From an uncultured Litoreibacter sp. (GTDB lineage: Bacteria; Pseudomonadota; Alphaproteobacteria; Rhodobacterales; Rhodobacteraceae), in assembly GCA_947492995.1 (NCBI GenBank), contig CANLOU010000002.1, positions 310,001-374,000 of the forward strand: DNA of 64,000 bases, in the 5' to 3' direction. The translations under genes and the position numbers were made by a program. This document shows positions 1-64,000 of the stretch, in pieces (within the stretch, counting starts at the first letter, position 1; every line of letters starts with the position of its first letter). The notes under the pieces were generated by a model that did no database searches, was not told the origin of the DNA, and saw only the letters and a program-made list of their open reading frames with translations.

Positions 1-1507
1 CGATGAAGAAGAGGAACGACGCGAAGCTGAGGAACGCGCCCCATGAGGAGACGTAGTTCCAATAGGCGAAGGCCTCCGGGTAGTCGATGTAGCGGCGTGG
101 CATCCCCTGTCTCCCGAGGAAGTGCTGCGGGAAGAAGGTGATGTTGGCGCCGATGAACATGGCCCAGAAGTGCAGCTTGCCCGCCCATTCAGGATACATG
201 CGGCCCGACATTTTCGGCAGGTAGAAGTAGATACCCGCGAAGATGGCAAACACAGCGCCCAAGCTCATCACGTAGTGGAAGTGAGCCACCACGTAGTAAG
301 TGTCGTGATAGGCGCGGTCGATGCCAGCCTGCGACAGCACGATGCCGGTGACCCCGCCCGCGGTGAACAGGAACAGGAAGCCGAAGGCCCAGAGCATGGG
401 GGTTTTGAACTCGATCGAGCCGCCCCACATGGTTGCGATCCAGGAGAAGATCTTGATGCCTGTCGGCACCGCGATCACCATCGTGGCCAGCATGAAGTAG
501 GACTGCTGCGTCAGCGACATGCCCACCGTGTACATGTGGTGCGCCCAGACCACGAAGCCCAGCGCCCCAATGGCCACCATCGCATAGACCATCGGCAGGT
601 AGCCGAAGATCGGCTTGCGCGAGAAGGTTGCGATAACATGGGAGATGATGCCGAAGCCCGGCACGACCACGATGTACACCTCCGGATGCCCGAAGAACCA
701 CAGCAAGTGCTGGTACAGGATCGGGTCACCGCCGCCGGCGGCGTCGAAGAAGGTTGTGCCGAAGTTACGATCGGTCAGCAGCATGGTGATGGCGCCCGCC
801 AGAACCGGCAGGGACAGCAGGATCAGCCACGCGGTCACGAAGATCGACCAGCTGAACAGCGGCACCTTGTGCAACGTCATGCCCGGCGTCCGCATGTTCA
901 GGAAGGTGGTAATCATGTTGATCGCACCCAGGATCGACGACGCGCCCGACATATGCACCGCGAAGATCGCGAAGTCGGTCGACATGCCTTGCTCCGTGGT
1001 CGACAGCGGCGCGTAGAGCACCCAGCCGATGCCGGAGCCCGCCTGGTCGTTGCCACCCGGCACCAGCAGGGAGCACACAGCCAGCGCACAGGCGGCCACA
1101 TACATCCAGTAGGACAGGTTGTTCATGCGCGGGAACGCCATATCCGGCGCGCCGATTTGCAGCGGCATGAAGTAGTTGCCGAAGCCGCCAAACAGGGCCG
1201 GAATAACCACCAGGAACATCATCAAGATGCCGTGGCCGGTGATCAAAACGTTCCAGAGATGGCCGTTAGGCGTACAGCTCTGGACGTCCTGGGCCACGAA
1301 ACGTGCGCCTTCCAGGCACATGTATTGCACACCGGGCTCCATCAGCTCCAACCGCATGTAGACGGTGAACGCCACGGAGATGAAGCCCATCAGCGCGGCG
1401 GTGAAGAGGTACAAAATACCGATGTCTTTGTGGTTTGTGGACATAAACCAACGGGTAAAGAAGCCCCGTTCGTCGTGATCGTGTCCCTCGATGGCTGCGT
1501 CGGCCAT
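1..1507 (-). CDS. ctaD: Cytochrome c oxidase subunit I (aa3 type), 3' end cut by window
   Basis: Catalytic subunit of the aa3-type cytochrome c oxidase in the inner membrane; it holds haem a, haem a3 and CuB and reduces O2 to water while pumping protons. Reading the reverse strand from the ATG at 1507 gives an open frame of about 502 codons that is still open at base 1. Seen: the N-terminal [11 protein letters not shown] block, HHMYTVG, the CuB/Tyr segment [14 protein letters not shown], and [10 protein letters not shown] carrying haem ligands, with many membrane helices. The start has a GGGAGA ribosome site 5 bases upstream. Subunit II and assembly genes are not in view and no other cox gene follows inside the window. 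Only the last part of the protein is missing. Identification is secure. Confidence 0.97.
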
Positions 1508-1849
1508 GGGTGTCTCCCATTTCTTATGTAGTATTTCTCGACATAGTGCGGGGCAGACTCACCCCGCCCGTTGCGCAACGGTTTAGTGGGTTGGGGCGGG
1601 CAGGGCAATGTTCCAACCGGTCGCAGGGGAGGAAAAAATGTCGCGGGTGCCGGGATTTGGCTGCGATTTTGAGAAACGGTGGCCATTAGCTGTGCCGCGC
1701 GGCATTTGATTTGGAATCCAGGGCTGGATTTCGGGGTGCGACCACCCTGAGTTGAAGGCCGCCGGGATGGCGGGGCTTGGCGCGGCGGGGCCTTGAGTGT
1801 TAACTGCGCCAGACCAAACGGACACATCAACAGGGCCGGAAAACAGGCT
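1508..1849. other. Intergenic region between ctaD and the sulfotransferase-like gene
   Basis: This stretch should hold the divergent promoters of ctaD (reverse) and the next gene (forward). I see no clear sigma-70 boxes. A 23-codon frame, 1638-1709 forward, follows a very good GGGGAGG site but resembles nothing I know. No repeat, tRNA or terminator is evident. Confidence 0.5.
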
Positions 1850-3010
1850 GTGCAGACCCAAAAACCAAAACGCCGCATTTTCTTGCATATTGGTATGCAC
1901 AAGACTGGGTCGTCCTCAATCCAGGACAGCCTTGCCGGCGTGCAGACCCCCACAATCCGCTATGCGGATTTTTTCGACAACAACCATTCCGCCGCGATGA
2001 TGAACCTGTTTGGCGAGCGGTTGGAGGGGCTGCTGCACCGCAAGGAGGTGGGCGCGTCCGCCAAATGGCCGATGGAAAAGCTGGCCAAATTGCAAGACCA
2101 GCTGGAGACCGAGCTCAACACGCCACAGCCCGACCTCATCATATCCGCTGAAACGCTGTGCGTTCTGGAGCCGCGCTTTGTGCGCAAGATGCATGACATG
2201 TTGAGCGAGAAGGCGCAGCGGCTTGTTGTGCTGGCCTATGTGCGCGACCCCGTCGATTTCATGTCGTCGGCGTTCCAACAACGCCTCAAAAGCGGCTTGT
2301 CGCGATTTGTGCCGCCGCAGCCGAATTACTGCGACCGTTTTGCCAAATTCGAAAACATCCTCGGGCGCGACTGCGTGCATTACCGGTCCTTTGAACATGC
2401 CACCCAAGGCGGCGCCTCCATTGTCCGCGACTTCGCAGGCTGGGTGGGGCTGGGCGAGGAGGATTACACCGAATGCCGATCCAATCAATCCATGTCGTTG
2501 GTCCCGGCTGCCGCGCTCTATGCCGCGAACCAGACGTTCAAGGCGCAGGCCCCGGCGCATAAATTGACCAAAGCCCGCATGCGGGCGGCCGAGACATTGC
2601 AACAGCGCTTCCCTTACGACGCGGCTGACAGATTCCGGTTTTCGCCAGATGTCTGCGCGGCGCATCTTGATCTGGAAGATTGCGACTGGATGGAAAAGCG
2701 GCTGCCCAAGTTTCGGCGCGACCCGCCCCAAAGCGGCGCGGCAGGGAGGATGGTGGAGACCGAGGCCGACCTGCTGGGCATCGCGGATGCGAACCGCGAT
2801 GCCATTGCCGAGGCGCTGGAGGCGCATCAGGTGCGCTGTCCGGCGGGGGCGGATGTCACCGCCATGATGGAGGCGCTGCTGGTTCATGAATTGGCGCAAT
2901 TGGCGCGCAAGCCCAAGCCCAAGACGCAAGCGCCGCCCGCTGACACTGCGAGTCTTGGCGCGCGGTTCAAATCGTTTGCGCGACGCGCAAAGATTTTGCG
3001 CGCCGACTAG
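1850..3010 (+). CDS. Sulfotransferase-like P-loop protein
   Basis: About 386 residues. Near the N terminus is the block RRIFLHIGMHKTGSSSIQ, which matches the 5'-phosphosulfate-binding loop (HxGxxKTGSxS) of PAPS-dependent sulfotransferases found next to polysaccharide genes; further in, LAYVRDPVDFMSS matches the 3'-phosphate-binding RDP segment. It would move a sulfuryl group from PAPS to a sugar or similar acceptor; the acceptor cannot be read from the sequence. The C terminus is basic and low in complexity. The frame is open back to a TTG at 1793; I chose the GTG at 1850 because it sits just before the conserved block, but neither start has a good ribosome site. It stands alone: ctaD runs the other way and the anti-sigma gene converges from the right with 15 bases between. 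Confidence 0.7.
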   Translation: MQTQKPKRRIFLHIGMHKTGSSSIQDSLAGVQTPTIRYADFFDNNHSAAMMNLFGERLEGLLHRKEVGASAKWPMEKLAKLQDQLETELNTPQPDLIISAETLCVLEPRFVRKMHDMLSEKAQRLVVLAYVRDPVDFMSSAFQQRLKSGLSRFVPPQPNYCDRFAKFENILGRDCVHYRSFEHATQGGASIVRDFAGWVGLGEEDYTECRSNQSMSLVPAAALYAANQTFKAQAPAHKLTKARMRAAETLQQRFPYDAADRFRFSPDVCAAHLDLEDCDWMEKRLPKFRRDPPQSGAAGRMVETEADLLGIADANRDAIAEALEAHQVRCPAGADVTAMMEALLVHELAQLARKPKPKTQAPPADTASLGARFKSFARRAKILRAD

Positions 3011-3025
3011 CAGGCCAAAGGCCTG

Positions 3026-3727
3026 TTATAGGTCTGTGACCTGACCCACCGCCAGAACCGCGCCTGTTGGCGCGCCAGTGGTTGAGCCGCCATCGGGCTC
3101 GTCCGAGATCGCCAGCACCATGCCGCCAACGGCGCCTTGCAGGTCGTCGGGCAAAAGGATGTTGCCGGTGCCGTCATCGGTCAGAACGCCTAGGGAACGC
3201 GGGGGATTGTCGCCGACAATGGCCCAAAGTTCGAAGTCGCGGCCGGTTTCGGCCTGACCAGCGGTTGCGGTCAGACGCAACCCGCCTGTTGCGCCGTCAT
3301 AGACGGCCAGCACGCGCAGGCTGTCATCCTCGGCGGCAATCTCGCTGACAAAAAGCGGGCCGGAGGTTGGCACTTGCGGAGCAGGCTGCGTGATGAGCAT
3401 CACCGCCATCACGGCTGCGGCCGCGGTGGCCGCAAGTGAAAAGCCCTGCCATAGCCCCAACCGGGACCAAAGCGATGTGGATTTGTCCGTCGCGCCGAAC
3501 AAATCGGTCGTCAGCCGCGCCTTGAGGGCCTTGGGCGGCACCACCGGCATGTATTCATCCGCAAGATCGGCAAAATGCGCGACCCAGTCGGCCACGTCGC
3601 GCTCAAGCGCGCGGTCTTCGGCCAGACGCAGCTCGAAGGCGCGTTCTTCTTCGGACGTCATCAGCCGCAGCGTGTATTCGGCGGCGAGGACGCGATTTTC
3701 TTCCTCTGGGGTCAGGGCTTCGCTCAT
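3026..3727 (-). CDS. Anti-sigma factor, RskA-like, membrane anchored
   Basis: About 233 residues. An acidic N-terminal cytoplasmic part (about 1-60) fits the short zinc-free anti-sigma fold, one hydrophobic segment lies at about 95-113, and the C-terminal part is a periplasmic RskA-type domain (FELWAIVGDNPPRSLGVL). It should hold the ECF sigma factor next door at the membrane until a signal arrives. The ATG at 3727 overlaps the sigma TGA as ATGA, typical of translationally coupled sigma / anti-sigma pairs; an ATG four codons earlier is possible. No HxxxCxxC zinc motif is visible, so it is not a ChrR/ZAS-type sensor. The signal is unknown. Confidence 0.85.
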   Translation of the reverse strand: MSEALTPEEENRVLAAEYTLRLMTSEEERAFELRLAEDRALERDVADWVAHFADLADEYMPVVPPKALKARLTTDLFGATDKSTSLWSRLGLWQGFSLAATAAAAVMAVMLITQPAPQVPTSGPLFVSEIAAEDDSLRVLAVYDGATGGLRLTATAGQAETGRDFELWAIVGDNPPRSLGVLTDDGTGNILLPDDLQGAVGGMVLAISDEPDGGSTTGAPTGAVLAVGQVTDL

Positions 3728-4266
3728 TGGGTCATGCACTCCCGCAACGCAATCAACGAGCGGCGCAACCAGGTGCGCATCGTATTCAGCGGTACGTCAA
3801 ATTTCGCCGCAAGATCGGCGTAGCTATCCCCTTCCAGATAGGCGCCGCGCACGGCGGCCCTGCGATCATCCGGCAACTCGTCCAGACAACCAACGATACG
3901 TGCGGCCTCTGAGCCCGCGATGGCAGATTGCTCCGGCGTTGGGCCAGATGCAGCCATTCGGTCCTCGACATCAGCGATGTCGTCGGTCTGCTTGGTGGCG
4001 CGGAGACGGTCGATTGCCGTGTTCCGCGCAATTGTGATTAGCCATGTCATCGGGCTCATCCCATTGCTTGCGTATCGGTCCGCGTAGCGCCAGATTTTCA
4101 TATACGTCTCTTGCAAAACGTCCTCTGCGCTAGCGGTATTGTTCAACACACGCAGCGCCACCCCGAAAAGTTTCGCACTTGTCGCGTCATAAAGGTCAGA
4201 AAAAGCCGACCGGTCGCCCAAAGCGACCCGAGAAATCATCTTGTCGATGTCCGCAATCGTCGTCAT
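3724..4266 (-). CDS. ECF-type RNA polymerase sigma factor
   Basis: About 180 residues with sigma region 2 at roughly 15-85 (FSDLYDATSAKLFGVALRVL, then DVLQETYMKIWRYADRY) and region 4 at about 125-175 (LPDDRRAAVRGAYLEGDSYADLAAKF, then NTMRTWLRRSL). It directs RNA polymerase to a small stress regulon. I chose the ATG at 4266, which has a GGAG site 10 bases upstream; a GTG at 4275 is the longer option but would overlap that site. It is the first gene of the pair with its anti-sigma. The two forward genes beyond it carry a matching promoter motif (4440-4468 and 4833-4861) and are its likely targets. I see no copy of that motif before the sigma gene itself, so autoregulation is not evident. Confidence 0.93.
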   Translation of the reverse strand: MTTIADIDKMISRVALGDRSAFSDLYDATSAKLFGVALRVLNNTASAEDVLQETYMKIWRYADRYASNGMSPMTWLITIARNTAIDRLRATKQTDDIADVEDRMAASGPTPEQSAIAGSEAARIVGCLDELPDDRRAAVRGAYLEGDSYADLAAKFDVPLNTMRTWLRRSLIALRECMTQ

Positions 4267-4439
4267 TGCCGTCACGCTCCAATTATTACGTACGCCTTAC
4301 CGGGCAGGCCTGAGCCAGCGTATCCTTGTTGTCTTTGCGCACGAGGCGGATGCGCCGCACGCTGGGAGAGGTGTTTGGTCTGCCTAACCTGCCGCAAAAT
4401 AACCATAAGTCAATTTTCTTCGCAAAAATTTGGGAGGTT

Positions 4440-4468
4440 TGAAACTTTCCATGCCGAGCCGCCGTGAG
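4440..4468 (+). promoter_or_regulatory. Candidate ECF-sigma promoter, copy 1
   Basis: TGAAAC (4440-4445, followed by TTT), a 17-base spacer, then CGTGAG (4463-4468). The -35 TGAAACTTT and the -10 beginning CGT recur with the same spacing at 4833-4861. It lies 38 bases before the start of the 50-residue gene. That the neighbouring ECF sigma uses it is inferred from proximity and the repeated motif. Confidence 0.6.
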
Positions 4469-4506
4469 TGTCAACAAGGGGCTGACCAAAACGATGGAGA
4501 CATAGA

Positions 4507-4659
4507 ATGACACAGTTTCTGACCCGCATTGCCACGCCCCTTATCTCTCAGCAGGTTTTTGAACCCACCGCAGCCAAGACACCCCCTCGTTTGACGCGCA
4601 CCGAAATGGAAGCGCTCTTCGCCCGGGAATTGGGTTTGGTCTCGCCCACCTTTCATTAA
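4507..4659 (+). CDS. Small protein of 50 residues, unknown function
   Basis: A short frame beginning MTQFLTRIATPLISQQ and ending LGLVSPTFH, with a GGAG site 8 bases before the ATG. There is no signal peptide, no membrane helix and no motif that I recognise; the second half (LTRTEMEALFARELGL) should form an amphipathic helix. Support for it being real comes from the good ribosome site, the ECF-like promoter just upstream, and sense-coherent codon use rich in GCC/CTG. It sits between the sigma gene (divergent) and the DUF7282-like gene (same strand) and is probably in the same regulon. I cannot assign a function. Confidence 0.55.
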   Translation: MTQFLTRIATPLISQQVFEPTAAKTPPRLTRTEMEALFARELGLVSPTFH

Positions 4660-4832
4660 CCGATCTCCCCTAAACGGTAGCCGATATGAAAAATACGTCC
4701 CCCCCATCCCCCCGCACATCCCGCGTTCTCAGGCTTGTGCTTAACGGCATCCCCGCAAAAGGGTTCCGCGCAGCCAATGCCGACCACGAGCCGGGCGATT
4801 TTGACCCTGATTTGGGAAAAAGACAGGCCGCG

Positions 4833-4861
4833 TGAAACTTTTCGCACCACCCGTCCGTTTC
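4833..4861 (+). promoter_or_regulatory. Candidate ECF-sigma promoter, copy 2
   Basis: TGAAAC (4833-4838, followed by TTTT), a 17-base spacer, then CGTTTC (4856-4861). It has the same layout as the copy at 4440 and lies about 48 bases before the ATG of the periplasmic protein at 4910. Confidence 0.6.
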
Positions 4862-4909
4862 TCTACCAATGGCCGCAAAACGCGGCGTTAACAGCTGGAG
4901 TACTACATA

Positions 4910-5320
4910 ATGAAAACTTTGATGATCGCCGCAGCCTTTGGCCTTGCCGCAACCGCCGCTTATGCCGACGGGCACGCCACCCCTATGGTGATGGCCGCCG
5001 ACCAATCGGTCGCAAACGGCATGGTCAGCGCCGACAAGATCGTCGCCGGCGAAAATGGCTGGATGGTCGTGCACCGCACGGATGCCGACATGAAGCCCGG
5101 CCCGGTCGTGGCCTATGCCCCGATCCGCGCTGGCGAGACATCTGACGTGGCCGCAATCCTGACGGAAGAGGTCAAACCCGGCGAAATGCTGATGTTGATG
5201 GTGCATGCCGAAGCAGGCGGCACGCAGACCGGCATTTTTGAATACACGTTGGGTGCGAAGGAAGACGGACCGATCAAGCCCGATGGCAAATTGGTCATGA
5301 CAGTCATCACCGCTCAATAG
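4910..5320 (+). CDS. Periplasmic DUF7282-like protein
   Basis: 136 residues. A Sec signal peptide (about 1-20, cleaved near AYADG) is followed by one domain with the pattern GWMVVHRTDADMKPGPVVAYAPIRAG, then LMLMVHAEAGG, then IFEYTLG. This is the layout of the DUF7282 fold (a small beta-sandwich known from archaeal and bacterial secreted proteins); I am fairly, not fully, sure of the family. Function unknown. GGAG lies before the ATG, and an ECF-like promoter motif lies 50-75 bases upstream, so it is probably induced by the nearby sigma factor under envelope or oxidative stress (inference). It is followed by a strong terminator. Confidence 0.8.
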   Translation: MKTLMIAAAFGLAATAAYADGHATPMVMAADQSVANGMVSADKIVAGENGWMVVHRTDADMKPGPVVAYAPIRAGETSDVAAILTEEVKPGEMLMLMVHAEAGGTQTGIFEYTLGAKEDGPIKPDGKLVMTVITAQ

Positions 5321-5346
5321 GGGTCCAACCCCCCGAGCAGTGAGAG

Positions 5347-5379
5347 GGGCGGCCTTTTGGGAGAGGGGCCGCCCTTTTT
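5347..5379 (+). terminator. Rho-independent terminator
   Basis: GGGCGGCC (5347-5354), a 12-base loop, GGCCGCCC (5367-5374), then five T. It ends the 4910-5320 transcript. The stem also lies just beyond the stop of the convergent lipB gene. Confidence 0.88.
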
Positions 5380-5385
5380 ACGTTG

Positions 5386-6063
5386 TCAATCCAGCGGTTG
5401 GGTTTCGCCAGCCGGGGCCGGAAAGTGGCGGCTGAACGTGCGGCGCAACGCGTCATCCACATCGCCCAGCGTCACCGGCAGGCCCAGATCCACCAAAGAC
5501 GTCACTCCCTGATCCGAGATACCGCAAGGCACAATGCCCGAGAAATGGTCGAGATCGGGCTCCACATTGATCGACAGCCCGTGAAAGCTGACCCATTTTC
5601 GCAAACGGACCCCGATGGCGGCCACCTTGTCCTCGCGCGGGGTGCCATTCGCCAGCGGCGCTTTTTCGGGGCGGGGGACCCAGACGCCGACGCGGCCCTC
5701 GCGGATTTCACCAGTGACGTTGAATTCGGCCAGGGTGTCGATGACCCAGCCCTCCAGATTTTGCACAAACTTGCGCACGTCCTTGCCGCGCTTGTTCAAA
5801 TCCAGCAGCACATAGGCCACCCGCTGCCCCGGCCCATGGTAGGTATATTGCCCGCCACGCCGCGTCTGGTGCACCGGAAAGCGGTCGGGGTCGGTCAGAT
5901 CCTGCGCCTTGGCCGAGGTTCCTGCGGTGTAGAGGGGCGGGTGCTCGACCAGCCAGATCGCCTCCGCCGCTTCGCCGCGCGCAATGGCGTTGGCGCGGTC
6001 TTCCATCCAGGTCACGGCAGCGTCGTAGTCGGTCAACCCGGCAGATGTGATCCATTCGGGCAT
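5386..6063 (-). CDS. lipB: Lipoyl(octanoyl) transferase
   Basis: Moves the octanoyl group from octanoyl-ACP to a lysine of lipoyl domains (pyruvate and 2-oxoglutarate dehydrogenases, glycine cleavage H protein), the first step of lipoate synthesis. 225 residues, normal for the family. Seen: the [12 protein letters not shown] substrate loop (about 69-80), the invariant lysine in [10 protein letters not shown] (Lys146), and the catalytic cysteine in GIVPCGI (Cys180). The gene is monocistronic here, divergent from the peptidoglycan-binding gene. lipA is not in the window. Confidence 0.96.
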
Positions 6064-6135
6064 TTTTTCATTCCCCTGCGCGGATACCCCATGTTACGCT
6101 GGGGTAATTGGTATTTTATCCTTCGGAGGAATTGC

Positions 6136-7560
6136 ATGTTTTTGAGACAGTTTACAATGGCTTGTGCCGCGACCGCCGTGATGGCGGTCCCTGCCATTAC
6201 CCCCGCCAAAGCCGACTCGCGCGACTTCGCGGCAGGCATTGTGGCCGGTGTGATCGGCAGCGCCGTGGTGCGCAACGCCAACAAACCCAAGCGCACGGTG
6301 CGCCGGACAACCCGCACCACCCGCTCCACGCGGGTTGCCAAACCACGGATTTCCACCGCGCAGCGGGCCGAGAACCGCGAAGTGCAAACGTCGCTGAACT
6401 ATTTCGGCTTCCCCTCGGGTTCGCCTGACGGCGTGTTCGGCAAGAAAACCCGCGCGGCCGTGTCGAGCTATCAGGCGCATCTGGGCTACCCGGCGACCGG
6501 CCAGCTGACCACCTATGAAAAAGACTTCCTGCTGCAATCCTACAACCGCGCCATCGCGGGCGGGGCCGTGACCACGCAACAGATTGCGGCCAACCCGATC
6601 GGGCCACGCGGGCTGCTCAACGTCTACCGCGATCAGGCGGCCGGTGTCGTCACCGCAACCGCGCCAGCGGCGGCGTTCCAAGCCCCTGCAACAAGCACGG
6701 TCGTGGCTGTCCAGCCGCAGGTCTTGCAGCCTCAGGTCTTGCAGCCGCAGGTTGCGCCCGTTGCTGCCGGCACCCCGACATTCACCGTGGCGGCCCCAGC
6801 GGCTGCCCCAACTGCCGTGGCCCCCGCCGCGGGCGGCGTGGCTTTGCCGAACTTCCTTGGTGCGGCAACGACCGAGGCCGTTTCGCTGGCGTCCCACTGC
6901 AATCAGGTGTCGCTGATTACCACCGGCAATGGCGGCTTCACGACGGAGGCCAATCTGGTCGACGCATCCTTCGCATTGAACGAGCAGTTCTGCCTGGCAC
7001 GCACCTACGCGATTGCAGAGGGCGAGAAACTCGTGGCCTCGGTACAGGGCTTCACCCCGCAGCAGATTGAAGCGCAATGTGGCGGCTTTGGCCCGGCCTT
7101 GGCGCCGCATGTCGCATCGCTGTCGCAAAAACCGGCAAGCCAAGTGTCGTCCGAGGTCGCTGGTTTTGTGCTGAATTCCGGCATGGCCCCGGACCAGTTG
7201 GCTGGCACTGCGAAAATCTGCCTGTCGGTTGGCTACCGCACGGACAATATGGACGTGGCCATTGGGTCCGCCTTGCTGCTCAGCGCGTTGGGTCAGCCAG
7301 TATACGGCGAATTGATGGGTCACCATCTGGCGCAGGGTTTTGGCGTCAACAAGCGGGCCGACCTGTCGACCGCATGGTACGAGATGGGCCTGCAAGCCGT
7401 AGAGCAGGGGGCGACTCCGGTCTTCAACCCCGGCGACCCGCAGCGCAGCGCCTTGCTGCGTAAGGCGGTCTTCTCGGGTGCGACGCAATCGCAGGCTGTG
7501 ACCCAGCCTGTTGTGCAGCCTGCAGGGGCGGCTTTGCCGACCTTTAGCATCCAGCAATAG
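6136..7560 (+). CDS. Secreted peptidoglycan-binding-domain protein
   Basis: 474 residues. A signal peptide (about 1-27, ending PAKADS) is followed by a glycine-rich stretch, a basic linker rich in Arg and Thr, and a PG_binding_1 domain at about 75-130 (EVQTSLNYFGFPSGSPDGVFGKKTRAAV). The middle is Ala/Pro/Val-rich with a short tandem repeat of QVLQP units (bases about 6715-6755), and the C-terminal half (about 250-450) is a domain of its own that I do not recognise. It should bind the cell wall in the periplasm. The start is fixed by GGAGGA six bases before the ATG at 6136; the frame stays open far upstream but that part lies opposite lipB and is not coding. A strong terminator follows. Confidence 0.85.
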   Translation: MFLRQFTMACAATAVMAVPAITPAKADSRDFAAGIVAGVIGSAVVRNANKPKRTVRRTTRTTRSTRVAKPRISTAQRAENREVQTSLNYFGFPSGSPDGVFGKKTRAAVSSYQAHLGYPATGQLTTYEKDFLLQSYNRAIAGGAVTTQQIAANPIGPRGLLNVYRDQAAGVVTATAPAAAFQAPATSTVVAVQPQVLQPQVLQPQVAPVAAGTPTFTVAAPAAAPTAVAPAAGGVALPNFLGAATTEAVSLASHCNQVSLITTGNGGFTTEANLVDASFALNEQFCLARTYAIAEGEKLVASVQGFTPQQIEAQCGGFGPALAPHVASLSQKPASQVSSEVAGFVLNSGMAPDQLAGTAKICLSVGYRTDNMDVAIGSALLLSALGQPVYGELMGHHLAQGFGVNKRADLSTAWYEMGLQAVEQGATPVFNPGDPQRSALLRKAVFSGATQSQAVTQPVVQPAGAALPTFSIQQ

Positions 7561-7581
7561 TCAGCTTCGCGTCACGCATTG

Positions 7582-7616
7582 AAAGGCCGGGTGCAGCGCT
7601 GCGCCCGGCCTTTTTT
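7582..7616 (+). terminator. Rho-independent terminator
   Basis: GGCCGGG and CCCGGCC arms (7585-7591 and 7604-7610) with a further paired TGCAG/CTGCG stem, then six T at 7611-7616. It lies just after the peptidoglycan-binding gene. Confidence 0.88.
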
Positions 7617-7759
7617 GTTGCGCAAAGAAGATTGGGCGCGGCGGGGCGCTCATCCCCGATAGGGATTTGGGCGCGGAGCATTGGGGAAAGTCTGTTCTCG
7701 CTGTTTTTGCCCTTCACAAGGGCGGGGGCCTCGGCTAAACCGCCGCAGAGCCTAGACTT

Positions 7760-7846
7760 GCGGTCGTGGCGGAATTGGTAGACGCGCAGCGTTGAGGTCG
7801 CTGTTCTGTAACAAGAGTGAGGGTTCGAGTCCCTCCGACCGCACCA
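7760..7846 (+). tRNA. tRNA-Leu (anticodon GAG)
   Basis: Acceptor stem GCGGTCG / CGACCGC, D arm GGCGGAATTGGTAGACGC, anticodon stem CAGCG/CGCTG with loop TTGAGGT (anticodon GAG), a class II variable arm, T arm GAGGGTTCGAGTCCCTC, and an encoded CCA at 7844-7846. Its last 14 bases form part of the 16-bp attachment repeat of the integrated element, so integration leaves the tRNA intact. Confidence 0.96.
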
Positions 7847-7848
7847 TC
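7833..7848 (+). repeat. attL, 16-bp direct repeat (3' end of tRNA-Leu)
   Basis: CTCCGACCGCACCATC, identical to 19005-19020. It covers the 3' acceptor strand, the discriminator base and CCA of tRNA-Leu plus two bases. Confidence 0.93.
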
Positions 7849-7890
7849 ACATCAAAAAAATCAATGACTTACTGGCCGCTTTGGCTTTGA

Positions 7891-7913
7891 AGTCCGCTCT
7901 AGGTCCGCTTTTG
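7891..7913 (+). repeat. Candidate integrase arm-type sites, left end
   Basis: A perfect AGGTCCGCTTTTG at 7901-7913 preceded by the partial copy AGTCCGCTCT at 7891-7900. The same 13-mer occurs twice more, both near attR, in the same orientation, and nowhere else that I noticed. Confidence 0.65.
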
Positions 7914-8013
7914 AATTCGCTGCGCGATTGGTTGCGATGACGTAGCGTAAGGTCGCATGATGCTTCGTACATGCAATGAGCATTAGTAGTCATAATTGAA
8001 GAGGCTCTAGCGA

Positions 8014-9633
8014 GTGGGACGGTTCAAGCGGAACAAGCCGTGTTGGTGTGGTAGCGGCGTCAAGTTCAAGTTTTGTCATTACCTCCAGCCGACAACTGAA
8101 TTGGACAATCCACCGTCGCACTCGGAAGCATTTGATCTTGCCATCAGAAAAGCTGAAAATGATGAGAAAATCCGAAAGATGCAGCAAGGGTTAGGCCGCC
8201 CAATCGTAAGTGCAAAGATGGATGACCACCAGTTTGTCGCCGCGGGCAATACAATTTACTTCTCGAAAAGGTGGAGAACTTTCCCTGACTTCCTGTTTGA
8301 CTACATAGGGCATGTCTTTGGGCACGACTGGTGTAAAGTTGAGGCAAATCGGGATGAGCCAGACTTGCACCCTATGTTTGTTTGGTTTCGACGTGTCATC
8401 GACCTTCAAAACAAACGGAACCTAGATGCGGGCAAGGTATACTCCACGGAAATGACCGGCGCTGTAATTTGCTATCTTGGCTTGGCGTACAACTTGTACC
8501 TACTGAAGCATAACGCTGAGCTTCAGTCCTTGTTGATCAGAAGACTGAAGGTTCCCGCGCAGTTTCAAGGTGCTTACTATGAGCTGATCGTTGCAAATTG
8601 TCTGATCCGTGCAGGTTTCGAACTTGAGATCGAAGATGAGACAAACTCTGATGAGAAGCATTGTGAGTTCTCAGCGCGATCATTGGTAACTGGAGAAAAA
8701 TATTGGATTGAAGCAAAGATACGCGGCGTTGAAGGGGTGCTAGGAAAGACCAAAGCAGACAGTGCCAAAGGCTCTGACCCAACGTCGCAGTTAACGAAGC
8801 ACATTAAGGAAGCACTGAAGAAACCGGCACCTGACAAGAGAATGATTTTCGCGGATGTAAACGCTCCACCAGAGAAAGAAAATAGAGAGCCGTCTTGGTC
8901 TCCAAAAGCGTATGACAAACTGGCTCGCCGTGAGGCTGACGTACCCGATGGTGATCAAGCGTATGTTTTCGTGACTAATTTTCCATACCATAGAGCGCTT
9001 GATGATACCTTGGTAGGAAAGGCTGCGTTGGCCTTCGGGCTTGGTATCGATGACTTTGCAAAGGTCGGGTATGTTGGATTGACTGCGAGTTATCGGAGTA
9101 AACGCAAACACCGAGATGCTTTCAACTTGATGGAAGCAATGAAAGGCTATCCGACATTCCCAGAAACACTAGATGGTCTTCCTGCGGGCGAGGATGGGCT
9201 TAGTCAGAAGAGCGGCAGGTTTTTCGTTGGAGGGGAGTACTTCTTTGAAGAAACAGAAGGCAACGGAACGGTTGGAGTGCTAAAATCAATAATTGTGCAT
9301 GAGGACGAAGGTTCGGCAACTGTTGTTATTGCGACTAGGAGTGGACGCAATGTCTTAGCGAAGACGCCGATAACCTCTACCGAGATAGCAGCATACAAAA
9401 AATACGGTAAGTCATATTTCGGTGAGAGAGAAAGCGGCGGAAGGGCTAACGACGAATTTGAGCTTTTTGAATTTTTTGTCGAAAATCACATCAACTTACC
9501 GAGGAATCGACTACTCCACTTGATAAAAGATCACCCGCACTTCGACCAATTGGCAAAGCTGGAGCATGAAGACCTCGTATTTGCGATCTGCGAAAATTAT
9601 GTCCTATCGGCTCGGCAACGAAGCCAGCGCTAG
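8014..9633 (+). CDS. SEC-C zinc-motif protein with PD-(D/E)XK nuclease-like domain, possible defence cargo
   Basis: 539 residues, GTG start. At residues 10-22 is a SEC-C zinc knuckle (C10-W-C12-GSG, then FC21-H22). At about 185-236 the order of Glu190 (GAYYELIVANCLIRAGF), Glu218 (HCEFS) and Glu233-Ala-Lys235 (KYWIEAKIRG) fits the core of a PD-(D/E)XK nuclease fold. The rest (about 300-539) is unassigned and has no membrane helix. The base composition is clearly AT-richer than the phage genes and the host, and the gene runs against the packaging genes at the attL edge, the usual place for satellite cargo. A role in anti-phage defence is inference; the SEC-C match is firm, the nuclease match moderate. 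Confidence 0.7.
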   Translation: MGRFKRNKPCWCGSGVKFKFCHYLQPTTELDNPPSHSEAFDLAIRKAENDEKIRKMQQGLGRPIVSAKMDDHQFVAAGNTIYFSKRWRTFPDFLFDYIGHVFGHDWCKVEANRDEPDLHPMFVWFRRVIDLQNKRNLDAGKVYSTEMTGAVICYLGLAYNLYLLKHNAELQSLLIRRLKVPAQFQGAYYELIVANCLIRAGFELEIEDETNSDEKHCEFSARSLVTGEKYWIEAKIRGVEGVLGKTKADSAKGSDPTSQLTKHIKEALKKPAPDKRMIFADVNAPPEKENREPSWSPKAYDKLARREADVPDGDQAYVFVTNFPYHRALDDTLVGKAALAFGLGIDDFAKVGYVGLTASYRSKRKHRDAFNLMEAMKGYPTFPETLDGLPAGEDGLSQKSGRFFVGGEYFFEETEGNGTVGVLKSIIVHEDEGSATVVIATRSGRNVLAKTPITSTEIAAYKKYGKSYFGERESGGRANDEFELFEFFVENHINLPRNRLLHLIKDHPHFDQLAKLEHEDLVFAICENYVLSARQRSQR

Positions 9634-9638
9634 TAGCG

Positions 9639-9860
9639 CTATCCTGCCCGCCAATACAACGCCATCTCGCCCAACGCGCCGCCAAGCGCGATATGCTGAC
9701 CGTTCAAAGCGTCAGATGGATCGGAAAGCACAGTGGCCTCTGTCCCACTCTCCACAGTCGTCGGATCAGGCAAATCGGCGTAGGTGTTGAATGTCAGCAA
9801 CGGAGCGTTGTTTTCCCCGCCTTCCCATTGGTTGCGGGCCTCATTCCACTTGGGCTGCAT
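9639..9860 (-). CDS. Small phage protein after portal, unknown (possible head completion or decoration)
   Basis: 73-78 residues (ATG at 9860, or at 9875 for the longer form; the shorter one has GGGGGCGA in front). The core TFNTYADLPDPTTVESGT ... GEMALYWRAG faintly resembles the short beta-rich modules at the ends of phage fibre or decoration proteins, but this is weak. It overlaps the end of the portal frame by about 20 bases and is the last gene of the packaging operon, where a head-tail adaptor would be expected. No confident function. Confidence 0.5.
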   Translation of the reverse strand: MQPKWNEARNQWEGGENNAPLLTFNTYADLPDPTTVESGTEATVLSDPSDALNGQHIALGGALGEMALYWRAG

Positions 9861-11058
9861 CGTCGCCCCCCACATTCATATTCATTGGCGTCATGTAATC
9901 GTCGCCGCCGTCAATCTGGCTCATGTTCTCCCAGCCGCGAATTTCATTGGCCGAAAGCCAGCCATTCGTGCGCCCGATTGCGTAAGCCTCGTAGCGGGCC
10001 TGAATATCGCCTCTGAGAAGGCCAGACAGGTCATGCTCTACAAAGTATGTGCGGCGGGCCGTGGCGGTTAGCAGAGCGGCGCTCATGGCGGCCTCAAGGC
10101 GGCGGGCCATCGGAGCAAGGCAACGAGACACTAGAGCGCGGCTTTCGCCGTCTACGTTCGAATACGTGGCCTGATCGACAATGCCTACGGCGGTCGGCGG
10201 CACGTTGAACACGCGGCAAACGTCGAGGTTGGTCAGCTTGCGGCTTTCCAGAAACTCGCCATCCTTGGGCGAGAACGTCATTGGCTTGTACTCAGCCCCA
10301 CCATCCAGAATGAAGATACCAGGCGAGCTGCCTTGTGATGGGTCCACAATCTGCCGCGCCTGCGCTTGGGTGCGGTCATAGGCTTCGTCGCTCATTGAAT
10401 GCGGAAAGGACATTACGCCCTCAGAGCGGAATGCGTGGCGAGCTTGTTTGTGGGCCTGTGTTTGCTGTTCCAGACCGAGGTTGAAGGTCTCACGCGCCAA
10501 AGCGAGCGGAGACAGGCCCATTACGCCCTCCGCGTCCAAGCGATAGCGCAGATGCAAAATTTCGTCGGACAGGTAGACGCGCACGCCCTTGTTCGGGTGT
10601 GTGACGCGGTAGCGAAGCTCGCCGGAGTAAAGCTGCTCGACCGACACCGCGAGTTGAGGCAGTGGTGTAATCGCGACCACCTGTCCGCGCCCGTTCCACG
10701 TCAGCTTCGCATAAGCGTTGCCCGTGGTCAGAAGGGTCGCAATCATCAATTCCCGCGCTTCAAACGCGGTCATTGTCGGGTCGGCCATGTCGTGCAACAG
10801 GCCATAGACAGGGTGCTCAACCGCTTTCGCCCGCCCTTCATTTTCGGTGCGGCGATATAGGTGGAGCGGCATGGCAGCGAGGTTTTGGGAGATAAGTCCG
10901 ATACAGGCATGTGCGACGGCAAGGCCAGAGGCGCGGGATACGTCCACATGACTTTGCAGTCCACCGCGCATCCCGAACCACTGCGAGAGATACGGGTCAC
11001 TTGATTTGATGGAGGCGCGGCGCTCCTCGCGGCCTAGAAAGCGGTCAATCAAGCCCAT
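9841..11058 (-). CDS. Phage portal protein, HK97 type
   Basis: 405 residues. It forms the dodecameric ring at one capsid vertex through which DNA enters and to which a tail joins. Seen: an N terminus MGLIDRFLGREERR, then VDVSRASGLAVAHACIGLISQNLAAMPLHLYRR, DMADPTMTAFEARELMIATLLTTGNAY, DEILHLRY and the NVPPTAVG segment, all typical of the HK97-type portal family, and near full length. The ATG at 11058 overlaps the protease stop as TGATG; the open frame reaches 11073 but that start would sit inside the protease gene. It follows the protease, opposite to the usual portal-protease-capsid order. Confidence 0.92.
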   Translation of the reverse strand: MGLIDRFLGREERRASIKSSDPYLSQWFGMRGGLQSHVDVSRASGLAVAHACIGLISQNLAAMPLHLYRRTENEGRAKAVEHPVYGLLHDMADPTMTAFEARELMIATLLTTGNAYAKLTWNGRGQVVAITPLPQLAVSVEQLYSGELRYRVTHPNKGVRVYLSDEILHLRYRLDAEGVMGLSPLALARETFNLGLEQQTQAHKQARHAFRSEGVMSFPHSMSDEAYDRTQAQARQIVDPSQGSSPGIFILDGGAEYKPMTFSPKDGEFLESRKLTNLDVCRVFNVPPTAVGIVDQATYSNVDGESRALVSRCLAPMARRLEAAMSAALLTATARRTYFVEHDLSGLLRGDIQARYEAYAIGRTNGWLSANEIRGWENMSQIDGGDDYMTPMNMNVGGDDAAQVE

Positions 11059-11570
11059 CAGCGATACCCCCAAAGGCGCATCCGACGCTCCGCCATGTCA
11101 AACGCGGCCCGCGCCGAAACAGAGGTGCCTTGATATGCCGGAAAAGAGGAAACCACGCTGATTTCGTGGAGGATCACGTCGCGCACCTCGCGCACGTCAT
11201 CCATCCACCGCTCATCCACCATCGTAAAGCCAAAAGACATTCCACCGAGGTCGCCACGTTCCGACAACTCCAAAAGATCGCGGCCTACACGAGTGTTTGG
11301 CACGTCCAATGAGAACGCCAGCCCTTGGCTATCCTCTGAGAGACGCAGCGTGCCGGAACGGGTGCGGCCCAGCACTTGCTTTGCGTCATGGTCAGCGAGC
11401 GCCAGAACATCTCGACCGGAGGACAGAGAGGAGCTGAATGCCCCCTCTGCGATACGCTCCATCAATTGCGGCTCGATACGTGCCTCCACGCCATAAAGGG
11501 CCGCGTAGCCTTCCAGCTTGCGACCCTTGGCGCGGATTTCGACCGCGTTGGGAATGGAGCGAGTTTCCAT
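11058..11570 (-). CDS. Prohead maturation protease, HK97 (U35) type
   Basis: 170 residues. It cleaves the delta scaffold domain from the major capsid protein during head maturation. Seen: the family opening RKLEGYAALYGVEARI, a central LALADHDAKQVLGRTRSGTLRL containing the catalytic His, and FGFTMVDERW followed by ILHEISVVSSFPAYQGTSV, the usual C-terminal blocks. It lies four bases after the capsid stop and one base into the portal start, so the three genes are translationally linked. Confidence 0.93.
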   Translation of the reverse strand: METRSIPNAVEIRAKGRKLEGYAALYGVEARIEPQLMERIAEGAFSSSLSSGRDVLALADHDAKQVLGRTRSGTLRLSEDSQGLAFSLDVPNTRVGRDLLELSERGDLGGMSFGFTMVDERWMDDVREVRDVILHEISVVSSFPAYQGTSVSARAAFDMAERRMRLWGYR

Positions 11571-11574
11571 GCGC

Positions 11575-12816
11575 TTAGAGGGCGCGGTTCATGTAGGCAA
11601 ACGCCTCTGGGTGCCGCACCACCACGTCCGCGTCGAGGAAGGCGTGCAGCAGCAAGCCGCCTTTTGAGGAAACGTCCGCGTGATACGGGTTCGCCAGAAT
11701 GTCCACGCCAGACCAAAACGCGAGGTACATATTTGACCATGCGCCGTACATGATTGGATATTCGCCAGCGGTGCCAGTGTCGGTGACTTGCGTGGAAAGC
11801 GCGAATGGACGGCCATGCCACATCCACCCTGTCGGCAAAGGTTGGCCCGTGGTGTCGCGGCTTGTGCGGCTTTCATGCGCAACTTTTGGATTGGTCAGGA
11901 AAGCGGCCTCATCAAACACATCGTCAATCTCAAGCGCTTGCATGAGCAAAGACGTATCCTCGCCCAGATCGTTGCCGGACGGCGGAGTGGCGGTGATCGC
12001 GGGATCAGAAAGCAAGCCCACAGGCTCGTCAGTACCGCCTCCCTTGATTGCAGCGGCGTCGAGCGCTTGGGCCAGCAGGAAGGACAAATCGCGTGTCAGG
12101 ATCGGCTCAAGTGCTTGCTGAGACTGGATCATCATGCGGCGGGACAGCTCATACTCGGCGGAGACGGTTTTGGGCTTCGCGCTCTTTTTGGAGAAGCCTG
12201 CATCGCTGCGGATTGTGTCGGTGTGTTCTTTGATCCAGTGCGCGGTGCCAGAGTTGGCAAGGCGCGGGAGGTCCAGATCGCCAGTCAAATTGCGCAGAAC
12301 AGTCGCGCCTAGCTGTTGAACACGCAGCGCAGGGCGGCGGCGGTCGGTCATTGCAGCCAAGTCGGTCGCGACCATATTGCCGCCGGGATTTGCGCCGGGT
12401 GTTGTGGTTTTGAGTGCGCGGGTTTCGCCGCCCAGCAGAATTTCAGTCGGAACCATAACGCCTTGTGCCTTGCCGCGCTGTTCTTCGAGGTGCTGGTGCC
12501 ACTCTGCCTCCAGCCCTGTCATGCGCTTCTCAGAGCCTTCCATGATCGCCTTTGCGACCGAGTAACCCATCAAATCGGGTTGGTCGCGGCGTTCACCGGC
12601 GACGTGTTCGGCTTCCTCAGTGCGGCGGTCGTATTCGCACATCCGCTCCTCGCGGGCGCGGCGCTCATCAACCGATTTCATTTCGCCGTCGAGCTTGTCA
12701 AAGCGGGCCTTCTCATCAGCAGAGAGGTCGCGTTTCTCGGTTTCGGCTGCGTCCAGAATGCCTTGCATGTCAGCAAGCAGGGCAGTCCGCTTTTCGGTCG
12801 TTTCGTGAATGCCCAT
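11575..12816 (-). CDS. Major capsid protein, HK97 fold
   Basis: 413 residues. The N-terminal about 100 residues are a charged coiled coil (the delta scaffold domain, KRTALLADMQGILDAAETEKRD onward), followed by the HK97 shell domain (VATDLAAMTDRRRPALRVQQLGATVLRNL; ILTRDLSFLLAQALDAAAIKG; AFLTNPKVAHESRTSRDTTGQPL; LLHAFLDADVVVRHPEAF). The island therefore builds its own shell instead of borrowing the helper capsid. The ATG overlaps the stop of the upstream unknown gene as TGATG, suggesting that the two are made together. Confidence 0.93.
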   Translation of the reverse strand: MGIHETTEKRTALLADMQGILDAAETEKRDLSADEKARFDKLDGEMKSVDERRAREERMCEYDRRTEEAEHVAGERRDQPDLMGYSVAKAIMEGSEKRMTGLEAEWHQHLEEQRGKAQGVMVPTEILLGGETRALKTTTPGANPGGNMVATDLAAMTDRRRPALRVQQLGATVLRNLTGDLDLPRLANSGTAHWIKEHTDTIRSDAGFSKKSAKPKTVSAEYELSRRMMIQSQQALEPILTRDLSFLLAQALDAAAIKGGGTDEPVGLLSDPAITATPPSGNDLGEDTSLLMQALEIDDVFDEAAFLTNPKVAHESRTSRDTTGQPLPTGWMWHGRPFALSTQVTDTGTAGEYPIMYGAWSNMYLAFWSGVDILANPYHADVSSKGGLLLHAFLDADVVVRHPEAFAYMNRAL

Positions 12817-13493
12817 CAGGCAATTTCCTTCTTTGGTTGAGGCGCAGAGAGGTTGCGCGGGTCATAGGCGTGAAAGGCGTCCAAGAGGGTTGGAAGGCCA
12901 AACTCAGCCATTGTGTGCAGGTCCACGCCCTGCGGAATGCGGGTCGCAAGGATCGCGGCCTCGCTTGTGACGGCAAAGCGGCAAAACCAGATGTCTTTCC
13001 CGTTTTCGGTCAAAACGACGGCAGCGCGGTTGTGCCAGATGCGCACGGTTATGCGGTGAAGGCCGAAACCATCCTCACAAGACTGGCGCAGGGTCGCTTC
13101 GTCGGTCGGGGAGAGGTCGGGCAGGTTTTCGGCTGTTGAGGCGTCGATGACCAAGCGGGCAGCGAGCGGCAGGACAGAAATGGCCGCAAAGAAACTGTCT
13201 TGTTGCGCCACGGCGTCCAGCATGGAGAAAGGGCTTTTGCCAGATGCCCCGATTGGGGTCATCAACTTGGAACGGGTGATTGCGTCCAGTTTGAATTGAT
13301 GCGGCCCGCTGGCGGACAGCCCCACAAGCAGCGAGGCCATGTCGTCCAGATCAGCATCGCGGCCCTTGGGTCCAGCCTCCAGCGGGAGGCATAGGTCGCT
13401 TTCAACGCAAGCCCGCAGGAAACGATATGCGCTCCCATCACTCACCCCAAAGCGAGGTGCGACGGCTTCACAAAGACCTTTCAGATTTGGCAT
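12816..13493 (-). CDS. Unknown protein between large terminase and capsid genes
   Basis: 225 residues, not recognised. The N-terminal part (about 1-60, LKGLCEAVAPRFGVSDGSAYRFLRACVESDL) reads like a helix-turn-helix and could bind DNA; the C-terminal part is mixed alpha/beta. It is the first gene after an AT-rich gap with a palindrome and is translationally coupled to the capsid gene. No separate small terminase is visible in the element, so a small-terminase-like or packaging-site role is possible, as is a regulator or head-assembly factor. None of these can be chosen from the sequence. Confidence 0.6.
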   Translation of the reverse strand: MPNLKGLCEAVAPRFGVSDGSAYRFLRACVESDLCLPLEAGPKGRDADLDDMASLLVGLSASGPHQFKLDAITRSKLMTPIGASGKSPFSMLDAVAQQDSFFAAISVLPLAARLVIDASTAENLPDLSPTDEATLRQSCEDGFGLHRITVRIWHNRAAVVLTENGKDIWFCRFAVTSEAAILATRIPQGVDLHTMAEFGLPTLLDAFHAYDPRNLSAPQPKKEIA

Positions 13494-13595
13494 GGCTTTT
13501 CCTCAGTGCGGTTACACCGAAAATAGCGTTCTAACGCCAAAAATTACATCAAAAAAATACCTTAATGCATTGATGTATATAGATGTTTTATGCTG
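13494..13595 (-). promoter_or_regulatory. AT-rich gap with palindrome before the capsid operon
   Basis: This 102-base gap is the only sizeable break among the structural genes and is much AT-richer than both sides. It holds the dyad GCGTT-CT-AACGC at 13526-13537 and runs of A/T beyond it, placed just upstream of the unknown-capsid-protease-portal genes. It may carry their promoter and an operator; I cannot fix -35 and -10 boxes. Confidence 0.4.
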
Positions 13596-15224
13596 TTAGC
13601 TAATGTAAGCCAAACGAGGAATTGGCGCGGGGCCTTCGTCTTTATCCGCGACGGCCAGAGCCATTGCGAGTGCCACCAGACCATCAATTCGACCGTTTGA
13701 GCGGGCCTTGTCGAGCTTGCGGTTGCCCGCCGGATCGCTGGTAATGATGCTGTTTGCCGCGCACATGCTCAGAATGGGATTGTCCCCATGACGCAGCTTG
13801 CCTTCGACAACAAGGCGCTCCAGCTTGTCAACCGCCACACTCATGTCGCGAAAGCCTTGCCCATGCTCAGCCATTGGGATTTCGACCCCCATTTTTTCAA
13901 ATTCGAGTTTCAGCAGATTGATGCGCCAGCGGTCGTAAGCCATGAGGCGGAGGTCATAGCGCGAGGCAGCATCGGCAATCGCTTGGCAGACATATGAGGG
14001 ATCGACCACCGCGCCGGGAATGGCCGTGAGATGCTTTTGCCGCGCCCAAACATCATAGGGTACGCGGTCGGCCTCTGCACGGTCGCGCAGCCCAATCTCA
14101 GGGAGGAAAAACTGCGGCACCACGTCGAAACCGCCCGCATCGTCGGGAAACACCATGACAAACGCGGTCAGGTCACGCGCTGCGGATAGGTCCAGCCCCG
14201 CAAAGCAGGTGCGTCCTTTCATGGCCTCCAGATCGACCTCGCCGCCGTTTGCATCCCACTCAGATTTGGTCAGAAAGCGAACATGTGCAGAAACGCGCTG
14301 ATTGAGGATCAGATTGCGAAAGCCGTGCTCCTTTGCGGGCATACGGGTAGCCTGCTCTGCTTGGCGTTTCACATCGGAAAGGCTGCGAAAGTCGCCAAGG
14401 GCCGGATTTGCAGCAGCCCAAGCCTCGCGGTCCATGATTTGCGCATCGGCGGCGGCGGCATAGAGCGTGCAATGGAAGCTGGTATCGGTGATTTCGCCAG
14501 AATTGACCCGCTGGCCATAGTCAATCAGCTCCGACATAGGGGCGAGGTCGTCAGCCGCTTGGGTTGAGATGACCACCATGAGCGGATTGTCCCGTGCGCC
14601 CATAGCCGTATCGAGGGCTTCATACAGGTCGCGCCCTTTGGTTTGGCCAAGTTCATCATAGACGACAAACGAGGGTGACAGCCCGTGCTTGGTAGCAGCA
14701 TCGCTCGACAGCGCGGCAAAGATTGACCCATCGCCGTCCCCGTCGAGGACTTCCATTTGCTTGCGAAAGTCGGTCGTGTTCACGCGGCATTCGAGCCAAG
14801 GGCAGGCTCGAACAATCGCACGCATCTCCAAATAGAGCTTACCCGCCTGCGTTTTGTCATTCGCTGCGCAGTAGACCTCGCCACGCGCTTCGCTTTCAGG
14901 CCCCGCGAGGTGACAGAGCGCCAGAGCAGCGGCGAGCTGAGTTTTGCCGTTCTTGCGGCCAACGGAGAGAACGGCAGTACGAATTGGGCGCTCACCCTCG
15001 TCGTCCTCGGCGTAGACGGCGCGAATGAAGTCCTTTTGCCATTCGCGAAGGACAAGTTGCGTTCCGGCGAGTTTGCCTTGCGTGATGGGAAGGAACTCGC
15101 AGAACGCGATAACGCGCTCGGCCCTGTCCAACCCACTCGCTTCCCAAGGGTAGCTTTCAGGGCAGAGCGCGGCGAGTTTCTCCCGCTTTGCCTTTGTAAG
15201 TGCTCCGGAGCCGCGTAACGCCAT
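13596..15224 (-). CDS. Phage terminase large subunit
   Basis: 542 residues, full length. The DNA-packaging motor and nuclease: it cuts concatemers and pumps DNA into the head through the portal. Seen: Walker A SVGRKNGKTQ (residues 87-96), Walker B FVVYDELGQ (Asp190-Glu191), the coupling segment VVISTQA, and the RNase H-like nuclease start FAGLDLSAARDLTAF at about 335-350. It belongs to the HK97-type large terminases that work with an HNH protein at cos sites. The HNH gene is upstream on the same strand, but the usual small terminase between them is absent; a forward-strand secreted protein occupies that place. Confidence 0.94.
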   Translation of the reverse strand: MALRGSGALTKAKREKLAALCPESYPWEASGLDRAERVIAFCEFLPITQGKLAGTQLVLREWQKDFIRAVYAEDDEGERPIRTAVLSVGRKNGKTQLAAALALCHLAGPESEARGEVYCAANDKTQAGKLYLEMRAIVRACPWLECRVNTTDFRKQMEVLDGDGDGSIFAALSSDAATKHGLSPSFVVYDELGQTKGRDLYEALDTAMGARDNPLMVVISTQAADDLAPMSELIDYGQRVNSGEITDTSFHCTLYAAAADAQIMDREAWAAANPALGDFRSLSDVKRQAEQATRMPAKEHGFRNLILNQRVSAHVRFLTKSEWDANGGEVDLEAMKGRTCFAGLDLSAARDLTAFVMVFPDDAGGFDVVPQFFLPEIGLRDRAEADRVPYDVWARQKHLTAIPGAVVDPSYVCQAIADAASRYDLRLMAYDRWRINLLKLEFEKMGVEIPMAEHGQGFRDMSVAVDKLERLVVEGKLRHGDNPILSMCAANSIITSDPAGNRKLDKARSNGRIDGLVALAMALAVADKDEGPAPIPRLAYIS

Positions 15225-15311
15225 TTCAGGTTTCCTTTTTGCTTGATCGAATTCCTGTTGTGCGATTGGCTCTAACTATAGGAATTTACGGTTTTTGAAG
15301 GGATTAGGATC

Positions 15312-15710
15312 ATGAGAACTGCCGCCGCTACATTGACCGTAATGATGTGTTCGACCATGACTGCGCATGCTTTCGATGACCTGAGTTGTGAATCCACCGA
15401 GTTTACCGTCATCGGTGAAGGGATTGAGGATGAAGACCGAGAAGTGCTTAGAGGCACCCAATTCAGGTACATCATTTTAGAAGACAAAGTTTTCCGGCGT
15501 ATATCCTTTCGCGACGAGCTGAAAGAAGAGGCGGTATTGGATGTCCAACAACGCAGCTCCTCTACGATATTTGCATCTGTAGTGGATGACAGTTGGTCGA
15601 TTTCCACCGCCATCAAGATCATGCAATCCGAAGATCGTGCAGAAGCGATGGAGACTTGGCTCCGTTTGAAAGAGTCTGCAACGTTCAAACTTGAATGCAG
15701 CATTAACTAG
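15312..15710 (+). CDS. Small secreted protein, island cargo, unknown function
   Basis: 132 residues with a Sec signal peptide (MRTAAATLTVMMCSTMTAHAF, cleavage near residue 20). Two cysteines (in LSCESTEF and KLECSIN) could form a disulfide. No family recognised. It is encoded against the packaging genes, between HNH and large terminase, and is more AT-rich than they are: the pattern of a later-acquired gene expressed from its own promoter in the integrated state. It could modify the host envelope, for example against other phages, but nothing in the sequence shows this. Confidence 0.65.
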   Translation: MRTAAATLTVMMCSTMTAHAFDDLSCESTEFTVIGEGIEDEDREVLRGTQFRYIILEDKVFRRISFRDELKEEAVLDVQQRSSSTIFASVVDDSWSISTAIKIMQSEDRAEAMETWLRLKESATFKLECSIN

Positions 15711-15903
15711 GTATTTGCGCAGTGGTCCACGCGCTCGACAGGGCGGGAAAAGCCAGTGATGAAAGGCCCCCTCCCTTTGCAAAAGCACGATAAAACAATG
15801 TGTTGACGTGCCTGCTTGATGTGGCTTAGGGCGGATGAATGGACATTGGTGATCTCCTCTTTGTTGCTGGTGCGCTCTTTGGCGTGGTGGCGTTGATAAC
15901 TGG

Positions 15904-16251
15904 CTAGGCGTTCCATTCGTGGAACGGGTCGAGCGGGTTGCCGTGAATGTCTGACCCTGCAAACGCTGCTTTGGTGTCTGTGCTATGGCGGGGGTGGTCT
16001 CGTGCCGTCTTGAGCTGGTGACAGCGCGTGCAGAGGCTGAATAGCTGGTCTAGGGGCGGATACGGTGCGCCCCCCTTCGACAGAGGCGTGATGTGGTCCA
16101 CGGTAGTCGCAATGACTGCGCGGTTACGGCGCTCACATATCTGGCAAACAGGGTCGCGACCCAGCTTAGCTGCGCGGAGCTTCTTCCAAACGCTGGTGCC
16201 GTAGATGCTGGAGCGTTTGCGCTTGCGCCATGATGTGGGTGTCTTTGCCAT
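15904..16251 (-). CDS. HNH endonuclease (packaging type)
   Basis: 115 residues. HNH nucleases next to large terminases stimulate cos cleavage in HK97-like phages and in cf-PICIs. Seen: a CQIC zinc ligand pair, the core VDHITPLSKGG, and LCTRCHQLKT, the second zinc pair plus the final His. The N terminus is basic (WRKRKRSS). It lies nine bases after the preceding small gene on the same strand, so it belongs to the same transcript as the regulatory genes rather than directly to the terminase, from which the secreted-protein gene separates it. Confidence 0.92.
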   Translation of the reverse strand: MAKTPTSWRKRKRSSIYGTSVWKKLRAAKLGRDPVCQICERRNRAVIATTVDHITPLSKGGAPYPPLDQLFSLCTRCHQLKTARDHPRHSTDTKAAFAGSDIHGNPLDPFHEWNA

Positions 16252-16260
16252 AGCTGCCCC

Positions 16261-16473
16261 TTAGACCCGCAAGTGCTGGAGTTCGGGGAAGCGGTCGGAG
16301 AAGCGGTCGGCCATTTCAAGGAAGCGCCGCTTGCGTTCCTGAATGGCCATGATGTGCTCGACGCTATGGCCTTCGAGCCGTGCCACATATTCCAGCGCGA
16401 CAATCTCCGCAGCCGCCTCCAGACCAGAGACAAGGGCGCAGCGGCGCTCAAAGGGCGTTGCAAGCTCGGTCAT
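16261..16473 (-). CDS. Small phage-island protein, 70 residues
   Basis: An acidic/basic helical protein (ALVSGLEAAAEIVALEYVARLEG ... IQERKRRFLEMADRF), probably a coiled coil; no known family. Its ATG overlaps the preceding stop as ATGA, and HNH follows nine bases on, so it is a genuine member of the operon. A small-terminase role is conceivable given its position before HNH but it is shorter than any I know. Confidence 0.6.
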   Translation of the reverse strand: MTELATPFERRCALVSGLEAAAEIVALEYVARLEGHSVEHIMAIQERKRRFLEMADRFSDRFPELQHLRV

Positions 16474-16724
16474 GCCAGTACCAAGCCAATATCGTCGGTC
16501 AGGTCCGGTGCATCTGTGACGTAGAGCCGAAAGCCATTCGCGGCCATCTCCTTGGCAAGCGAGCGCAGGTCATGCCGGATCACTTCAATGTTGAGGCGGT
16601 CACCGGTGAGCTGACGTTGCATCGCCGCCAGCTCCTTGGCGGTATCACGTAAACAGACTGCCTCGCGCCCACGGAGAAGCAACAGGGCGGCGGCGGCTGA
16701 TAGCTGGGGAGTGTCATTAATCAT
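16470..16724 (-). CDS. Small phage-island protein, 84 residues
   Basis: Starts at the ATG at 16724, overlapping the DUF1376 stop (the frame extends to 16751 but the shorter start gives the usual coupled overlap). Helical, with RDTAKELAAMQRQLTGDRLNIEVIRHDLRSLAKEM as its main helix pair and a conserved-looking LYVTDAPDLTDDIGLVLA tail. No family recognised. Its position between the replication-type gene and HNH suggests a regulatory or packaging accessory role. Confidence 0.55.
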   Translation of the reverse strand: MINDTPQLSAAAALLLLRGREAVCLRDTAKELAAMQRQLTGDRLNIEVIRHDLRSLAKEMAANGFRLYVTDAPDLTDDIGLVLA

Positions 16725-17259
16725 CGGGCGCATCTTTCTCTGCATGGCCATTTACGGATTGTGGGTCGGGCGACGTGCTGGGGAGTTTTGATCCCAATCT
16801 GGCCCAAAGGTCGCTCGGCGAAGCGGGATGCGTTTGTTTTGTTTTCTTTTTATTTGTTTTGTTTTGTTCTTCTTTTAAGGGATGCCCACCGCCGACTGTG
16901 TTTTCGCCTTCTTTCAGGTACTTATGCGAGTGAGCCTTGCGACCATTCCGGCGTTGTTTCGCGTAAAAGTCGGACGTTTCCCGATACTCACGAGCTAAAC
17001 GCTTTTGGGTCCACCGATTGCGGCTGCGTTTGCAGAACTCATCGAGCACCGGAACGTAGTGCCGATTGTACTCTGCAACCGTGATACGCAGCCGGTGCCG
17101 TATCCAGTCGGCATCGGCAGGAATTGAGCCGCGTGTGTCCCACATCAACAGCAGAAGACGCAGATAAGCGCCGTGCTGGACGGTGGACAGATGGCCCGTA
17201 TCGGCAAGATAATCTGAGATGTGAAAGCGCATATAGGGCAGCTTTTTCTTTTCAGCCAC
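16717..17259 (-). CDS. DUF1376 protein, probable replication-module protein
   Basis: 180 residues. The N-terminal about 90 residues (MRFHISDYLADTGHLSTVQHGAYLRLLLLMWDTRGSIP) are the DUF1376 domain found in phage and island replication modules, usually upstream of a helicase loader or replisome part. The C terminus is a low-complexity linker rich in Lys, Asn and Thr, encoded by a long A-rich tract (about 16820-16880). No helicase, primase or polymerase is present in the island, so it would have to recruit host or helper replication proteins. Confidence 0.8.
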   Translation of the reverse strand: MAEKKKLPYMRFHISDYLADTGHLSTVQHGAYLRLLLLMWDTRGSIPADADWIRHRLRITVAEYNRHYVPVLDEFCKRSRNRWTQKRLAREYRETSDFYAKQRRNGRKAHSHKYLKEGENTVGGGHPLKEEQNKTNKKKTKQTHPASPSDLWARLGSKLPSTSPDPQSVNGHAEKDAPDD

Positions 17260-17267
17260 AACAGGGC

Positions 17268-17468
17268 TTACTCAGCGGGCAGGGTGGTGGCTTCTTCGCG
17301 GCGCAATTCGAGGATAAACAGGTCTACCTCGTCCTCAACCCACATCGGACGTGCGCCCAGCTTGAAGGGTTGCGGCACACGCCCGAGCTGGACGTAGCGG
17401 TCAAGTGTGGCGCGAGCAATTTTCAGCTTTGCGCACATGTCTTCTTTGGTCAGGTAACGGATGGTCAT
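17268..17468 (-). CDS. AlpA-family excisionase/regulator
   Basis: 66 residues, a winged-helix MerR-like DNA-binding protein (YLTKEDMCAKLKIARATLDRYVQLGRVPQPFKLG), typical of AlpA regulators that switch on satellite integrase/excision genes. Starts at the ATG at 17468; GAGGAG lies 10 bases before it and is buried in one arm of a long inverted repeat (17473-17503), so translation may be gated. It stands at the head of the operon running into DUF1376 and HNH and is transcribed in the same direction as the integrase upstream of it. Confidence 0.88.
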   Translation of the reverse strand: MTIRYLTKEDMCAKLKIARATLDRYVQLGRVPQPFKLGARPMWVEDEVDLFILELRREEATTLPAE

Positions 17469-17472
17469 CAAA

Positions 17473-17503
17473 CATGCTCCTCAAGTTGTGTTGAGGAAGC
17501 ATG
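17473..17503 (-). promoter_or_regulatory. Long inverted repeat over the alpA ribosome-binding site
   Basis: On the reverse strand CATGCTTCCTCAA, loop CACAAC, TTGAGGAGCATG: 12 paired bases with one bulge. The 3' arm contains the GAGGAG site for the AlpA ATG at 17468, so folding would hide it. It could instead be a dyad operator for autoregulation. Confidence 0.65.
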
Positions 17504-17609
17504 GATCACAGTGAATTTCGGCTGAAAATGCCCTAGTTTTTCTCACTATGCGAGGATGTGCGCTGTTGTGTGAGGTTGTTTTCGCCGTAATAAATCGTGA
17601 AGAAAACCC

Positions 17610-18797
17610 CTAACGTGCGGTGTCCAGATATACGATTTCAGCTTCCATCCCCAACAGAAATGCAGCCCATTTTTCCATTAGTGGACGCCGAAGTTCGGCA
17701 GTGTGGCCGCGCATGTAGGCCAGCTCGACCTTGCTGCGAACGCTGTGATGCAGGGCCTCCTCTACGAGTGTGTCAGAGGCGACGTTGTTGATGGTGGCCC
17801 ACATCTTGAAGGCGGTCCGCATCCCGTGCGCGGTCGCGTCAATCTTGGCGCGGCGCATCCGCTGCGTCCAATTGTTCATGCTGATGTGGCCAGACTTCCA
17901 CGCGGCATCGTTTTTGAAGATGTAGCCCTCGCGCTTGTCGTAGTGCTTTGCAGCTTCGTCCAGTATCGCAATAGCTTCTGGAGTGAGCGGCACATCATGC
18001 GGTTGGCCGTTTTTCATTTCCTCAGCGGGAATATGCCATAGATCGCCCTCAATCTGCTCCCATCGCGCCTCAGCCGCATTGCTGGCCCGTGGCATCGTCA
18101 CGATGTAGAACCGCAAACCTAAGTCTGACACGGTACGATCAAGGCTTTGATAGAACGCGGGAACTGCATCGTGGTCCATTGCCTTCACGTTCACTACCTT
18201 GTGCAGTGATTTGCCCAGAATTGTCTTTGCGCGGGCAGGGGCTAGCGCATCGACTTCGTAGTCTGCGGCTGCGGCCCATTTTAGGATGACATTCAAGCGA
18301 TCCATCACCTTATCCATCGTCGGGAACATGGTGTTCCATTTGGGGCGCAGTTTGTCGGCTATCACACGGCCTGTGATTTCAGATGCACGCATGTTGCCAA
18401 ACATTGGAACGACGTGGTTTTCAATTGTGGACCACCAGCGACCAGGGGCACCGCCGTTTTTGAGGCTGCGTCGATGGTCTTCAAAGGCGAGTACGGCCAG
18501 CTCCTTGATGGTGATCGACTTCTCGGCGGAGCCTTTTAGGCTCTCCAAGATGACCGTCTTTGGGTCGTTGCCGCGCCGCAATTCCGCACGATGGTCTGCA
18601 TTGCGCTCGCGTGCCTCCTTCAAAGTAACCTCAGGGAAAGTTCCAAGGCTTAGTGCGCGGTCTCGTCCCTCAATCTTGTAGCGACACTGCCAGCTTCCAG
18701 TCCCGTCGCCATTTGATTTATACCGCAGTCCAGTTTCGACTTTGTGGTTTCCGGCGGGTGCGTTCTTGATGTTCAAGGCGGTGATTGTGGTCGGCAT
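17610..18797 (-). CDS. int: Tyrosine-type site-specific integrase
   Basis: 395 residues. N-terminal DUF4102 arm-binding domain (about 1-85, LNIKNAPAGNHKVETGLRYK ... REARERNADHRAELRRGNDP), a SAM-like core-binding domain, and the catalytic domain with Arg237, the HxxR box AHGMRTAF (His324, Arg327), a following HHSVRS and the nucleophile Tyr361 (LAYMRG). It catalyses integration at the tRNA-Leu 3' end. The gene lies at the attR end and reads inward, with candidate arm sites (AGGTCCGCTTTTG) just before its start and beside attR. The gap of 138 bases to alpA holds a large inverted repeat. Confidence 0.95.
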   Translation of the reverse strand: MPTTITALNIKNAPAGNHKVETGLRYKSNGDGTGSWQCRYKIEGRDRALSLGTFPEVTLKEARERNADHRAELRRGNDPKTVILESLKGSAEKSITIKELAVLAFEDHRRSLKNGGAPGRWWSTIENHVVPMFGNMRASEITGRVIADKLRPKWNTMFPTMDKVMDRLNVILKWAAAADYEVDALAPARAKTILGKSLHKVVNVKAMDHDAVPAFYQSLDRTVSDLGLRFYIVTMPRASNAAEARWEQIEGDLWHIPAEEMKNGQPHDVPLTPEAIAILDEAAKHYDKREGYIFKNDAAWKSGHISMNNWTQRMRRAKIDATAHGMRTAFKMWATINNVASDTLVEEALHHSVRSKVELAYMRGHTAELRRPLMEKWAAFLLGMEAEIVYLDTAR

Positions 18798-18820
18798 TTC
18801 TTGCTAAATCCTGCATTTTC

Positions 18821-18857
18821 GAGGTCCACTCAGGTCCGCTTTTGGTCCGCTTTTTTG
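18821..18857 (+). repeat. Candidate integrase arm-type sites, right cluster
   Basis: Three near-tandem copies: AGGTCCACTC (from 18822), a perfect AGGTCCGCTTTTG at 18832-18844, and TGGTCCGCTTTTTTG from 18843. All are in the same orientation as the copies at 7901 and 18987. Confidence 0.65.
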
Positions 18858-18986
18858 CTTGGTAGGCATGATTTACGGAAACGAACAGTGAGGGTTCGTG
18901 ATGCAATATGCTTCATTCATCGTCAATAAAATAAAGTCGATGATTGAGGTTGTGTGAGGAGGGGTTGGAGGTCTTGAGTTTGCATG

Positions 18987-18999
18987 AGGTCCGCTTTTG
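18987..18999 (+). repeat. Candidate integrase arm-type site next to attR
   Basis: A perfect AGGTCCGCTTTTG ending five bases before the attR core at 19005. Confidence 0.65.
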
Positions 19000-19004
19000 T
19001 CGTG

Positions 19005-19020
19005 CTCCGACCGCACCATC
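19005..19020 (+). repeat. attR, 16-bp direct repeat
   Basis: CTCCGACCGCACCATC, identical to the tRNA-Leu 3' end at 7833-7848. Beyond 19020 the sequence returns to host character. Confidence 0.93.
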
Positions 19021-19086
19021 TCTCTCTGGATCAAGTCGGCTTTCAGCATTTCACCCCATCCCCATGCCGGCCACACCGGAGCCGCC

Positions 19087-21171
19087 TTATGCAAAGACTT
19101 CCGGGGCTTCGAACACGAAATCGGCCTCGGTCAAATCCGCGACATCCACATTGCGCAACACGAGCCGATCGCCATTGCCCAGCCTGACCTCGGCATCTGT
19201 GCTGCCATAGGTCTGGATGGTGATGTCGTCGAAATCCCCCGCAATCAGGATACGGTCAACGCCGTCCTCGAAATCATACACAACGTTGAGGCCCGACCCT
19301 TCGCGAAACGCGAATACATCCGCGCCCGCGCCGCCGTAAAGGCGGTCAGTGCCGGCGCCTGCCTCGAACTGCTCATCGGCCGCGGTGCCGCGCAGCGTGT
19401 CGCTGCCATCGGTGCCTTCGACAAGGGTTACCGCCGGGGCAGAGACGTTGAAGGTGACGTCCCCCGCATCTGCAAGATCGACATTGCGCAAGATAAGCCG
19501 GTCCCCATCCGCCGTGCGCATCTCAAGATCGACGCCATTATATTGGCTGAACTCAAGCTCCGACACATCAATGCCGACCAAGGTGATGCTGTCCTCAGAC
19601 AGGTCGAAATCGTAGACAATGTTGGTGTCATAGCCTGTGCCGAAGGCCACGCTGTCCGCGCCGGCGCCGGTCCAGATCCGGTCGTAGCCCGTGCCGCTGT
19701 CAATCACGTCCGCGCCGCCATAGCCGAAGATGCGATCCGCCCCGTCCCAGCCGGTCAGGACGTTGTCGCCATCGGTGCCAAGCATATGGAACAGGACCGC
19801 GTCGGCCTCAGAGATGTCCACGTTGCGCAACACGATGCGCTGGCCATCGGATGTGCGAATATCAAGGTCGGTGCCATTATAGGCGGTGATGGTGATTTCA
19901 GCCTGGGAATATCCTTGCAAACCAACGGCGTCCTCGGTGGTGTTGAAGTCGTAAACCACGTCTACGCTGCCATCGGTGCCCATGACGAACGTATCCTCAT
20001 TGGCGCCGCCCCACATCCGGTCGGTGCCACCGCCGCCGATGATGATGTCATGGCCGCCATTGCCGTAAATCCAGTCGTCGCCGGACTGGCCTTCGATGGT
20101 CTCGCTGAGGCGACTGCCGTCAATGCGTAGCCCCGCGCCTTGTTCCGTGATGCCCAAACGCGTGTCCTCGATCGTCACGATGAAAGGCAGGATCGGCACG
20201 GTGGCTGCGGGGCCGGTGGCAAAGATGAAATCGCCAGGCTGCATGTCAGCGCTGTCTTCGACCGCACCGTAGGAGAGCGTCGGGTTGCTGACGGGCGAGG
20301 CGGTCACGATGCGCAGTTGCCCCTCGGGGGTCATAGTGGCGGAGAGGATTGCGACCTCAACGCCGTTGTCGGTCAGGGTAAAACCGCCCAGATCGAATGC
20401 ACTGTCGATGGTTTGGTCGGGGGCGAGGTCCATCTGGATCAGCAAAGTGGTGTCGTCCAACAATATTGCATTGCCCACGGCGGGCGAGGTTTCGCCCGTT
20501 GAAATCGCGATGGCCATGCGAATGGCCGCGATCTCGTACCCCTCGTCAGTCAGATGCACCGAGTCGCGCAAGGGCAGGTCAAAGATGGTCGTTGCCAGCG
20601 TGATGGCGTCAGACGCGTCGGCAATGGCTTCTTGCGCTGCGCGAATGGCGGCGGTTCCGCCATGCAGCGTTTCGGAATAGAAGGTGCGGTCGCCCAAGGC
20701 CTGAATATAGACGGCGGGCGCGCCGCTGGCCTGCGCCAGCGCGTCCAGCACGAAGTGCAGGCCCGCTGCGTAATCCTCTGCCCCGTTTGCGCCGACATAG
20801 GTGGTGTCGGCCTCGCCCTGCGCCCAGATGACGCCAAGAAACTGGGTGCCATTGGCGACCTCCGCCGCGATACGCGCCGCGAAAAGGTCCAGATTTGGGC
20901 CTGCGGTGCCGGTGTCCTCGTCATACCAAAAATTGGCAGCGATCCGCGCGTTAAGCTCGGGGTCATCGGGAGCACGGACATCGGCATATTCTGACGCCGA
21001 CCCGCTGAGAATGGCCGAGCCGCCCCGCGCGGCGTCGTAGAACTGCACATCCGTGTATTGCGGGTTGCGGGCCAGAAATTCTGTGCGAAACGCCTCCAGC
21101 GCGGCACCGTCATTCACGGTGAACCACTCATCCAAGTTGGATTGGCCCGCCAGCACAAAATACGCGATCAT
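19087..21171 (-). CDS. Secreted SGNH-type carbohydrate esterase with RTX calcium-binding repeats
   Basis: 694 residues. N-terminal SGNH/SASA-type esterase domain (about 1-220): the Ser block VLAGQSN, the WAQGEAD block, and the catalytic Asp-His in DSVHLTDEGY; such domains remove acetyl groups from sugars. A middle beta domain (about 230-330) is followed by RTX nonapeptide repeats (GNGGHDIIIGGGGTDRMWGG) and three tandem units of about 90 residues, each containing VYDF and LRNVD. No N-terminal signal peptide, so export by a type I secretion system is likely. The ATG at 21171 has GGGAGAC before it. Before the island inserted, this gene lay next to tRNA-Leu. Confidence 0.85.
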   Translation of the reverse strand: MIAYFVLAGQSNLDEWFTVNDGAALEAFRTEFLARNPQYTDVQFYDAARGGSAILSGSASEYADVRAPDDPELNARIAANFWYDEDTGTAGPNLDLFAARIAAEVANGTQFLGVIWAQGEADTTYVGANGAEDYAAGLHFVLDALAQASGAPAVYIQALGDRTFYSETLHGGTAAIRAAQEAIADASDAITLATTIFDLPLRDSVHLTDEGYEIAAIRMAIAISTGETSPAVGNAILLDDTTLLIQMDLAPDQTIDSAFDLGGFTLTDNGVEVAILSATMTPEGQLRIVTASPVSNPTLSYGAVEDSADMQPGDFIFATGPAATVPILPFIVTIEDTRLGITEQGAGLRIDGSRLSETIEGQSGDDWIYGNGGHDIIIGGGGTDRMWGGANEDTFVMGTDGSVDVVYDFNTTEDAVGLQGYSQAEITITAYNGTDLDIRTSDGQRIVLRNVDISEADAVLFHMLGTDGDNVLTGWDGADRIFGYGGADVIDSGTGYDRIWTGAGADSVAFGTGYDTNIVYDFDLSEDSITLVGIDVSELEFSQYNGVDLEMRTADGDRLILRNVDLADAGDVTFNVSAPAVTLVEGTDGSDTLRGTAADEQFEAGAGTDRLYGGAGADVFAFREGSGLNVVYDFEDGVDRILIAGDFDDITIQTYGSTDAEVRLGNGDRLVLRNVDVADLTEADFVFEAPEVFA

Positions 21172-21233
21172 TGACTTGTCTCCCTCTAAATACCCCAAGA
21201 AACGGTTGTAGAGGTTTGTTTTTCAATGTGAAG

Positions 21234-22130
21234 TCAGGTTTTTGCTCCCAATTGCGAAAGGCTGTCCCTGGTATAGGCGGCGTAGCCGTCGGCCGTTTGC
21301 GCAAGCACGTCGCGCAGATGCGCGTTGAGCGCGGGCAGTTGGTGAAAGGGCACCTGCGGGGCCGCATGGTGTTCCGCGTGGAAGGGCATGTTCCACGCGA
21401 TGAAGCGGAGAAAGCGGTTGGTGTAGGTTGTGCGGGTGTTTTCCAACATATTGGCGACAAAGGCGCAGCGGCTGTGTTCGGCGAGCAGGTAGAGGCGCAG
21501 GAACGGCTGGCCCAACAGCATCGGCAGCACCCAGATCCAAAAGAGCAGGGGCGTCACCAACAGGCTGAGGGCGGCCAGCGCATAGAGGCCTAGCATCACG
21601 CGAGCCTCCCGTTGCAGCCGTGGCTTTGCGCGGTCTGGAATGTAGGGGGCGCAGGCTTGCCCCGTCGCATTGACCCAAAGCTGGCGCGGCAGCTTGGTCC
21701 AGTACCCAAAGCCCGACACATTCAACAGATAAGCGCGCCACGTGTCCGGTTTGCCCCCTGACAGCAGCTCGGGGTCCTTTTCGGGGTCGTTGGTGTGGCG
21801 ATGATGGGCAAGATGGAAGTAGCGAAACCACTCGAACGGCAGCAGCAACACCACCCCGCAAAGGCGACCGACCCAGTCGCACAACTTGGCGCTGGCAAAG
21901 GGCGTTTGGTGCGTGGTTTCGTGTTCCAGCGTGAACAGGAAGGTCAGCAGGATGCCGTGAACAGGCAAGACCAACGGCCAAAGCGGGGCCTTGAGGCCGA
22001 TCCAGATGCCGGTGACGCAAATCATCGCCATATGGCCCGCAAGGTGGAACAGACCGGCACGATTCTGTCGTGTGTTGAGCGTCGCGGCGACATCGGCGGG
22101 GATGCGTGCAAGGGCAGTTTTGTGATCCAT
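21234..22130 (-). CDS. Membrane fatty acid desaturase
   Basis: 298 residues. A di-iron membrane enzyme that adds a double bond to fatty acyl chains. Three histidine boxes are present: HETTH (after FLFTLE), HLAHHRHTND and HAEHHAAP, with hydrophobic segments between them. I chose the ATG at 22130 (MDHKTALARIP); the open frame extends further but without a ribosome site. It belongs to the fatty acid desaturase family broadly; substrate and position cannot be told, and carotenoid or sphingolipid hydroxylases share the fold. No obvious operon partner. Confidence 0.85.
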   Translation of the reverse strand: MDHKTALARIPADVAATLNTRQNRAGLFHLAGHMAMICVTGIWIGLKAPLWPLVLPVHGILLTFLFTLEHETTHQTPFASAKLCDWVGRLCGVVLLLPFEWFRYFHLAHHRHTNDPEKDPELLSGGKPDTWRAYLLNVSGFGYWTKLPRQLWVNATGQACAPYIPDRAKPRLQREARVMLGLYALAALSLLVTPLLFWIWVLPMLLGQPFLRLYLLAEHSRCAFVANMLENTRTTYTNRFLRFIAWNMPFHAEHHAAPQVPFHQLPALNAHLRDVLAQTADGYAAYTRDSLSQLGAKT

Positions 22131-22370
22131 GGTCCCAGAATTGGGGCAGGGCGTGGCAGATGAAAACCCCAAAATTGCCGCCCTGACGGGCAAAACGAAC
22201 ACCAAAGCGTCGCAAATAAGATCAAACCCGCGAATTCCGGCGGGTTCCAATAAATGAGACAGAACTTGGTTGAAACGTATGACAATTCACGCTTTAGTCA
22301 CGGACGGACCAGCCCGACCAAACAGGGCGGCCACACAACCTGGGGAGAGTCCAACTTGCTGGACACTGAT

Positions 22371-23447
22371 ATGACAGACGCCTTCGTGGCGTTTGACCGC
22401 GTGCAAAAAAGCTATGATGGTGAGACGCTTGTCGTCAAAGACCTCAACCTTGCAATGCCCAAGGGCGAGTTTCTGACCATGTTGGGCCCATCGGGGTCCG
22501 GCAAGACGACTTGCCTGATGATGCTAGCCGGGTTCGAGACCGCAACGCATGGCGAAATTCGTCTCGACGGGCGCGAGATCAACAACATCCCGCCCCATAA
22601 GCGCGGCATCGGCATGGTGTTCCAAAACTACGCGCTGTTCCCGCATATGACGGTGGGCGAAAACCTTGCCTTCCCACTGGAAGTCCGGGGGCTCAGCAAA
22701 AGTGAGCGCGAGCAAAAAGTGAAACGCGCGTTGGAAATGGTTGAGCTTGGCGATTTCGCCGCCCGCCGCCCCGCGCAACTGTCCGGCGGCCAGCAGCAAC
22801 GCGTGGCCTTGGCCCGGGCGCTGGTATTCGAGCCTGAACTGGTGCTGATGGACGAGCCTTTGGGCGCCTTGGACAAGCAGCTGCGCGAGCAGATGCAGTT
22901 TGAGATCACCAACATCTCGCACCAGCTGGGCGTGACCGTGGTTTACGTGACCCACGACCAGACCGAGGCGCTGACCATGTCGGACCGCGTCGCCGTTTTT
23001 GAAGATGGCCGCATCCAGCAACTGGCCCCGCCAGCGGACTTGTATGAACGCCCTGACAACAGCTTCGTGGCGCAGTTTATCGGCGAAAACAACAAGTTGT
23101 CGGGCAAAGTGAAATCGGTGGCGCGCGACATTGCGACGGTGGAGCTGGCCAATGGCAAGACCACCAAGGCGCTGGCCGTCAATTGCGGCCCAGCAGGCAG
23201 CGACACGTTGATCTCGATCCGGCCTGAGCGGGTGAATATCGGGGGCAAGGGCGCCAACGTCACGGACGCCCATGTCAAAGAGCTAATCTATCTGGGCGAC
23301 CACATCCGCTGCCGCCTGGATGTGCATGGAAATGATGAATTTGTGGTCAAGGTGCCGAACTCGGCAGGCCACGAACACCTGTCTATTGGGGAAACCACCA
23401 AGATTTCGTGGGCGGCGGAAGACGCCCGTGCATTGGATGCCCTCTGA
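22371..23447 (+). CDS. potA: ABC transporter ATP-binding protein, polyamine type
   Basis: 358 residues. Energises the importer encoded downstream. Seen: Walker A GPSGSGKTT, Q-loop QNYALFPHMTV, signature LSGGQQQR, Walker B LVLMDEPLGALD, H-loop VTHDQ, and a C-terminal TOBE domain (from about 240). The sequence is PotA-like (spermidine/putrescine class). The ATG at 22371 fits family length, but the ribosome site GGGGAG (22342-22347) is better spaced for the TTG at 22356, which would add five residues. First gene of a six-gene operon. Confidence 0.9.
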   Translation: MTDAFVAFDRVQKSYDGETLVVKDLNLAMPKGEFLTMLGPSGSGKTTCLMMLAGFETATHGEIRLDGREINNIPPHKRGIGMVFQNYALFPHMTVGENLAFPLEVRGLSKSEREQKVKRALEMVELGDFAARRPAQLSGGQQQRVALARALVFEPELVLMDEPLGALDKQLREQMQFEITNISHQLGVTVVYVTHDQTEALTMSDRVAVFEDGRIQQLAPPADLYERPDNSFVAQFIGENNKLSGKVKSVARDIATVELANGKTTKALAVNCGPAGSDTLISIRPERVNIGGKGANVTDAHVKELIYLGDHIRCRLDVHGNDEFVVKVPNSAGHEHLSIGETTKISWAAEDARALDAL

Positions 23448-23511
23448 CAGAAAATGAACGACCGCTGCGCTATGGTGCGCGGCATGACTTACCAACTGGG
23501 AGACTACTAAA

Positions 23512-24594
23512 ATGAAAAAACTACTTACTTTGACAACCGCTTTGACAGCGCTGGGCACTGCAGGTTTTGCAGACGGCCACGCCAAAGAAGTCACCGTAAT
23601 GAGCTGGGGCGGTGCGTACACCAAGTCCCAAGTGGAAGCGTATCACAAGCCGTTCACCGCTGAGACCGGCATTGCGGTCAACTCGGTCGATAGCGACAAC
23701 CCTGCGACACCGATCAAAGCGCAAGTGGAAGCGGGCAACGTGACCGTTGACGTGGCTGACGTTGAATTCTCTGACGCCGTGCGTCTGTGCGACGAAGGCC
23801 TGCTGGAAGAGATCGACACATCCGCGCTGCCAGCAGCACCAGACGGCACCCCTGCCGCTGACGACTTCATCGAAGGCGCGCTGCAAGATTGCGCCGTGGC
23901 GAACATCGTTTGGTCCACCGTTTTTGCCTATAACAAAGACAACAACCCAACCGCGCCTGACAGCATCGACGACTTCTTCAACCTTGCTGATTTCCCCGGC
24001 AAGCGCGGCCTGCGCAAGTCGGCCAAAGCGACATTGGAAATGGCATTGATGGCGGACGGCGTTGCGGCTGCTGACGTCTATGACATCCTTGAAACGGATG
24101 AAGGCGTGGACCGCGCATTCGCCAAGCTCGACACCATCAAGGACGAGATCGTCTGGTGGGAAGCTGGCGCGCAGCCTCCACAGCTGCTGGCTGACGGCGA
24201 AGTTGTGATGTCGACCGCGTATAACGGCCGTATCTTCAACGCCGCGATTGCTGAAAACCAGCCTTTGGAAGTTGTGTGGGACGGCCAGATTCTGGACTTC
24301 GACCTGTTCGTGATCCCGAAAGGCGCACCAAACAAGGAAGCCGCGTTGGAGTTCATCTCCTTCTCGACAGACACACAGCGTCTTGCAGATCAAGCGTCCT
24401 GGATTTCCTACGGCCCAGCCCGTAAATCCTCCGGCGCGCTTGTCGGCAAATACTCGGACGGCGAAACCGACATGGCACCTCACATGCCAACGGCTGAAGC
24501 CAACCTGGGCAACGCCCTGGTCAACAACTTCGAGTTCTGGGTCGACCGGGACGCCGAGTTGAATGAGCGTTTCAACGCTTGGTTGGCTCAATAA
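23512..24594 (+). CDS. ABC transporter periplasmic substrate-binding protein, PotD/F type
   Basis: 360 residues with a signal peptide (about 1-20, ending GFADG). Periplasmic binding protein of the PotD/PotF class (SBP_bac family): EVTVMSWGGAYTKSQVEAYHKPF at the start of the mature part, then DVADVEFSDAVRLCDEGLLEEID and the closing FEFWVDRDAELNERFNAWL. Substrate is probably a polyamine or a similar amine; the exact ligand cannot be read. It follows potA by 64 bases and is followed by a GC-rich hairpin that may set a higher transcript level for this gene. Confidence 0.92.
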   Translation: MKKLLTLTTALTALGTAGFADGHAKEVTVMSWGGAYTKSQVEAYHKPFTAETGIAVNSVDSDNPATPIKAQVEAGNVTVDVADVEFSDAVRLCDEGLLEEIDTSALPAAPDGTPAADDFIEGALQDCAVANIVWSTVFAYNKDNNPTAPDSIDDFFNLADFPGKRGLRKSAKATLEMALMADGVAAADVYDILETDEGVDRAFAKLDTIKDEIVWWEAGAQPPQLLADGEVVMSTAYNGRIFNAAIAENQPLEVVWDGQILDFDLFVIPKGAPNKEAALEFISFSTDTQRLADQASWISYGPARKSSGALVGKYSDGETDMAPHMPTAEANLGNALVNNFEFWVDRDAELNERFNAWLAQ

Positions 24595-24605
24595 GCTGAC
24601 CACCC

Positions 24606-24633
24606 GCGGCGCCCTTTGGGAGGAGGGCGCCGC
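24606..24633 (+). terminator. Intra-operon hairpin
   Basis: GCGGCGCCCT (24606-24615), an 8-base loop, AGGGCGCCGC (24624-24633), then ATTTCT. The T run is weak, so partial termination or mRNA 3'-end protection after the binding-protein gene is more likely than a full stop. Confidence 0.6.
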
Positions 24634-24675
24634 ATTTCTACCTATTCTGATGGACGACCACGGGGGTGTGCCACG

Positions 24676-25155
24676 ATGATCCGCGCAATCACATTTGCTT
24701 TGGCCCTTGGCCTGTCCGCGTCCGTGACGCAGCCCGTGCTGGCGGGCGACCCGATTATCGGGTTTGAAGAAACCGACCCGCAAATGTCTGCCGCCATCAA
24801 GAACGCCCACCGGACCCTGCCGCATTTTTATCGGCAGGCGCAGGGCAAGCTGTCCTCGGGGGAGTTCACCGTAAAGGTGGCCTTTCCGGTTGAGGGGGGC
24901 GGGAACGAACATATCTGGGTCTCGCTGCTGGCGCGGTCTGGCAAGAACATGGAAGGCCGGTTGCTGAACAACCCGGTCAACGTGCCCTACAAGATCGACC
25001 AAAAGGTGGAGTTCACCGAAAGCAGCCTGTCGGACTGGTCCTACTGGGGCAGCGACGGAAAACTACATGGAAATTACACGACGCGGGTCATGTTGCCGCA
25101 TTTGTCAGCCGCCGACGCGGCCCAGATGCGGGCAATACTTGCCCCGCTGCCGTAA
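24676..25155 (+). CDS. DUF2314 periplasmic protein
   Basis: 159 residues with a signal peptide (about 1-23, cleaved near VLAGD). The body (HFYRQAQGKLSSGEFTVKVAFPVEGGGNEHIWVSLLAR ... VPYKIDQKVEFTESSLSDWSYW) matches the DUF2314 domain, function unknown. It is in the same direction as the transporter genes and only 12 bases before the DUF1330 gene, so it is part of the operon. The open frame extends upstream to 24616, but the signal peptide fixes the ATG at 24676. Confidence 0.8.
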   Translation: MIRAITFALALGLSASVTQPVLAGDPIIGFEETDPQMSAAIKNAHRTLPHFYRQAQGKLSSGEFTVKVAFPVEGGGNEHIWVSLLARSGKNMEGRLLNNPVNVPYKIDQKVEFTESSLSDWSYWGSDGKLHGNYTTRVMLPHLSAADAAQMRAILAPLP

Positions 25156-25167
25156 GGAAAACAAAAG

Positions 25168-25455
25168 ATGCCCAAAGGCTACTGGATGGTGCATGTCACC
25201 GTGACCGACCCGGACAATTACGCGGAATATGTGCGTCTTGATACGCCCATTGTCGAGCGGTTCGGCGGCACCTTCCTGGTGCGCGGCGGCACCTCCCAGG
25301 CGCCTGAGGCCCCGCAGAAAGACCGCCACGTCGTGGTGGAATTCCCCAGCTACCAAGCGGCGCTGGATTGCTACAATTCCGAGGACTATCTGGCAGCGGC
25401 CAAGATCCGCATGGCCAATTCTGAAAGCGACATCGTTGTCGTCGAGGGGACCTGA
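25168..25455 (+). CDS. DUF1330 protein
   Basis: 95 residues, the full DUF1330 fold (a dimeric alpha-beta barrel related to the Dabb and ABM domains): GYWMVHVTVTDPDNYAEYV, GGTFLVRGG, VVVEFPSYQAALDCYNSEDYLAA. Its biochemical role is not established. It overlaps the next permease gene as TGATG, so it is translationally tied to the transporter. Confidence 0.88.
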   Translation: MPKGYWMVHVTVTDPDNYAEYVRLDTPIVERFGGTFLVRGGTSQAPEAPQKDRHVVVEFPSYQAALDCYNSEDYLAAAKIRMANSESDIVVVEGT

Positions 25456-26771
25456 TGGCTGACGCGACATATACCGGCCCGCAAGGCGCTGAAGGGGCCT
25501 CCGGCACCCTGACCACCGCCGACGGCAAGCCGTTGAAAGCCGCATTGAACGCGGCGCAATCCAAAGCCCGGCGGCGGGCCTTCTTTCTGGTGGCGCCGCT
25601 GTTTTTGTTCGTCTTGTTCACATTCGTGGCCCCCATCGGGCAGCTTTTGTACCGCTCCGTTCATAACCCCGGCTTCACCACCCACACGGATTTGAGCACC
25701 AAGGTGCAGACGCCGATTATGGTGGGGCTGCGCGGCTGGTTTGATGACAACCCGCGCGGCACTGAGCCGGACGAGGCGGCTTACGCGGCGTTGGTCGGCG
25801 ACCTTGTTCTGCTGCGCGAACTCAAGGCCCCGGGCTCTGTTGGCACGCGGATCAACTATGAACGCTCCGGGTCGCGGTCAATGTTCACCAAGGCCGCGCG
25901 GCGGGCGGAAAGGCTGGAGCCCCCCTTCAAGGAGGCGATGCTGGATCTCGACGAGGACTGGGCCGACCCCGAAATGTGGTCAGCCATGCGCGGCGCGTCC
26001 TCGGCCTATACGCTGAGCTTCTATTACGCGGCCCTGGACCGCACCGTCGGGATTGACGGCAGCGTGACGCAGGTCGACCCGAAACGGCAGGTCTATGTGA
26101 AGCTGTTCCAGCGCACGTTGTTTTTGTCGCTGCTCATCACCTTTGTCTGCTTTGTGCTGGCCTACCCGATCGCGCATCTGCTGGCGACGCTGCCGCTGCG
26201 CTACTCAAACCTGCTGATGATCTTTGTGCTGCTGCCGTTCTGGACCTCGCTGCTGGTGCGAACGACCAGTTGGATGGTGCTGCTGCAAAGTCAGGGCGTG
26301 GTCAACGACGCGCTGGTGGGCACAGGTGTTCTGGCCGACGAGAACCGCATCCAGATGATGTATAACCAGACCGGCACGATTGTGGCGATGGTGCATATCC
26401 TGCTGCCTTTCATGGTGCTGCCTCTGTATTCCGTGATGCGCCCGATCAACCCAAGCTATGTGCGCGCCGCGCGGTCGCTGGGGGCAACAAGCTGGACCGC
26501 GTTCCGCCGCATCTATTTCCCGCAAACGGTGCCGGGCATCGGGGCAGGGGCGTTGCTGGTCTTCATTCTGGCCGTTGGCTACTACATCACGCCCGCCTTG
26601 GTTGGCGGGGCGGATGGGCAGCTGATCTCGAACCTGATCGCGTTCCACATGCAGAAATCCCTGAACTGGAGCCTTGCCGCAGCGCTTGCCTCGATCCTGC
26701 TCTTCGGGGTGCTCATATTGTATTGGCTCTACGACCGGCTCGTGGGCATCGACAACCTGAAGCTAGGATAA
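25455..26771 (+). CDS. ABC transporter permease, PotB type
   Basis: 438 residues. One half of the membrane channel. An N-terminal cytoplasmic tail, one membrane helix at about 35-60, a large soluble loop (about 65-210), then five helices carrying the EAA-type loop (VRAARSLGATSWTAFRRIYFPQTVPGIGAG). The long first periplasmic loop is typical of the larger PotB-like permeases of Rhodobacterales. Coupled to DUF1330 upstream by TGATG. Confidence 0.9.
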   Translation: MADATYTGPQGAEGASGTLTTADGKPLKAALNAAQSKARRRAFFLVAPLFLFVLFTFVAPIGQLLYRSVHNPGFTTHTDLSTKVQTPIMVGLRGWFDDNPRGTEPDEAAYAALVGDLVLLRELKAPGSVGTRINYERSGSRSMFTKAARRAERLEPPFKEAMLDLDEDWADPEMWSAMRGASSAYTLSFYYAALDRTVGIDGSVTQVDPKRQVYVKLFQRTLFLSLLITFVCFVLAYPIAHLLATLPLRYSNLLMIFVLLPFWTSLLVRTTSWMVLLQSQGVVNDALVGTGVLADENRIQMMYNQTGTIVAMVHILLPFMVLPLYSVMRPINPSYVRAARSLGATSWTAFRRIYFPQTVPGIGAGALLVFILAVGYYITPALVGGADGQLISNLIAFHMQKSLNWSLAAALASILLFGVLILYWLYDRLVGIDNLKLG

Positions 26772-26870
26772 CCCCATGTTAAGGTTAACGCGCCCTTCCC
26801 AAAGCAAAGCCCAGCCCGTTTCGTTTTGGCAAAAATACTCAAATCCGACATCTGCCGGAGGCACCGTCTA

Positions 26871-27782
26871 ATGGCCCTACCATCGCATGCAGACACATTG
26901 GAACGCGTCTGGCATTATGCCTATCTGGTCATCTGCGGCCTGATCTTTTTGTTCCTGATCGCCCCGATCCTGATCGTGATCCCCCTGTCGTTCAACGCGG
27001 AGCCCTATTTCACCTTCACCGAGAAGATGTTGAAGCTGGACCCCACGGGCTACTCGGCGCGGTGGTATGACTTGCTGTTGACCTTTGGCATGAACGAGCC
27101 CGACGTCGCACGCGATGGCAGTTGGTGGGCGGATGCCTGGGCCAACTCGGCTTGGATCAACGCGGCCAAGAACTCGGTCATCATCGGCTTCTTTTCGACC
27201 TTGCTGGCCACCGTGCTGGGCACGGTTGCAGCGCTTGGCCTGTCGCGCCCGGAAATGCCTTATCGCCGCTCGATCATGGCCATTTTGATCTCGCCGATGA
27301 TCGTGCCGATCATCATCACCGCGACGGGGCTGTTCTTTTTCTACTCGGCCACGGGACTGGCCAACAGCTACCCCGGCATCATCATGGCCCATGCCACGCT
27401 GGGCATTCCGTTTGTCATCATCACGGTGACGGCCACGCTGGTGGGCTTTGACCACTCGCTAACCCGCGCGGCGGCGAACCTTGGGGCCAACCCGACCACT
27501 ACCTTCTTCAAAATCACCATGCCGCTGATCCTGCCGGGCGTTATCTCCGGCGCATTGTTTGCTTTCGTGACCAGCTTTGACGAGGTGGTGGTGGTACTGT
27601 TTGTGGCCGCGCATGACCAGCAAACCATTCCCCGCCAGATGTGGAACGGCATCCGCGAGCAGATCAGCCCCGCAATCCTGTCGGTGGCGACCATTCTGGT
27701 CATTATCTCGATCCTGCTTCTGACCACCGTGGAAATCCTGCGCCGCCGGTCCGAGCGGCTGCGGGGCATCTCGCCCGGCTAA
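26871..27782 (+). CDS. ABC transporter permease, PotC type
   Basis: 303 residues, second channel half. Six hydrophobic segments and the EAA loop (TRAAANLGANPTTTFFKITMPLILPGVISGALF). Start at the ATG at 26871 after GGAGG; an earlier in-frame start at 26826 is not preceded by a ribosome site. A 99-base gap separates it from PotB, without a terminator, so it is probably still in the operon. Followed by a perfect inverted repeat. Confidence 0.9.
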   Translation: MALPSHADTLERVWHYAYLVICGLIFLFLIAPILIVIPLSFNAEPYFTFTEKMLKLDPTGYSARWYDLLLTFGMNEPDVARDGSWWADAWANSAWINAAKNSVIIGFFSTLLATVLGTVAALGLSRPEMPYRRSIMAILISPMIVPIIITATGLFFFYSATGLANSYPGIIMAHATLGIPFVIITVTATLVGFDHSLTRAAANLGANPTTTFFKITMPLILPGVISGALFAFVTSFDEVVVVLFVAAHDQQTIPRQMWNGIREQISPAILSVATILVIISILLLTTVEILRRRSERLRGISPG

Positions 27783-27793
27783 TGTCTCCGATT

Positions 27794-27812
27794 GGTAAAC
27801 AGCGTGTTTACC
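27794..27812 (+). terminator. Inverted repeat after the transporter operon
   Basis: GGTAAACA, three-base loop GCG, TGTTTACC, then ATTTTA. The weak T run allows either a terminator or a dyad operator for the Hint gene downstream. Confidence 0.5.
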
Positions 27813-27897
27813 ATTTTACCTCCCAGCGCCACGTTACCGCCCCTTTTTCAGATGACATATTGTCTCAAGGTGGGGGCCAAAGCTGGATTTTAGAGCC

Positions 27898-28413
27898 GTG
27901 TCAGAGTTTGGAAGTTTTACCGCAGGAACATTGATCCTAACCCCCAGGGGCGATCTTTTGGTGCAGGACCTTGTTGCCGGCGACTTGGTCGAAACCCTCG
28001 ATCACGGCGCGCAGCCGGTGCGCGTGACCCGCAAGACCAAAGTGGTCACGGACACCCACACCGCCCCCATTCGGTTTCGCGCGGGCGTGCTCAACAATGA
28101 ACATGACCTGATCGTGGCCCCGGACCACCGCATCCGCTTTGCGGGCTGGCAGTCCGACCTGCTGTTTGGAGAGCAAGAAGTGTTTGTCCCCGCAGCCGCT
28201 TTCGTCAACCACGATACTGTGCAGCGTGAGGACCCCATGCAGGTGACCTACCACCAACTTTGGCTCGATATGCCCGAGGTGATCTTTGCCGAACGCGTCC
28301 CCACCGAATGCGGTGCCTCGTTGGACACGATCTCTGACAAAAATGCGGGGCGGCCAAAGGCCGTTTATCACGGGCTTCAACCCCATGAGGCCGAGGTCTT
28401 GCTGGCCCTTTAG
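27898..28413 (+). CDS. Stand-alone Hint-domain protein
   Basis: 171 residues, GTG start. Almost the whole protein is a Hint (Hedgehog/intein) domain: FTAGTLILTPRGDLLVQDLVAGDLVETLDHGAQPVRVTRKTK, then NEHDLIVAPDHRIRFAG. The usual nucleophilic Cys/Ser at the splice junction is replaced: the domain begins G-T-L where inteins have Cys. In Rhodobacterales such domains are common at the end of RTX proteins; here it stands alone. Function unknown. It converges on the AEC transporter gene and overlaps it by four bases. Confidence 0.8.
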   Translation: MSEFGSFTAGTLILTPRGDLLVQDLVAGDLVETLDHGAQPVRVTRKTKVVTDTHTAPIRFRAGVLNNEHDLIVAPDHRIRFAGWQSDLLFGEQEVFVPAAAFVNHDTVQREDPMQVTYHQLWLDMPEVIFAERVPTECGASLDTISDKNAGRPKAVYHGLQPHEAEVLLAL

Positions 28414-29339
28414 GGCAGAACCAATAGCCAGCCCGTGATCGTCAACACCGAGAGTGCGGTGGCCGCCAACACGGCAGATGCCGCGACCCGCATCGCCACC
28501 CCGTACATGCTTGCGAAGATATAGGCGTTCACGCCCGGCGCCATGGAGGCGGTCAGGACAGAGGACCGCATCGCTTCGGTGCTCAGGCTCAGCTGGTCCG
28601 AGAAGCTATAGGACAGGGCGGGGCGCAGCAGCAGCGCCAACAGGCAGATCATGATGACGGGGCCCAGGTCCCCCTCGAATTTATATTGCGCCAGCATGCC
28701 GCCCAGCGCGAAGATCGCCGCCGGAAGGGCGGCACGGATCATCAGCCCCAGCGCGTCGTCGGCGACTTTGGGGATCGTCAGGTCAAAGATATTCACCACA
28801 AAGCCCGCCGCGATTGCGAGGATCAGCACGTTGTGGAAGATGGCGTTGATGACGGCCTTGATGGTGGCCAGTGGCGCCTCGCCGCGGTGTTTTACGGTCT
28901 CCATCACCAATATGCCCAGCCCGTAGCAAATCGGCGCGTTCAACGCGATCAGCGCATAGTTGGGGTCCAACGCCTCCTTGCCGTAGGCGCGCTCCGTGAT
29001 GGGCAGGCCCAGCAGCACCGAGTTGGCAAACATGCAGCAGAACCCGATGGCCACGCTGTCCTCCAACGGGCGTTTGAAAATCAGCCGCGACCCGGCCATG
29101 CCAAGGAAGAACATCAGCACCGTCGGCACGTAGTAGGAGGATAGCAGCCTAGGTTCGAAATAGGCGCCCAGCTCCAACCCCGCGATGGCCTTGAACAGCA
29201 GGCAGGGGATGGCGAATTGCTGGGTGAATTTCATCAACCCATCGACGCCGGTGGTCGGGAAGGCCTTGTATTTCACCGCGAGATAGCCGCCAGCGATGAC
29301 CAAGAACACCGGCAGGATGATCTCCAAAAGGACGCTCAC
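28410..29339 (-). CDS. AEC-family transporter
   Basis: 309 residues, ten hydrophobic segments. Auxin efflux carrier family: VLLEIILPVFLVIAGGYLAVKYKAF at the N terminus, IPCLLFKAIAG, FANSVLLGLPI, and SMAPGVNAYIFASMYG near the C terminus. Likely moves an organic acid or amine out of or into the cell; the substrate cannot be told. It overlaps the stop of the metallo-hydrolase gene by four bases, so the two are transcribed together. Confidence 0.88.
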   Translation of the reverse strand: MSVLLEIILPVFLVIAGGYLAVKYKAFPTTGVDGLMKFTQQFAIPCLLFKAIAGLELGAYFEPRLLSSYYVPTVLMFFLGMAGSRLIFKRPLEDSVAIGFCCMFANSVLLGLPITERAYGKEALDPNYALIALNAPICYGLGILVMETVKHRGEAPLATIKAVINAIFHNVLILAIAAGFVVNIFDLTIPKVADDALGLMIRAALPAAIFALGGMLAQYKFEGDLGPVIMICLLALLLRPALSYSFSDQLSLSTEAMRSSVLTASMAPGVNAYIFASMYGVAMRVAASAVLAATALSVLTITGWLLVLP

Positions 29340-30130
29340 GCGGTGGAGATCTCGATGACCATCCCGTCATAGGCGGGGGTGACGTGGTCGGGGGTCTCGG
29401 CCTTCACCGTCTCGTAGTCCAGATCAATATGCATGTTGGTCAGGACGGCCTGTTTCGGCTCCAGATCCGCAATCCAGTCCAACGTGTTGTCCAGATGCGA
29501 ATGGCTGGGATGAGGGGTGCGGCGCAGCGCGTCGATAATCAGCACATCCAGCCCGTGCATGGCCTTGCGGCCTGTGTCCAAATCCGACACGTCGGGCAGG
29601 TAGGCCACGTCATCAATGCGGAAGCCCAACGACCGGATGGTGCCGTGCTGCACCTCGAACGGCGTGAAGGTGATCGGGCCGCCGGGGCCGGTGATTGTGG
29701 TGTCGCCGTCGATCGTGTTCAACTCAAGGATCGGCGGGTAGCCGGACCCCGGTGGCGTCTCGAACACGTAGCCGAAGCGTTTGAGCAATGCGTCAGAGGT
29801 CTCACTATCCGCCCAGACCTTCACCCGCTCGCGCATGTTGAAAACCACCATGCGCAGATCATCAATTCCATGCACGTGGTCCGCGTGGGGGTGGGTGTAG
29901 ATCACGCCGTCAAGCCGCCCGACGCCAGTTGAGAGCAGCTGTTCGCGCAGGTCGGGCGAGCTGTCGATCAGCACCGTTGTGGTGCCATCGGGGCCGTCCT
30001 GTTCCACCAGCAGCGAACAGCGGCGGCGGCGGTTTTTGGGGTTCTTGGGGTCGCAATCGCCCCAATGCCCGCCAAGGCGGGGCACCCCACCGGACGAGCC
30101 GCAGCCCAATATGGTGAAGCGTCTGCTCAT
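29336..30130 (-). CDS. MBL-fold metallo-hydrolase, PhnP-like
   Basis: 264 residues. Metallo-beta-lactamase fold with the metal-binding HPHADH (HxHxDH) and later histidines (FEVQHGTIRS; TNMHIDLDYE). The N terminus TILGCGSSGGVPRLGG and the NRRRRCSLLVE block are those of the PhnP-like phosphodiesterase family found beside tatD and holB. Its substrate is probably a cyclic phosphodiester or phosphonate ester. It overlaps tatD by four bases. Confidence 0.9.
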   Translation of the reverse strand: MSRRFTILGCGSSGGVPRLGGHWGDCDPKNPKNRRRRCSLLVEQDGPDGTTTVLIDSSPDLREQLLSTGVGRLDGVIYTHPHADHVHGIDDLRMVVFNMRERVKVWADSETSDALLKRFGYVFETPPGSGYPPILELNTIDGDTTITGPGGPITFTPFEVQHGTIRSLGFRIDDVAYLPDVSDLDTGRKAMHGLDVLIIDALRRTPHPSHSHLDNTLDWIADLEPKQAVLTNMHIDLDYETVKAETPDHVTPAYDGMVIEISTA

Positions 30131-30909
30131 GCCGCTTTGGAGAACAGGCGGTTGAAATTTGCCTGCGTCTGGGCGGCGAAATCTGCGTAGTCCATGTTGA
30201 AGACTTCAGCGCCGACTTTGGCGGTGTGGGCGGTGTAAGCGGGTTCGTTACGCTTGCCGCGAAAGGGGGGCGGCGCAAGGTAGGGCGCGTCGGTTTCCAC
30301 TAAAATGCGGTCCACCGGGGCGGCGGCGAAGATGTCGCGCAAGTCTTGTGACTTGGGGAAGGCGGAGATACCGGACATGGACAGGTAGAACCCCAGATCA
30401 AGCGCCGCGCGGCCCAGTTCGGCGGAGGAGGAAAAGCAGTGCATGACACAGCTATAGGCACCTTTGGCGTGTTCCTCGCTCAATATCCGCGCCATGTCGT
30501 CATCCGCCGCGCGGGCGTGGATAATCAGCGGCAGGCCGGTTTGCCGCGCGGCCTCGATATGCACGCGCAGACTTTGCTGCTGAATGTCTTTGCTGTCGGC
30601 AGTGTAGTGGTAGTCCAGCCCCGTCTCGCCAATGCCTACGAATTTCGGGTGCGCGGCCAGTTTGACCAGCTCGTCCACGCTTGCCAGTGGCTCGTCGGCG
30701 GCGCTCATCGGGTGGGTGCCGGCGGCGTAGAAGACGCTGTCATAGCTTTCCGCAATGGCGCGGACCTGCGGCTCTAAGCGCAGCTTGGTGCAGATGGTGA
30801 CCATGCGAGTGACGCCCGCCTCATGGGCGCGGGCGATGATGCCGTCCCGGTCCTCGTCGAAATCGGGGAAGTCGAGATGGCAATGGCTGTCGGTAATTTC
30901 TGGGGTCAT
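30127..30909 (-). CDS. TatD-family metal-dependent DNase
   Basis: 260 residues. TIM-barrel hydrolase with the N-terminal metal site DSHCHLDFP, GIGETGLDYHY, the HARAADDD block, MHCFSSS and the final LVETDAPYLAP. Family members are 3'-5' exonucleases on single-stranded DNA or DNA and RNA ends. Nine bases after holB and overlapping the next gene; part of the dacC-to-AEC housekeeping transcript. Confidence 0.94.
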   Translation of the reverse strand: MTPEITDSHCHLDFPDFDEDRDGIIARAHEAGVTRMVTICTKLRLEPQVRAIAESYDSVFYAAGTHPMSAADEPLASVDELVKLAAHPKFVGIGETGLDYHYTADSKDIQQQSLRVHIEAARQTGLPLIIHARAADDDMARILSEEHAKGAYSCVMHCFSSSAELGRAALDLGFYLSMSGISAFPKSQDLRDIFAAAPVDRILVETDAPYLAPPPFRGKRNEPAYTAHTAKVGAEVFNMDYADFAAQTQANFNRLFSKAA

Positions 30910-30918
30910 TCCCGCCTC

Positions 30919-32040
30919 TTACGCTGCGGTTTTGCCCGCCACTTCATTCATCGTCAGAACCATATCAAGGATCAACGAGGATGGGTCAAGGTTCACCGCC
31001 TGCCCATGCCGCGCGCGCGCTGAGCTGGAGGCGCTGAGCGTGGCCCATCTGCGCGCCGCGTCTTCGTTCGGAGAAAGCCGCGCAAGGGTCAGCAACTCGC
31101 CCGACGCGGCTTGGTTTTCGACCATGCCAAGCCCCGCGCGCGACAGGCGCGACAGCGCCACATCAAAAAGGCGTAGCATCAGATCGAGACGTCCCTCGAC
31201 ATTGCGGGCCGCGGCCTTTTCGCCCAGCGCAATGGCGCGGGAGCGGTCGAGGCGGGGGAAGGTGTCGATCACCGAAATCAGCTCTTTATAGAGGGTCAGA
31301 CCATCGAGGTTCAGCAGCCTGAGCGCTTCACCAACGGAGCCGCCTGAGAGTTCCGACAAGGCGACCGCGTGTTGGTCCGCATCCGCGCCAGCGGCGTTCA
31401 GGGCGGTTGCCATATCGTCTGCGTTCAGGGTCTGGCAGCGCAATTCGCGGCAGCGCGACCGGATGGTGGGCAGCAGGCGGGACGGCTGATGCGAGACCAG
31501 CAGCAAGATGCAATCGGCGGGCGGTTCTTCAAGGACTTTCAGCAGCGCGTTGGCGGCAGAGACATTCATCTCGTCCGCCGCATCCACGATGACCACGCGC
31601 TTGCCGCCATCGGGGTTGGACATGGAAAAGAAGCCCTTGAGCTTGCGCACCTCATCCACGGTGATGACCGTTTTCAGCTTCTTGGCTTTTTCGTCCCAAG
31701 CACGCCGGAGCAGGAACAATCCCGGCTCTGACAGGGCCGCGATGCGTGAGGTCACGGGGTGGTTTTCGGGGATGTCCAGCGTATCCGGGGCAGGGGCGGC
31801 AAACATGCCGCCATCATCCTTGGGCGTCGCGATCAGGAACTTGGCCAAGCGCCACGCCAGCGTGGCTTTGCCGACGCCTTTGGGTCCCGTGATAAGCCAC
31901 GCATGGTGCAACCTGTCGTCGTTGAACGCGTCCAGAAACGCGGCCTCGGCGGGGGCTTGGCCGATCAGTCGCGCGGTCTCGCGCGGATGCGGGGCTCCGT
32001 CGATCTGGTCGGGGTTCGGGATGTCGTCGAAGTCGCTCAT
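30919..32040 (-). CDS. holB: DNA polymerase III delta' subunit
   Basis: 373 residues. Part of the clamp loader that opens the beta clamp. The AAA+ N-terminal domain has GPKGVGKATLAWRLA (Walker A), VVIVDAADEMN (Walker B) and LLKVLEEPPADCILLLVSHQPSRLLPTIRSRC (sensor 1 and SRC box). The zinc-binding cysteines of some delta' proteins are missing, as in many alphaproteobacteria. It overlaps tmk by four bases. Confidence 0.94.
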   Translation of the reverse strand: MSDFDDIPNPDQIDGAPHPRETARLIGQAPAEAAFLDAFNDDRLHHAWLITGPKGVGKATLAWRLAKFLIATPKDDGGMFAAPAPDTLDIPENHPVTSRIAALSEPGLFLLRRAWDEKAKKLKTVITVDEVRKLKGFFSMSNPDGGKRVVIVDAADEMNVSAANALLKVLEEPPADCILLLVSHQPSRLLPTIRSRCRELRCQTLNADDMATALNAAGADADQHAVALSELSGGSVGEALRLLNLDGLTLYKELISVIDTFPRLDRSRAIALGEKAAARNVEGRLDLMLRLFDVALSRLSRAGLGMVENQAASGELLTLARLSPNEDAARRWATLSASSSARARHGQAVNLDPSSLILDMVLTMNEVAGKTAA

Positions 32041-32648
32041 GCAAGGCGGTCTAGCACAACCTGCAAGACCAGCGCACCCACTTCATCCGCGCCGCGCTGC
32101 CCGTCGATCACGACGCAGCGGTCCGGGTATTCTTCGGCCAAGGCCAGAAAGCCCGCGCGCAGTTTGTGTTGGAAATCCGCGCCAAACTCTTCGAAACGGT
32201 CCTCCCCGCTGTCGCGGGCGAGGCCGCGTTCCAACGCGGTGTCAGGGTCCATGTCGATGATAAGCGTCAGGTCCGGTTCCGTGCCGATCATCTGCGCATG
32301 CAGGCTGTCGACCATCGCGCGGTTTTCGCCGCGCGTGGCCCCTTGGTAAACGCGGGTGCTGTCGGCAAACCGGTCGCAGACAACCACTTTGCCCTCTTTC
32401 AATGCGGGCGCGATGCGGCGTTCCAGATGGTCGCGCCGCGCGGCGGTGAACAGCAGAATTTCGGTCTCTGCCGACCAGCGGTCCGGCTCCCCTTCGACCA
32501 GCAAGCGGCGGATGTCCTCGGCCCCCGGCGATCCGCCGGGTTCGCGGGTTAGCACGACGCTGTGGCCCGCGGCCTCCAGCTTTCCGGCGAGCAGCCGCGA
32601 CTGGGTGGATTTGCCTGACCCGTCGATCCCTTCAAATGTGATGAACAC
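32037..32648 (-). CDS. tmk: Thymidylate kinase
   Basis: 203 residues. Phosphorylates dTMP to dTDP. Seen: P-loop FEGIDGSGKSTQSRLL, the DR(Y/H)-type segment VVCDRFADSTRVYQG, TREPGGSPGAE for substrate binding, and the lid LARDSGEDRFE. One base separates its start from the dacC stop, so the genes form one transcript. Confidence 0.97.
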   Translation of the reverse strand: MFITFEGIDGSGKSTQSRLLAGKLEAAGHSVVLTREPGGSPGAEDIRRLLVEGEPDRWSAETEILLFTAARRDHLERRIAPALKEGKVVVCDRFADSTRVYQGATRGENRAMVDSLHAQMIGTEPDLTLIIDMDPDTALERGLARDSGEDRFEEFGADFQHKLRAGFLALAEEYPDRCVVIDGQRGADEVGALVLQVVLDRLA

Positions 32649-33815
32649 CTAGCGCAGCGTGCCGGCTTGGGTCTGCAACCGGCCCGTCAGCTGGCGATAA
32701 AGCACTGTTGCGGCGGTGCGCACGCGGACCACAAAGCCGCCCTTCGGGACGGTTTCGGTCGCCACTAGGGGATGCACCACATCGTTGAAGCCGGGCACGG
32801 TGACGATCAGGTCGGCCACTTGGTCGCCCGCCTCAATCGGGGCCTCCAACGGGCCACGATAGGTGATCTTGGCCTGCACCCCGTCGCGGCCCAACACTGG
32901 GATCAGCGCCTTGACGTCTTGGGTGGTGGCCATGCCGACATTGGCGGCCTCGCCCATCCAGACCTCGGCGGTGGTCAACGGCACGCCCTTCTCGAACAGC
33001 TGCTTTTCGGCGAATTGGTTGAACGCCCAGTTGGTCATGCGTTCGGCTTCCTGGGCGCGCTGCGCCTCGCTGGTCAGGCCGGAGAAGACGAAAATGATGC
33101 GCCGCCCGTTTTGAATTGCGGAGCCCACAAGCCCGTAGCCGGCTTCTTGGGTGTGGCCGGTCTTCAAGCCATCCGCACCGATATTCAGCTTCAACAGCGG
33201 GTTGCGGTTAAACCGGTTTGAAACGGGGCTGTCCTCGTATTGGAATTCGCGTTCGGCAAAGTAGCCGTAGTATTGGGGGAACCTGGTCACCAGCCGTTTG
33301 GCCAGCGTCGCCAGATCGCGCATCGACATGCGGTGGCCCGCGGCGGGCCAGCCGTTTGAATTGGCGAAGCTAGAGTTGGTCATGCCCAATTCCTGCGCGC
33401 GCTGGGTCATGAACCGTGCAAACCCGGCCTCGGAGCCGTCCGGCGACAACCGCTCCGCCAAAGCAGAGCTTGCGTCATTGCCCGACAAGACGATCACGCC
33501 TCGGATCAATTGTTCAACCGTGGGGCGGTCCTTGGTTTCCAGAAACATTGTTGAGCCGCCATAGGCCGCCGAATGGGCCGAGACCGGCACGGCCTCGTCC
33601 AGGCTCAGCCGCCCGTCATCCAAGGCCTCAAAGACCATGTTCAAGGTCATCAGCTTGGACATGGACGCTGGTGGCAACGCCATATCGGCGTTCTTTTCCA
33701 TCAGGGTCTGGTCGGTGTTCACATCAAAGACGATGGCCGATTTGGCGGGGGTCTCGAACGCCCAAAGGGGCAGGGCGAACAGGAGGGCGATGATATACGT
33801 GGCAGCGCGGATCAC
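32649..33815 (-). CDS. dacC: D-alanyl-D-alanine carboxypeptidase (penicillin-binding protein 5/6 type)
   Basis: 388 residues with a signal peptide (about 1-19). A low-molecular-mass penicillin-binding protein that trims the terminal D-Ala from peptidoglycan pentapeptides. The S11 motifs are all present: the SMSKL (SxxK), SGNDASS (SxN) and GLKTGHT (KTG). A C-terminal PBP5 beta domain and an amphipathic tail (VRTAATVLYRQLTGRL) for membrane attachment follow. It lies between the SPOR lipoprotein and tmk on the same strand. The symbol is by family resemblance. Confidence 0.93.
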   Translation of the reverse strand: MIRAATYIIALLFALPLWAFETPAKSAIVFDVNTDQTLMEKNADMALPPASMSKLMTLNMVFEALDDGRLSLDEAVPVSAHSAAYGGSTMFLETKDRPTVEQLIRGVIVLSGNDASSALAERLSPDGSEAGFARFMTQRAQELGMTNSSFANSNGWPAAGHRMSMRDLATLAKRLVTRFPQYYGYFAEREFQYEDSPVSNRFNRNPLLKLNIGADGLKTGHTQEAGYGLVGSAIQNGRRIIFVFSGLTSEAQRAQEAERMTNWAFNQFAEKQLFEKGVPLTTAEVWMGEAANVGMATTQDVKALIPVLGRDGVQAKITYRGPLEAPIEAGDQVADLIVTVPGFNDVVHPLVATETVPKGGFVVRVRTAATVLYRQLTGRLQTQAGTLR

Positions 33816-33837
33816 AGGTCGGAAGCTCCTTGAAGCG

Positions 33838-34761
33838 TTAATTGGTCACGAAATAGGCGTCGTTAAAGCCAAGGCCTTTGACCTTCTTGAGCAAGGTCGC
33901 GCGCTCGGAACTGGTGCCTGCCGGCCCCACCAACACGCGGTAGAATTTCTTGCCTTGGCTCGATTGCTCTTTGACGATTGGCAACACGCCGGTGCCGCGA
34001 AGCGCAGTGGCGGTGTTGTCGGCGTTGGACTTGACCGAGAAGATGCCGATCTGGATGAACGGCTTGGTCAGGCTGGATGCTTGTTGCGGCTTGGGCGCAG
34101 CCGCCGGTTTCGGGGCGGCGGCCGGTTTTGGCGCTGGCGTCGCAGCGGCGGCGGTTGTGCTGCCATCCGCGCGGTCGATGGCTGCGGCTGCAGCCCCCAC
34201 AGGGTCAAGCGTGCTTGCCTCGATCTCGGTGGCGGGCGGCAAGGTGCTGTCAATCGCGTCGCCCGGCGCGGGCAATGGCACGTCGGGCTCAACAGAGATC
34301 GCTTCCTTGCGCAGTGCCACAACGCTGACCTTAACCGGGGCTCCGGCCAGCATGCCCAACTCGCCAGCCGCATCCGAGCTGACCTGCAGCTTTGGACCGG
34401 GATTGTCGCGTTCGCGCCGGAACAGTGCACCAATCACAAATTTGCCGTTTGCTTCGTTGCGGATGATGACCCGCTCGGGGTCCTTCACGCCGGGATAGGC
34501 AATCCACACGCCGCCAAGCGATGGGCGGCCATCCCACAGCGCGTTCTCATTGACGGAGAAAATTTCAGGGGCCTCAACATCACGCTCTCCGGCGGTTCCG
34601 GCAGCGCCGGATGCGGCGACCGAGGCCGTCTCGGCGGCTGGCTTCTTTTTCAGAAAGTCAAAATTCGGGCCTTGGCCGTCTTCGCAGCCTGCCAGAACCA
34701 GCGCCGCAGACAGCAGCAACGCGGTGCGCCCCGCATACAGCTTGTGACCTGCATTTGTCAT
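33838..34761 (-). CDS. SPOR-domain lipoprotein
   Basis: 307 residues. Lipoprotein signal with lipobox LVLAGC, a middle region rich in Ala, Pro and Lys with repeated AAPKP units (around residues 205-230), and a C-terminal SPOR domain of about 75 residues (KPFIQIGIFSVKSNADNTATALRGTG ... FYRVLVGP), which binds denuded glycan strands at the division site. It precedes dacC by 22 bases; both act on the cell wall. Not RlpA: the double-psi barrel is lacking. Confidence 0.88.
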   Translation of the reverse strand: MTNAGHKLYAGRTALLLSAALVLAGCEDGQGPNFDFLKKKPAAETASVAASGAAGTAGERDVEAPEIFSVNENALWDGRPSLGGVWIAYPGVKDPERVIIRNEANGKFVIGALFRRERDNPGPKLQVSSDAAGELGMLAGAPVKVSVVALRKEAISVEPDVPLPAPGDAIDSTLPPATEIEASTLDPVGAAAAAIDRADGSTTAAAATPAPKPAAAPKPAAAPKPQQASSLTKPFIQIGIFSVKSNADNTATALRGTGVLPIVKEQSSQGKKFYRVLVGPAGTSSERATLLKKVKGLGFNDAYFVTN

Positions 34762-34996
34762 TTAATTCGCCCCTCTTACCGTGCGTTCTTAACGCATCTT
34801 GTCCCGCTATTTTCGGCGGTTCGCCCGTACCCTTCGGGCCTTGAGGCCCTTGTCTTGATGGCACCTTACGGAATCGCGGTTGTTTTGCAAAGCCCAGCTG
34901 GGGCTGTTCGGCAAATTTTGGCCCGTTCATAGCCCGATCGTGATCGGCGCTTTCAGGCTTCCAGAATCGCGAAGCGGGCGCTAGACCGCGCTGGTC

Positions 34997-35086
34997 GGAG
35001 GAGTGGCAGAGTGGTTGAATGCACCGGTCTTGAAAACCGACGTAGGTGAAAGTCTACCGTGGGTTCGAATCCCACCTCCTCCGCCA
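34997..35086 (+). tRNA. tRNA-Ser (anticodon UGA)
   Basis: Acceptor GGAGGAG / CTCCTCC with discriminator G and encoded CCA (35084-35086), D arm GTGGCAGAGTGGTTGAATGC, anticodon loop CTTGAAA (anticodon TGA), a long variable arm, and T arm GTGGGTTCGAATCCCAC. No direct repeat of its 3' end is seen nearby, so no element is inserted here. Confidence 0.97.
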
Positions 35087-35203
35087 CCTCATGTCAGGGC
35101 AGGTTTTCAAAATTTGGCACGAGGGCCTGCGCCCCGGTCTGGGTGATGATCTCGGCCTGCAAGACGTTGTGTTGCAGGCCAAGGGCAGATGTTAAACGAT
35201 CCG

Positions 35204-35674
35204 TCAGCGCAGGTGGGCCCGCAGGAACCAAGCAAATTTTTCATGCTGCTGGCCGCGTGCGATGCACAGGTCTTCGGTCAGCGTGTCGCCATGTTCGGCG
35301 GCGGTTTCACCGCAGGCCGCGAGGGTTGAGGCCAGCGTTTCTTGGGCTTTTAGCATTGCTTCAAGCATCTCCTTTGCGGAGGCCCGACCAGGATGTTCGA
35401 CAACGCTCGATTTTTGCAGCATGCTGGCTAAACTGCCCTCGGCGTGACCATCCAGCGCCTTTATGCGCTCAGCCAAGTCATCTTGGGCGGCGAAATGGTC
35501 CTCGTAGATGGTCTGAAACAGGTCGTGCAGCGGCGCAAAGGCCATACCTGTCACGTTCCAGTGGAAATTCTGCGCCAACATCGTTGTGACGACGGTTTCA
35601 GCGATGGATTGGTTGAGGGCCTCAACAATTGCCGTAGAGGCGTCTTTCGAAAGAGTATGTGCGGTCTGTGTCAT
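35204..35674 (-). CDS. dps: Dps-family ferritin-like DNA-protection protein
   Basis: 156 residues. Forms a 12-subunit cage that oxidises iron with peroxide and shields DNA. Seen: the ferroxidase His and Asp in NFHWNVTGMAF ... FQTIYEDHFAAQDDLAERIKALDG, normal family length. Start at the ATG at 35674 after AGGGAT; a longer frame to 35746 lacks a ribosome site. A palindrome TTAGAATTATTCTAA lies about 100 bases upstream and matches the Irr box, so iron-dependent control is likely. Confidence 0.94.
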   Translation of the reverse strand: MTQTAHTLSKDASTAIVEALNQSIAETVVTTMLAQNFHWNVTGMAFAPLHDLFQTIYEDHFAAQDDLAERIKALDGHAEGSLASMLQKSSVVEHPGRASAKEMLEAMLKAQETLASTLAACGETAAEHGDTLTEDLCIARGQQHEKFAWFLRAHLR

Positions 35675-35993
35675 ACCTGATCCCTGCTGTTGTGGGTTTG
35701 GCCCGCGCAGACTGCCATGCGTCCTGCGGGTCTCAAAAGCAAACATAAGCGGCGAGAGGGATTTGCCAAGGGCAAATTAGAATTATTCTAAAGTGAGTGT
35801 AAATGGGTCACCAAATTGCACTTCAGAAGCAGACGGATTGATTGGAATGCGTCCCGTTTGTGTTTAGTCGACCCCGTGATATTCGGCAGAAATGCCGCAG
35901 TGCCGCATATTGTGCAGATGCAGCATTTACTGTAACTGTTAGCGCTATCATGTATGCCTGTGATGACGACATTAGCTAAGAAAGGATAAACCC
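35675..35993. other. Divergent intergenic region between dps and the DUF2934 gene
   Basis: Contains the Irr-type box at 35777-35791 and is AT-richer than the flanks. The forward gene has an AAGGA site just before 35994. No RNA gene or repeat is visible, and promoter boxes are not clear. Confidence 0.6.
35777..35791 (-). promoter_or_regulatory. Irr-type iron control element upstream of dps
   Basis: TTAGAATTATTCTAA: TTAGAA, three bases, TTCTAA, an exact fit to the alphaproteobacterial Irr (ICE) consensus TTAGAAnnnTTCTAA. It lies about 103 bases before the dps start. Irr is not in the window; the assignment is from the motif. Confidence 0.75.
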
Positions 35994-36245
35994 ATGGCAA
36001 ACAAGAACATCACCGACGGACAGATTCGCGAAGCGGCTTATTTGTTCTGGTTAAACGAGGGCCAGCCCGAGGGGCGCGACCAAGATCATTGGCTGCGCGC
36101 GGTGGATGCGCTGACAAAACCGGTCGCAAAAGCCAAGGCGGCAAAGCCAGTGGCCAAGAAGGCCAAAGCTGCAAAAGCACCGGCAAAGCGGGCCGCCAAA
36201 CCGAAAGCCAAACCCGCCACCAAGGCGAAGGCCGCATCGAAATAA
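35994..36245 (+). CDS. DUF2934 protein with lysine/alanine-rich tail
   Basis: 83 residues. The N-terminal about 40 residues (TDGQIREAAYLFWLNEGQPEGRDQDHWLRAVDAL) are the DUF2934 domain; the rest is repeats of AKA/KPA/AAK type like a histone H1 tail, strongly basic, and should bind nucleic acid. AAGGA before the ATG. The domain's function is not known; DNA or RNA binding is inference from the tail. Divergent from dps, with which it may share stationary-phase or stress control. Confidence 0.85.
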   Translation: MANKNITDGQIREAAYLFWLNEGQPEGRDQDHWLRAVDALTKPVAKAKAAKPVAKKAKAAKAPAKRAAKPKAKPATKAKAASK

Positions 36246-36259
36246 GGCCCCCCAATTTC

Positions 36260-36287
36260 TTGACCTTACGTCATGACGCCATATCGT
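36260..36287 (+). promoter_or_regulatory. Candidate sigma-70 promoter of the glycogen operon
   Basis: TTGACC (36260-36265), a 16-base spacer, TATCGT (36282-36287), 83 bases before the chosen glgP start. It is the best match in the gap, but the -10 is only moderate. Confidence 0.4.
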
Positions 36288-36369
36288 CATCGGCTAGGGT
36301 TGGTAAAGCGCATGGCGGTCTGACACAGTGGCCGCCACAGAACTCAAAACAGGCCATTGGTCTAAACGG

Positions 36370-38775
36370 ATGAATGAAGACATGACTTCTCAGGACCATA
36401 ATTTTGTGACGGCGGAAAGCCTGAGCAAAGAGATCGCGCGGCACCTTAAACTGTCCATCGGCAAGGACCCCGAACATGCGAGCCTTTATGATTGGCGCAT
36501 GTCGCTGTCGCTGGCGTTGCGGGACAAAGTGGTTGAGCCTTGGTTCAACTCTACCCGGAAGACATATGAGGGCAAGCATAAGCGGGTCTACTACCTGTCC
36601 ATGGAGTTTCTGATTGGCCGCCTGATTGAGGATGTGACCATCAACCTCGATATTGAGGGCGTCGCGATTGAGGCGATGAAGGCGCTGGGGCAGGACTACA
36701 GCCTGGTGGTGGCTGACGAGCCTGACGCCGCTTTGGGCAATGGCGGGCTGGGCCGGTTGGCTGCCTGTTTCATGGACAGCTTGGCGACTTTGAAAATTCC
36801 GGCTTATGGCTACGGCATTCGCTACGAGCACGGCCTGTTCGAGCAACATTTTCAGGATGGCCAGCAGACCGAGTCTGCTGAGGGCTGGCTTGCCCAACGC
36901 CATGCCTGGGAATTTGAGCGCCCGGAGGTTGCCTACAACATCCACTTTGGCGGCTATGTCAGCGAGGAGGGGGGCAAAGCACATTGGCATCCGTCCGAGA
37001 CCGTGTTGGCATCTGCCTACGACACGCCGGTTGTCGGCTGGAAAGGGCAATGGGTGAACACCTTGCGGCTTTGGGCGGCCAAGCCGGTGAAGTTGTTCGA
37101 CCTCGAAAGTTTCAACCGTGGCGATTACGTGGGGGCCAACGCGCCGGAGCGTCTGGCGCGCACCATCTCCCGCGTTCTCTACCCGGATGACACCACCCAA
37201 GGCGGCAAAGAGCTACGGCTGAAGCAGGAATACTTCTTCACCTCCGCGTCCCTGAAGGACCTGCTGCGCAGGTTCCTGTCCGAGGGCCACAAGATCGAAG
37301 AGCTGCACGACCACGTGGCCATTCAGCTCAACGACACCCACCCCGCGATTGCTGGCCCCGAGCTGGTCCGGCTGCTGGCCGACAAGCACGGCTTTGACAT
37401 CGACGCGGCCATCGACATGGCGCGCAAATGCCTTGGCTACACCAACCACACCCTGCTGCCCGAGGCTTTGGAGCGGTGGCCCGAGGATTTGTTCGCCCGC
37501 ATTTTGCCGCGCCACCATCGTATCATCGAATTGATTCAGGAACGCCATGTGCAGGCGACCGGGTCCGATGTGCGGATCATCGAGCATGGCAACGTCAAAA
37601 TGGGCGAACTGGCTTTTGTGATGGCCCACAGCGTCAACGGCGTGTCGGCGTTGCATTCCGATCTGGTGAAGGAGACCGTCTTTGCCGATCTGAACAAAGC
37701 GTACCCGAAACGCATCCTCAACCAAACCAACGGCATCACGCCGCGCCGCTGGCTCTATTCATGCAACCCGCCGCTGCGCGACCTGATAAACGACACTATC
37801 GGCACCGGCTGGCAGGTGGATCTGGACAGGTTGCAGGACCTGAACGCCCATTTGGATGATGCCGCGTTCCAGCAGGCATTCCGCAACGCCAAAACGGCCA
37901 ACAAGGATCGGCTCGCGGCTTGGCTGAAAGAACGCAACGGCGTGTCGCTGGACACCTCTGCGATGTTCGACATCCAGATCAAGCGCATCCACGAATACAA
38001 GCGCCAGCACATGAATATCTTGGAGACCATCGCGCTTTGGAACGATATTCGTGACAACCCCAATGGCGACTGGACGCCGCGCGTCAAAATCTTTGGCGGC
38101 AAGGCGGCGCCGGGCTACCAACTGGCCAAATCCATCATCCGGCTGATTAATGACGTTGCCGCGACCATCAACACCGACCCCGTTACGCGGGACTATCTGC
38201 AGGTGGTCTACCCTGAGAACTACAACGTCTCTATGGCCGAGATACTGATCCCCGCCTCCGACCTGTCCGAGCAAATCTCGACCGCAGGCAAAGAGGCGTC
38301 GGGCACCGGAAACATGAAGCTTTCGCTCAATGGCAGCCCGACCATCGGCACGCTAGACGGGGCAAATGTCGAAATTCGCGAGCATGTGGGCGCTGACAAT
38401 TTCTTCCTGTTCGGACTGACCGCCGCCGAGGCCGACGCCAAACGGGGCGAGCACGGCTATTCCAGACGTGCGATCGAGGCCAGCCCACGGCTGTCGCGGG
38501 TGCTTGGCCAGATTGCCGGCGGCGTGTTTTCGAACGGCGACCACTACCGATATTCGGACATTTTGCACAACCTCTACGAGCATGACTATTTCTTAGTCAG
38601 CTGCGATTTTGACGAATACTTTGCAAAACAGCGTGAAGTTGATGCAGTATATCAAGACGTTAGTCGCTGGACCCGAATGGCAGCGGCAAACACGGCGGGC
38701 ATGGGGTGGTTTTCATCAGACAGAACAATCCGCAGCTATGCTGACGAAATCTGGGGAGCCAGTTCGGTGAGCTAA
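36370..38775 (+). CDS. glgP: Glycogen phosphorylase
   Basis: About 801 residues. Releases glucose-1-phosphate from glycogen ends with phosphate, using pyridoxal phosphate. Seen: YYLSMEFLIGRLIEDVTINL, GNGGLGRLAACFMDSLATL, HLNDTHP-type QLNDTHPAIAGPEL, KIFGGKAAPGYQLAKSI and the PLP-lysine block ASGTGNMKLSLNG. The frame runs back to a GTG at 36328; I chose the ATG at 36370 (MNEDMTSQDHN), with another ATG at 36382; no start has a clear ribosome site. First gene of a seven-gene operon; glgB starts 26 bases later. Confidence 0.93.
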   Translation: MNEDMTSQDHNFVTAESLSKEIARHLKLSIGKDPEHASLYDWRMSLSLALRDKVVEPWFNSTRKTYEGKHKRVYYLSMEFLIGRLIEDVTINLDIEGVAIEAMKALGQDYSLVVADEPDAALGNGGLGRLAACFMDSLATLKIPAYGYGIRYEHGLFEQHFQDGQQTESAEGWLAQRHAWEFERPEVAYNIHFGGYVSEEGGKAHWHPSETVLASAYDTPVVGWKGQWVNTLRLWAAKPVKLFDLESFNRGDYVGANAPERLARTISRVLYPDDTTQGGKELRLKQEYFFTSASLKDLLRRFLSEGHKIEELHDHVAIQLNDTHPAIAGPELVRLLADKHGFDIDAAIDMARKCLGYTNHTLLPEALERWPEDLFARILPRHHRIIELIQERHVQATGSDVRIIEHGNVKMGELAFVMAHSVNGVSALHSDLVKETVFADLNKAYPKRILNQTNGITPRRWLYSCNPPLRDLINDTIGTGWQVDLDRLQDLNAHLDDAAFQQAFRNAKTANKDRLAAWLKERNGVSLDTSAMFDIQIKRIHEYKRQHMNILETIALWNDIRDNPNGDWTPRVKIFGGKAAPGYQLAKSIIRLINDVAATINTDPVTRDYLQVVYPENYNVSMAEILIPASDLSEQISTAGKEASGTGNMKLSLNGSPTIGTLDGANVEIREHVGADNFFLFGLTAAEADAKRGEHGYSRRAIEASPRLSRVLGQIAGGVFSNGDHYRYSDILHNLYEHDYFLVSCDFDEYFAKQREVDAVYQDVSRWTRMAAANTAGMGWFSSDRTIRSYADEIWGASSVS

Positions 38776-38801
38776 GCGGTCTTGACGGACCAAGGGAAGG
38801 G

Positions 38802-41003
38802 ATGACCAACGTGATACACGACGAAGATGCGGGGCGGATCACGTCCGGCAGGCACTCTGATCCCTTTTCGGTCTTGGGCCAGCACGTCGTTGATGGGCAG
38901 CTTTGTGTGCGGTCGTTTTACCCGGACGCAGATGCCGTCGAGGTGTTGGACGCCAAAACCGGTCGGAAGGTCTTGTCGTTGGACCATGTCGGCAATGGCT
39001 TGTTTGCGGGCATAGCTGCCCGTCGCAAAAAGCCGTTTGCGTATCGATTGCGCATCACCAAGGACACGCATGTCTGGGAGGCCGACGATCCTTATCGGTT
39101 CGGCCCTGTGCTTGGTGAGTTGGACGAGCATCTGATCGCCGAGGGCGCCCATCTTGACCTGTGGAAGGTTCTGGGTGCGCATGTGATGACGCATGAAGCT
39201 GTGGCCGGCACGCATTTTGCGGTCTGGGCCCCGAACGCGCAGCGCGTGTCGGTGGTTGGCGACTTCAACGGCTGGGACGGACGCCGCAACCCAATGCGCC
39301 AGCGCGGCGCAACCGGGGTTTGGGAAGTGTTCATGCCGGGCCTTGGCGAGGGCGAGGCCTATAAATACGAATTGATTGGCCAGTCCGGCAACCTGCTGCC
39401 CCAAAAGGCCGACCCGTTCGGGTTTGGCGCGGAACACCCGCCAAAAACCGCCTCTGTGGTGCGCGATCTGGGCGGCCATAAATGGTCCGACAAAAAATGG
39501 ATGAACAAGCGCGAGGCGCTGCATCGCATTGATAAACCGATCTCCGTCTACGAGGTGCATCTGGGCTCGTGGCGGCGCGTGCCGGAAGAAGGCAACCGCC
39601 CGCTGTCCTACCTTGAACATGCCGAACAATTGGTCAGCTACGCCAAAGACATGGGCTTCACCCATATCGAGCTGATGCCGGTGTCGGAATTTCCCTTTGA
39701 TGGCTCGTGGGGGTATCAGCCCGTTGGCCTGTATGCGCCGACCATCCGCCACGGCACGCTGAAGGAATTCCGCGCCTTTGTAGAAGCCTGCCACGCCGCC
39801 GATATTGGTCTGATCCTTGACTGGGTGCCCGGCCATTTCCCCGAGGATCAGCATGGGCTGGGCCAATTTGATGGCACCCCACTTTACGAGCACGCGGACC
39901 GCAAGGAAGGGTTTCACCCCGACTGGAACACGCTGGTCTACAATTACGGCCGCTCCGAAGTGTCGAATTACCTGGTGGCCAACGCGCTCTATTGGTTGCG
40001 CGAGCATCATATTGACGGGCTGCGCGTCGATGCGGTGGCGTCGATGCTGTACCGCGACTACTCGCGCAAAGACGGCGAATGGATCCCCAACAAGGACGGT
40101 GGCCGCGAAAATCTGGAGGCGATCGACTTCCTGCGCCGCACCAACACCGTCGCTTACGGCGAAATGCCGGGTATCGTGACCATTGCCGAGGAATCCACCG
40201 CCTTTCCGGGCGTCAGCGCGCCCGTCGATCACAGCGGGCTGGGCTTCGGGTTCAAGTGGAACATGGGCTGGATGAATGACACTCTGTCCTACATCGAAGA
40301 GGACCCGATCCACCGCAAATACCATCACCACAAGATGACTTTTGGCATCCACTACGCGTTCTCCGAGAACTTCGTGCTGCCGATCAGCCATGACGAAGTG
40401 GTGCATGGCAAAGGCTCGATGATCGACAAGATGCCTGGCTCGGGTGACGAGAAATTCGCCAACCTTCGGGCCTACTACGGCTTCATGTGGGGCCATCCTG
40501 GCAAGAAGCTGCTGTTTATGGGCTGCGAGTTTGCGCAAGGCGTCGAGTGGAACCACAACGCCAGCCTGGATTGGCACCTGACCGATCACCCGCAGCATGG
40601 TGGCGTGCAAAACCTTGTGCGCGATTTGAACAAATTGTTTGGGGCGACGCCCGCGTTGCACCAGCTTGATTGCAAGCCCGAAGGGTTTGAATGGATCGAG
40701 GACGGCGCGGCGGAGGAATCGATTTTTGCGTGGCTGCGCAAGGGCAAAGAAGGGGCGGCGCCGGTTCTGGTGGTCAGCAACTTTACCCCTGTGGAAAGAT
40801 CGGCGCGGCGCATTGGCGTGCCGCAGGCCGGGCGTTGGGTCGAAAAGCTCAACACCGATGCGAAACGCTATGGCGGGATGGACCGTGGAAATATGGGGCA
40901 TCTCGACAGCGAGCAGGTCGCGGCGTCGGGCAGGGCACATTCCCTGCTGATGACGATACCGCCACTGAGCACGCTGTTTTTTGAATTGGACGGGGGGAGC
41001 TGA
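38802..41003 (+). CDS. glgB: 1,4-alpha-glucan branching enzyme
   Basis: 733 residues, normal length. Makes alpha-1,6 branches in glycogen. N-terminal domain and CBM48 (about 20-220, [26 protein letters not shown]), then the GH13 barrel: [41 protein letters not shown] (nucleophile Asp), EEST (acid Glu in [11 protein letters not shown]) and [14 protein letters not shown]-terminal all-beta domain ends LSTLFFELD. Second gene of the glg operon. Confidence 0.97.
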
Positions 41004-41038
41004 CCCACCACAAGATGACGGAATTGGGAGGAAAAGAT

Positions 41039-42298
41039 ATGGACACTGAATCAACACGGCTCGCGCAGCAAACCATGGCATTCGTGCTGGCGGGGGGGCG
41101 CGGCAGCAGGCTTTACGAGCTGACGGATCTTCGCGCCAAGCCAGCGATGTATTTCGGCGGCAAAAGCAGGATTATCGACTTTGCCCTATCCAACGCCGTG
41201 AATTCCGGCATCCGCCGCATCGGGGTGGCCACGCAATACAAGGCCCATTCGCTGATCCGCCACCTGCAACGTGGTTGGAGCTTCTTTCGCGCGGAACGCA
41301 ATGAAAGCCTCGACATCCTGCCCGCCTCGCAGCAGCTCGATAACGAGAACTGGTACAAGGGCACGGCCGATGCCGTTACCCAAAACATTGGCATCATCCG
41401 CGGCTATGGCCCGAAATACATCATTATTCTGGCGGGTGACCACATCTACAAGCAAGACTACTCGCTCATGGTCAAGCACCATGTCGAAAGCGGCGCGGAT
41501 GTCACCGTCGGCTGCATCGAGGTCCCGCGTATGGAGGCCAAAGGCTTTGGCGTCATGAAGGTCGATGACACCGACCGCATCCTCGATTTCGTCGAAAAGC
41601 CCGCCGATCCGCCAGCGATGCCGGGCCATCCCGACATGGCGTTGGCGAGCATGGGGATTTACGTTTTTGAAACCGAATACCTGTGCAACCTGCTTCAAGA
41701 GGACGCCAAAGATCCCAATTCCAGCCATGATTTCGGTGGTGACATCATCCCCGACATCGTCAAGGCAGGCACAGCGATTGCGCATCCGTTCAGCCGCTCC
41801 TGCGTGCGGTCGGGGCTGGAGGAAAAGCCCTATTGGCGCGATGTGGGGACAGTGGATGCGTTCTGGCAGGCCAATGTCGACCTGACGGATTTCAATCCTG
41901 AGCTGGACCTTTACGACAATTCCTGGCCGATCTGGACGTATTCGGAGCTGACCGCACCGGCAAAATTCATCCACAACGAAAAGGGCCGCCGCGGTCATGC
42001 GGTGTCGTCGATGGTGTCGGGGGGCTGCATCGTGTCAGGCTCGACGCTGGACCGGTGCTTCCTGTTCACGGGGGTGCGGACGCACTCTTACTCGCAGCTC
42101 GAAGGCGTGGTCGCGATGCCCTATGCCGAAATCAACCGCAAGGCGCGGCTGACCAATGTGGTGCTGGACCGGGGCGTGGTTATCCCCGAAGGGCTGGTCG
42201 TAGGCGAAAACGTCAAGGACGACAAGGAGCGGTTCCGGCGCACAGACAGCGGCATCTGCTTGATAACCCAACCCATGATCGACGCGCTGGATAGCTAA
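41039..42298 (+). CDS. glgC: Glucose-1-phosphate adenylyltransferase
   Basis: 419 residues. Makes ADP-glucose, the committed and allosterically controlled step of glycogen synthesis. Seen: [40 protein letters not shown] at the N terminus, [24 protein letters not shown], the EKP loop, and a C-terminal beta-helix part. The ATG at 41039 follows GGGAGG; an earlier ATG at 41015 is not well placed. One base before glgA. Confidence 0.97.
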
Positions 42299-42299
42299 C

Positions 42300-43736
42300 A
42301 TGAACCTTCTGTTCGTGGCCTCTGAATGCACGCCCTTTGTCAAAACGGGCGGGCTGGCCGACGTTATCGGCGCGGTCCCCAAGGCGCTTGCCGCACTTGG
42401 CGTCAGCGTGCGGGTGCTTATTCCGTCCTACCCGGAATTGGCCTCCGTCTTGGGCTCCGGCAAAGAGGTGATGGGCTTCGACGACCTGTTTGGCGGCCCA
42501 GCGCGCCTCGTTTCTGCCAAGGCAGAGGGGCTGGAGCTGGTGTTGCTGGATGCGCCGCACCTGTTTGATCGGGTCGGTAACATCTATCTTGGACCAGACG
42601 GGCAGGACTGGCCCGACAATGATCTGCGCTTCGCCGCCCTGTCTTATGCCGGTGCGCAAATTGGGCTTGGGCTGCTGGGCGGCTGGACGCCCGACGTTAT
42701 CAACGCACATGACTGGCAGGCGGGGCTTGTGCCCGCCTACCTTGCGCAACATGACGGCCCGGTGCCGCCGGTTGTCACGACTATTCACAACATTGCATTC
42801 CAGGGCGTGTTCGACGCCACGCGCCTGTCGGCGCTGCGTCTGAACGCCGACCAATTCACCACCCAAGGTGTTGAATACTATGGAAAGGTCAGCTTTCTGA
42901 AGGCGGCGCTCGCGTTGTCGCAAAAGATCACAACGGTCAGCCCGACCTATGCGGCAGAGCTGATGCTGCCCGAGTTCGGAATGGGGCTGGACGGGCTGCT
43001 GCGGGAACGTCAGGCGGACCTGCATGGCATCCTCAACGGCATTGATCTGGACGTCTGGGACCCCGAAACCGACCCGGCGCTGGTGGCCCCGTATTCGGCC
43101 CGCAGCCCGAAGGGCAAAGCGCGCAATCGCAGCGAGATCGAGGGGCGGTTCGGCCTGACGCCGGGCGAGGGGCCCTTGTTCTGCGTTATCAGCCGGATGA
43201 CGTCCCAAAAAGGGCTGGATCTGCTGCTGGACTGCCTGCCCGCGCTGGTCGGCCAAGGTGGCAAACTGGCGGTGCTGGGCTCGGGCGACCGAGACCTTGA
43301 ACGCGCATATGTAAAAGCGTCGACGCAATATGCGGGCGCGGTCGGGACCATCATCGGATATGACGAGGACCTGTCGCACCTGATGCAAGCCGGCAGCGAC
43401 GCAATTCTGATCCCGTCACGGTTCGAGCCATGCGGCCTGACCCAGCTTTACGGGCTGCGCTATGGCACCTTGCCGGTGGTGGCGCGCACCGGTGGGCTGG
43501 CAGACACGGTCATTGACGCAAATGATGCGGCCCTTGCGGCCGACTGCGCCACCGGGTTCCAATTCGCGCCAATCAACGCCACGATGCTGGGCAACGCGAT
43601 TTCGCGGGCCTGCGCGGTCCATGCGCAGCCAAAATTATGGGCCGCCATGATGCGCCGCGCCATGCGCCATCCCGTCGGGTGGGATGTGTCTGCGAAGGCG
43701 TATCTCGACGTCTACCAAGCCGTACAAAAAGGTTAA
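42300..43736 (+). CDS. glgA: Glycogen synthase (ADP-glucose type)
   Basis: 478 residues. GT5 enzyme that adds glucose from ADP-glucose to glycogen. Seen: the N-terminal KTGGLADVIGAVPKAL, TIHNIAFQGVFD, ILNGIDLDVWDPETD, and the C-terminal IPSRFEPCGLTQLYGLRYGTLPVVARTGGLADTV with the catalytic Glu. Lies one base after glgC and nine before glgX. Confidence 0.97.
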   Translation: MNLLFVASECTPFVKTGGLADVIGAVPKALAALGVSVRVLIPSYPELASVLGSGKEVMGFDDLFGGPARLVSAKAEGLELVLLDAPHLFDRVGNIYLGPDGQDWPDNDLRFAALSYAGAQIGLGLLGGWTPDVINAHDWQAGLVPAYLAQHDGPVPPVVTTIHNIAFQGVFDATRLSALRLNADQFTTQGVEYYGKVSFLKAALALSQKITTVSPTYAAELMLPEFGMGLDGLLRERQADLHGILNGIDLDVWDPETDPALVAPYSARSPKGKARNRSEIEGRFGLTPGEGPLFCVISRMTSQKGLDLLLDCLPALVGQGGKLAVLGSGDRDLERAYVKASTQYAGAVGTIIGYDEDLSHLMQAGSDAILIPSRFEPCGLTQLYGLRYGTLPVVARTGGLADTVIDANDAALAADCATGFQFAPINATMLGNAISRACAVHAQPKLWAAMMRRAMRHPVGWDVSAKAYLDVYQAVQKG

Positions 43737-43745
43737 TCGGGTCAC

Positions 43746-45844
43746 ATGCAAAGCATTGAAATGTCTGGCGGCAGCCCAAACAGGCTGGGCGCACATCACG
43801 ATGGCTCTGGTGTAAATTTTGCGGTTTTCTCGGAAAATGCCAGAAAGATAGAGCTGTGCCTGTTCAGCGCGGATGGCCCCCGGGAATTTGCGCGTATCGC
43901 CCTGCCGGAACAAACCGGCCCGGTCTGGCACGGCTATATCAAGGATCTGCCCGTCGGCACGTTGTATGGCTACCGCGCGCATGGGCCTTATGCCCCAGAG
44001 CATGGGCATCGGTTCAACCCTAACAAGCTGCTGCTTGATCCCTACACGCGTGAAATAAGCGGTGACTGGGTCAATGACCCCGCCATTCTGGGCTATGACG
44101 GCGCGTCGTCCGCCCAGGATCTGTCTTTTGATACGACAGACAGCGCGCCCTATGTGCCCAAATCCGTGGTATCGGACCCGGCCCTGTTTGAGGGGCTGCC
44201 CGCAGGAACGCATAATGCGCAAAATCGCGACCTCATCTACGAGGCGCACCCGAAGGGCGCAACCATGGCCAATATGGCCGTCCCTGAGCAGCTGCGCGGC
44301 AATTACGAGGGGCTGGCCTCGGACGCGATGCTGGCACATCTGACCTCGATTGGTGTGCAAGCGGTCGAGCTGCTGCCGGTTCACAGCTTTGTCGATGACA
44401 AGTTTTTGGTGGATCGCGGGCTGCGCAACTACTGGGGCTATAATTCTATCGGGTTCTTCGCATTGGAGCCGCGCTATTTCGGTCCGGGCGGCTTGCAGGG
44501 CTTCCGCGACATGGTTTCACGGTTCCATGAGGCAGGCATCGAGGTGATACTGGACGTGGTTTACAACCACACGGCCGAAGGGGATCAGCGTGGCCCCACT
44601 CTCAGCTTCCGCGGGCTCGACAATGCCTCTTACTATCGGTTGATCGCAGGGCAGTCTCGCTATTACGTCAACGATACAGGCTGCGGCAACACGTTGAACG
44701 TATCGCACCCCTATGTATTGCGCATGGTGCTGGACAGCTTGCGGTTCTGGGTGGAATGCATGGGTATTGACGGGTTCCGCTTTGATCTGGCCACCACGTT
44801 GGGCCGCGAAGATCATGGGTTTGACCCAAATGGCGGCTTCTTCGACGCTTTGCGTCAGGACCCGGTCCTGTCGCAGGTGCGTATGATTGCAGAACCATGG
44901 GACATCGGCCCCGGCGGCTACCGCCTTGGCGAGTTTCCGCATGAATTCTCTGAATGGAACGACAGCTACCGCGACACCGTGCGGCGCTATTGGCGCGGCG
45001 ACGCCCATAGCGCGCAAGAACTGGGCGCGCGGCTGCTCGGCTCGGCTGACAAGTTTGACCGTCGCGGGCGGCGGAGCTCTGCCTCGATCAACTTCGTCGC
45101 GTCCCATGACGGCTTCACCCTTGCCGACACCACGCGCTATTCCAAACGGCACAACGAGGCCAACACCGAAAACAACCGCGACGGGCATCATTCAAATTTC
45201 AGCGACAATGCCGGGGTAGAGGGGCAAACAGATGACCCCGCGATCCGTCAAATTCGGGCACGCCGCCAACGCAACATGCTGGCCACGCTGTTTTTGTCCC
45301 AAGGCACCCCGATGCTGTTGGCGGGTGACGAATTTGCCAACTCGCAGCAAGGTAACAACAACGCCTATTGTCAGGACAATGATATTGGCTGGCTCAATTG
45401 GGACACAGCGGATACGGCGCTGCAATCCTTTGTCGCCAGCCTGTCTGCCTTCCGGCAAGACCATATCTGTGTGCGGCAGACGCGCTTTTTGCACGGTGTG
45501 ACCCGCCCCAAAGACGGGCACTCGGATGTCTATTGGAGCGACTTCGACGGGGAGCCGCTGGAATGGCGCGACCCCGGTCTTGCCAACCTGTGTCTGACCC
45601 TGCGCTGCGCGGGTGACGCGCCCGCCTATGCGCCTGATGGGGATGTGGTGTTCATCGTGTTTAATCGCAGCGACAAGCCGGGTCAGGTCAGCCTGCCGAA
45701 AACGCCCGACGGCCAAGGGTGGATCAGGGGCATCGACACGGACAAAACCACGCAAGACGGGTTTTCGCGGATGGAACAGGGCAAGACCGTCGTGGCCCCG
45801 CAATCGGTGGTGGCCTTCGTCCTCAAATTCGGGGAGGTGGCAGG

Positions 45845-45848
<4 letters not shown>
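43746..45848 (+). CDS. glgX: Glycogen debranching enzyme
   Basis: 700 residues. Hydrolyses the alpha-1,6 links left by phosphorylase. CBM48-type N terminus (GGSPNRLGAHHDGSGVNFAVFSENARKIELCLF), GH13 barrel with LDVVYNHTAEGD, GIDGFRFDLATTLGRE (nucleophile), MIAEPWDIGPGGY (acid) and NFVASHDGFTLADT. Overlaps malQ as GTGA. Confidence 0.96.
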
Positions 45849-49448
<3,600 letters not shown>

Positions 49449-49607
49449 TCCGACAGGCGTCGATCAGCCATAGCCGCGTTCGCATAGCGCCCATTTTCGC
49501 GGCAAGCGGCTGAGGGAGTGCAAACTTCTCAGCCATGCCGGCGCTAATATGGCGTGGCGGCCCGCCGCCGCTGGTAGCCGCCCCGCGAATGCCCGTACCC
49601 AGTCAGC

Positions 49608-50192
49608 GTGCAAAGTGATCTTAGAATTTTGGTGGTCGAGCATGACCAAAGCAAGGCGCGCGAAATCATCGACGCGCTGGTCGATGGTGGCTGGACGGAT
49701 GTCACCGTGATTGCCTCCGCTGAGGCGCTGGAACGCACCCTCGGGCAGCAAGACCCCGACATAATCCTCATTGATCTGGCCAACCCGGACCGCGACACGC
49801 TTGAGCATCTTGGCCTCGTGTCAAACGCGCGCGGCAGGCCGGTGGCCATGTTCGTTGATCGCACCGACGAGGGCATGACGCAGGCAGCGATCTCGGCCGG
49901 GCTCAGCGCCTATGTTGTAGACGGGCTGCAGAAAAACCGCATCAAACCCGTGCTGGAAACCGCCATTGCCCGGTTCAAGATGGTCGCGAAGATGCAGTCG
50001 GAACTCGACGCCGCCAAGCAGGCGCTGTCCGACAGAAAAACCATCGACCGCGCCAAGGGGCTGTTGATGCGTGCGCGCAAAATATCCGAGGACGAGGCCT
50101 ATACCCTGCTGCGCAAAACCGCCATGGATCAGGGGCGCAAGGTGATCGACGTGGCAACGGCGCTGGTGACCGCCGCCGACCTGCTGCAATGA
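49608..50192 (+). CDS. nasT: ANTAR-domain antiterminator, nitrate/nitrite regulator
   Basis: 194 residues, GTG start. Receiver-like N-terminal domain (ILVVEHDQSKAREIIDAL ... DIILIDLANPDRDTLEHL), a coiled linker (about 120-140) and a C-terminal ANTAR RNA-binding domain (DRAKGLLMRARKISEDEAYTLLRKTAMDQGRKVIDVA). NasT is held by NasS without nitrate and, when released, binds the leader RNA and lets polymerase pass the terminator. Overlaps nasS as ATGA. Confidence 0.93.
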   Translation: MQSDLRILVVEHDQSKAREIIDALVDGGWTDVTVIASAEALERTLGQQDPDIILIDLANPDRDTLEHLGLVSNARGRPVAMFVDRTDEGMTQAAISAGLSAYVVDGLQKNRIKPVLETAIARFKMVAKMQSELDAAKQALSDRKTIDRAKGLLMRARKISEDEAYTLLRKTAMDQGRKVIDVATALVTAADLLQ

Positions 50193-51376
50193 CGCGGGCG
50201 TCGGTCAATTGCGGCTATCTGCCCCTCGTGGATTGCGCCCCCCTCATTATCGCCAAGGAACTCAGCTTCGCCGCGCAGGAAGGGCTGGAGCTGACGCTGA
50301 TGAAGCAGCCGTCATGGTCGGCTTTGCGCGACCGGCTGGCCTTCGGCCATATCGACTTCGCTCATATGCTCTCGCCAATGCCGGTCGCCATGTCGCTGCG
50401 GCTGGGCGGGGTGGCGTCGCGCATTGATGCGCTGATGGTCTTGTCGGTCAACGGCACGGTGGTCGGCGTGTCCGCCGATCTCAATGCCAGGATGGAGGCC
50501 ACGGGCTGGACCAACGCCTTTGATGATCCCCAAGCGACCTCGGCGGCCCTGATGGAGGCGTCGGGCGGGCGGTTGCGCATCGGGGTGCCATTCCCGTTCT
50601 CGATGCACCGCATGTTGCTGGAACTCTGGTTGCAGCAGGCCCATGGCTACGACGCCAGCACGCTCGACATTGTGACGGTCCCGCCGCCGCAGATGGCCGA
50701 GGCCATGCGCACAGGTGCGCTGGACATGTTCTGCGTGGGGGAGCCCTGGGGGTCTGTCGCGGTCGGCCATAGCAATGCGTCGCTGATCCTTCCCGGCGCG
50801 CGCATCTGGCAATTCGCGCCCGAAAAGGTGTTGGGCGCGCGCCATGACTGGGTCAGCCGGAACGCCCATATCTGCTATGCCATGGTCCGCGCGATTTACA
50901 AGGCGGCCAAATGGCTGGACCAGCCCGACAACATTCCGCTGGCCGTCGACATTCTGGCCCGCAGCCAGCATCTGGATCTGCCCGATCATGCGATTGATCC
51001 GGCGCTGACCCACCGTTTGGTCACCGGGCTTGATCTTCCGCCCAAGCGGGTAGGCGGTTTCTTGGAATTTCACAAAGGTGCCGCCAATTTCCCGTGGCGC
51101 AGTCAGGCGGCATGGATTGCCGACAGGTTGGCGCATTGGCACGGTCTTGACCGCGACGTTGCATATGAAACGGCGGGGGCGTCTTTCCGCAGTGATGTGT
51201 ACCGCGCCGCGCTGACGCCCATCGGGGCGGATTTGCCGGGGGCGTCCTACAAGACAGAGGGGGCATTGCATGTCCCCACGGCCGTGGCGTCCACCAAGGG
51301 GCAGATGATTCTGGGACCCGACCAATTTTTTGATGGCGCGGTATTCGACTTTTGCGAGGGTAGGGTGCCTAAATAG
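50189..51376 (+). CDS. nasS: Cytoplasmic nitrate/nitrite sensor, NrtA-like
   Basis: 395 residues, related to the periplasmic nitrate-binding protein NrtA encoded further on (shared FGHIDFAHMLSPMPVAMSLRLGG; TVPPPQMAEAMRTGALDMFCVGEPW), but without a signal peptide, as expected for the cytoplasmic NasS that binds nitrate or nitrite and sequesters NasT. It is cotranscribed with nasT. The leader with the terminator starts right after it. Confidence 0.93.
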   Translation: MTRASVNCGYLPLVDCAPLIIAKELSFAAQEGLELTLMKQPSWSALRDRLAFGHIDFAHMLSPMPVAMSLRLGGVASRIDALMVLSVNGTVVGVSADLNARMEATGWTNAFDDPQATSAALMEASGGRLRIGVPFPFSMHRMLLELWLQQAHGYDASTLDIVTVPPPQMAEAMRTGALDMFCVGEPWGSVAVGHSNASLILPGARIWQFAPEKVLGARHDWVSRNAHICYAMVRAIYKAAKWLDQPDNIPLAVDILARSQHLDLPDHAIDPALTHRLVTGLDLPPKRVGGFLEFHKGAANFPWRSQAAWIADRLAHWHGLDRDVAYETAGASFRSDVYRAALTPIGADLPGASYKTEGALHVPTAVASTKGQMILGPDQFFDGAVFDFCEGRVPK

Positions 51377-51383
51377 CAGGCAT

Positions 51384-51576
51384 TGCGCTGCATCGCGGCG
51401 ATAAATTGCTGCGCATGCACGATTTCGGTCTTGCGGCTCAGGGCAACGGCGGACACCTTGCATCTCAAGGCAAAGATGCCTCTCGGCTGACAATGTCGTC
51501 CGCCACAGAATTTACGAGCAAAGCCGCTCGATTGCGCATGCACCCCCTCCCGCATGTGTCAGTCGGGCGGCTTTTT
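51384..51576 (+). promoter_or_regulatory. Structured leader of the nrt-nir-nas operon, probable NasT target
   Basis: Several stems between nasS and nrtA: TGCGCTGCA (51384-51392) with TGCTGCGCA (51407-51415), one mismatch; GGCGGAC (51448-51454) with GTCCGCC (51498-51504), enclosing GCATCT/AGATGC (51460-51465 and 51474-51479); then the terminator at 51521-51576. The place and layout fit a NasT-controlled leader. I could not fit the two six-base-loop hairpins of the ANTAR consensus with certainty. Confidence 0.65.
51521..51576 (+). terminator. Leader terminator before nrtA
   Basis: GCCGCTCGATTG (51523-51534) pairs with CAGTCGGGCGGC (51560-51571) with two G-U pairs, plus an inner stem GCGCATGC/GCATGTGT, followed by five T (51572-51576). 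It ends 23 bases before the nrtA ATG, so it must be read through for the operon to be expressed. Confidence 0.85.
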
Positions 51577-51599
51577 GCGTTTCCAAAGGGATCGAAGAC

Positions 51600-52967
51600 A
51601 TGACCAGATTGAAATGGATACTTGCCTCCACCGTCTTATGCGCCAGCCCGCTCATGGCGCAGACGCTTGAGCTGGAAAAAGACGAGCTGACATTCGGCTT
51701 CATCAAACTCACCGACATGGCCCCGCTGGCCGTCGCCTACGAGAACGGCTATTTCGAAGAAGAAGGCCTGTTCGTCACGTTAGAGGCGCAAGCCAACTGG
51801 AAGGTGCTGCTGGACGGTGTGATCGACGGCCAGCTAGATGGCGCGCATATGCTGGCAGGCCAGCCGCTCGCGGCCACCATCGGATATGGCACTGAGGCCC
51901 ATATCATCACGCCTTTCTCGATGGATCTGAACGGCAACGGCATCACCGTCTCTAACGAAATCTGGGCCGAGATGAAGCCTAACGTCCCGCTGATGGAAGA
52001 TGGCCGCCCGCAACACCCGATCAGCGCCGCGGCCTTGGCTCCGGTGGTTGAGGATTACAAGGACCAAGGCCTGCCGTTCAACATGGGCATGGTCTTCCCC
52101 GTCTCCACCCACAATTACGAATTGCGCTACTGGCTGGCCGCTGGCGGCCTGCAGCCGGGCTATTATTCACCTGACGACATTTCCGGCCAGATCGGTGCCG
52201 ATGTGCTGCTTTCCGTGACCCCGCCGCCGCAAATGCCCGCGACGATGGAGGCTGGCACCATCTACGGCTACGCCGTGGGCGAGCCATGGAACCAGCAGGC
52301 CGTGTTCAAAGGCATCGGCGTGCCGGTTATCACCGATTACGACATGTGGAAGAACAACCCCGAGAAAGTCTTCGGCATCACCAAGGAATTCGCCGAGGAA
52401 AACCCAAACACCACCATTGCCCTGACCAAAGCGCTGATCCGCGCCGCGATCTGGCTGGATGAAAACGACAACGCCAACCGCGAAGAGGCGGTCGAGATCC
52501 TCTCACGCTCCGAATATGTGGGCGCGGATGCGGAAGTCATCGCCAACTCGATGACCGGGTTCTTTGAGTTCGAAAAAGGCGACGTGCGCCCTGCGCCGGA
52601 CTTCAACGTGTTCTTCCGCTACAACGCGACCTATCCGTTCTATTCGGACGCCATCTGGTATCTCAGCCAGATGCGCCGCTGGGGCCAGATCGCGGAACCC
52701 AAATCTGACGAATGGTTCATCGAAACCGCCAAATCCGTCTACCGCCCCGACATCTATCTGCAAGCCGCGCGCATGTTGGTCGATGAGGGCATGGCGAACG
52801 AGGTCGACTTTCCGTGGGACAGCGACGGCTTCAAAGCCCCAACGCCCGCCGAGGATATTATCGACGGCATCGCCTATGACGGCAAAACGCCCAACGCCTA
52901 TCTCAACAGCCTGCCTATCGGGTTGAAGGGCGAGCAGATCGTCGTCGGATCCGAGGTCCAAGGCTAA
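51600..52967 (+). CDS. nrtA: Nitrate ABC transporter substrate-binding protein
   Basis: 455 residues, signal peptide about 1-20 (ending PLMAQT). NrtA/CmpA family: [101 protein letters not shown]. Captures nitrate (or nitrite) in the periplasm. First structural gene after the leader; followed by a hairpin and nrtB. Confidence 0.95.
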
Positions 52968-52973
52968 GCGATT

Positions 52974-53000
52974 GCCGCGCCCGTTGTGTGCGGGCGCGGC
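52974..53000 (+). repeat. Perfect 10-bp hairpin between nrtA and nrtB
   Basis: GCCGCGCCCG, loop TTGTGTG, CGGGCGCGGC, no T run. Probably an mRNA stabiliser or processing stop that keeps nrtA more abundant than the membrane genes. Two copies of CATGAAATACACA (53014 and 53037) follow it. Confidence 0.65.
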
Positions 53001-53106
53001 GCAACATCATGCGCATGAAATACACACGCAATACACATGAAATACACATTTGGATTTTGGGCCGTTTGAGGCCCCAAAAACACCCACCAAACCCCGAGGC
53101 GAACAC

Positions 53107-54180
53107 ATGACAGCGATAGACCCATCCCAGCTCGACGCAGAGGCCCGCCGCGCTCGTCGTTTCACCCGCATCAACAAGGCTGACGCGTGGTTTCAGGTCT
53201 TCGGATTGGCATGGATGACGCCCATTCTGAAAGCCGCCGCAGGCGACAATCCCCGCGCTCAACTGTCCGAAATCTGGCGTCTGCTCGGCGTGCCATTGCT
53301 GGCCATCGCCATCTTCCTCGTCGCATGGGGAACCCTCGCCCCAAAGGTGCAAACATCGCTCGGCGCGATCCCCGGACCTGCCCAGGTTTGGGAACAAGCC
53401 GTCAACCTGAACGCCGACGCCACCCGCGAACGCGCTAAGGAAGTGGCCTTTTATGAACGCCAGGATGTGCGCAACGCCAAGCTGGTCGCAGATGGCCAGG
53501 CTGACAAGGTGAAAGAGCGGGTTTATACAGGAAAACCAACATATTACGCCCAGATATGGACCTCTATCAAAACGGTGTTTTTCGGGTTCCTGATAGCCTC
53601 TTTGATCGCCATTCCGCTGGGCATTCTGGCCGGGCTGTCGGCCACCGCCAACGCCGCCATCAATCCGTTGATCCAGATTTTCAAACCCGTCAGCCCGCTG
53701 GCATGGCTGCCCATCGTCACCATGATCGTGTCAGCGCTCTATGCCACCAATGACGGGTTGTTCTCCAAGTCATTCCTAGTGTCGGCGATCACGGTCACGC
53801 TCTGCTCGCTCTGGCCAACGCTTATCAACACAGCCCTCGGCGTGTCCTCCATCGACAAGGATTTGGTCAGCGTCTCCAAGGTCCTGAAGATGAGCACCTA
53901 TTCCAAGATCACCAAGCTGGTTCTGCCCTCCGCCTTGCCCCTGATCTTCACCGGGCTCCGGCTGTCTCTGGGGGTCGGCTGGATGGTCCTCATCGCCGCC
54001 GAAATGCTCGCCCAAAACCCCGGCCTCGGCAAATTCGTCTGGGACGAATTCCAAAACGGATCTTCCCAATCCCTGGCCAAAATCATGGTCGCCGTCTTCA
54101 CCATCGGCATCATTGGTTTCTTGCTGGACCGCGTCATGTACGCCCTGCAATCCATGTTCACCTTTTCGGAGAACCGCTGA
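53107..54180 (+). CDS. nrtB: Nitrate ABC transporter permease
   Basis: 357 residues. Channel protein of the NrtB family with about six hydrophobic segments and the EAA loop (KVLKMSTYSKITKLVLPSALPLIFTGLRLSLGVGWMVLIAAEML). A long N-terminal stretch (about 50-180, partly periplasmic) precedes the permease core. The ATG at 53107 lies after GAGGCG; the longer frame has no ribosome site. One base before nrtCD. Confidence 0.95.
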   Translation: MTAIDPSQLDAEARRARRFTRINKADAWFQVFGLAWMTPILKAAAGDNPRAQLSEIWRLLGVPLLAIAIFLVAWGTLAPKVQTSLGAIPGPAQVWEQAVNLNADATRERAKEVAFYERQDVRNAKLVADGQADKVKERVYTGKPTYYAQIWTSIKTVFFGFLIASLIAIPLGILAGLSATANAAINPLIQIFKPVSPLAWLPIVTMIVSALYATNDGLFSKSFLVSAITVTLCSLWPTLINTALGVSSIDKDLVSVSKVLKMSTYSKITKLVLPSALPLIFTGLRLSLGVGWMVLIAAEMLAQNPGLGKFVWDEFQNGSSQSLAKIMVAVFTIGIIGFLLDRVMYALQSMFTFSENR

Positions 54181-54181
54181 C

Positions 54182-55867
54182 ATGAGCATCCTCAGTTTTC
54201 AGAATGTTTCCAAAGGCTTCGGCACTGGCCTGAACCGTGCAGAGGTCTTAAAAAACGTCGATCTTGACGTCAAGGAAGGCGAATTCGTCGCCATCTTGGG
54301 GTTCTCCGGCACTGGCAAATCGACGCTGATGAACCTGATTGCGGGCCTTGAAACACCCGACACTGGCAGCGTCCTTTTCAAGGGCGAGGCGATCAAAGGC
54401 CCCGGCCCAGAACGAGGTTTGGTGTTCCAAAGCTATTCGCTCATGCCGTGGCTCACCGTCGGCGGGAATGTCGGATTGGCGGTCGACGCGGTCTTCCCGA
54501 AACTGTCCAAAACCGACCGCGAAGATAAGATCGACCATTACGTCGGAATGGTCGGCCTCAGCCACGCCATGTCCCGCCGCCCCGCCGAACTGTCCGGCGG
54601 CATGCGCCAACGCGTCTCCGTCGCCCGCGCACTGGCGATGAACCCCGAAATGCTGCTGCTGGACGAGCCTCTGTCCGCGCTCGACGCGCTCACCCGGGCC
54701 AATTTGGCAGACGAAATCCTCGATATCTGGGAGCAGGACAAGAAAACCTGCATTTTGATCACCAACGACGTGGACGAGGCCATTTTGCTGGCCGACCGCA
54801 TCATCCCGCTGAACCCCAACGGAACCCTAGGCGAGCCGGTGCAAGTGACCATCCCACGCCCCCGCGACCGCGCCGCCATGAACGATGACGCAACCTTCAA
54901 GGCGTTGCGAGTGCAGGTGACCAATTACCTGATGGATGTCGGTATCGCCGCCAAGGTCGAAGAGACCCGCGCTCTGCCCGAAGTGACCCCAATCCATGGC
55001 GTTCCAGCCGCCGTCAAAAAGGCGCAAGAAGGCGGGATCGAAGAGCGTTTCCTGGCGTTTTCCAAGCTCCACAAGATATACCCAACACCAAAGGGTCCCT
55101 TGACCGTGGTCGAGGATTTCGACCTCAAGATCAACAAAGGCGAATTCATCTCACTGATCGGCCATTCCGGCTGCGGCAAGTCCACGGTCTTGACGATGGC
55201 AGCAGGGCTGAACCCGATTTCAAAAGGGGCGATCAGGCTGGATGGCTGGAACGTCGAAGGCGCCGACCCAGAGCGTGCGGTGGTGTTCCAATCGCCCAAC
55301 CTGTTCCCGTGGCTGACCGCCAAGGAAAACGTCGCAATCGGCGTGGACAAGGTCTACCCCAATGCCAGCCAATCCGAGCGGCAAGACGTCATCGAATACT
55401 ACCTCGAACGGGTCGGCTTGGCCGACAGCATGGACAAGCAGGCCTCGTCCTTATCGAACGGCATGAAACAACGCGTCGGCATCGCACGGGCCTTTGCGCT
55501 GAGTCCAAAATTGCTGCTGCTGGACGAACCCTTCGGCATGCTTGACAGCCTGACCCGTTGGGAGTTGCAAGAGGTGCTGATGGAGGTTTGGTCCCGTACC
55601 AAAGTCACCGCCATCTGCGTGACACATGATGTGGATGAGGCCATTTTGCTGGCCGACCGCGTGGTGATGATGACCAACGGCCCGCAAGCGACCATCGGGA
55701 AAATCACCGATGTCGACCTGCCGCGACCACGCACACGCAAGGCGCTTTTGGAGCATCCAGACTACTACAACTACCGCGCGGAAGTGCTTAATTTTCTTGA
55801 GGAATACGAGCACGGAGCATCCCCAAAATCGAACGCTAACCCGAAACCTGCAGTGGCGGCGGAATAA
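54182..55867 (+). CDS. Tandem nitrate ABC ATPase (NrtC/NrtD-type fusion)
   Basis: 561 residues with two complete ATPase domains. First (about 1-270): Walker A LGFSGTGKST, signature ELSGGMRQRV, Walker B MLLLDEPLSALD, switch ITNDVDEA (N in place of the usual H). Second (about 300-550): Walker A IGHSGCGKST, signature SLSNGMKQRV (N for the second G), LLLLDEPFGMLD, CVTHDVDEA. In cyanobacteria NrtC and NrtD are two proteins and NrtC carries an NrtA-like domain; here two ATPases are joined in one chain with no binding domain. Its stop overlaps the nirB start as TAATG. Confidence 0.93.
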   Translation: MSILSFQNVSKGFGTGLNRAEVLKNVDLDVKEGEFVAILGFSGTGKSTLMNLIAGLETPDTGSVLFKGEAIKGPGPERGLVFQSYSLMPWLTVGGNVGLAVDAVFPKLSKTDREDKIDHYVGMVGLSHAMSRRPAELSGGMRQRVSVARALAMNPEMLLLDEPLSALDALTRANLADEILDIWEQDKKTCILITNDVDEAILLADRIIPLNPNGTLGEPVQVTIPRPRDRAAMNDDATFKALRVQVTNYLMDVGIAAKVEETRALPEVTPIHGVPAAVKKAQEGGIEERFLAFSKLHKIYPTPKGPLTVVEDFDLKINKGEFISLIGHSGCGKSTVLTMAAGLNPISKGAIRLDGWNVEGADPERAVVFQSPNLFPWLTAKENVAIGVDKVYPNASQSERQDVIEYYLERVGLADSMDKQASSLSNGMKQRVGIARAFALSPKLLLLDEPFGMLDSLTRWELQEVLMEVWSRTKVTAICVTHDVDEAILLADRVVMMTNGPQATIGKITDVDLPRPRTRKALLEHPDYYNYRAEVLNFLEEYEHGASPKSNANPKPAVAAE

Positions 55868-58299
55868 TGACCCAGACCTTAATTATCATCGGCGCAGGCA
55901 TGGCCACAGGCCGTGCTTTGGAACATCTGTTGGAGGCTGGCGGCGACTATGACGTTACCCTCTTCAATGCCGAGCCGCGCGGCAATTACGACCGCATCAT
56001 GCTCTCGCCCGTTTTGGCAGGCGACAAGTCCTATGAAGACATCGTGATCCATTCAGCCCAGTGGTACGAGGCAAATGGCGTGACCTGCCGGTTTGGCGAG
56101 AAAGTCGTCGCCATTGACCGCGACGCGATGACCGTCACCGCCGAGAATGGCGACGTTCTGAGCTATGACAAGCTGCTCTTTGGAACTGGTTCCAATCCCT
56201 TCATCATCCCGTTGCCTGGTCACGATCTGGACGGCGTGATTGCCTACCGCGACCTGGAAGATACGGAACGGATGATGTCGCTTGGCCCCGACAACAAAGT
56301 TGTCGTGATTGGCGGGGGATTGCTGGGGTTAGAGGCCGCCGCGGGAATGGCCGCGCGGGGCGTGGACGTGACCGTGGTGCATATCATGGGTCACCTGATG
56401 GAGCGCCAGCTTGATGAAGCGGCGGGTTATCTGCTCCGTAAGGCGCTGCTGGACAAAGGCATCACGGTAAAATGCTCCGCCAACTCCAAGGAAATCATTG
56501 GCGAGAATGGCCATGTCAAAGCGTTGATGCTGGATGACGGAACGGAATTGCCCTGCGATCTGCTGGTCATGGCCGTTGGCATCCGCCCCAACGTCGCGCT
56601 TGCGCAGGAGGCCGGGCTGGCCGTTGGCAAAGGCATCCATGTCGATGACCAGATGACGACATCAGACCCAAACATCTTGGCGGTTGGCGAATGTGTGGAA
56701 CATGACGGCGCAATATTTGGGCTGGTGGCGCCGCTATATGACCAAGCCAAAATTGTCGCCAAAACCCTAATGGGCGAAGAGGCCCGCTTCATACAGAAGG
56801 AGCTGTCCACCAAACTGAAAGTCACAGGCTGCGATCTGTTCAGCGCGGGCGATTTCGCCGAAAGCGAGGACCGCGAAGACATCGTGTTTCGCGACCCGGC
56901 CAGAGGCGTCTACCGGCGACTGGTTTTGGAGAACAACGTGCTGGTTGGTGCTGTGATGTATGGCGACACCGCCGACAGCAACTGGTTCTTCGGGCTGATC
57001 CGCGACAAAACGGACATATCAGAGATGCGTGATACCCTGATCTTTGGGCCTGCCTATCAGGGAGGGGGTGCCTCGGACCCGCTCTTAGCCGTTGCAGCCT
57101 TACCGCGTGACGCGGAAATTTGCGGCTGCAACGGCATTTGCAAAGGACAGATTGAAGACGCCATCACAGCTGGGGCCACGGATCTTGCCGCGGTCAAGGC
57201 AACCACCAAAGCCTCGGGGTCCTGTGGCACCTGTACCGGTTTGGTCGAACAGGTTCTCGCCGTCACATTGGGCGACGCATTCGTCATGCCAACTGCCCAA
57301 AGCATCTGCGGCTGCACCGAGATGACGCATGAAGACGTGCGGCGCATTATCAAAAGTCAAAAGCTGACCTCTATGCCTGCGGTTTGGCAGGAATGCGCAT
57401 GGAAAACGGCCGATGGCTGCCATATCTGCCGCCCCGCCTTGAATTTCTACCTGCTGGCGGATTGGCCGCTGGAATACCAGGACGACCCGCAGTCGCGGTT
57501 CATCAACGAGCGCAAGCACGCCAACATCCAGAAGGACGGAACCTTCTCGGTCGTGCCGCGCATGTGGGGCGGGATCACGACCCCATCCGAGCTGCGCGCA
57601 ATCGCAGATGCCGCTGACAAATTTTCAGTGCCGACCGTAAAGGTGACCGGCGGCCAGCGGATTGATCTATTGGGCGTGAGGGGCGAGGACCTGCCAGCCA
57701 TTTGGGATGACCTGAACAAAGCGGGCATGGTCTCGGGCCACGCATATTCCAAAGGGCTGCGCACCGTCAAAACCTGCGTCGGGACCGATCATTGCCGGTT
57801 CGGCACGCAAGACAGTACCGGGTTGGGTATCAAGCTGGAAAAGACCCTGTGGGGGTCTTGGACGCCGCATAAGCTGAAACTTGGGGTCTCTGGCTGCCCG
57901 CGCAATTGCGCGGAGGCGACATGCAAAGACATCGGGGTAGTCTGCGTCGACAGCGGCTACCAAATCAGCATAGGCGGCGCGGCGGGCATGGACGTGCGCG
58001 AGACAGAATTTTTGTGTCAGGTCGCGACCGAGGAGGAGGTCATCGATGTGATAAAGGCCGTAACGCAGGTGTACCGAGAAAATGCCAGATATCTTGATCG
58101 CATTTACAAGTGGATGGCGAAGGTCGGTCTGGATTGGATACACGATCAGATCGCGGACCCTAACCAACGGGCTGCATTGGTTGCCCGGTTTGAAACATCC
58201 CAAGACATCTATCGCAAGGACCCATGGGCGCAGCATGTCGAAAGGGCTGCCGGCAGCTACCAACCCCTGTCAGACCTGTCACTGGAGGCCGCCGAATGA
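55867..58299 (+). CDS. nirB: NAD(P)H nitrite reductase large subunit
   Basis: 810 residues. Reduces nitrite to ammonium in the cytoplasm. N-terminal FAD/NAD-binding reductase (LIIIGAGMATGRALEHLLEAG; VVIGGGLLGLEAAAGMAARG), BFD [2Fe-2S] region (CGCNGICKGQIEDAI ... CGTCTG), then the siroheme/[4Fe-4S] domain with VKTCVGTDHCRFG and GVSGCPRNCAEATCKDIG. Overlaps nirD as ATGA. Siroheme is supplied by cysG at the end of the operon. Confidence 0.96.
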   Translation: MTQTLIIIGAGMATGRALEHLLEAGGDYDVTLFNAEPRGNYDRIMLSPVLAGDKSYEDIVIHSAQWYEANGVTCRFGEKVVAIDRDAMTVTAENGDVLSYDKLLFGTGSNPFIIPLPGHDLDGVIAYRDLEDTERMMSLGPDNKVVVIGGGLLGLEAAAGMAARGVDVTVVHIMGHLMERQLDEAAGYLLRKALLDKGITVKCSANSKEIIGENGHVKALMLDDGTELPCDLLVMAVGIRPNVALAQEAGLAVGKGIHVDDQMTTSDPNILAVGECVEHDGAIFGLVAPLYDQAKIVAKTLMGEEARFIQKELSTKLKVTGCDLFSAGDFAESEDREDIVFRDPARGVYRRLVLENNVLVGAVMYGDTADSNWFFGLIRDKTDISEMRDTLIFGPAYQGGGASDPLLAVAALPRDAEICGCNGICKGQIEDAITAGATDLAAVKATTKASGSCGTCTGLVEQVLAVTLGDAFVMPTAQSICGCTEMTHEDVRRIIKSQKLTSMPAVWQECAWKTADGCHICRPALNFYLLADWPLEYQDDPQSRFINERKHANIQKDGTFSVVPRMWGGITTPSELRAIADAADKFSVPTVKVTGGQRIDLLGVRGEDLPAIWDDLNKAGMVSGHAYSKGLRTVKTCVGTDHCRFGTQDSTGLGIKLEKTLWGSWTPHKLKLGVSGCPRNCAEATCKDIGVVCVDSGYQISIGGAAGMDVRETEFLCQVATEEEVIDVIKAVTQVYRENARYLDRIYKWMAKVGLDWIHDQIADPNQRAALVARFETSQDIYRKDPWAQHVERAAGSYQPLSDLSLEAAE

Positions 58300-58631
58300 G
58301 CGACTGGATCGACATTGCGTCCCTCGACGCCATCCCGAAGCGCGGAGCGCGGGTCATAAAAACCAGCCGAGGGTGTGTGGCGGTCTTCCGCACGGCCTCT
58401 GACGCGGTCTTTGCGCTGGACAATGCATGCCCCCACCGAAACGGGCCACTCGCCGAGGGCATAGTGCACGGCAATGCCGTGACATGCCCGCTCCATAACT
58501 GGGTGATCTCGCTTGAAACCGGCGCCGTACAGGGGGCCGATGAAGGGCAGGTGGCAACCTACCCGGCGAAAGTTGATGGCGGGCGCATCTATGTGGATGC
58601 AGGGTTCCTTGCCCGACGGGCCGTTGCATGA
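58296..58631 (+). CDS. nirD: NAD(P)H nitrite reductase small subunit (Rieske)
   Basis: 111 residues. Rieske [2Fe-2S] domain with CPHRNGPL and CPLHNW, which holds the cluster. Partner of NirB. ATG overlaps the nirB stop; its own stop overlaps nasA as ATGA. Confidence 0.94.
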   Translation: MSDWIDIASLDAIPKRGARVIKTSRGCVAVFRTASDAVFALDNACPHRNGPLAEGIVHGNAVTCPLHNWVISLETGAVQGADEGQVATYPAKVDGGRIYVDAGFLARRAVA

Positions 58632-61207
58632 GCCTGACCAAGACGACCTGTCCCTATTGCGGCGTCGGGTGCGGCGTCCTTGCCAGCGCTGATGGCACGA
58701 TCAAGGGCGACCCTGACCACCCCGCCAATTTTGGGCGGCTTTGCTCGAAGGGCGCGGCCTTGGGGGAAACCATTGATCTTTCGGGGCGGCTGTTGCGCCC
58801 CCGGATCGGCGGGCGCGACGCGGGTTGGCATGAAACGCTTGACCTGATGGCCGCGCGGTTCAGCGCCGCCATCCGCGACTATGGGCCTGACAGCGTTGCG
58901 TTTTACGTGTCGGGCCAGTTGCTGACCGAGGATTACTACGTCGCAAATAAGCTGATGAAGGGCTATATCGGGTCCGCCAATATCGACACCAATTCGCGGC
59001 TGTGCATGGCCTCTTCGGTTGCTGGTCACAAACGCGCCTTTGGCAGCGATACGGTGCCGGGCAGCTACGCTGATTTGGAAGAGGCGGACCTGATCGTATT
59101 GGTGGGGTCCAACCTCGCATGGTGTCATCCGGTCCTGCATCAACGCATCGTGGCGGCAAAGGCCGCACGACCGACAATGCGGGTGGTCAATGTCGATCCA
59201 CGCAAGACAGCCACGACAGCACTGGCCGATTTGCACCTCTCGATTGCGCCAGACGGGGATGTGGCGCTTTTCAATGGATTGCTGGCCCATCTTGCGGACA
59301 ATGGCGGGCTGGATTTGAGCTACCTCCAAGACCACGTGTCCGGCACCTTGCCAGCGGTGACGCAGGCCCGGCTGGACGACCCCAATGAAAGCGGTCTCAG
59401 CCCTGCCGAATTGAAGGAATTCTACACGCTTTGGGCTGCGACCGAAAAGGTCGTCACAGTCTATTCGCAAGGCGTAAACCAATCATCCAGCGGCACTGAC
59501 AAGGTGAACGCGATCCTGAATTGCCATCTGGCGACCGGGCGCATTGGCAGGCCCGGATGCGGGCCGTTTTCGGTCACTGGCCAGCCCAATGCGATGGGGG
59601 GGCGCGAAGTTGGCGGCTTGGCAAACATGCTTGCCAATCACCTCGATATTGAAAACCAAGACCACCGTGCGGCGGTGCAGAGCTTCTGGAACAGCCCCAC
59701 CATTTGCACGCAGCCGGGGCTGAAGGCTGTTGACCTGTTTCAGGCCTGCGCGGCAGGCCAGATCAAGGCGCTTTGGGTGATGTCGACCAATCCGGCGGTC
59801 AGCATGCCTGACGCAAACGCCGTGTGCGACGCGATTGCCAATGTGCCTTTCGTGGCAGTGTCCGACATAATGGAGCGCACCGACACAGGAGACCTTGCCG
59901 ACGTCCTGCTGCCCGCAACAGGATGGGGCGAAAAGGATGGCACCGTCACCAATTCGGAACGCCGTATCTCGCGCCAACGCGCTTTTTTGCCCAGCCCCGG
60001 CCAGGCCCGTGCCGACTGGCGAATAATCTGCGATGTGGCCGCTCGGATGGGGTGGGGGCATGCCTTTGATTTTGCGTCCCCCGCTGACGTGTTTTCTGAA
60101 TATCTGGGCCTGTCAGCGGCGACCCAAAGCTTTGGGCGCGATCTTGATCTTAGCGTCTTCGCAGACGCCGATTATGCAAAGATGATCCCCACGCAATGGC
60201 CCCAAAACGGAAAGCGGTTCTTCGCAGACGGAGGGTTCTATCATCCCGACGGCAAGGCCCGCATGATCCCCGTCAGCGCCCCCGCGACGAAAAATGAGAC
60301 TGGGTTTTCTCTCAATACGGGTCGCAATCGCGACCAGTGGCACACGATGACGCGCAGCGGAAAGGCGCCCCGGCTTGGTGCGCATTTGGCGGAGCCTTAT
60401 GTCGAAATTCATCCCCAAGATGCCGCCGACCTGTCCTTGGCGGCGGGTGATTTGGTGCAGTTGGAAAATGCACATGGCCGCTCTGTGGTGCGGGCGTTGG
60501 TGACAGAACGCACGGCACTGGGGCAGCTGTTCGCTCCGATGCATTGGACGCGGCGTCAATCCAGCAGCGGTCGGGTAAACGTGCTGACCGCGCCGAATGT
60601 TGACCCGGTGTCAGGGCAGCCAGCCTTGAAACGCAATCGGGTTTCGGTGTCCAAGTGGAACGCCAATTGGTACGGCTTCGCCGCCTCGCTGCACGAGATC
60701 GTGCCATCGGCAGACTACGCCGCCGTCACAAAATCACTGACTGGCTGGCAGGGGGAATTTGCCGGGCTCAGCCAGCCATCAGATGTCGAAGACCTTGCCC
60801 GTCACCTGACGCAGGTGGGTGATGATGTGGCCTCCGTGGTGCGTGACGAAAGCGGCGGACTGACGCGGATCGCATTCCATGACGGCTGCCGCCTGACCGC
60901 GCTGTTCTTTTGCAGCGGCGCGCCAGTGTCTTTGGCGCGCACGCATGCGGTGTCGTTGATCGGCACCTCCCGCCCGGCGCTCGAAGCATTGGCGGGGCGC
61001 GGTGGTGCGGACCAGCCCGACCCCGGCGTCACGGTCTGCGCCTGCCTGAATGTCGGGATCAATACGCTGCGCTTGGCGGTCGCCGCAGGTGTGGACAGCG
61101 TCGAGGCGCTGGGACAGGCCACCGGTGCAGGAACCAATTGCGGCTCCTGCAAACCGGAGCTTGCAAGCGTCATTGCGCAAGCGCAGATGCCATTGGCCGC
61201 GGAATGA
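58628..61207 (+). CDS. nasA: Assimilatory nitrate reductase catalytic subunit
   Basis: 859 residues. Molybdopterin-guanine-dinucleotide enzyme of the bacterial Nas type. N-terminal [4Fe-4S] motif CPYCGVGCGV (Cys8, 11, 15) with LCSKG, then the Mo-bis-MGD domains (NIDTNSRLCMASSV; QGVNQSSSGTDKVNAILNCHLATGRIGRPGCGP; SERRISRQR) and a C-terminal BFD-like [2Fe-2S] domain (VCACLNVGINTLRLAVAAG ... NCGSCKPEL). No separate NasB-type electron donor gene is present in this operon. ATGA overlaps on both sides. Confidence 0.96.
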   Translation: MSLTKTTCPYCGVGCGVLASADGTIKGDPDHPANFGRLCSKGAALGETIDLSGRLLRPRIGGRDAGWHETLDLMAARFSAAIRDYGPDSVAFYVSGQLLTEDYYVANKLMKGYIGSANIDTNSRLCMASSVAGHKRAFGSDTVPGSYADLEEADLIVLVGSNLAWCHPVLHQRIVAAKAARPTMRVVNVDPRKTATTALADLHLSIAPDGDVALFNGLLAHLADNGGLDLSYLQDHVSGTLPAVTQARLDDPNESGLSPAELKEFYTLWAATEKVVTVYSQGVNQSSSGTDKVNAILNCHLATGRIGRPGCGPFSVTGQPNAMGGREVGGLANMLANHLDIENQDHRAAVQSFWNSPTICTQPGLKAVDLFQACAAGQIKALWVMSTNPAVSMPDANAVCDAIANVPFVAVSDIMERTDTGDLADVLLPATGWGEKDGTVTNSERRISRQRAFLPSPGQARADWRIICDVAARMGWGHAFDFASPADVFSEYLGLSAATQSFGRDLDLSVFADADYAKMIPTQWPQNGKRFFADGGFYHPDGKARMIPVSAPATKNETGFSLNTGRNRDQWHTMTRSGKAPRLGAHLAEPYVEIHPQDAADLSLAAGDLVQLENAHGRSVVRALVTERTALGQLFAPMHWTRRQSSSGRVNVLTAPNVDPVSGQPALKRNRVSVSKWNANWYGFAASLHEIVPSADYAAVTKSLTGWQGEFAGLSQPSDVEDLARHLTQVGDDVASVVRDESGGLTRIAFHDGCRLTALFFCSGAPVSLARTHAVSLIGTSRPALEALAGRGGADQPDPGVTVCACLNVGINTLRLAVAAGVDSVEALGQATGAGTNCGSCKPELASVIAQAQMPLAAE

Positions 61208-62145
61208 CACTTGCGCCCTATATCCGTATCGTCGCCCGCGGCAAAGGCCGCGCACGGAGCTTGACCAAACCCGAAGCGACCGAGGCGATGGGCCTGATCC
61301 TGTCGGGCAAAGCAGACCCTGAGGCGATCGGTGCGCTGCTGATGGTTCTGCGCCTGCGCGGCGAAACCGACGCTGAAATTGCGGGCTTCACCTGCGCATT
61401 GCGCGCGCTTCGTGTGAACCTTGCGCCTGCCGATCTGGACTGGCCGTGCTACGGCGCGGGTCGGACACGTGGCGCGCCATTGTTCTTGCTCTCGGCAAAA
61501 CTGGTGGCGCAGGCGGGCTACCGGGTCGTGCTGCATGGCTGGAACGCGCATCAACGCACCACAGCCGATCCCCGCAAGGCGCTGCATCATTTGGGCTTGG
61601 AAGGGGGCGGGCTGTCCTACCTGGCGTTGGAAAGCCTGAGCCCAGTTGCTTTTGATTTGCTCAAACTCAGAGACGTGTTGGGATTGCGCAGCTGCATGAA
61701 CACCATCTTGCGTATGTGGAACCCGGCGGGGGCGCAGGCCTCCGTACAAGGCGTTTTCCATCCGTCCTATCGCGGGTTGCAGACCCGCGCGGCGCGCCTG
61801 CTGGGTGACCAAACCATAACAGTCATCAAAGGGGGCGGCGGCGAGTTTGAACGCCACCCGGCAAAGGCAACACCCCTTTTTGGCCTACGCGGCAACACCG
61901 AGCTGAACGAGCAATTGCCTGCGATGCTCAACGAAACCCGGCGGTTGCATGACCCAAATCAACCGGTGGATCTGGGCGCGTTATGGTACGGGTCACAGGT
62001 TGACCCGTTTGCGCAGGCCACGGTGATCGGCACTGCGGCGTTGGCGCTTTGGACTGTTGGGGCCGCAAAATCCGTTCCTCAGGCCACGATCATGGCAGGC
62101 GAGCTTTGGCAGGACCGCCAGCCTCAAAACAGGAAATCAGCATGA
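61204..62145 (+). CDS. TrpD-like glycosyltransferase family protein (YbiB type)
   Basis: 313 residues. Anthranilate phosphoribosyltransferase fold: the N-terminal helical domain (KPEATEAMGLILSGKADPEAIGALLMVLRLRGETDAEIAGFTCALR) and phosphoribosyl-like domain, but the glycine-rich PRPP loop of TrpD is altered and the protein is of the YbiB kind, which is believed to bind nucleic acid and is not part of tryptophan synthesis. It overlaps nasA and cysG by ATGA at both ends, so it is coupled to the operon. Its role in nitrate use is unknown. Confidence 0.8.
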   Translation: MTLAPYIRIVARGKGRARSLTKPEATEAMGLILSGKADPEAIGALLMVLRLRGETDAEIAGFTCALRALRVNLAPADLDWPCYGAGRTRGAPLFLLSAKLVAQAGYRVVLHGWNAHQRTTADPRKALHHLGLEGGGLSYLALESLSPVAFDLLKLRDVLGLRSCMNTILRMWNPAGAQASVQGVFHPSYRGLQTRAARLLGDQTITVIKGGGGEFERHPAKATPLFGLRGNTELNEQLPAMLNETRRLHDPNQPVDLGALWYGSQVDPFAQATVIGTAALALWTVGAAKSVPQATIMAGELWQDRQPQNRKSA

Positions 62146-63548
62146 AGACGTTCCCCATGTTTTTGCAAATGCAAGGACGCCGTGTCATCGTTGTCGGTGG
62201 TGGTGAGCAGGCGGCGCAAAAATGCAGGCTGATCCTCAAGACCGAGGCGGAGATAACGGTCCTCGCACCCGCACTGGACCCCGAATTGGCAGAACTGCAG
62301 CGGCGTGGCGGCATTCATTGGCGCGCGGGGCCAATTGGCCCGTCTGACTTCGAGGGCGTCGCGTTGGTTTTTGTCGCATCCGGTTGCCCCGCGACGGATG
62401 CGTGTTTGCAGATGCTGGCAAAGGCAGCAGGTGCGACGGTCAACGTCGTCGACCAACCACATCTTTGCGATGCCCTGACCCCGTCGATTGTGGACCGCTC
62501 GCCGGTTGTCGTGGCTATCGGCACGGAGGGGACTGCGCCAGTGCTGGCACGCCAGATCAAAACAAAGCTCGAAGAGCTTCTGGAGCCGCGGCTGGGCGAT
62601 CTTGCGGCATTGGCGGGGCGGCTGCGCGATAGCGCAAGCGCCCGTCTTGGGCCGCGCGACCGGCGTGATCTGTGGCGCTGGGTCTTTGCTGGCGCTCCGC
62701 GCCGTGCGCATGCGCGCGGGGCAGAACGAGAGGCCGCCCAGATGATAAAGCGGGCAATCAAAACGGCAAATTTCGGTGGCGACGCCAAAGGGTCGGTTGC
62801 CCTTGTTGGGGCGGGGCCGGGGTGCAAGGACCTCATCACGCTGCGGGGCGTCCAGCGTCTTCAGGAGGCAGATGTGATCTATTACGACCGCTTGGTCGAT
62901 CCCGGCATTCTTGAACTGGCACGTCGCGATGCGGAACGGGTCTATGTTGGCAAGAAACCCGGTTGTCATGATTGGCCGCAGGACAAGATCACAGGCACCT
63001 TGGTTGCGGCCGCACGTCAGGGAAAGCGGGTTGTACGCTTGAAATGTGGGGATCCCGGCGTTTTTGCACGTGGCGCGGAAGAGGCCGCCGCGCTTCAGGC
63101 CGCAGGCCTTGAGTGCGAAATCGTCCCCGGTGTCACTGCCGCAAGCGCCGCCTCTGCGGCGTTGGGTGGGTTTCTGACGGAACGCGGAACTTGCGACACA
63201 CTGGTCCTTGCAACGGGTCAATCCCAAGAGGCCGGCAAAAGGCCCGATTGGGTGCGGCTTTTGCGCCCCGGCACCCGCGTGGCCGTTTATATGGGGGTGG
63301 GGACAGCACCGCAGATAGCCAAAATGCTTTTCCAAGAAAATCTGCAGGACCAAGTCTCTATCGCCATCGTTTCAAAGGCGCAGCAAAGCGACGAGGTGAT
63401 CGCGCGCTGCGACGCCGCGACACTGGTGCAGACCATCAAAGAGCACGCCATTGTAAATCCAGCGATCCTGTTTCTGACTTGGCCGCAACTCGGCACCGTC
63501 CCGGTCAGCAATGTGACTGAGGTGCGAATGACTGCGGATGCGCGCTAA
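62142..63548 (+). CDS. cysG: Siroheme synthase, multifunctional
   Basis: 468 residues. Makes siroheme for NirB from uroporphyrinogen III. N-terminal precorrin-2 dehydrogenase/ferrochelatase (VIVVGGGEQAAQKCRLILK; VVAIGTEGTAPVLARQIKTKLEELLEPRLG), then uroporphyrinogen-III C-methyltransferase (GSVALVGAGPGCKDLITLRGVQRLQEADVIYYDRLV; VRLKCGDPGVFARGAEE). The ATG at 62142 overlaps the preceding stop as ATGA. Its TAA overlaps the stop of the convergent kinase gene. Confidence 0.95.
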   Translation: MKTFPMFLQMQGRRVIVVGGGEQAAQKCRLILKTEAEITVLAPALDPELAELQRRGGIHWRAGPIGPSDFEGVALVFVASGCPATDACLQMLAKAAGATVNVVDQPHLCDALTPSIVDRSPVVVAIGTEGTAPVLARQIKTKLEELLEPRLGDLAALAGRLRDSASARLGPRDRRDLWRWVFAGAPRRAHARGAEREAAQMIKRAIKTANFGGDAKGSVALVGAGPGCKDLITLRGVQRLQEADVIYYDRLVDPGILELARRDAERVYVGKKPGCHDWPQDKITGTLVAAARQGKRVVRLKCGDPGVFARGAEEAAALQAAGLECEIVPGVTAASAASAALGGFLTERGTCDTLVLATGQSQEAGKRPDWVRLLRPGTRVAVYMGVGTAPQIAKMLFQENLQDQVSIAIVSKAQQSDEVIARCDAATLVQTIKEHAIVNPAILFLTWPQLGTVPVSNVTEVRMTADAR

Positions 63549-64000
63549 CCGTTGCGCGTCTCGGCATCGTAAACCGGCAGGGAAATCGCGATACATGCGC
63601 CTATAGCGGCGTCTTCAATGGTCAGATGCCCGTCATGCGTTTCCATCACGCGCGCCGCGATTGGCAGTCCCAGCCCGCTGCCGGGCCCGGCATTGGCTTG
63701 GCTGAACCGCCCAAGCGCCAGAACATGTGCTTGCGGATCAATGCCGACCCCATCATCCTCTAGTCGCAGCGAAGCTTGCTGCGCGTTGCGCTTCAAAGTG
63801 ACGGTGATGGCCGACAAAGTCGGCCCACCATGCACCACCGCATTCGTCAAAATGTTCAGCAGGGCCTCCTGCAACATCAAGGCGTCCCCCCAGATGGGGC
63901 AATGGGCAACATCGCTGGCAAAGGTGACGGCAATTTCAGGCCGCGAATTTTGTCCAGCAAAGCGTTCGATCACCGCCCTGACGAGCTCTACGAGGTCCAG
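63545..64000 (-). CDS. Sensor histidine kinase, C-terminal part (cut by window end)
   Basis: The frame runs off base 64000; about 150 codons are seen, all in the HATPase domain: N box MLQEALLNILTNAVVHGGP, G1 LRLEDDGVGIDP, G2 GSGLGLPIAARVMETHDGHLTI. It is the ATP-binding half of a two-component sensor kinase. The sensing part and the partner regulator are outside the window. Convergent with cysG, stops overlapping. Confidence 0.92.
   Translation of the reverse strand: MDLVELVRAVIERFAGQNSRPEIAVTFASDVAHCPIWGDALMLQEALLNILTNAVVHGGPTLSAITVTLKRNAQQASLRLEDDGVGIDPQAHVLALGRFSQANAGPGSGLGLPIAARVMETHDGHLTIEDAAIGACIAISLPVYDAETRNG

Follow-up and report, generated by a model that had tools for sequence, protein, structure and literature searches.

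A compact island in a tRNA-Leu gene of an uncultured Litoreibacter is likely a head-making phage satellite

What kind of element carries its own phage capsid and packaging genes in about 11 kb and no recognised gene for a tail? The question is raised by an island of 11,172 bp, bounded by exact 16-bp repeats, inside a tRNA-Leu gene in a 64-kb stretch of DNA from an uncultured Litoreibacter sp. (hereafter the window), which the original prediction had taken for a capsid-forming PICI (cf-PICI), possibly of a new sub-type. All the parts named there are present as open frames in the ORF list of the window, and the island encodes four further proteins that had been overlooked, namely X225, the 78-aa protein, the 539-aa SEC-C protein and the 132-aa protein (Table 1). 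The integrase, DUF1376 protein, HNH nuclease, large terminase (TerL), capsid protein, S78 protease and HK97 portal score above the Pfam or NCBIfam cut-offs; the AlpA-like protein falls below the PF05930 cut-off (18.6 vs 21 bits) and does match PHROG excisionase/regulator families. The window TerL is 44% identical to that of HK97. The N-terminal start of the 132-aa protein, judged by eye, resembles a signal peptide.

Table 1. Features of the island and its integration site (window positions)
Feature	Coordinates	Strand	Evidence or remark
tRNA-Leu(gag), integration target	7760..7846	+	ARAGORN; Rfam RF00005
Left attachment repeat, tRNA-Leu 3' end	7833..7848	+	exact 16-bp repeat CTCCGACCGCACCATC
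AGGTCCGCTTTT, possible integrase arm site	7901..7912	+	
SEC-C protein, 539 aa, cargo	8014..9633	+	PF02810 3e-7
78-aa protein after portal	9639..9875	-	L029 homologue, same place, 46%
Portal protein, 410 aa	9841..11073	-	PF04860 2e-89; TIGR01537
Prohead protease S78, 170 aa	11058..11570	-	PF04586 1e-40; TIGR01543
Major capsid protein, HK97 fold, 413 aa	11575..12816	-	PF05065 7.5e-25; TIGR01554
X225, 225 aa	12816..13493	-	no match in Pfam, PHROG, PADLOC, NCBIfam
Large terminase, HK97-like, 542 aa	13596..15224	-	PF20441, PF03354; tree
132-aa protein, cargo	15312..15710	+	between cos-like block and terL; no match in Pfam, PHROG, PADLOC
Cos-like block: G tract, ATCAC, AAATAC..TTAAT	15702..15774	-	degenerate form of the relatives' HNH-TerL gap block
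HNH endonuclease, 115 aa	15904..16251	-	PF01844 3e-9; phrog_2323 1e-22
70-aa protein	16261..16473	-	no match in Pfam, PHROG, PADLOC, NCBIfam
93-aa protein	16470..16751	-	no match in Pfam, PHROG, PADLOC; two chance-level NCBIfam rows only
DUF1376, primosomal-like, 180 aa	16717..17259	-	PF07120 3e-19; phrog_9327 primosomal 7e-24
AlpA-like excisionase/regulator, 67 aa	17268..17471	-	phrog_66 6e-8; PF05930 18.6 bits
Tyrosine integrase, 395 aa	17610..18797	-	PF13356, PF22022, PF00589; phrog_1 4e-36
Tandem pair of AGGTCCGCTTTT-type sites, 1 mismatch in the second	18832..18854	+	
AGGTCCGCTTTT, possible integrase arm site	18987..18998	+	
Right attachment repeat	19005..19020	+	exact 16-bp repeat CTCCGACCGCACCATC

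The island has inserted site-specifically into the tRNA-Leu gene and encodes its own integrase. When the two 600-bp ends were put through 200 mononucleotide shuffles, no common repeat exceeded 15 bp (mean of the longest 8.9), so that the length of the repeat by itself leaves a narrow margin; we accept the attachment repeats because of their position at the tRNA 3' end together with the empty tRNA-Leu site in the congener genome G411. Of 19 congener loci, six have the right-flank DNA next to the tRNA and none carries island DNA, and the island TerL occurs in one of the 21 genomes of the genus, that of the window itself, a patchy distribution that points to mobility. Just inside the island ends lie three exact copies of AGGTCCGCTTTT and one with a single mismatch; a fifth copy, also with one mismatch, is found elsewhere in the window, against 0.32 expected in 64 kb. 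The gene immediately beyond the right repeat (19087-21198) gives partial matches to PHROG tail families (1.7e-7 and 6e-6) and looks chromosomal.

The same capsid-protease-portal cassette was found in 24 further loci, 25 with the window, at different attachment sites (tRNA-Leu, -Asp, -Arg, -Ala, -Met and others); nine of these, the window included, are repeat-flanked elements of 9.1-12.1 kb. Seven loci (L005, L029, L032, L120-L122 and the window) were grouped after their gene order had been seen and the other 18 (L040-L057) by capsid identity alone (42-54%), and the order capsid>protease>portal holds in 25/25. By comparison, the portal comes first in every one of the 47 phage-type or GTA loci whose order was resolved, with 19 unresolved; these comprise 43 of the 62 loci with capsid identity of at most 31%, together with L006, L007, HK97 and the GTA-like cluster of the host. 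Annotated stretches of named phages have the portal first in 12/12. One locus from the scan of genome contigs with the capsid, L003, proved spurious. The capsid of L049 matched a single plasmid record (30%) and 57 phage records, all below 60% identity, the eight listed being at 25-32%. Purifying selection acts strongly on the head genes of close relatives (dN/dS 0.028-0.122 across 26 gene-pair comparisons).

These data bear on the possibility that the island is what remains of an ordinary HK97-like prophage after loss of the tail, lysis and most early genes. The head genes are indeed of phage type, the copy in genome G297 is broken, and one of the 25 loci, L122, has a lone tail-assembly gene. 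Against this stand the recurrence of one compact layout at different attachment sites, the gene order unlike that of any resolved phage-type relative, the low dN/dS (0.03-0.12) in relatives and the open frames in the window; given the recurrence, the gene order and the selection, we reject a deleted prophage, which we consider quite unlikely.

As the original prediction held, the island has its own capsid and packaging genes, and no tail or lysis gene was recognised in it. That prediction would have yielded to a prophage interpretation had related strains been found to carry that phage's tail or lysis genes; no full tail or lysis module was found in the related elements (BLAST of HK97 tail proteins covered all 25 loci, and a Pfam scan covered 15 of them, the window and 14 others), the one exception being the lambda-gpI-like tail gene of L122. 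The Pfam scan covered 127 script-picked non-marker ORFs in those 15 loci, and none of the 15 families detected is a tail or lysis family.

Pfam and PHROG searches recognised no small terminase (TerS) among the window genes, and BLAST of 10 TerS proteins against 2,359 ORFs from the 25 loci (E 0.01) gave nothing convincing: the matches span only 12-81 aa, and most of them are antisense or fall beyond the element. The most plausible covers 47 aa (E 0.004; L121, 12204-12716). The same search returned matches in 27 of the 62 phage-type loci, four of which had supplied references. The AlpA-like protein of L029 also gave a weak TerS match (0.0057), which probably reflects a shared helix-turn-helix (HTH). 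No head-tail connector was recognised in the window or in five others of the 25 loci; the remaining 19 have an Ad1-type connector, which lies ahead of HNH in L121 and is accompanied by a closure-like match in L044.

One candidate for a DNA-recognition protein in place of the small terminase is X225, encoded between TerL and capsid, with an N-terminus that is HTH-like in a loose alignment with relatives (12-18% identity). The structure model of X225 itself is unusable (pLDDT 43). The MerR-type counterpart in L047 was modelled at pLDDT 79 and best matches the MerR regulator CvkR (7xn2, E 8.5e-6; profile 2e-6), with only weak MerR-type matches in the viral library (best 0.026). We therefore set aside a lambda-Nu1-like TerS for this protein, for which the model makes the role of a regulator appear likelier.

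A block in the gap between HNH and TerL is conserved in the relatives and occurs in a degenerate form in the window. The exact cos-like pattern was found in 11 loci, all from this island group; the scan of viral contigs gave 46 stretches with the pattern, of which 11 were assigned, all to loci of the island group. In the window, allowing as many as 3 mismatches still leaves the strict pattern without a match, and a short version has 4 matches in 64 kb vs 1.6 expected. We infer that this block may function as cos.

Features by which cf-PICIs are recognised are present in the window: an integrase and an AlpA-type regulator at a specific attachment site, HNH with a large terminase, and the island's own capsid, protease and portal. 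To assess kinship, we compared the alpha-proteobacterial islands with three gamma-proteobacterial elements, L034, which we take to be the element called EcCIEDL933, and L150 (vB_KppS-Ant) and L151 (Pasteurella Pmp8), which we take to be cf-PICIs, readings that the records themselves do not carry; these three make up the whole cf-PICI reference set. The groups for the AU tests were fixed by gene order (the gamma ones also by name) before those trees. All four gene trees were built on subsets, with fragments under the length limit dropped. Because of their very long branches, L155 and L153 were removed from the final TerL tree, and L155 from the final portal tree too.

A common clade with the gamma elements is rejected for the capsid (p-AU 1e-8) and for TerL (p-AU 5e-54, a test that includes L005, which falls outside the alpha group); it is not rejected for the protease (p-AU 0.45) or for the portal, where it has the better likelihood (p-AU 0.75). 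The capsid clade has a starred value of 99 in the 95-row tree; the mixture tree of 48 rows gives it 90, without a star. The TerL trees place HK97 inside the alpha group. The portal trees do not recover the alpha islands by themselves as a clade, and they place the GTA, with its very long branch, amid the alpha and gamma rows.

Like the island, the gamma cf-PICIs combine an integrase, an AlpA-type or other regulator, and their own capsid, protease, portal and TerL, with HNH annotated in L034 and L151, and share the capsid>protease>portal order and perhaps the portal lineage. The alpha islands differ in that HNH-TerL precedes the capsid, TerS is not convincingly present, the connector, where there is one, usually lies between capsid and protease, an HTH-like protein mostly separates TerL from capsid, the capsid and TerL are of other lineages, and the size is 9-12 kb vs about 14.4-16.5 kb. 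Tail theft is reported for gamma cf-PICIs, which have another capsid and TerL than the island.

Accordingly, the cf-PICI assignment stands only in part: the own head genes, HNH-TerL, integrase/AlpA and gene order agree with it, whereas plain membership is not supported, given the lack of a convincing TerS, the absence of a recognised connector here and the separate grouping of capsid and TerL. The element could still be a true cf-PICI by descent in which the capsid and terminase were replaced secondarily, an interpretation that overlaps with the satellite reading and draws on the order common to EDL933, vB_KppS-Ant and Pmp8, the portal grouping and the protease result; the rejected capsid and TerL clades and the lack of a convincing TerS make it possible but doubtful. 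The origin looks like a mosaic of a cf-PICI-like portal lineage and order with a capsid and terminase from other phages, and both the portal and the gene order of the island may have a common origin with those of gamma-proteobacterial cf-PICIs.

The nearest capsids, homologous at 28-31%, belong to the tailed phages Mica, Mano and S-LBS1 and the nearest TerL to HK97; unlike the island, these phages have the portal before the capsid and annotated TerS and tail genes. According to PMC10690885, the Streptomyces satellites MulchRoom and MiniFlayer carry their own packaging and capsid genes, and a helper tail is suggested for MulchRoom; they differ from the island in terminal repeats, virulent helpers, a scaffolding protein and architecture. 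The Vibrio cf-PISP satellite-plasmid, as described in PMC13230959, likewise has head genes, HNH and terminases without tail genes; unlike the island, it is episomal, and its capsid groups with gamma cf-PICIs.

In the host genome, one other set of HK97-type capsid and portal genes was recognised, in a head-tail cluster that we label GTA-like from its gene order. It resembles the island in its HK97-type portal, protease and capsid and differs in its portal>protease>capsid order and in matching the HK97 tape measure. The island itself does not look like a gene transfer agent, having an integrase, no recognised tail genes and the order capsid>protease>portal. With no second capsid or portal beyond this cluster and no PF10145 tape measure in the host genome, no resident helper was recognised; PF10145 missed the GTA-like cluster too, so this helper test is weak. 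That the satellite heads dock on tails of the host's own GTA rather than on phage tails would fit the cluster being the sole other such set found; since the helper could also come from outside the host genome, the GTA portal approaches the satellite portals only via a very long branch and the GTA label is a tentative one taken from gene order, we regard it as very unlikely.

Finally, the head genes could be kept for a role other than transfer, in interference with infecting phages or as a cellular nanocompartment. Neither a tail gene nor a TerS or connector gene was recognised in the window copy, and the SEC-C protein, with matches at 1e-10 limited to the window's own genome among 345 family genomes, is possibly a defence gene; PADLOC gave motif-level matches only, so that no known defence system was assigned. 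The integrase, attachment sites, HNH, TerL and cos-like block are, in contrast, parts for packaging and transfer, and the patchy distribution (1/21 in the genus) points to mobility, which renders a non-transfer role very unlikely.

Collectively, we consider the island likely to be a head-making phage satellite. As originally proposed, it is satellite-like, capsid-making, tail-less and of a distinct sub-type, and it would work like a cf-PICI. Upon infection by a helper phage or induction of one, the integrase and AlpA would excise the island, the primosomal-like protein would replicate it with helper or host enzymes, and capsid, protease and portal would assemble HK97-type heads; HNH and TerL would cut at the cos-like site and package roughly 11 kb of island DNA. 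DNA recognition, normally the job of the small terminase, would fall to an unrecognised island protein, possibly X225; the MerR-type counterparts of X225 look more like regulators. The helper would supply the head-tail connector and the tails on which the heads dock, and would lyse the cell. A more elaborate scenario, a separate alpha-proteobacterial radiation in which a foreign capsid and an HK97-type terminase were grafted onto a cf-PICI-type portal and order, with its own cos, no classical TerS and docking on GTA tails where there is no resident helper, is highly improbable. The island group probably spreads by borrowing tails from other phages. The existence of a distinct alpha group, which has a capsid and terminase of its own yet agrees with the gamma elements in gene order and perhaps in portal lineage, suggests that head-making satellites may keep the interface between portal and helper tail and be free to swap capsid and motor, and the 9-12 kb elements of this group could offer small packaging systems.

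The island adjoins a tRNA-Leu gene, and the 16-bp att repeats noted there proved to be an exact copy of the tRNA 3' end (see the table). On its minus strand are encoded, in this order, an integrase, an AlpA-like protein, a DUF1376 protein, two small unknowns, an HNH protein, the terminase TerL, a 225-aa protein (X225), the capsid, protease and portal proteins and a 78-aa protein; on the plus strand there are a 132-aa gene and a 539-aa SEC-C gene. The original identification of the named genes from integrase to portal is borne out by Pfam, PHROGs and NCBIfam, in the case of the AlpA-like protein, which fell under the Pfam cut-off yet matched PHROG families, by the latter only. Four AGGTCCGCTTTT-type sites are located just within both island ends. 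The GC ranges in 1-kb steps, 0.47-0.60 in the island and 0.55-0.65 in the flanks, overlap, so that the island is only partly distinct in composition. The SEC-C protein (8014-9633), at the island end, had a match in its own genome only, among 345 family genomes; this protein is possibly defence cargo, its mid-part containing an E..EAK stretch that appears nuclease-like by eye.

Features of the island, its surroundings and the loci compared with it (window positions unless stated otherwise)
Feature	Location	Strand	Remarks
Island	7833-19020		bounded by 16-bp repeats
tRNA-Leu(gag)	end at 7846		3' end copied exactly over 16 bp at 19005
Degenerate cos-like block	15774-15702		separated from TerL by the 132-aa gene
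RTX-repeat protein gene	19087-21198	-	directly outside right att site; SASA esterase match at cut-off (borderline)
GTA-like cluster	host genome G000, C2, about 480-494 kb (L123, L124)		outside window; terminase, portal, protease, capsid, tape-measure match
Lambda-gpI-like tail assembly gene	locus L122, 6652-7296	-	lone, near portal; L122 from another family of the class

The island TerL was found in one of the 21 genus genomes (18 near complete), that of the window itself. The tRNA-Leu locus was located in 20 of the 21, and island DNA was present at none of the 19 congener loci. In one congener (G411, locus L127), the left flank, the tRNA gene and the right flank (from window position 19083) are contiguous without the island. 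Right-flank DNA lies close to the tRNA gene in six of the 19 loci; in five of these (L128, L129, L136, L137 and L139), the match comes from farther along the flank, and the remaining 13 showed no right-flank match within the 1.5 kb compared. The RTX-repeat protein gene partially matches two PHROG tail families (1.7e-7 and 6e-6) but, because DNA 69% alike to this region adjoins the empty site in G411, we read it as chromosomal and outside the element.

The host genome encodes two HK97-type capsids, that of the island and that of a cluster which we take to be GTA-like from its gene order and from BLAST matches for four of its genes (portal, protease, capsid, connector). The PF10145 tape measure family had no match in this genome, missing the GTA-like cluster too. 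No resident helper was recognised by the HK97-type capsid and PF10145 searches, and a phage from outside would be the default helper.

The capsid search of 394 family genomes gave 17 at E <= 1e-20, of which the window's own and G294, G263, G297 and G116 were annotated; a three-row capsid profile gave four of 390 order genomes and three of 385 class genomes at 1e-50, these samples overlapping. Among the best 80 of 224 IMG/VR loci, 18 (L040-L057) showed 42-54% capsid identity and 62 showed 31% or less. The capsid-protease-portal cassette was found in 25 loci (the window, L005, L029, L032, L040-L057 and L120-L122), hereafter alpha islands; L055 and G263 share one and the same stretch of DNA, and a broken copy in G297 was left out. 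Nine of the 25 are delimited by repeats of 16-51 bp at a size of 9.1-12.1 kb, several being sited in tRNA genes, and several others are contigs that end early. TerL was not recognised in L032 (G116), which is repeat-flanked, encodes integrase, capsid, protease and portal, and contains a 721-aa ORF without a PHROG match.

Neither Pfam (15 loci) nor BLAST with HK97 tail proteins (25 loci) disclosed a tail module, the exception among single genes being the lone gpI-like one of L122. Fifteen of the 25 loci, nine bounded by repeats and six by contig or tRNA, supplied the 127 non-marker ORFs that were selected by script and scanned, and the complete listing of 15 Pfam families matched includes no tail or lysis family. 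These ORFs matched 47 PHROG families; the 25 listed include two tail families, both from a single protein, the gpI-like one of L122 (4.9e-41), which may have a role at the tail tips of a helper. L122 was also the sole locus among the 25 with a BLAST match to HK97 tail proteins. PemK/MazF toxin matches were seen for two of the 127 ORFs. The gamma cf-PICI-type elements are likewise not free of tail labels, one gene being annotated as tape measure in the vB_KppS-Ant record (L150) and one as tail terminator in that of Pasteurella Pmp8 (L151).

Capsid precedes portal in all 25 alpha islands, as in the three gamma elements (capsid, protease, portal), the third being the EDL933 locus L034. Wherever the order was resolved in HK97, the GTA-like cluster and the phage-type loci (47 cases, against 19 unresolved), portal precedes capsid, and the same holds for each of 12 named phages with annotation. 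Sufficiently long L040-L057 contigs read HNH, TerL, X, capsid, Ad1 connector (L042 excepted), protease, portal and mostly then integrase. The connector is present in 19 of the 25 loci and was not seen in the window, L041, L042, L005, L032 or L122. The protein between TerL and capsid (X) is HTH-like by eye in most of these long contigs; no such ORF was found in L029 and L121. In L047, X is of MerR type, with a good structure model that matches the regulator CvkR. X225 falls loosely in a different group and gave no usable model; no match to it was found in any other of the 394 family genomes, and neither it nor the L030 form had a tblastn match at E 0.01 in 50,697 phage records. Another recurrent feature of the TerL-capsid gap in L040-L056 is a small HTH gene of about 75-99 aa in antisense orientation; several of these gaps also hold a short ORF that starts MPKERVCA.

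The HNH-TerL gap of relatives shares a G tract, ATCAC and AAATACTTAAT, and the exact pattern GGTGGGGG-N8-ATCACNAG occurs in 11 of 159 loci, every one of the alpha-island group. Judged by sequence, this G tract/ATCAC block is a putative cos. The vB_KppS-Ant record, which starts just before TerS, has a similar G tract within its last 25 bp, and HK97 has one about 40-50 bp ahead of its right end. The dN/dS values for TerL, capsid, protease and portal were 0.028-0.122 in 26 comparisons of close relatives, the window's copy having no sufficiently close partner in the sample.

According to excerpts of the literature, cf-PICIs comprise three capsid clades, and EcClEDL933 is mobilised by HK106 and HK446 (PMC11389934); their hosts and mean size are covered in PMC10803314, and further citing sources are PMC13230959 and PMC10690885. 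Among the entries listed in the literature searches, where the original cf-PICI description was represented by passages of citing papers, none described such elements from alpha-proteobacteria; the novelty of head-making islands in this class is not proven.

AU tests rejected a single clade of alpha islands and gamma elements in the case of capsid (p-AU 1e-8) and of TerL (p-AU 5e-54), and did not reject it in the case of protease (p-AU 0.45) or portal (p-AU 0.75, with a better likelihood). In the trees, the alpha and gamma portals, together with the long-branched GTA portal, form one starred group, and the TerL of the alpha islands has that of HK97 as its nearest neighbour. Together, the AU results and tree positions suggest, as a lead and not a proof with limited sampling of phage portals, that the capsid and motor of the alpha islands differ in origin from the portal and the gene order.
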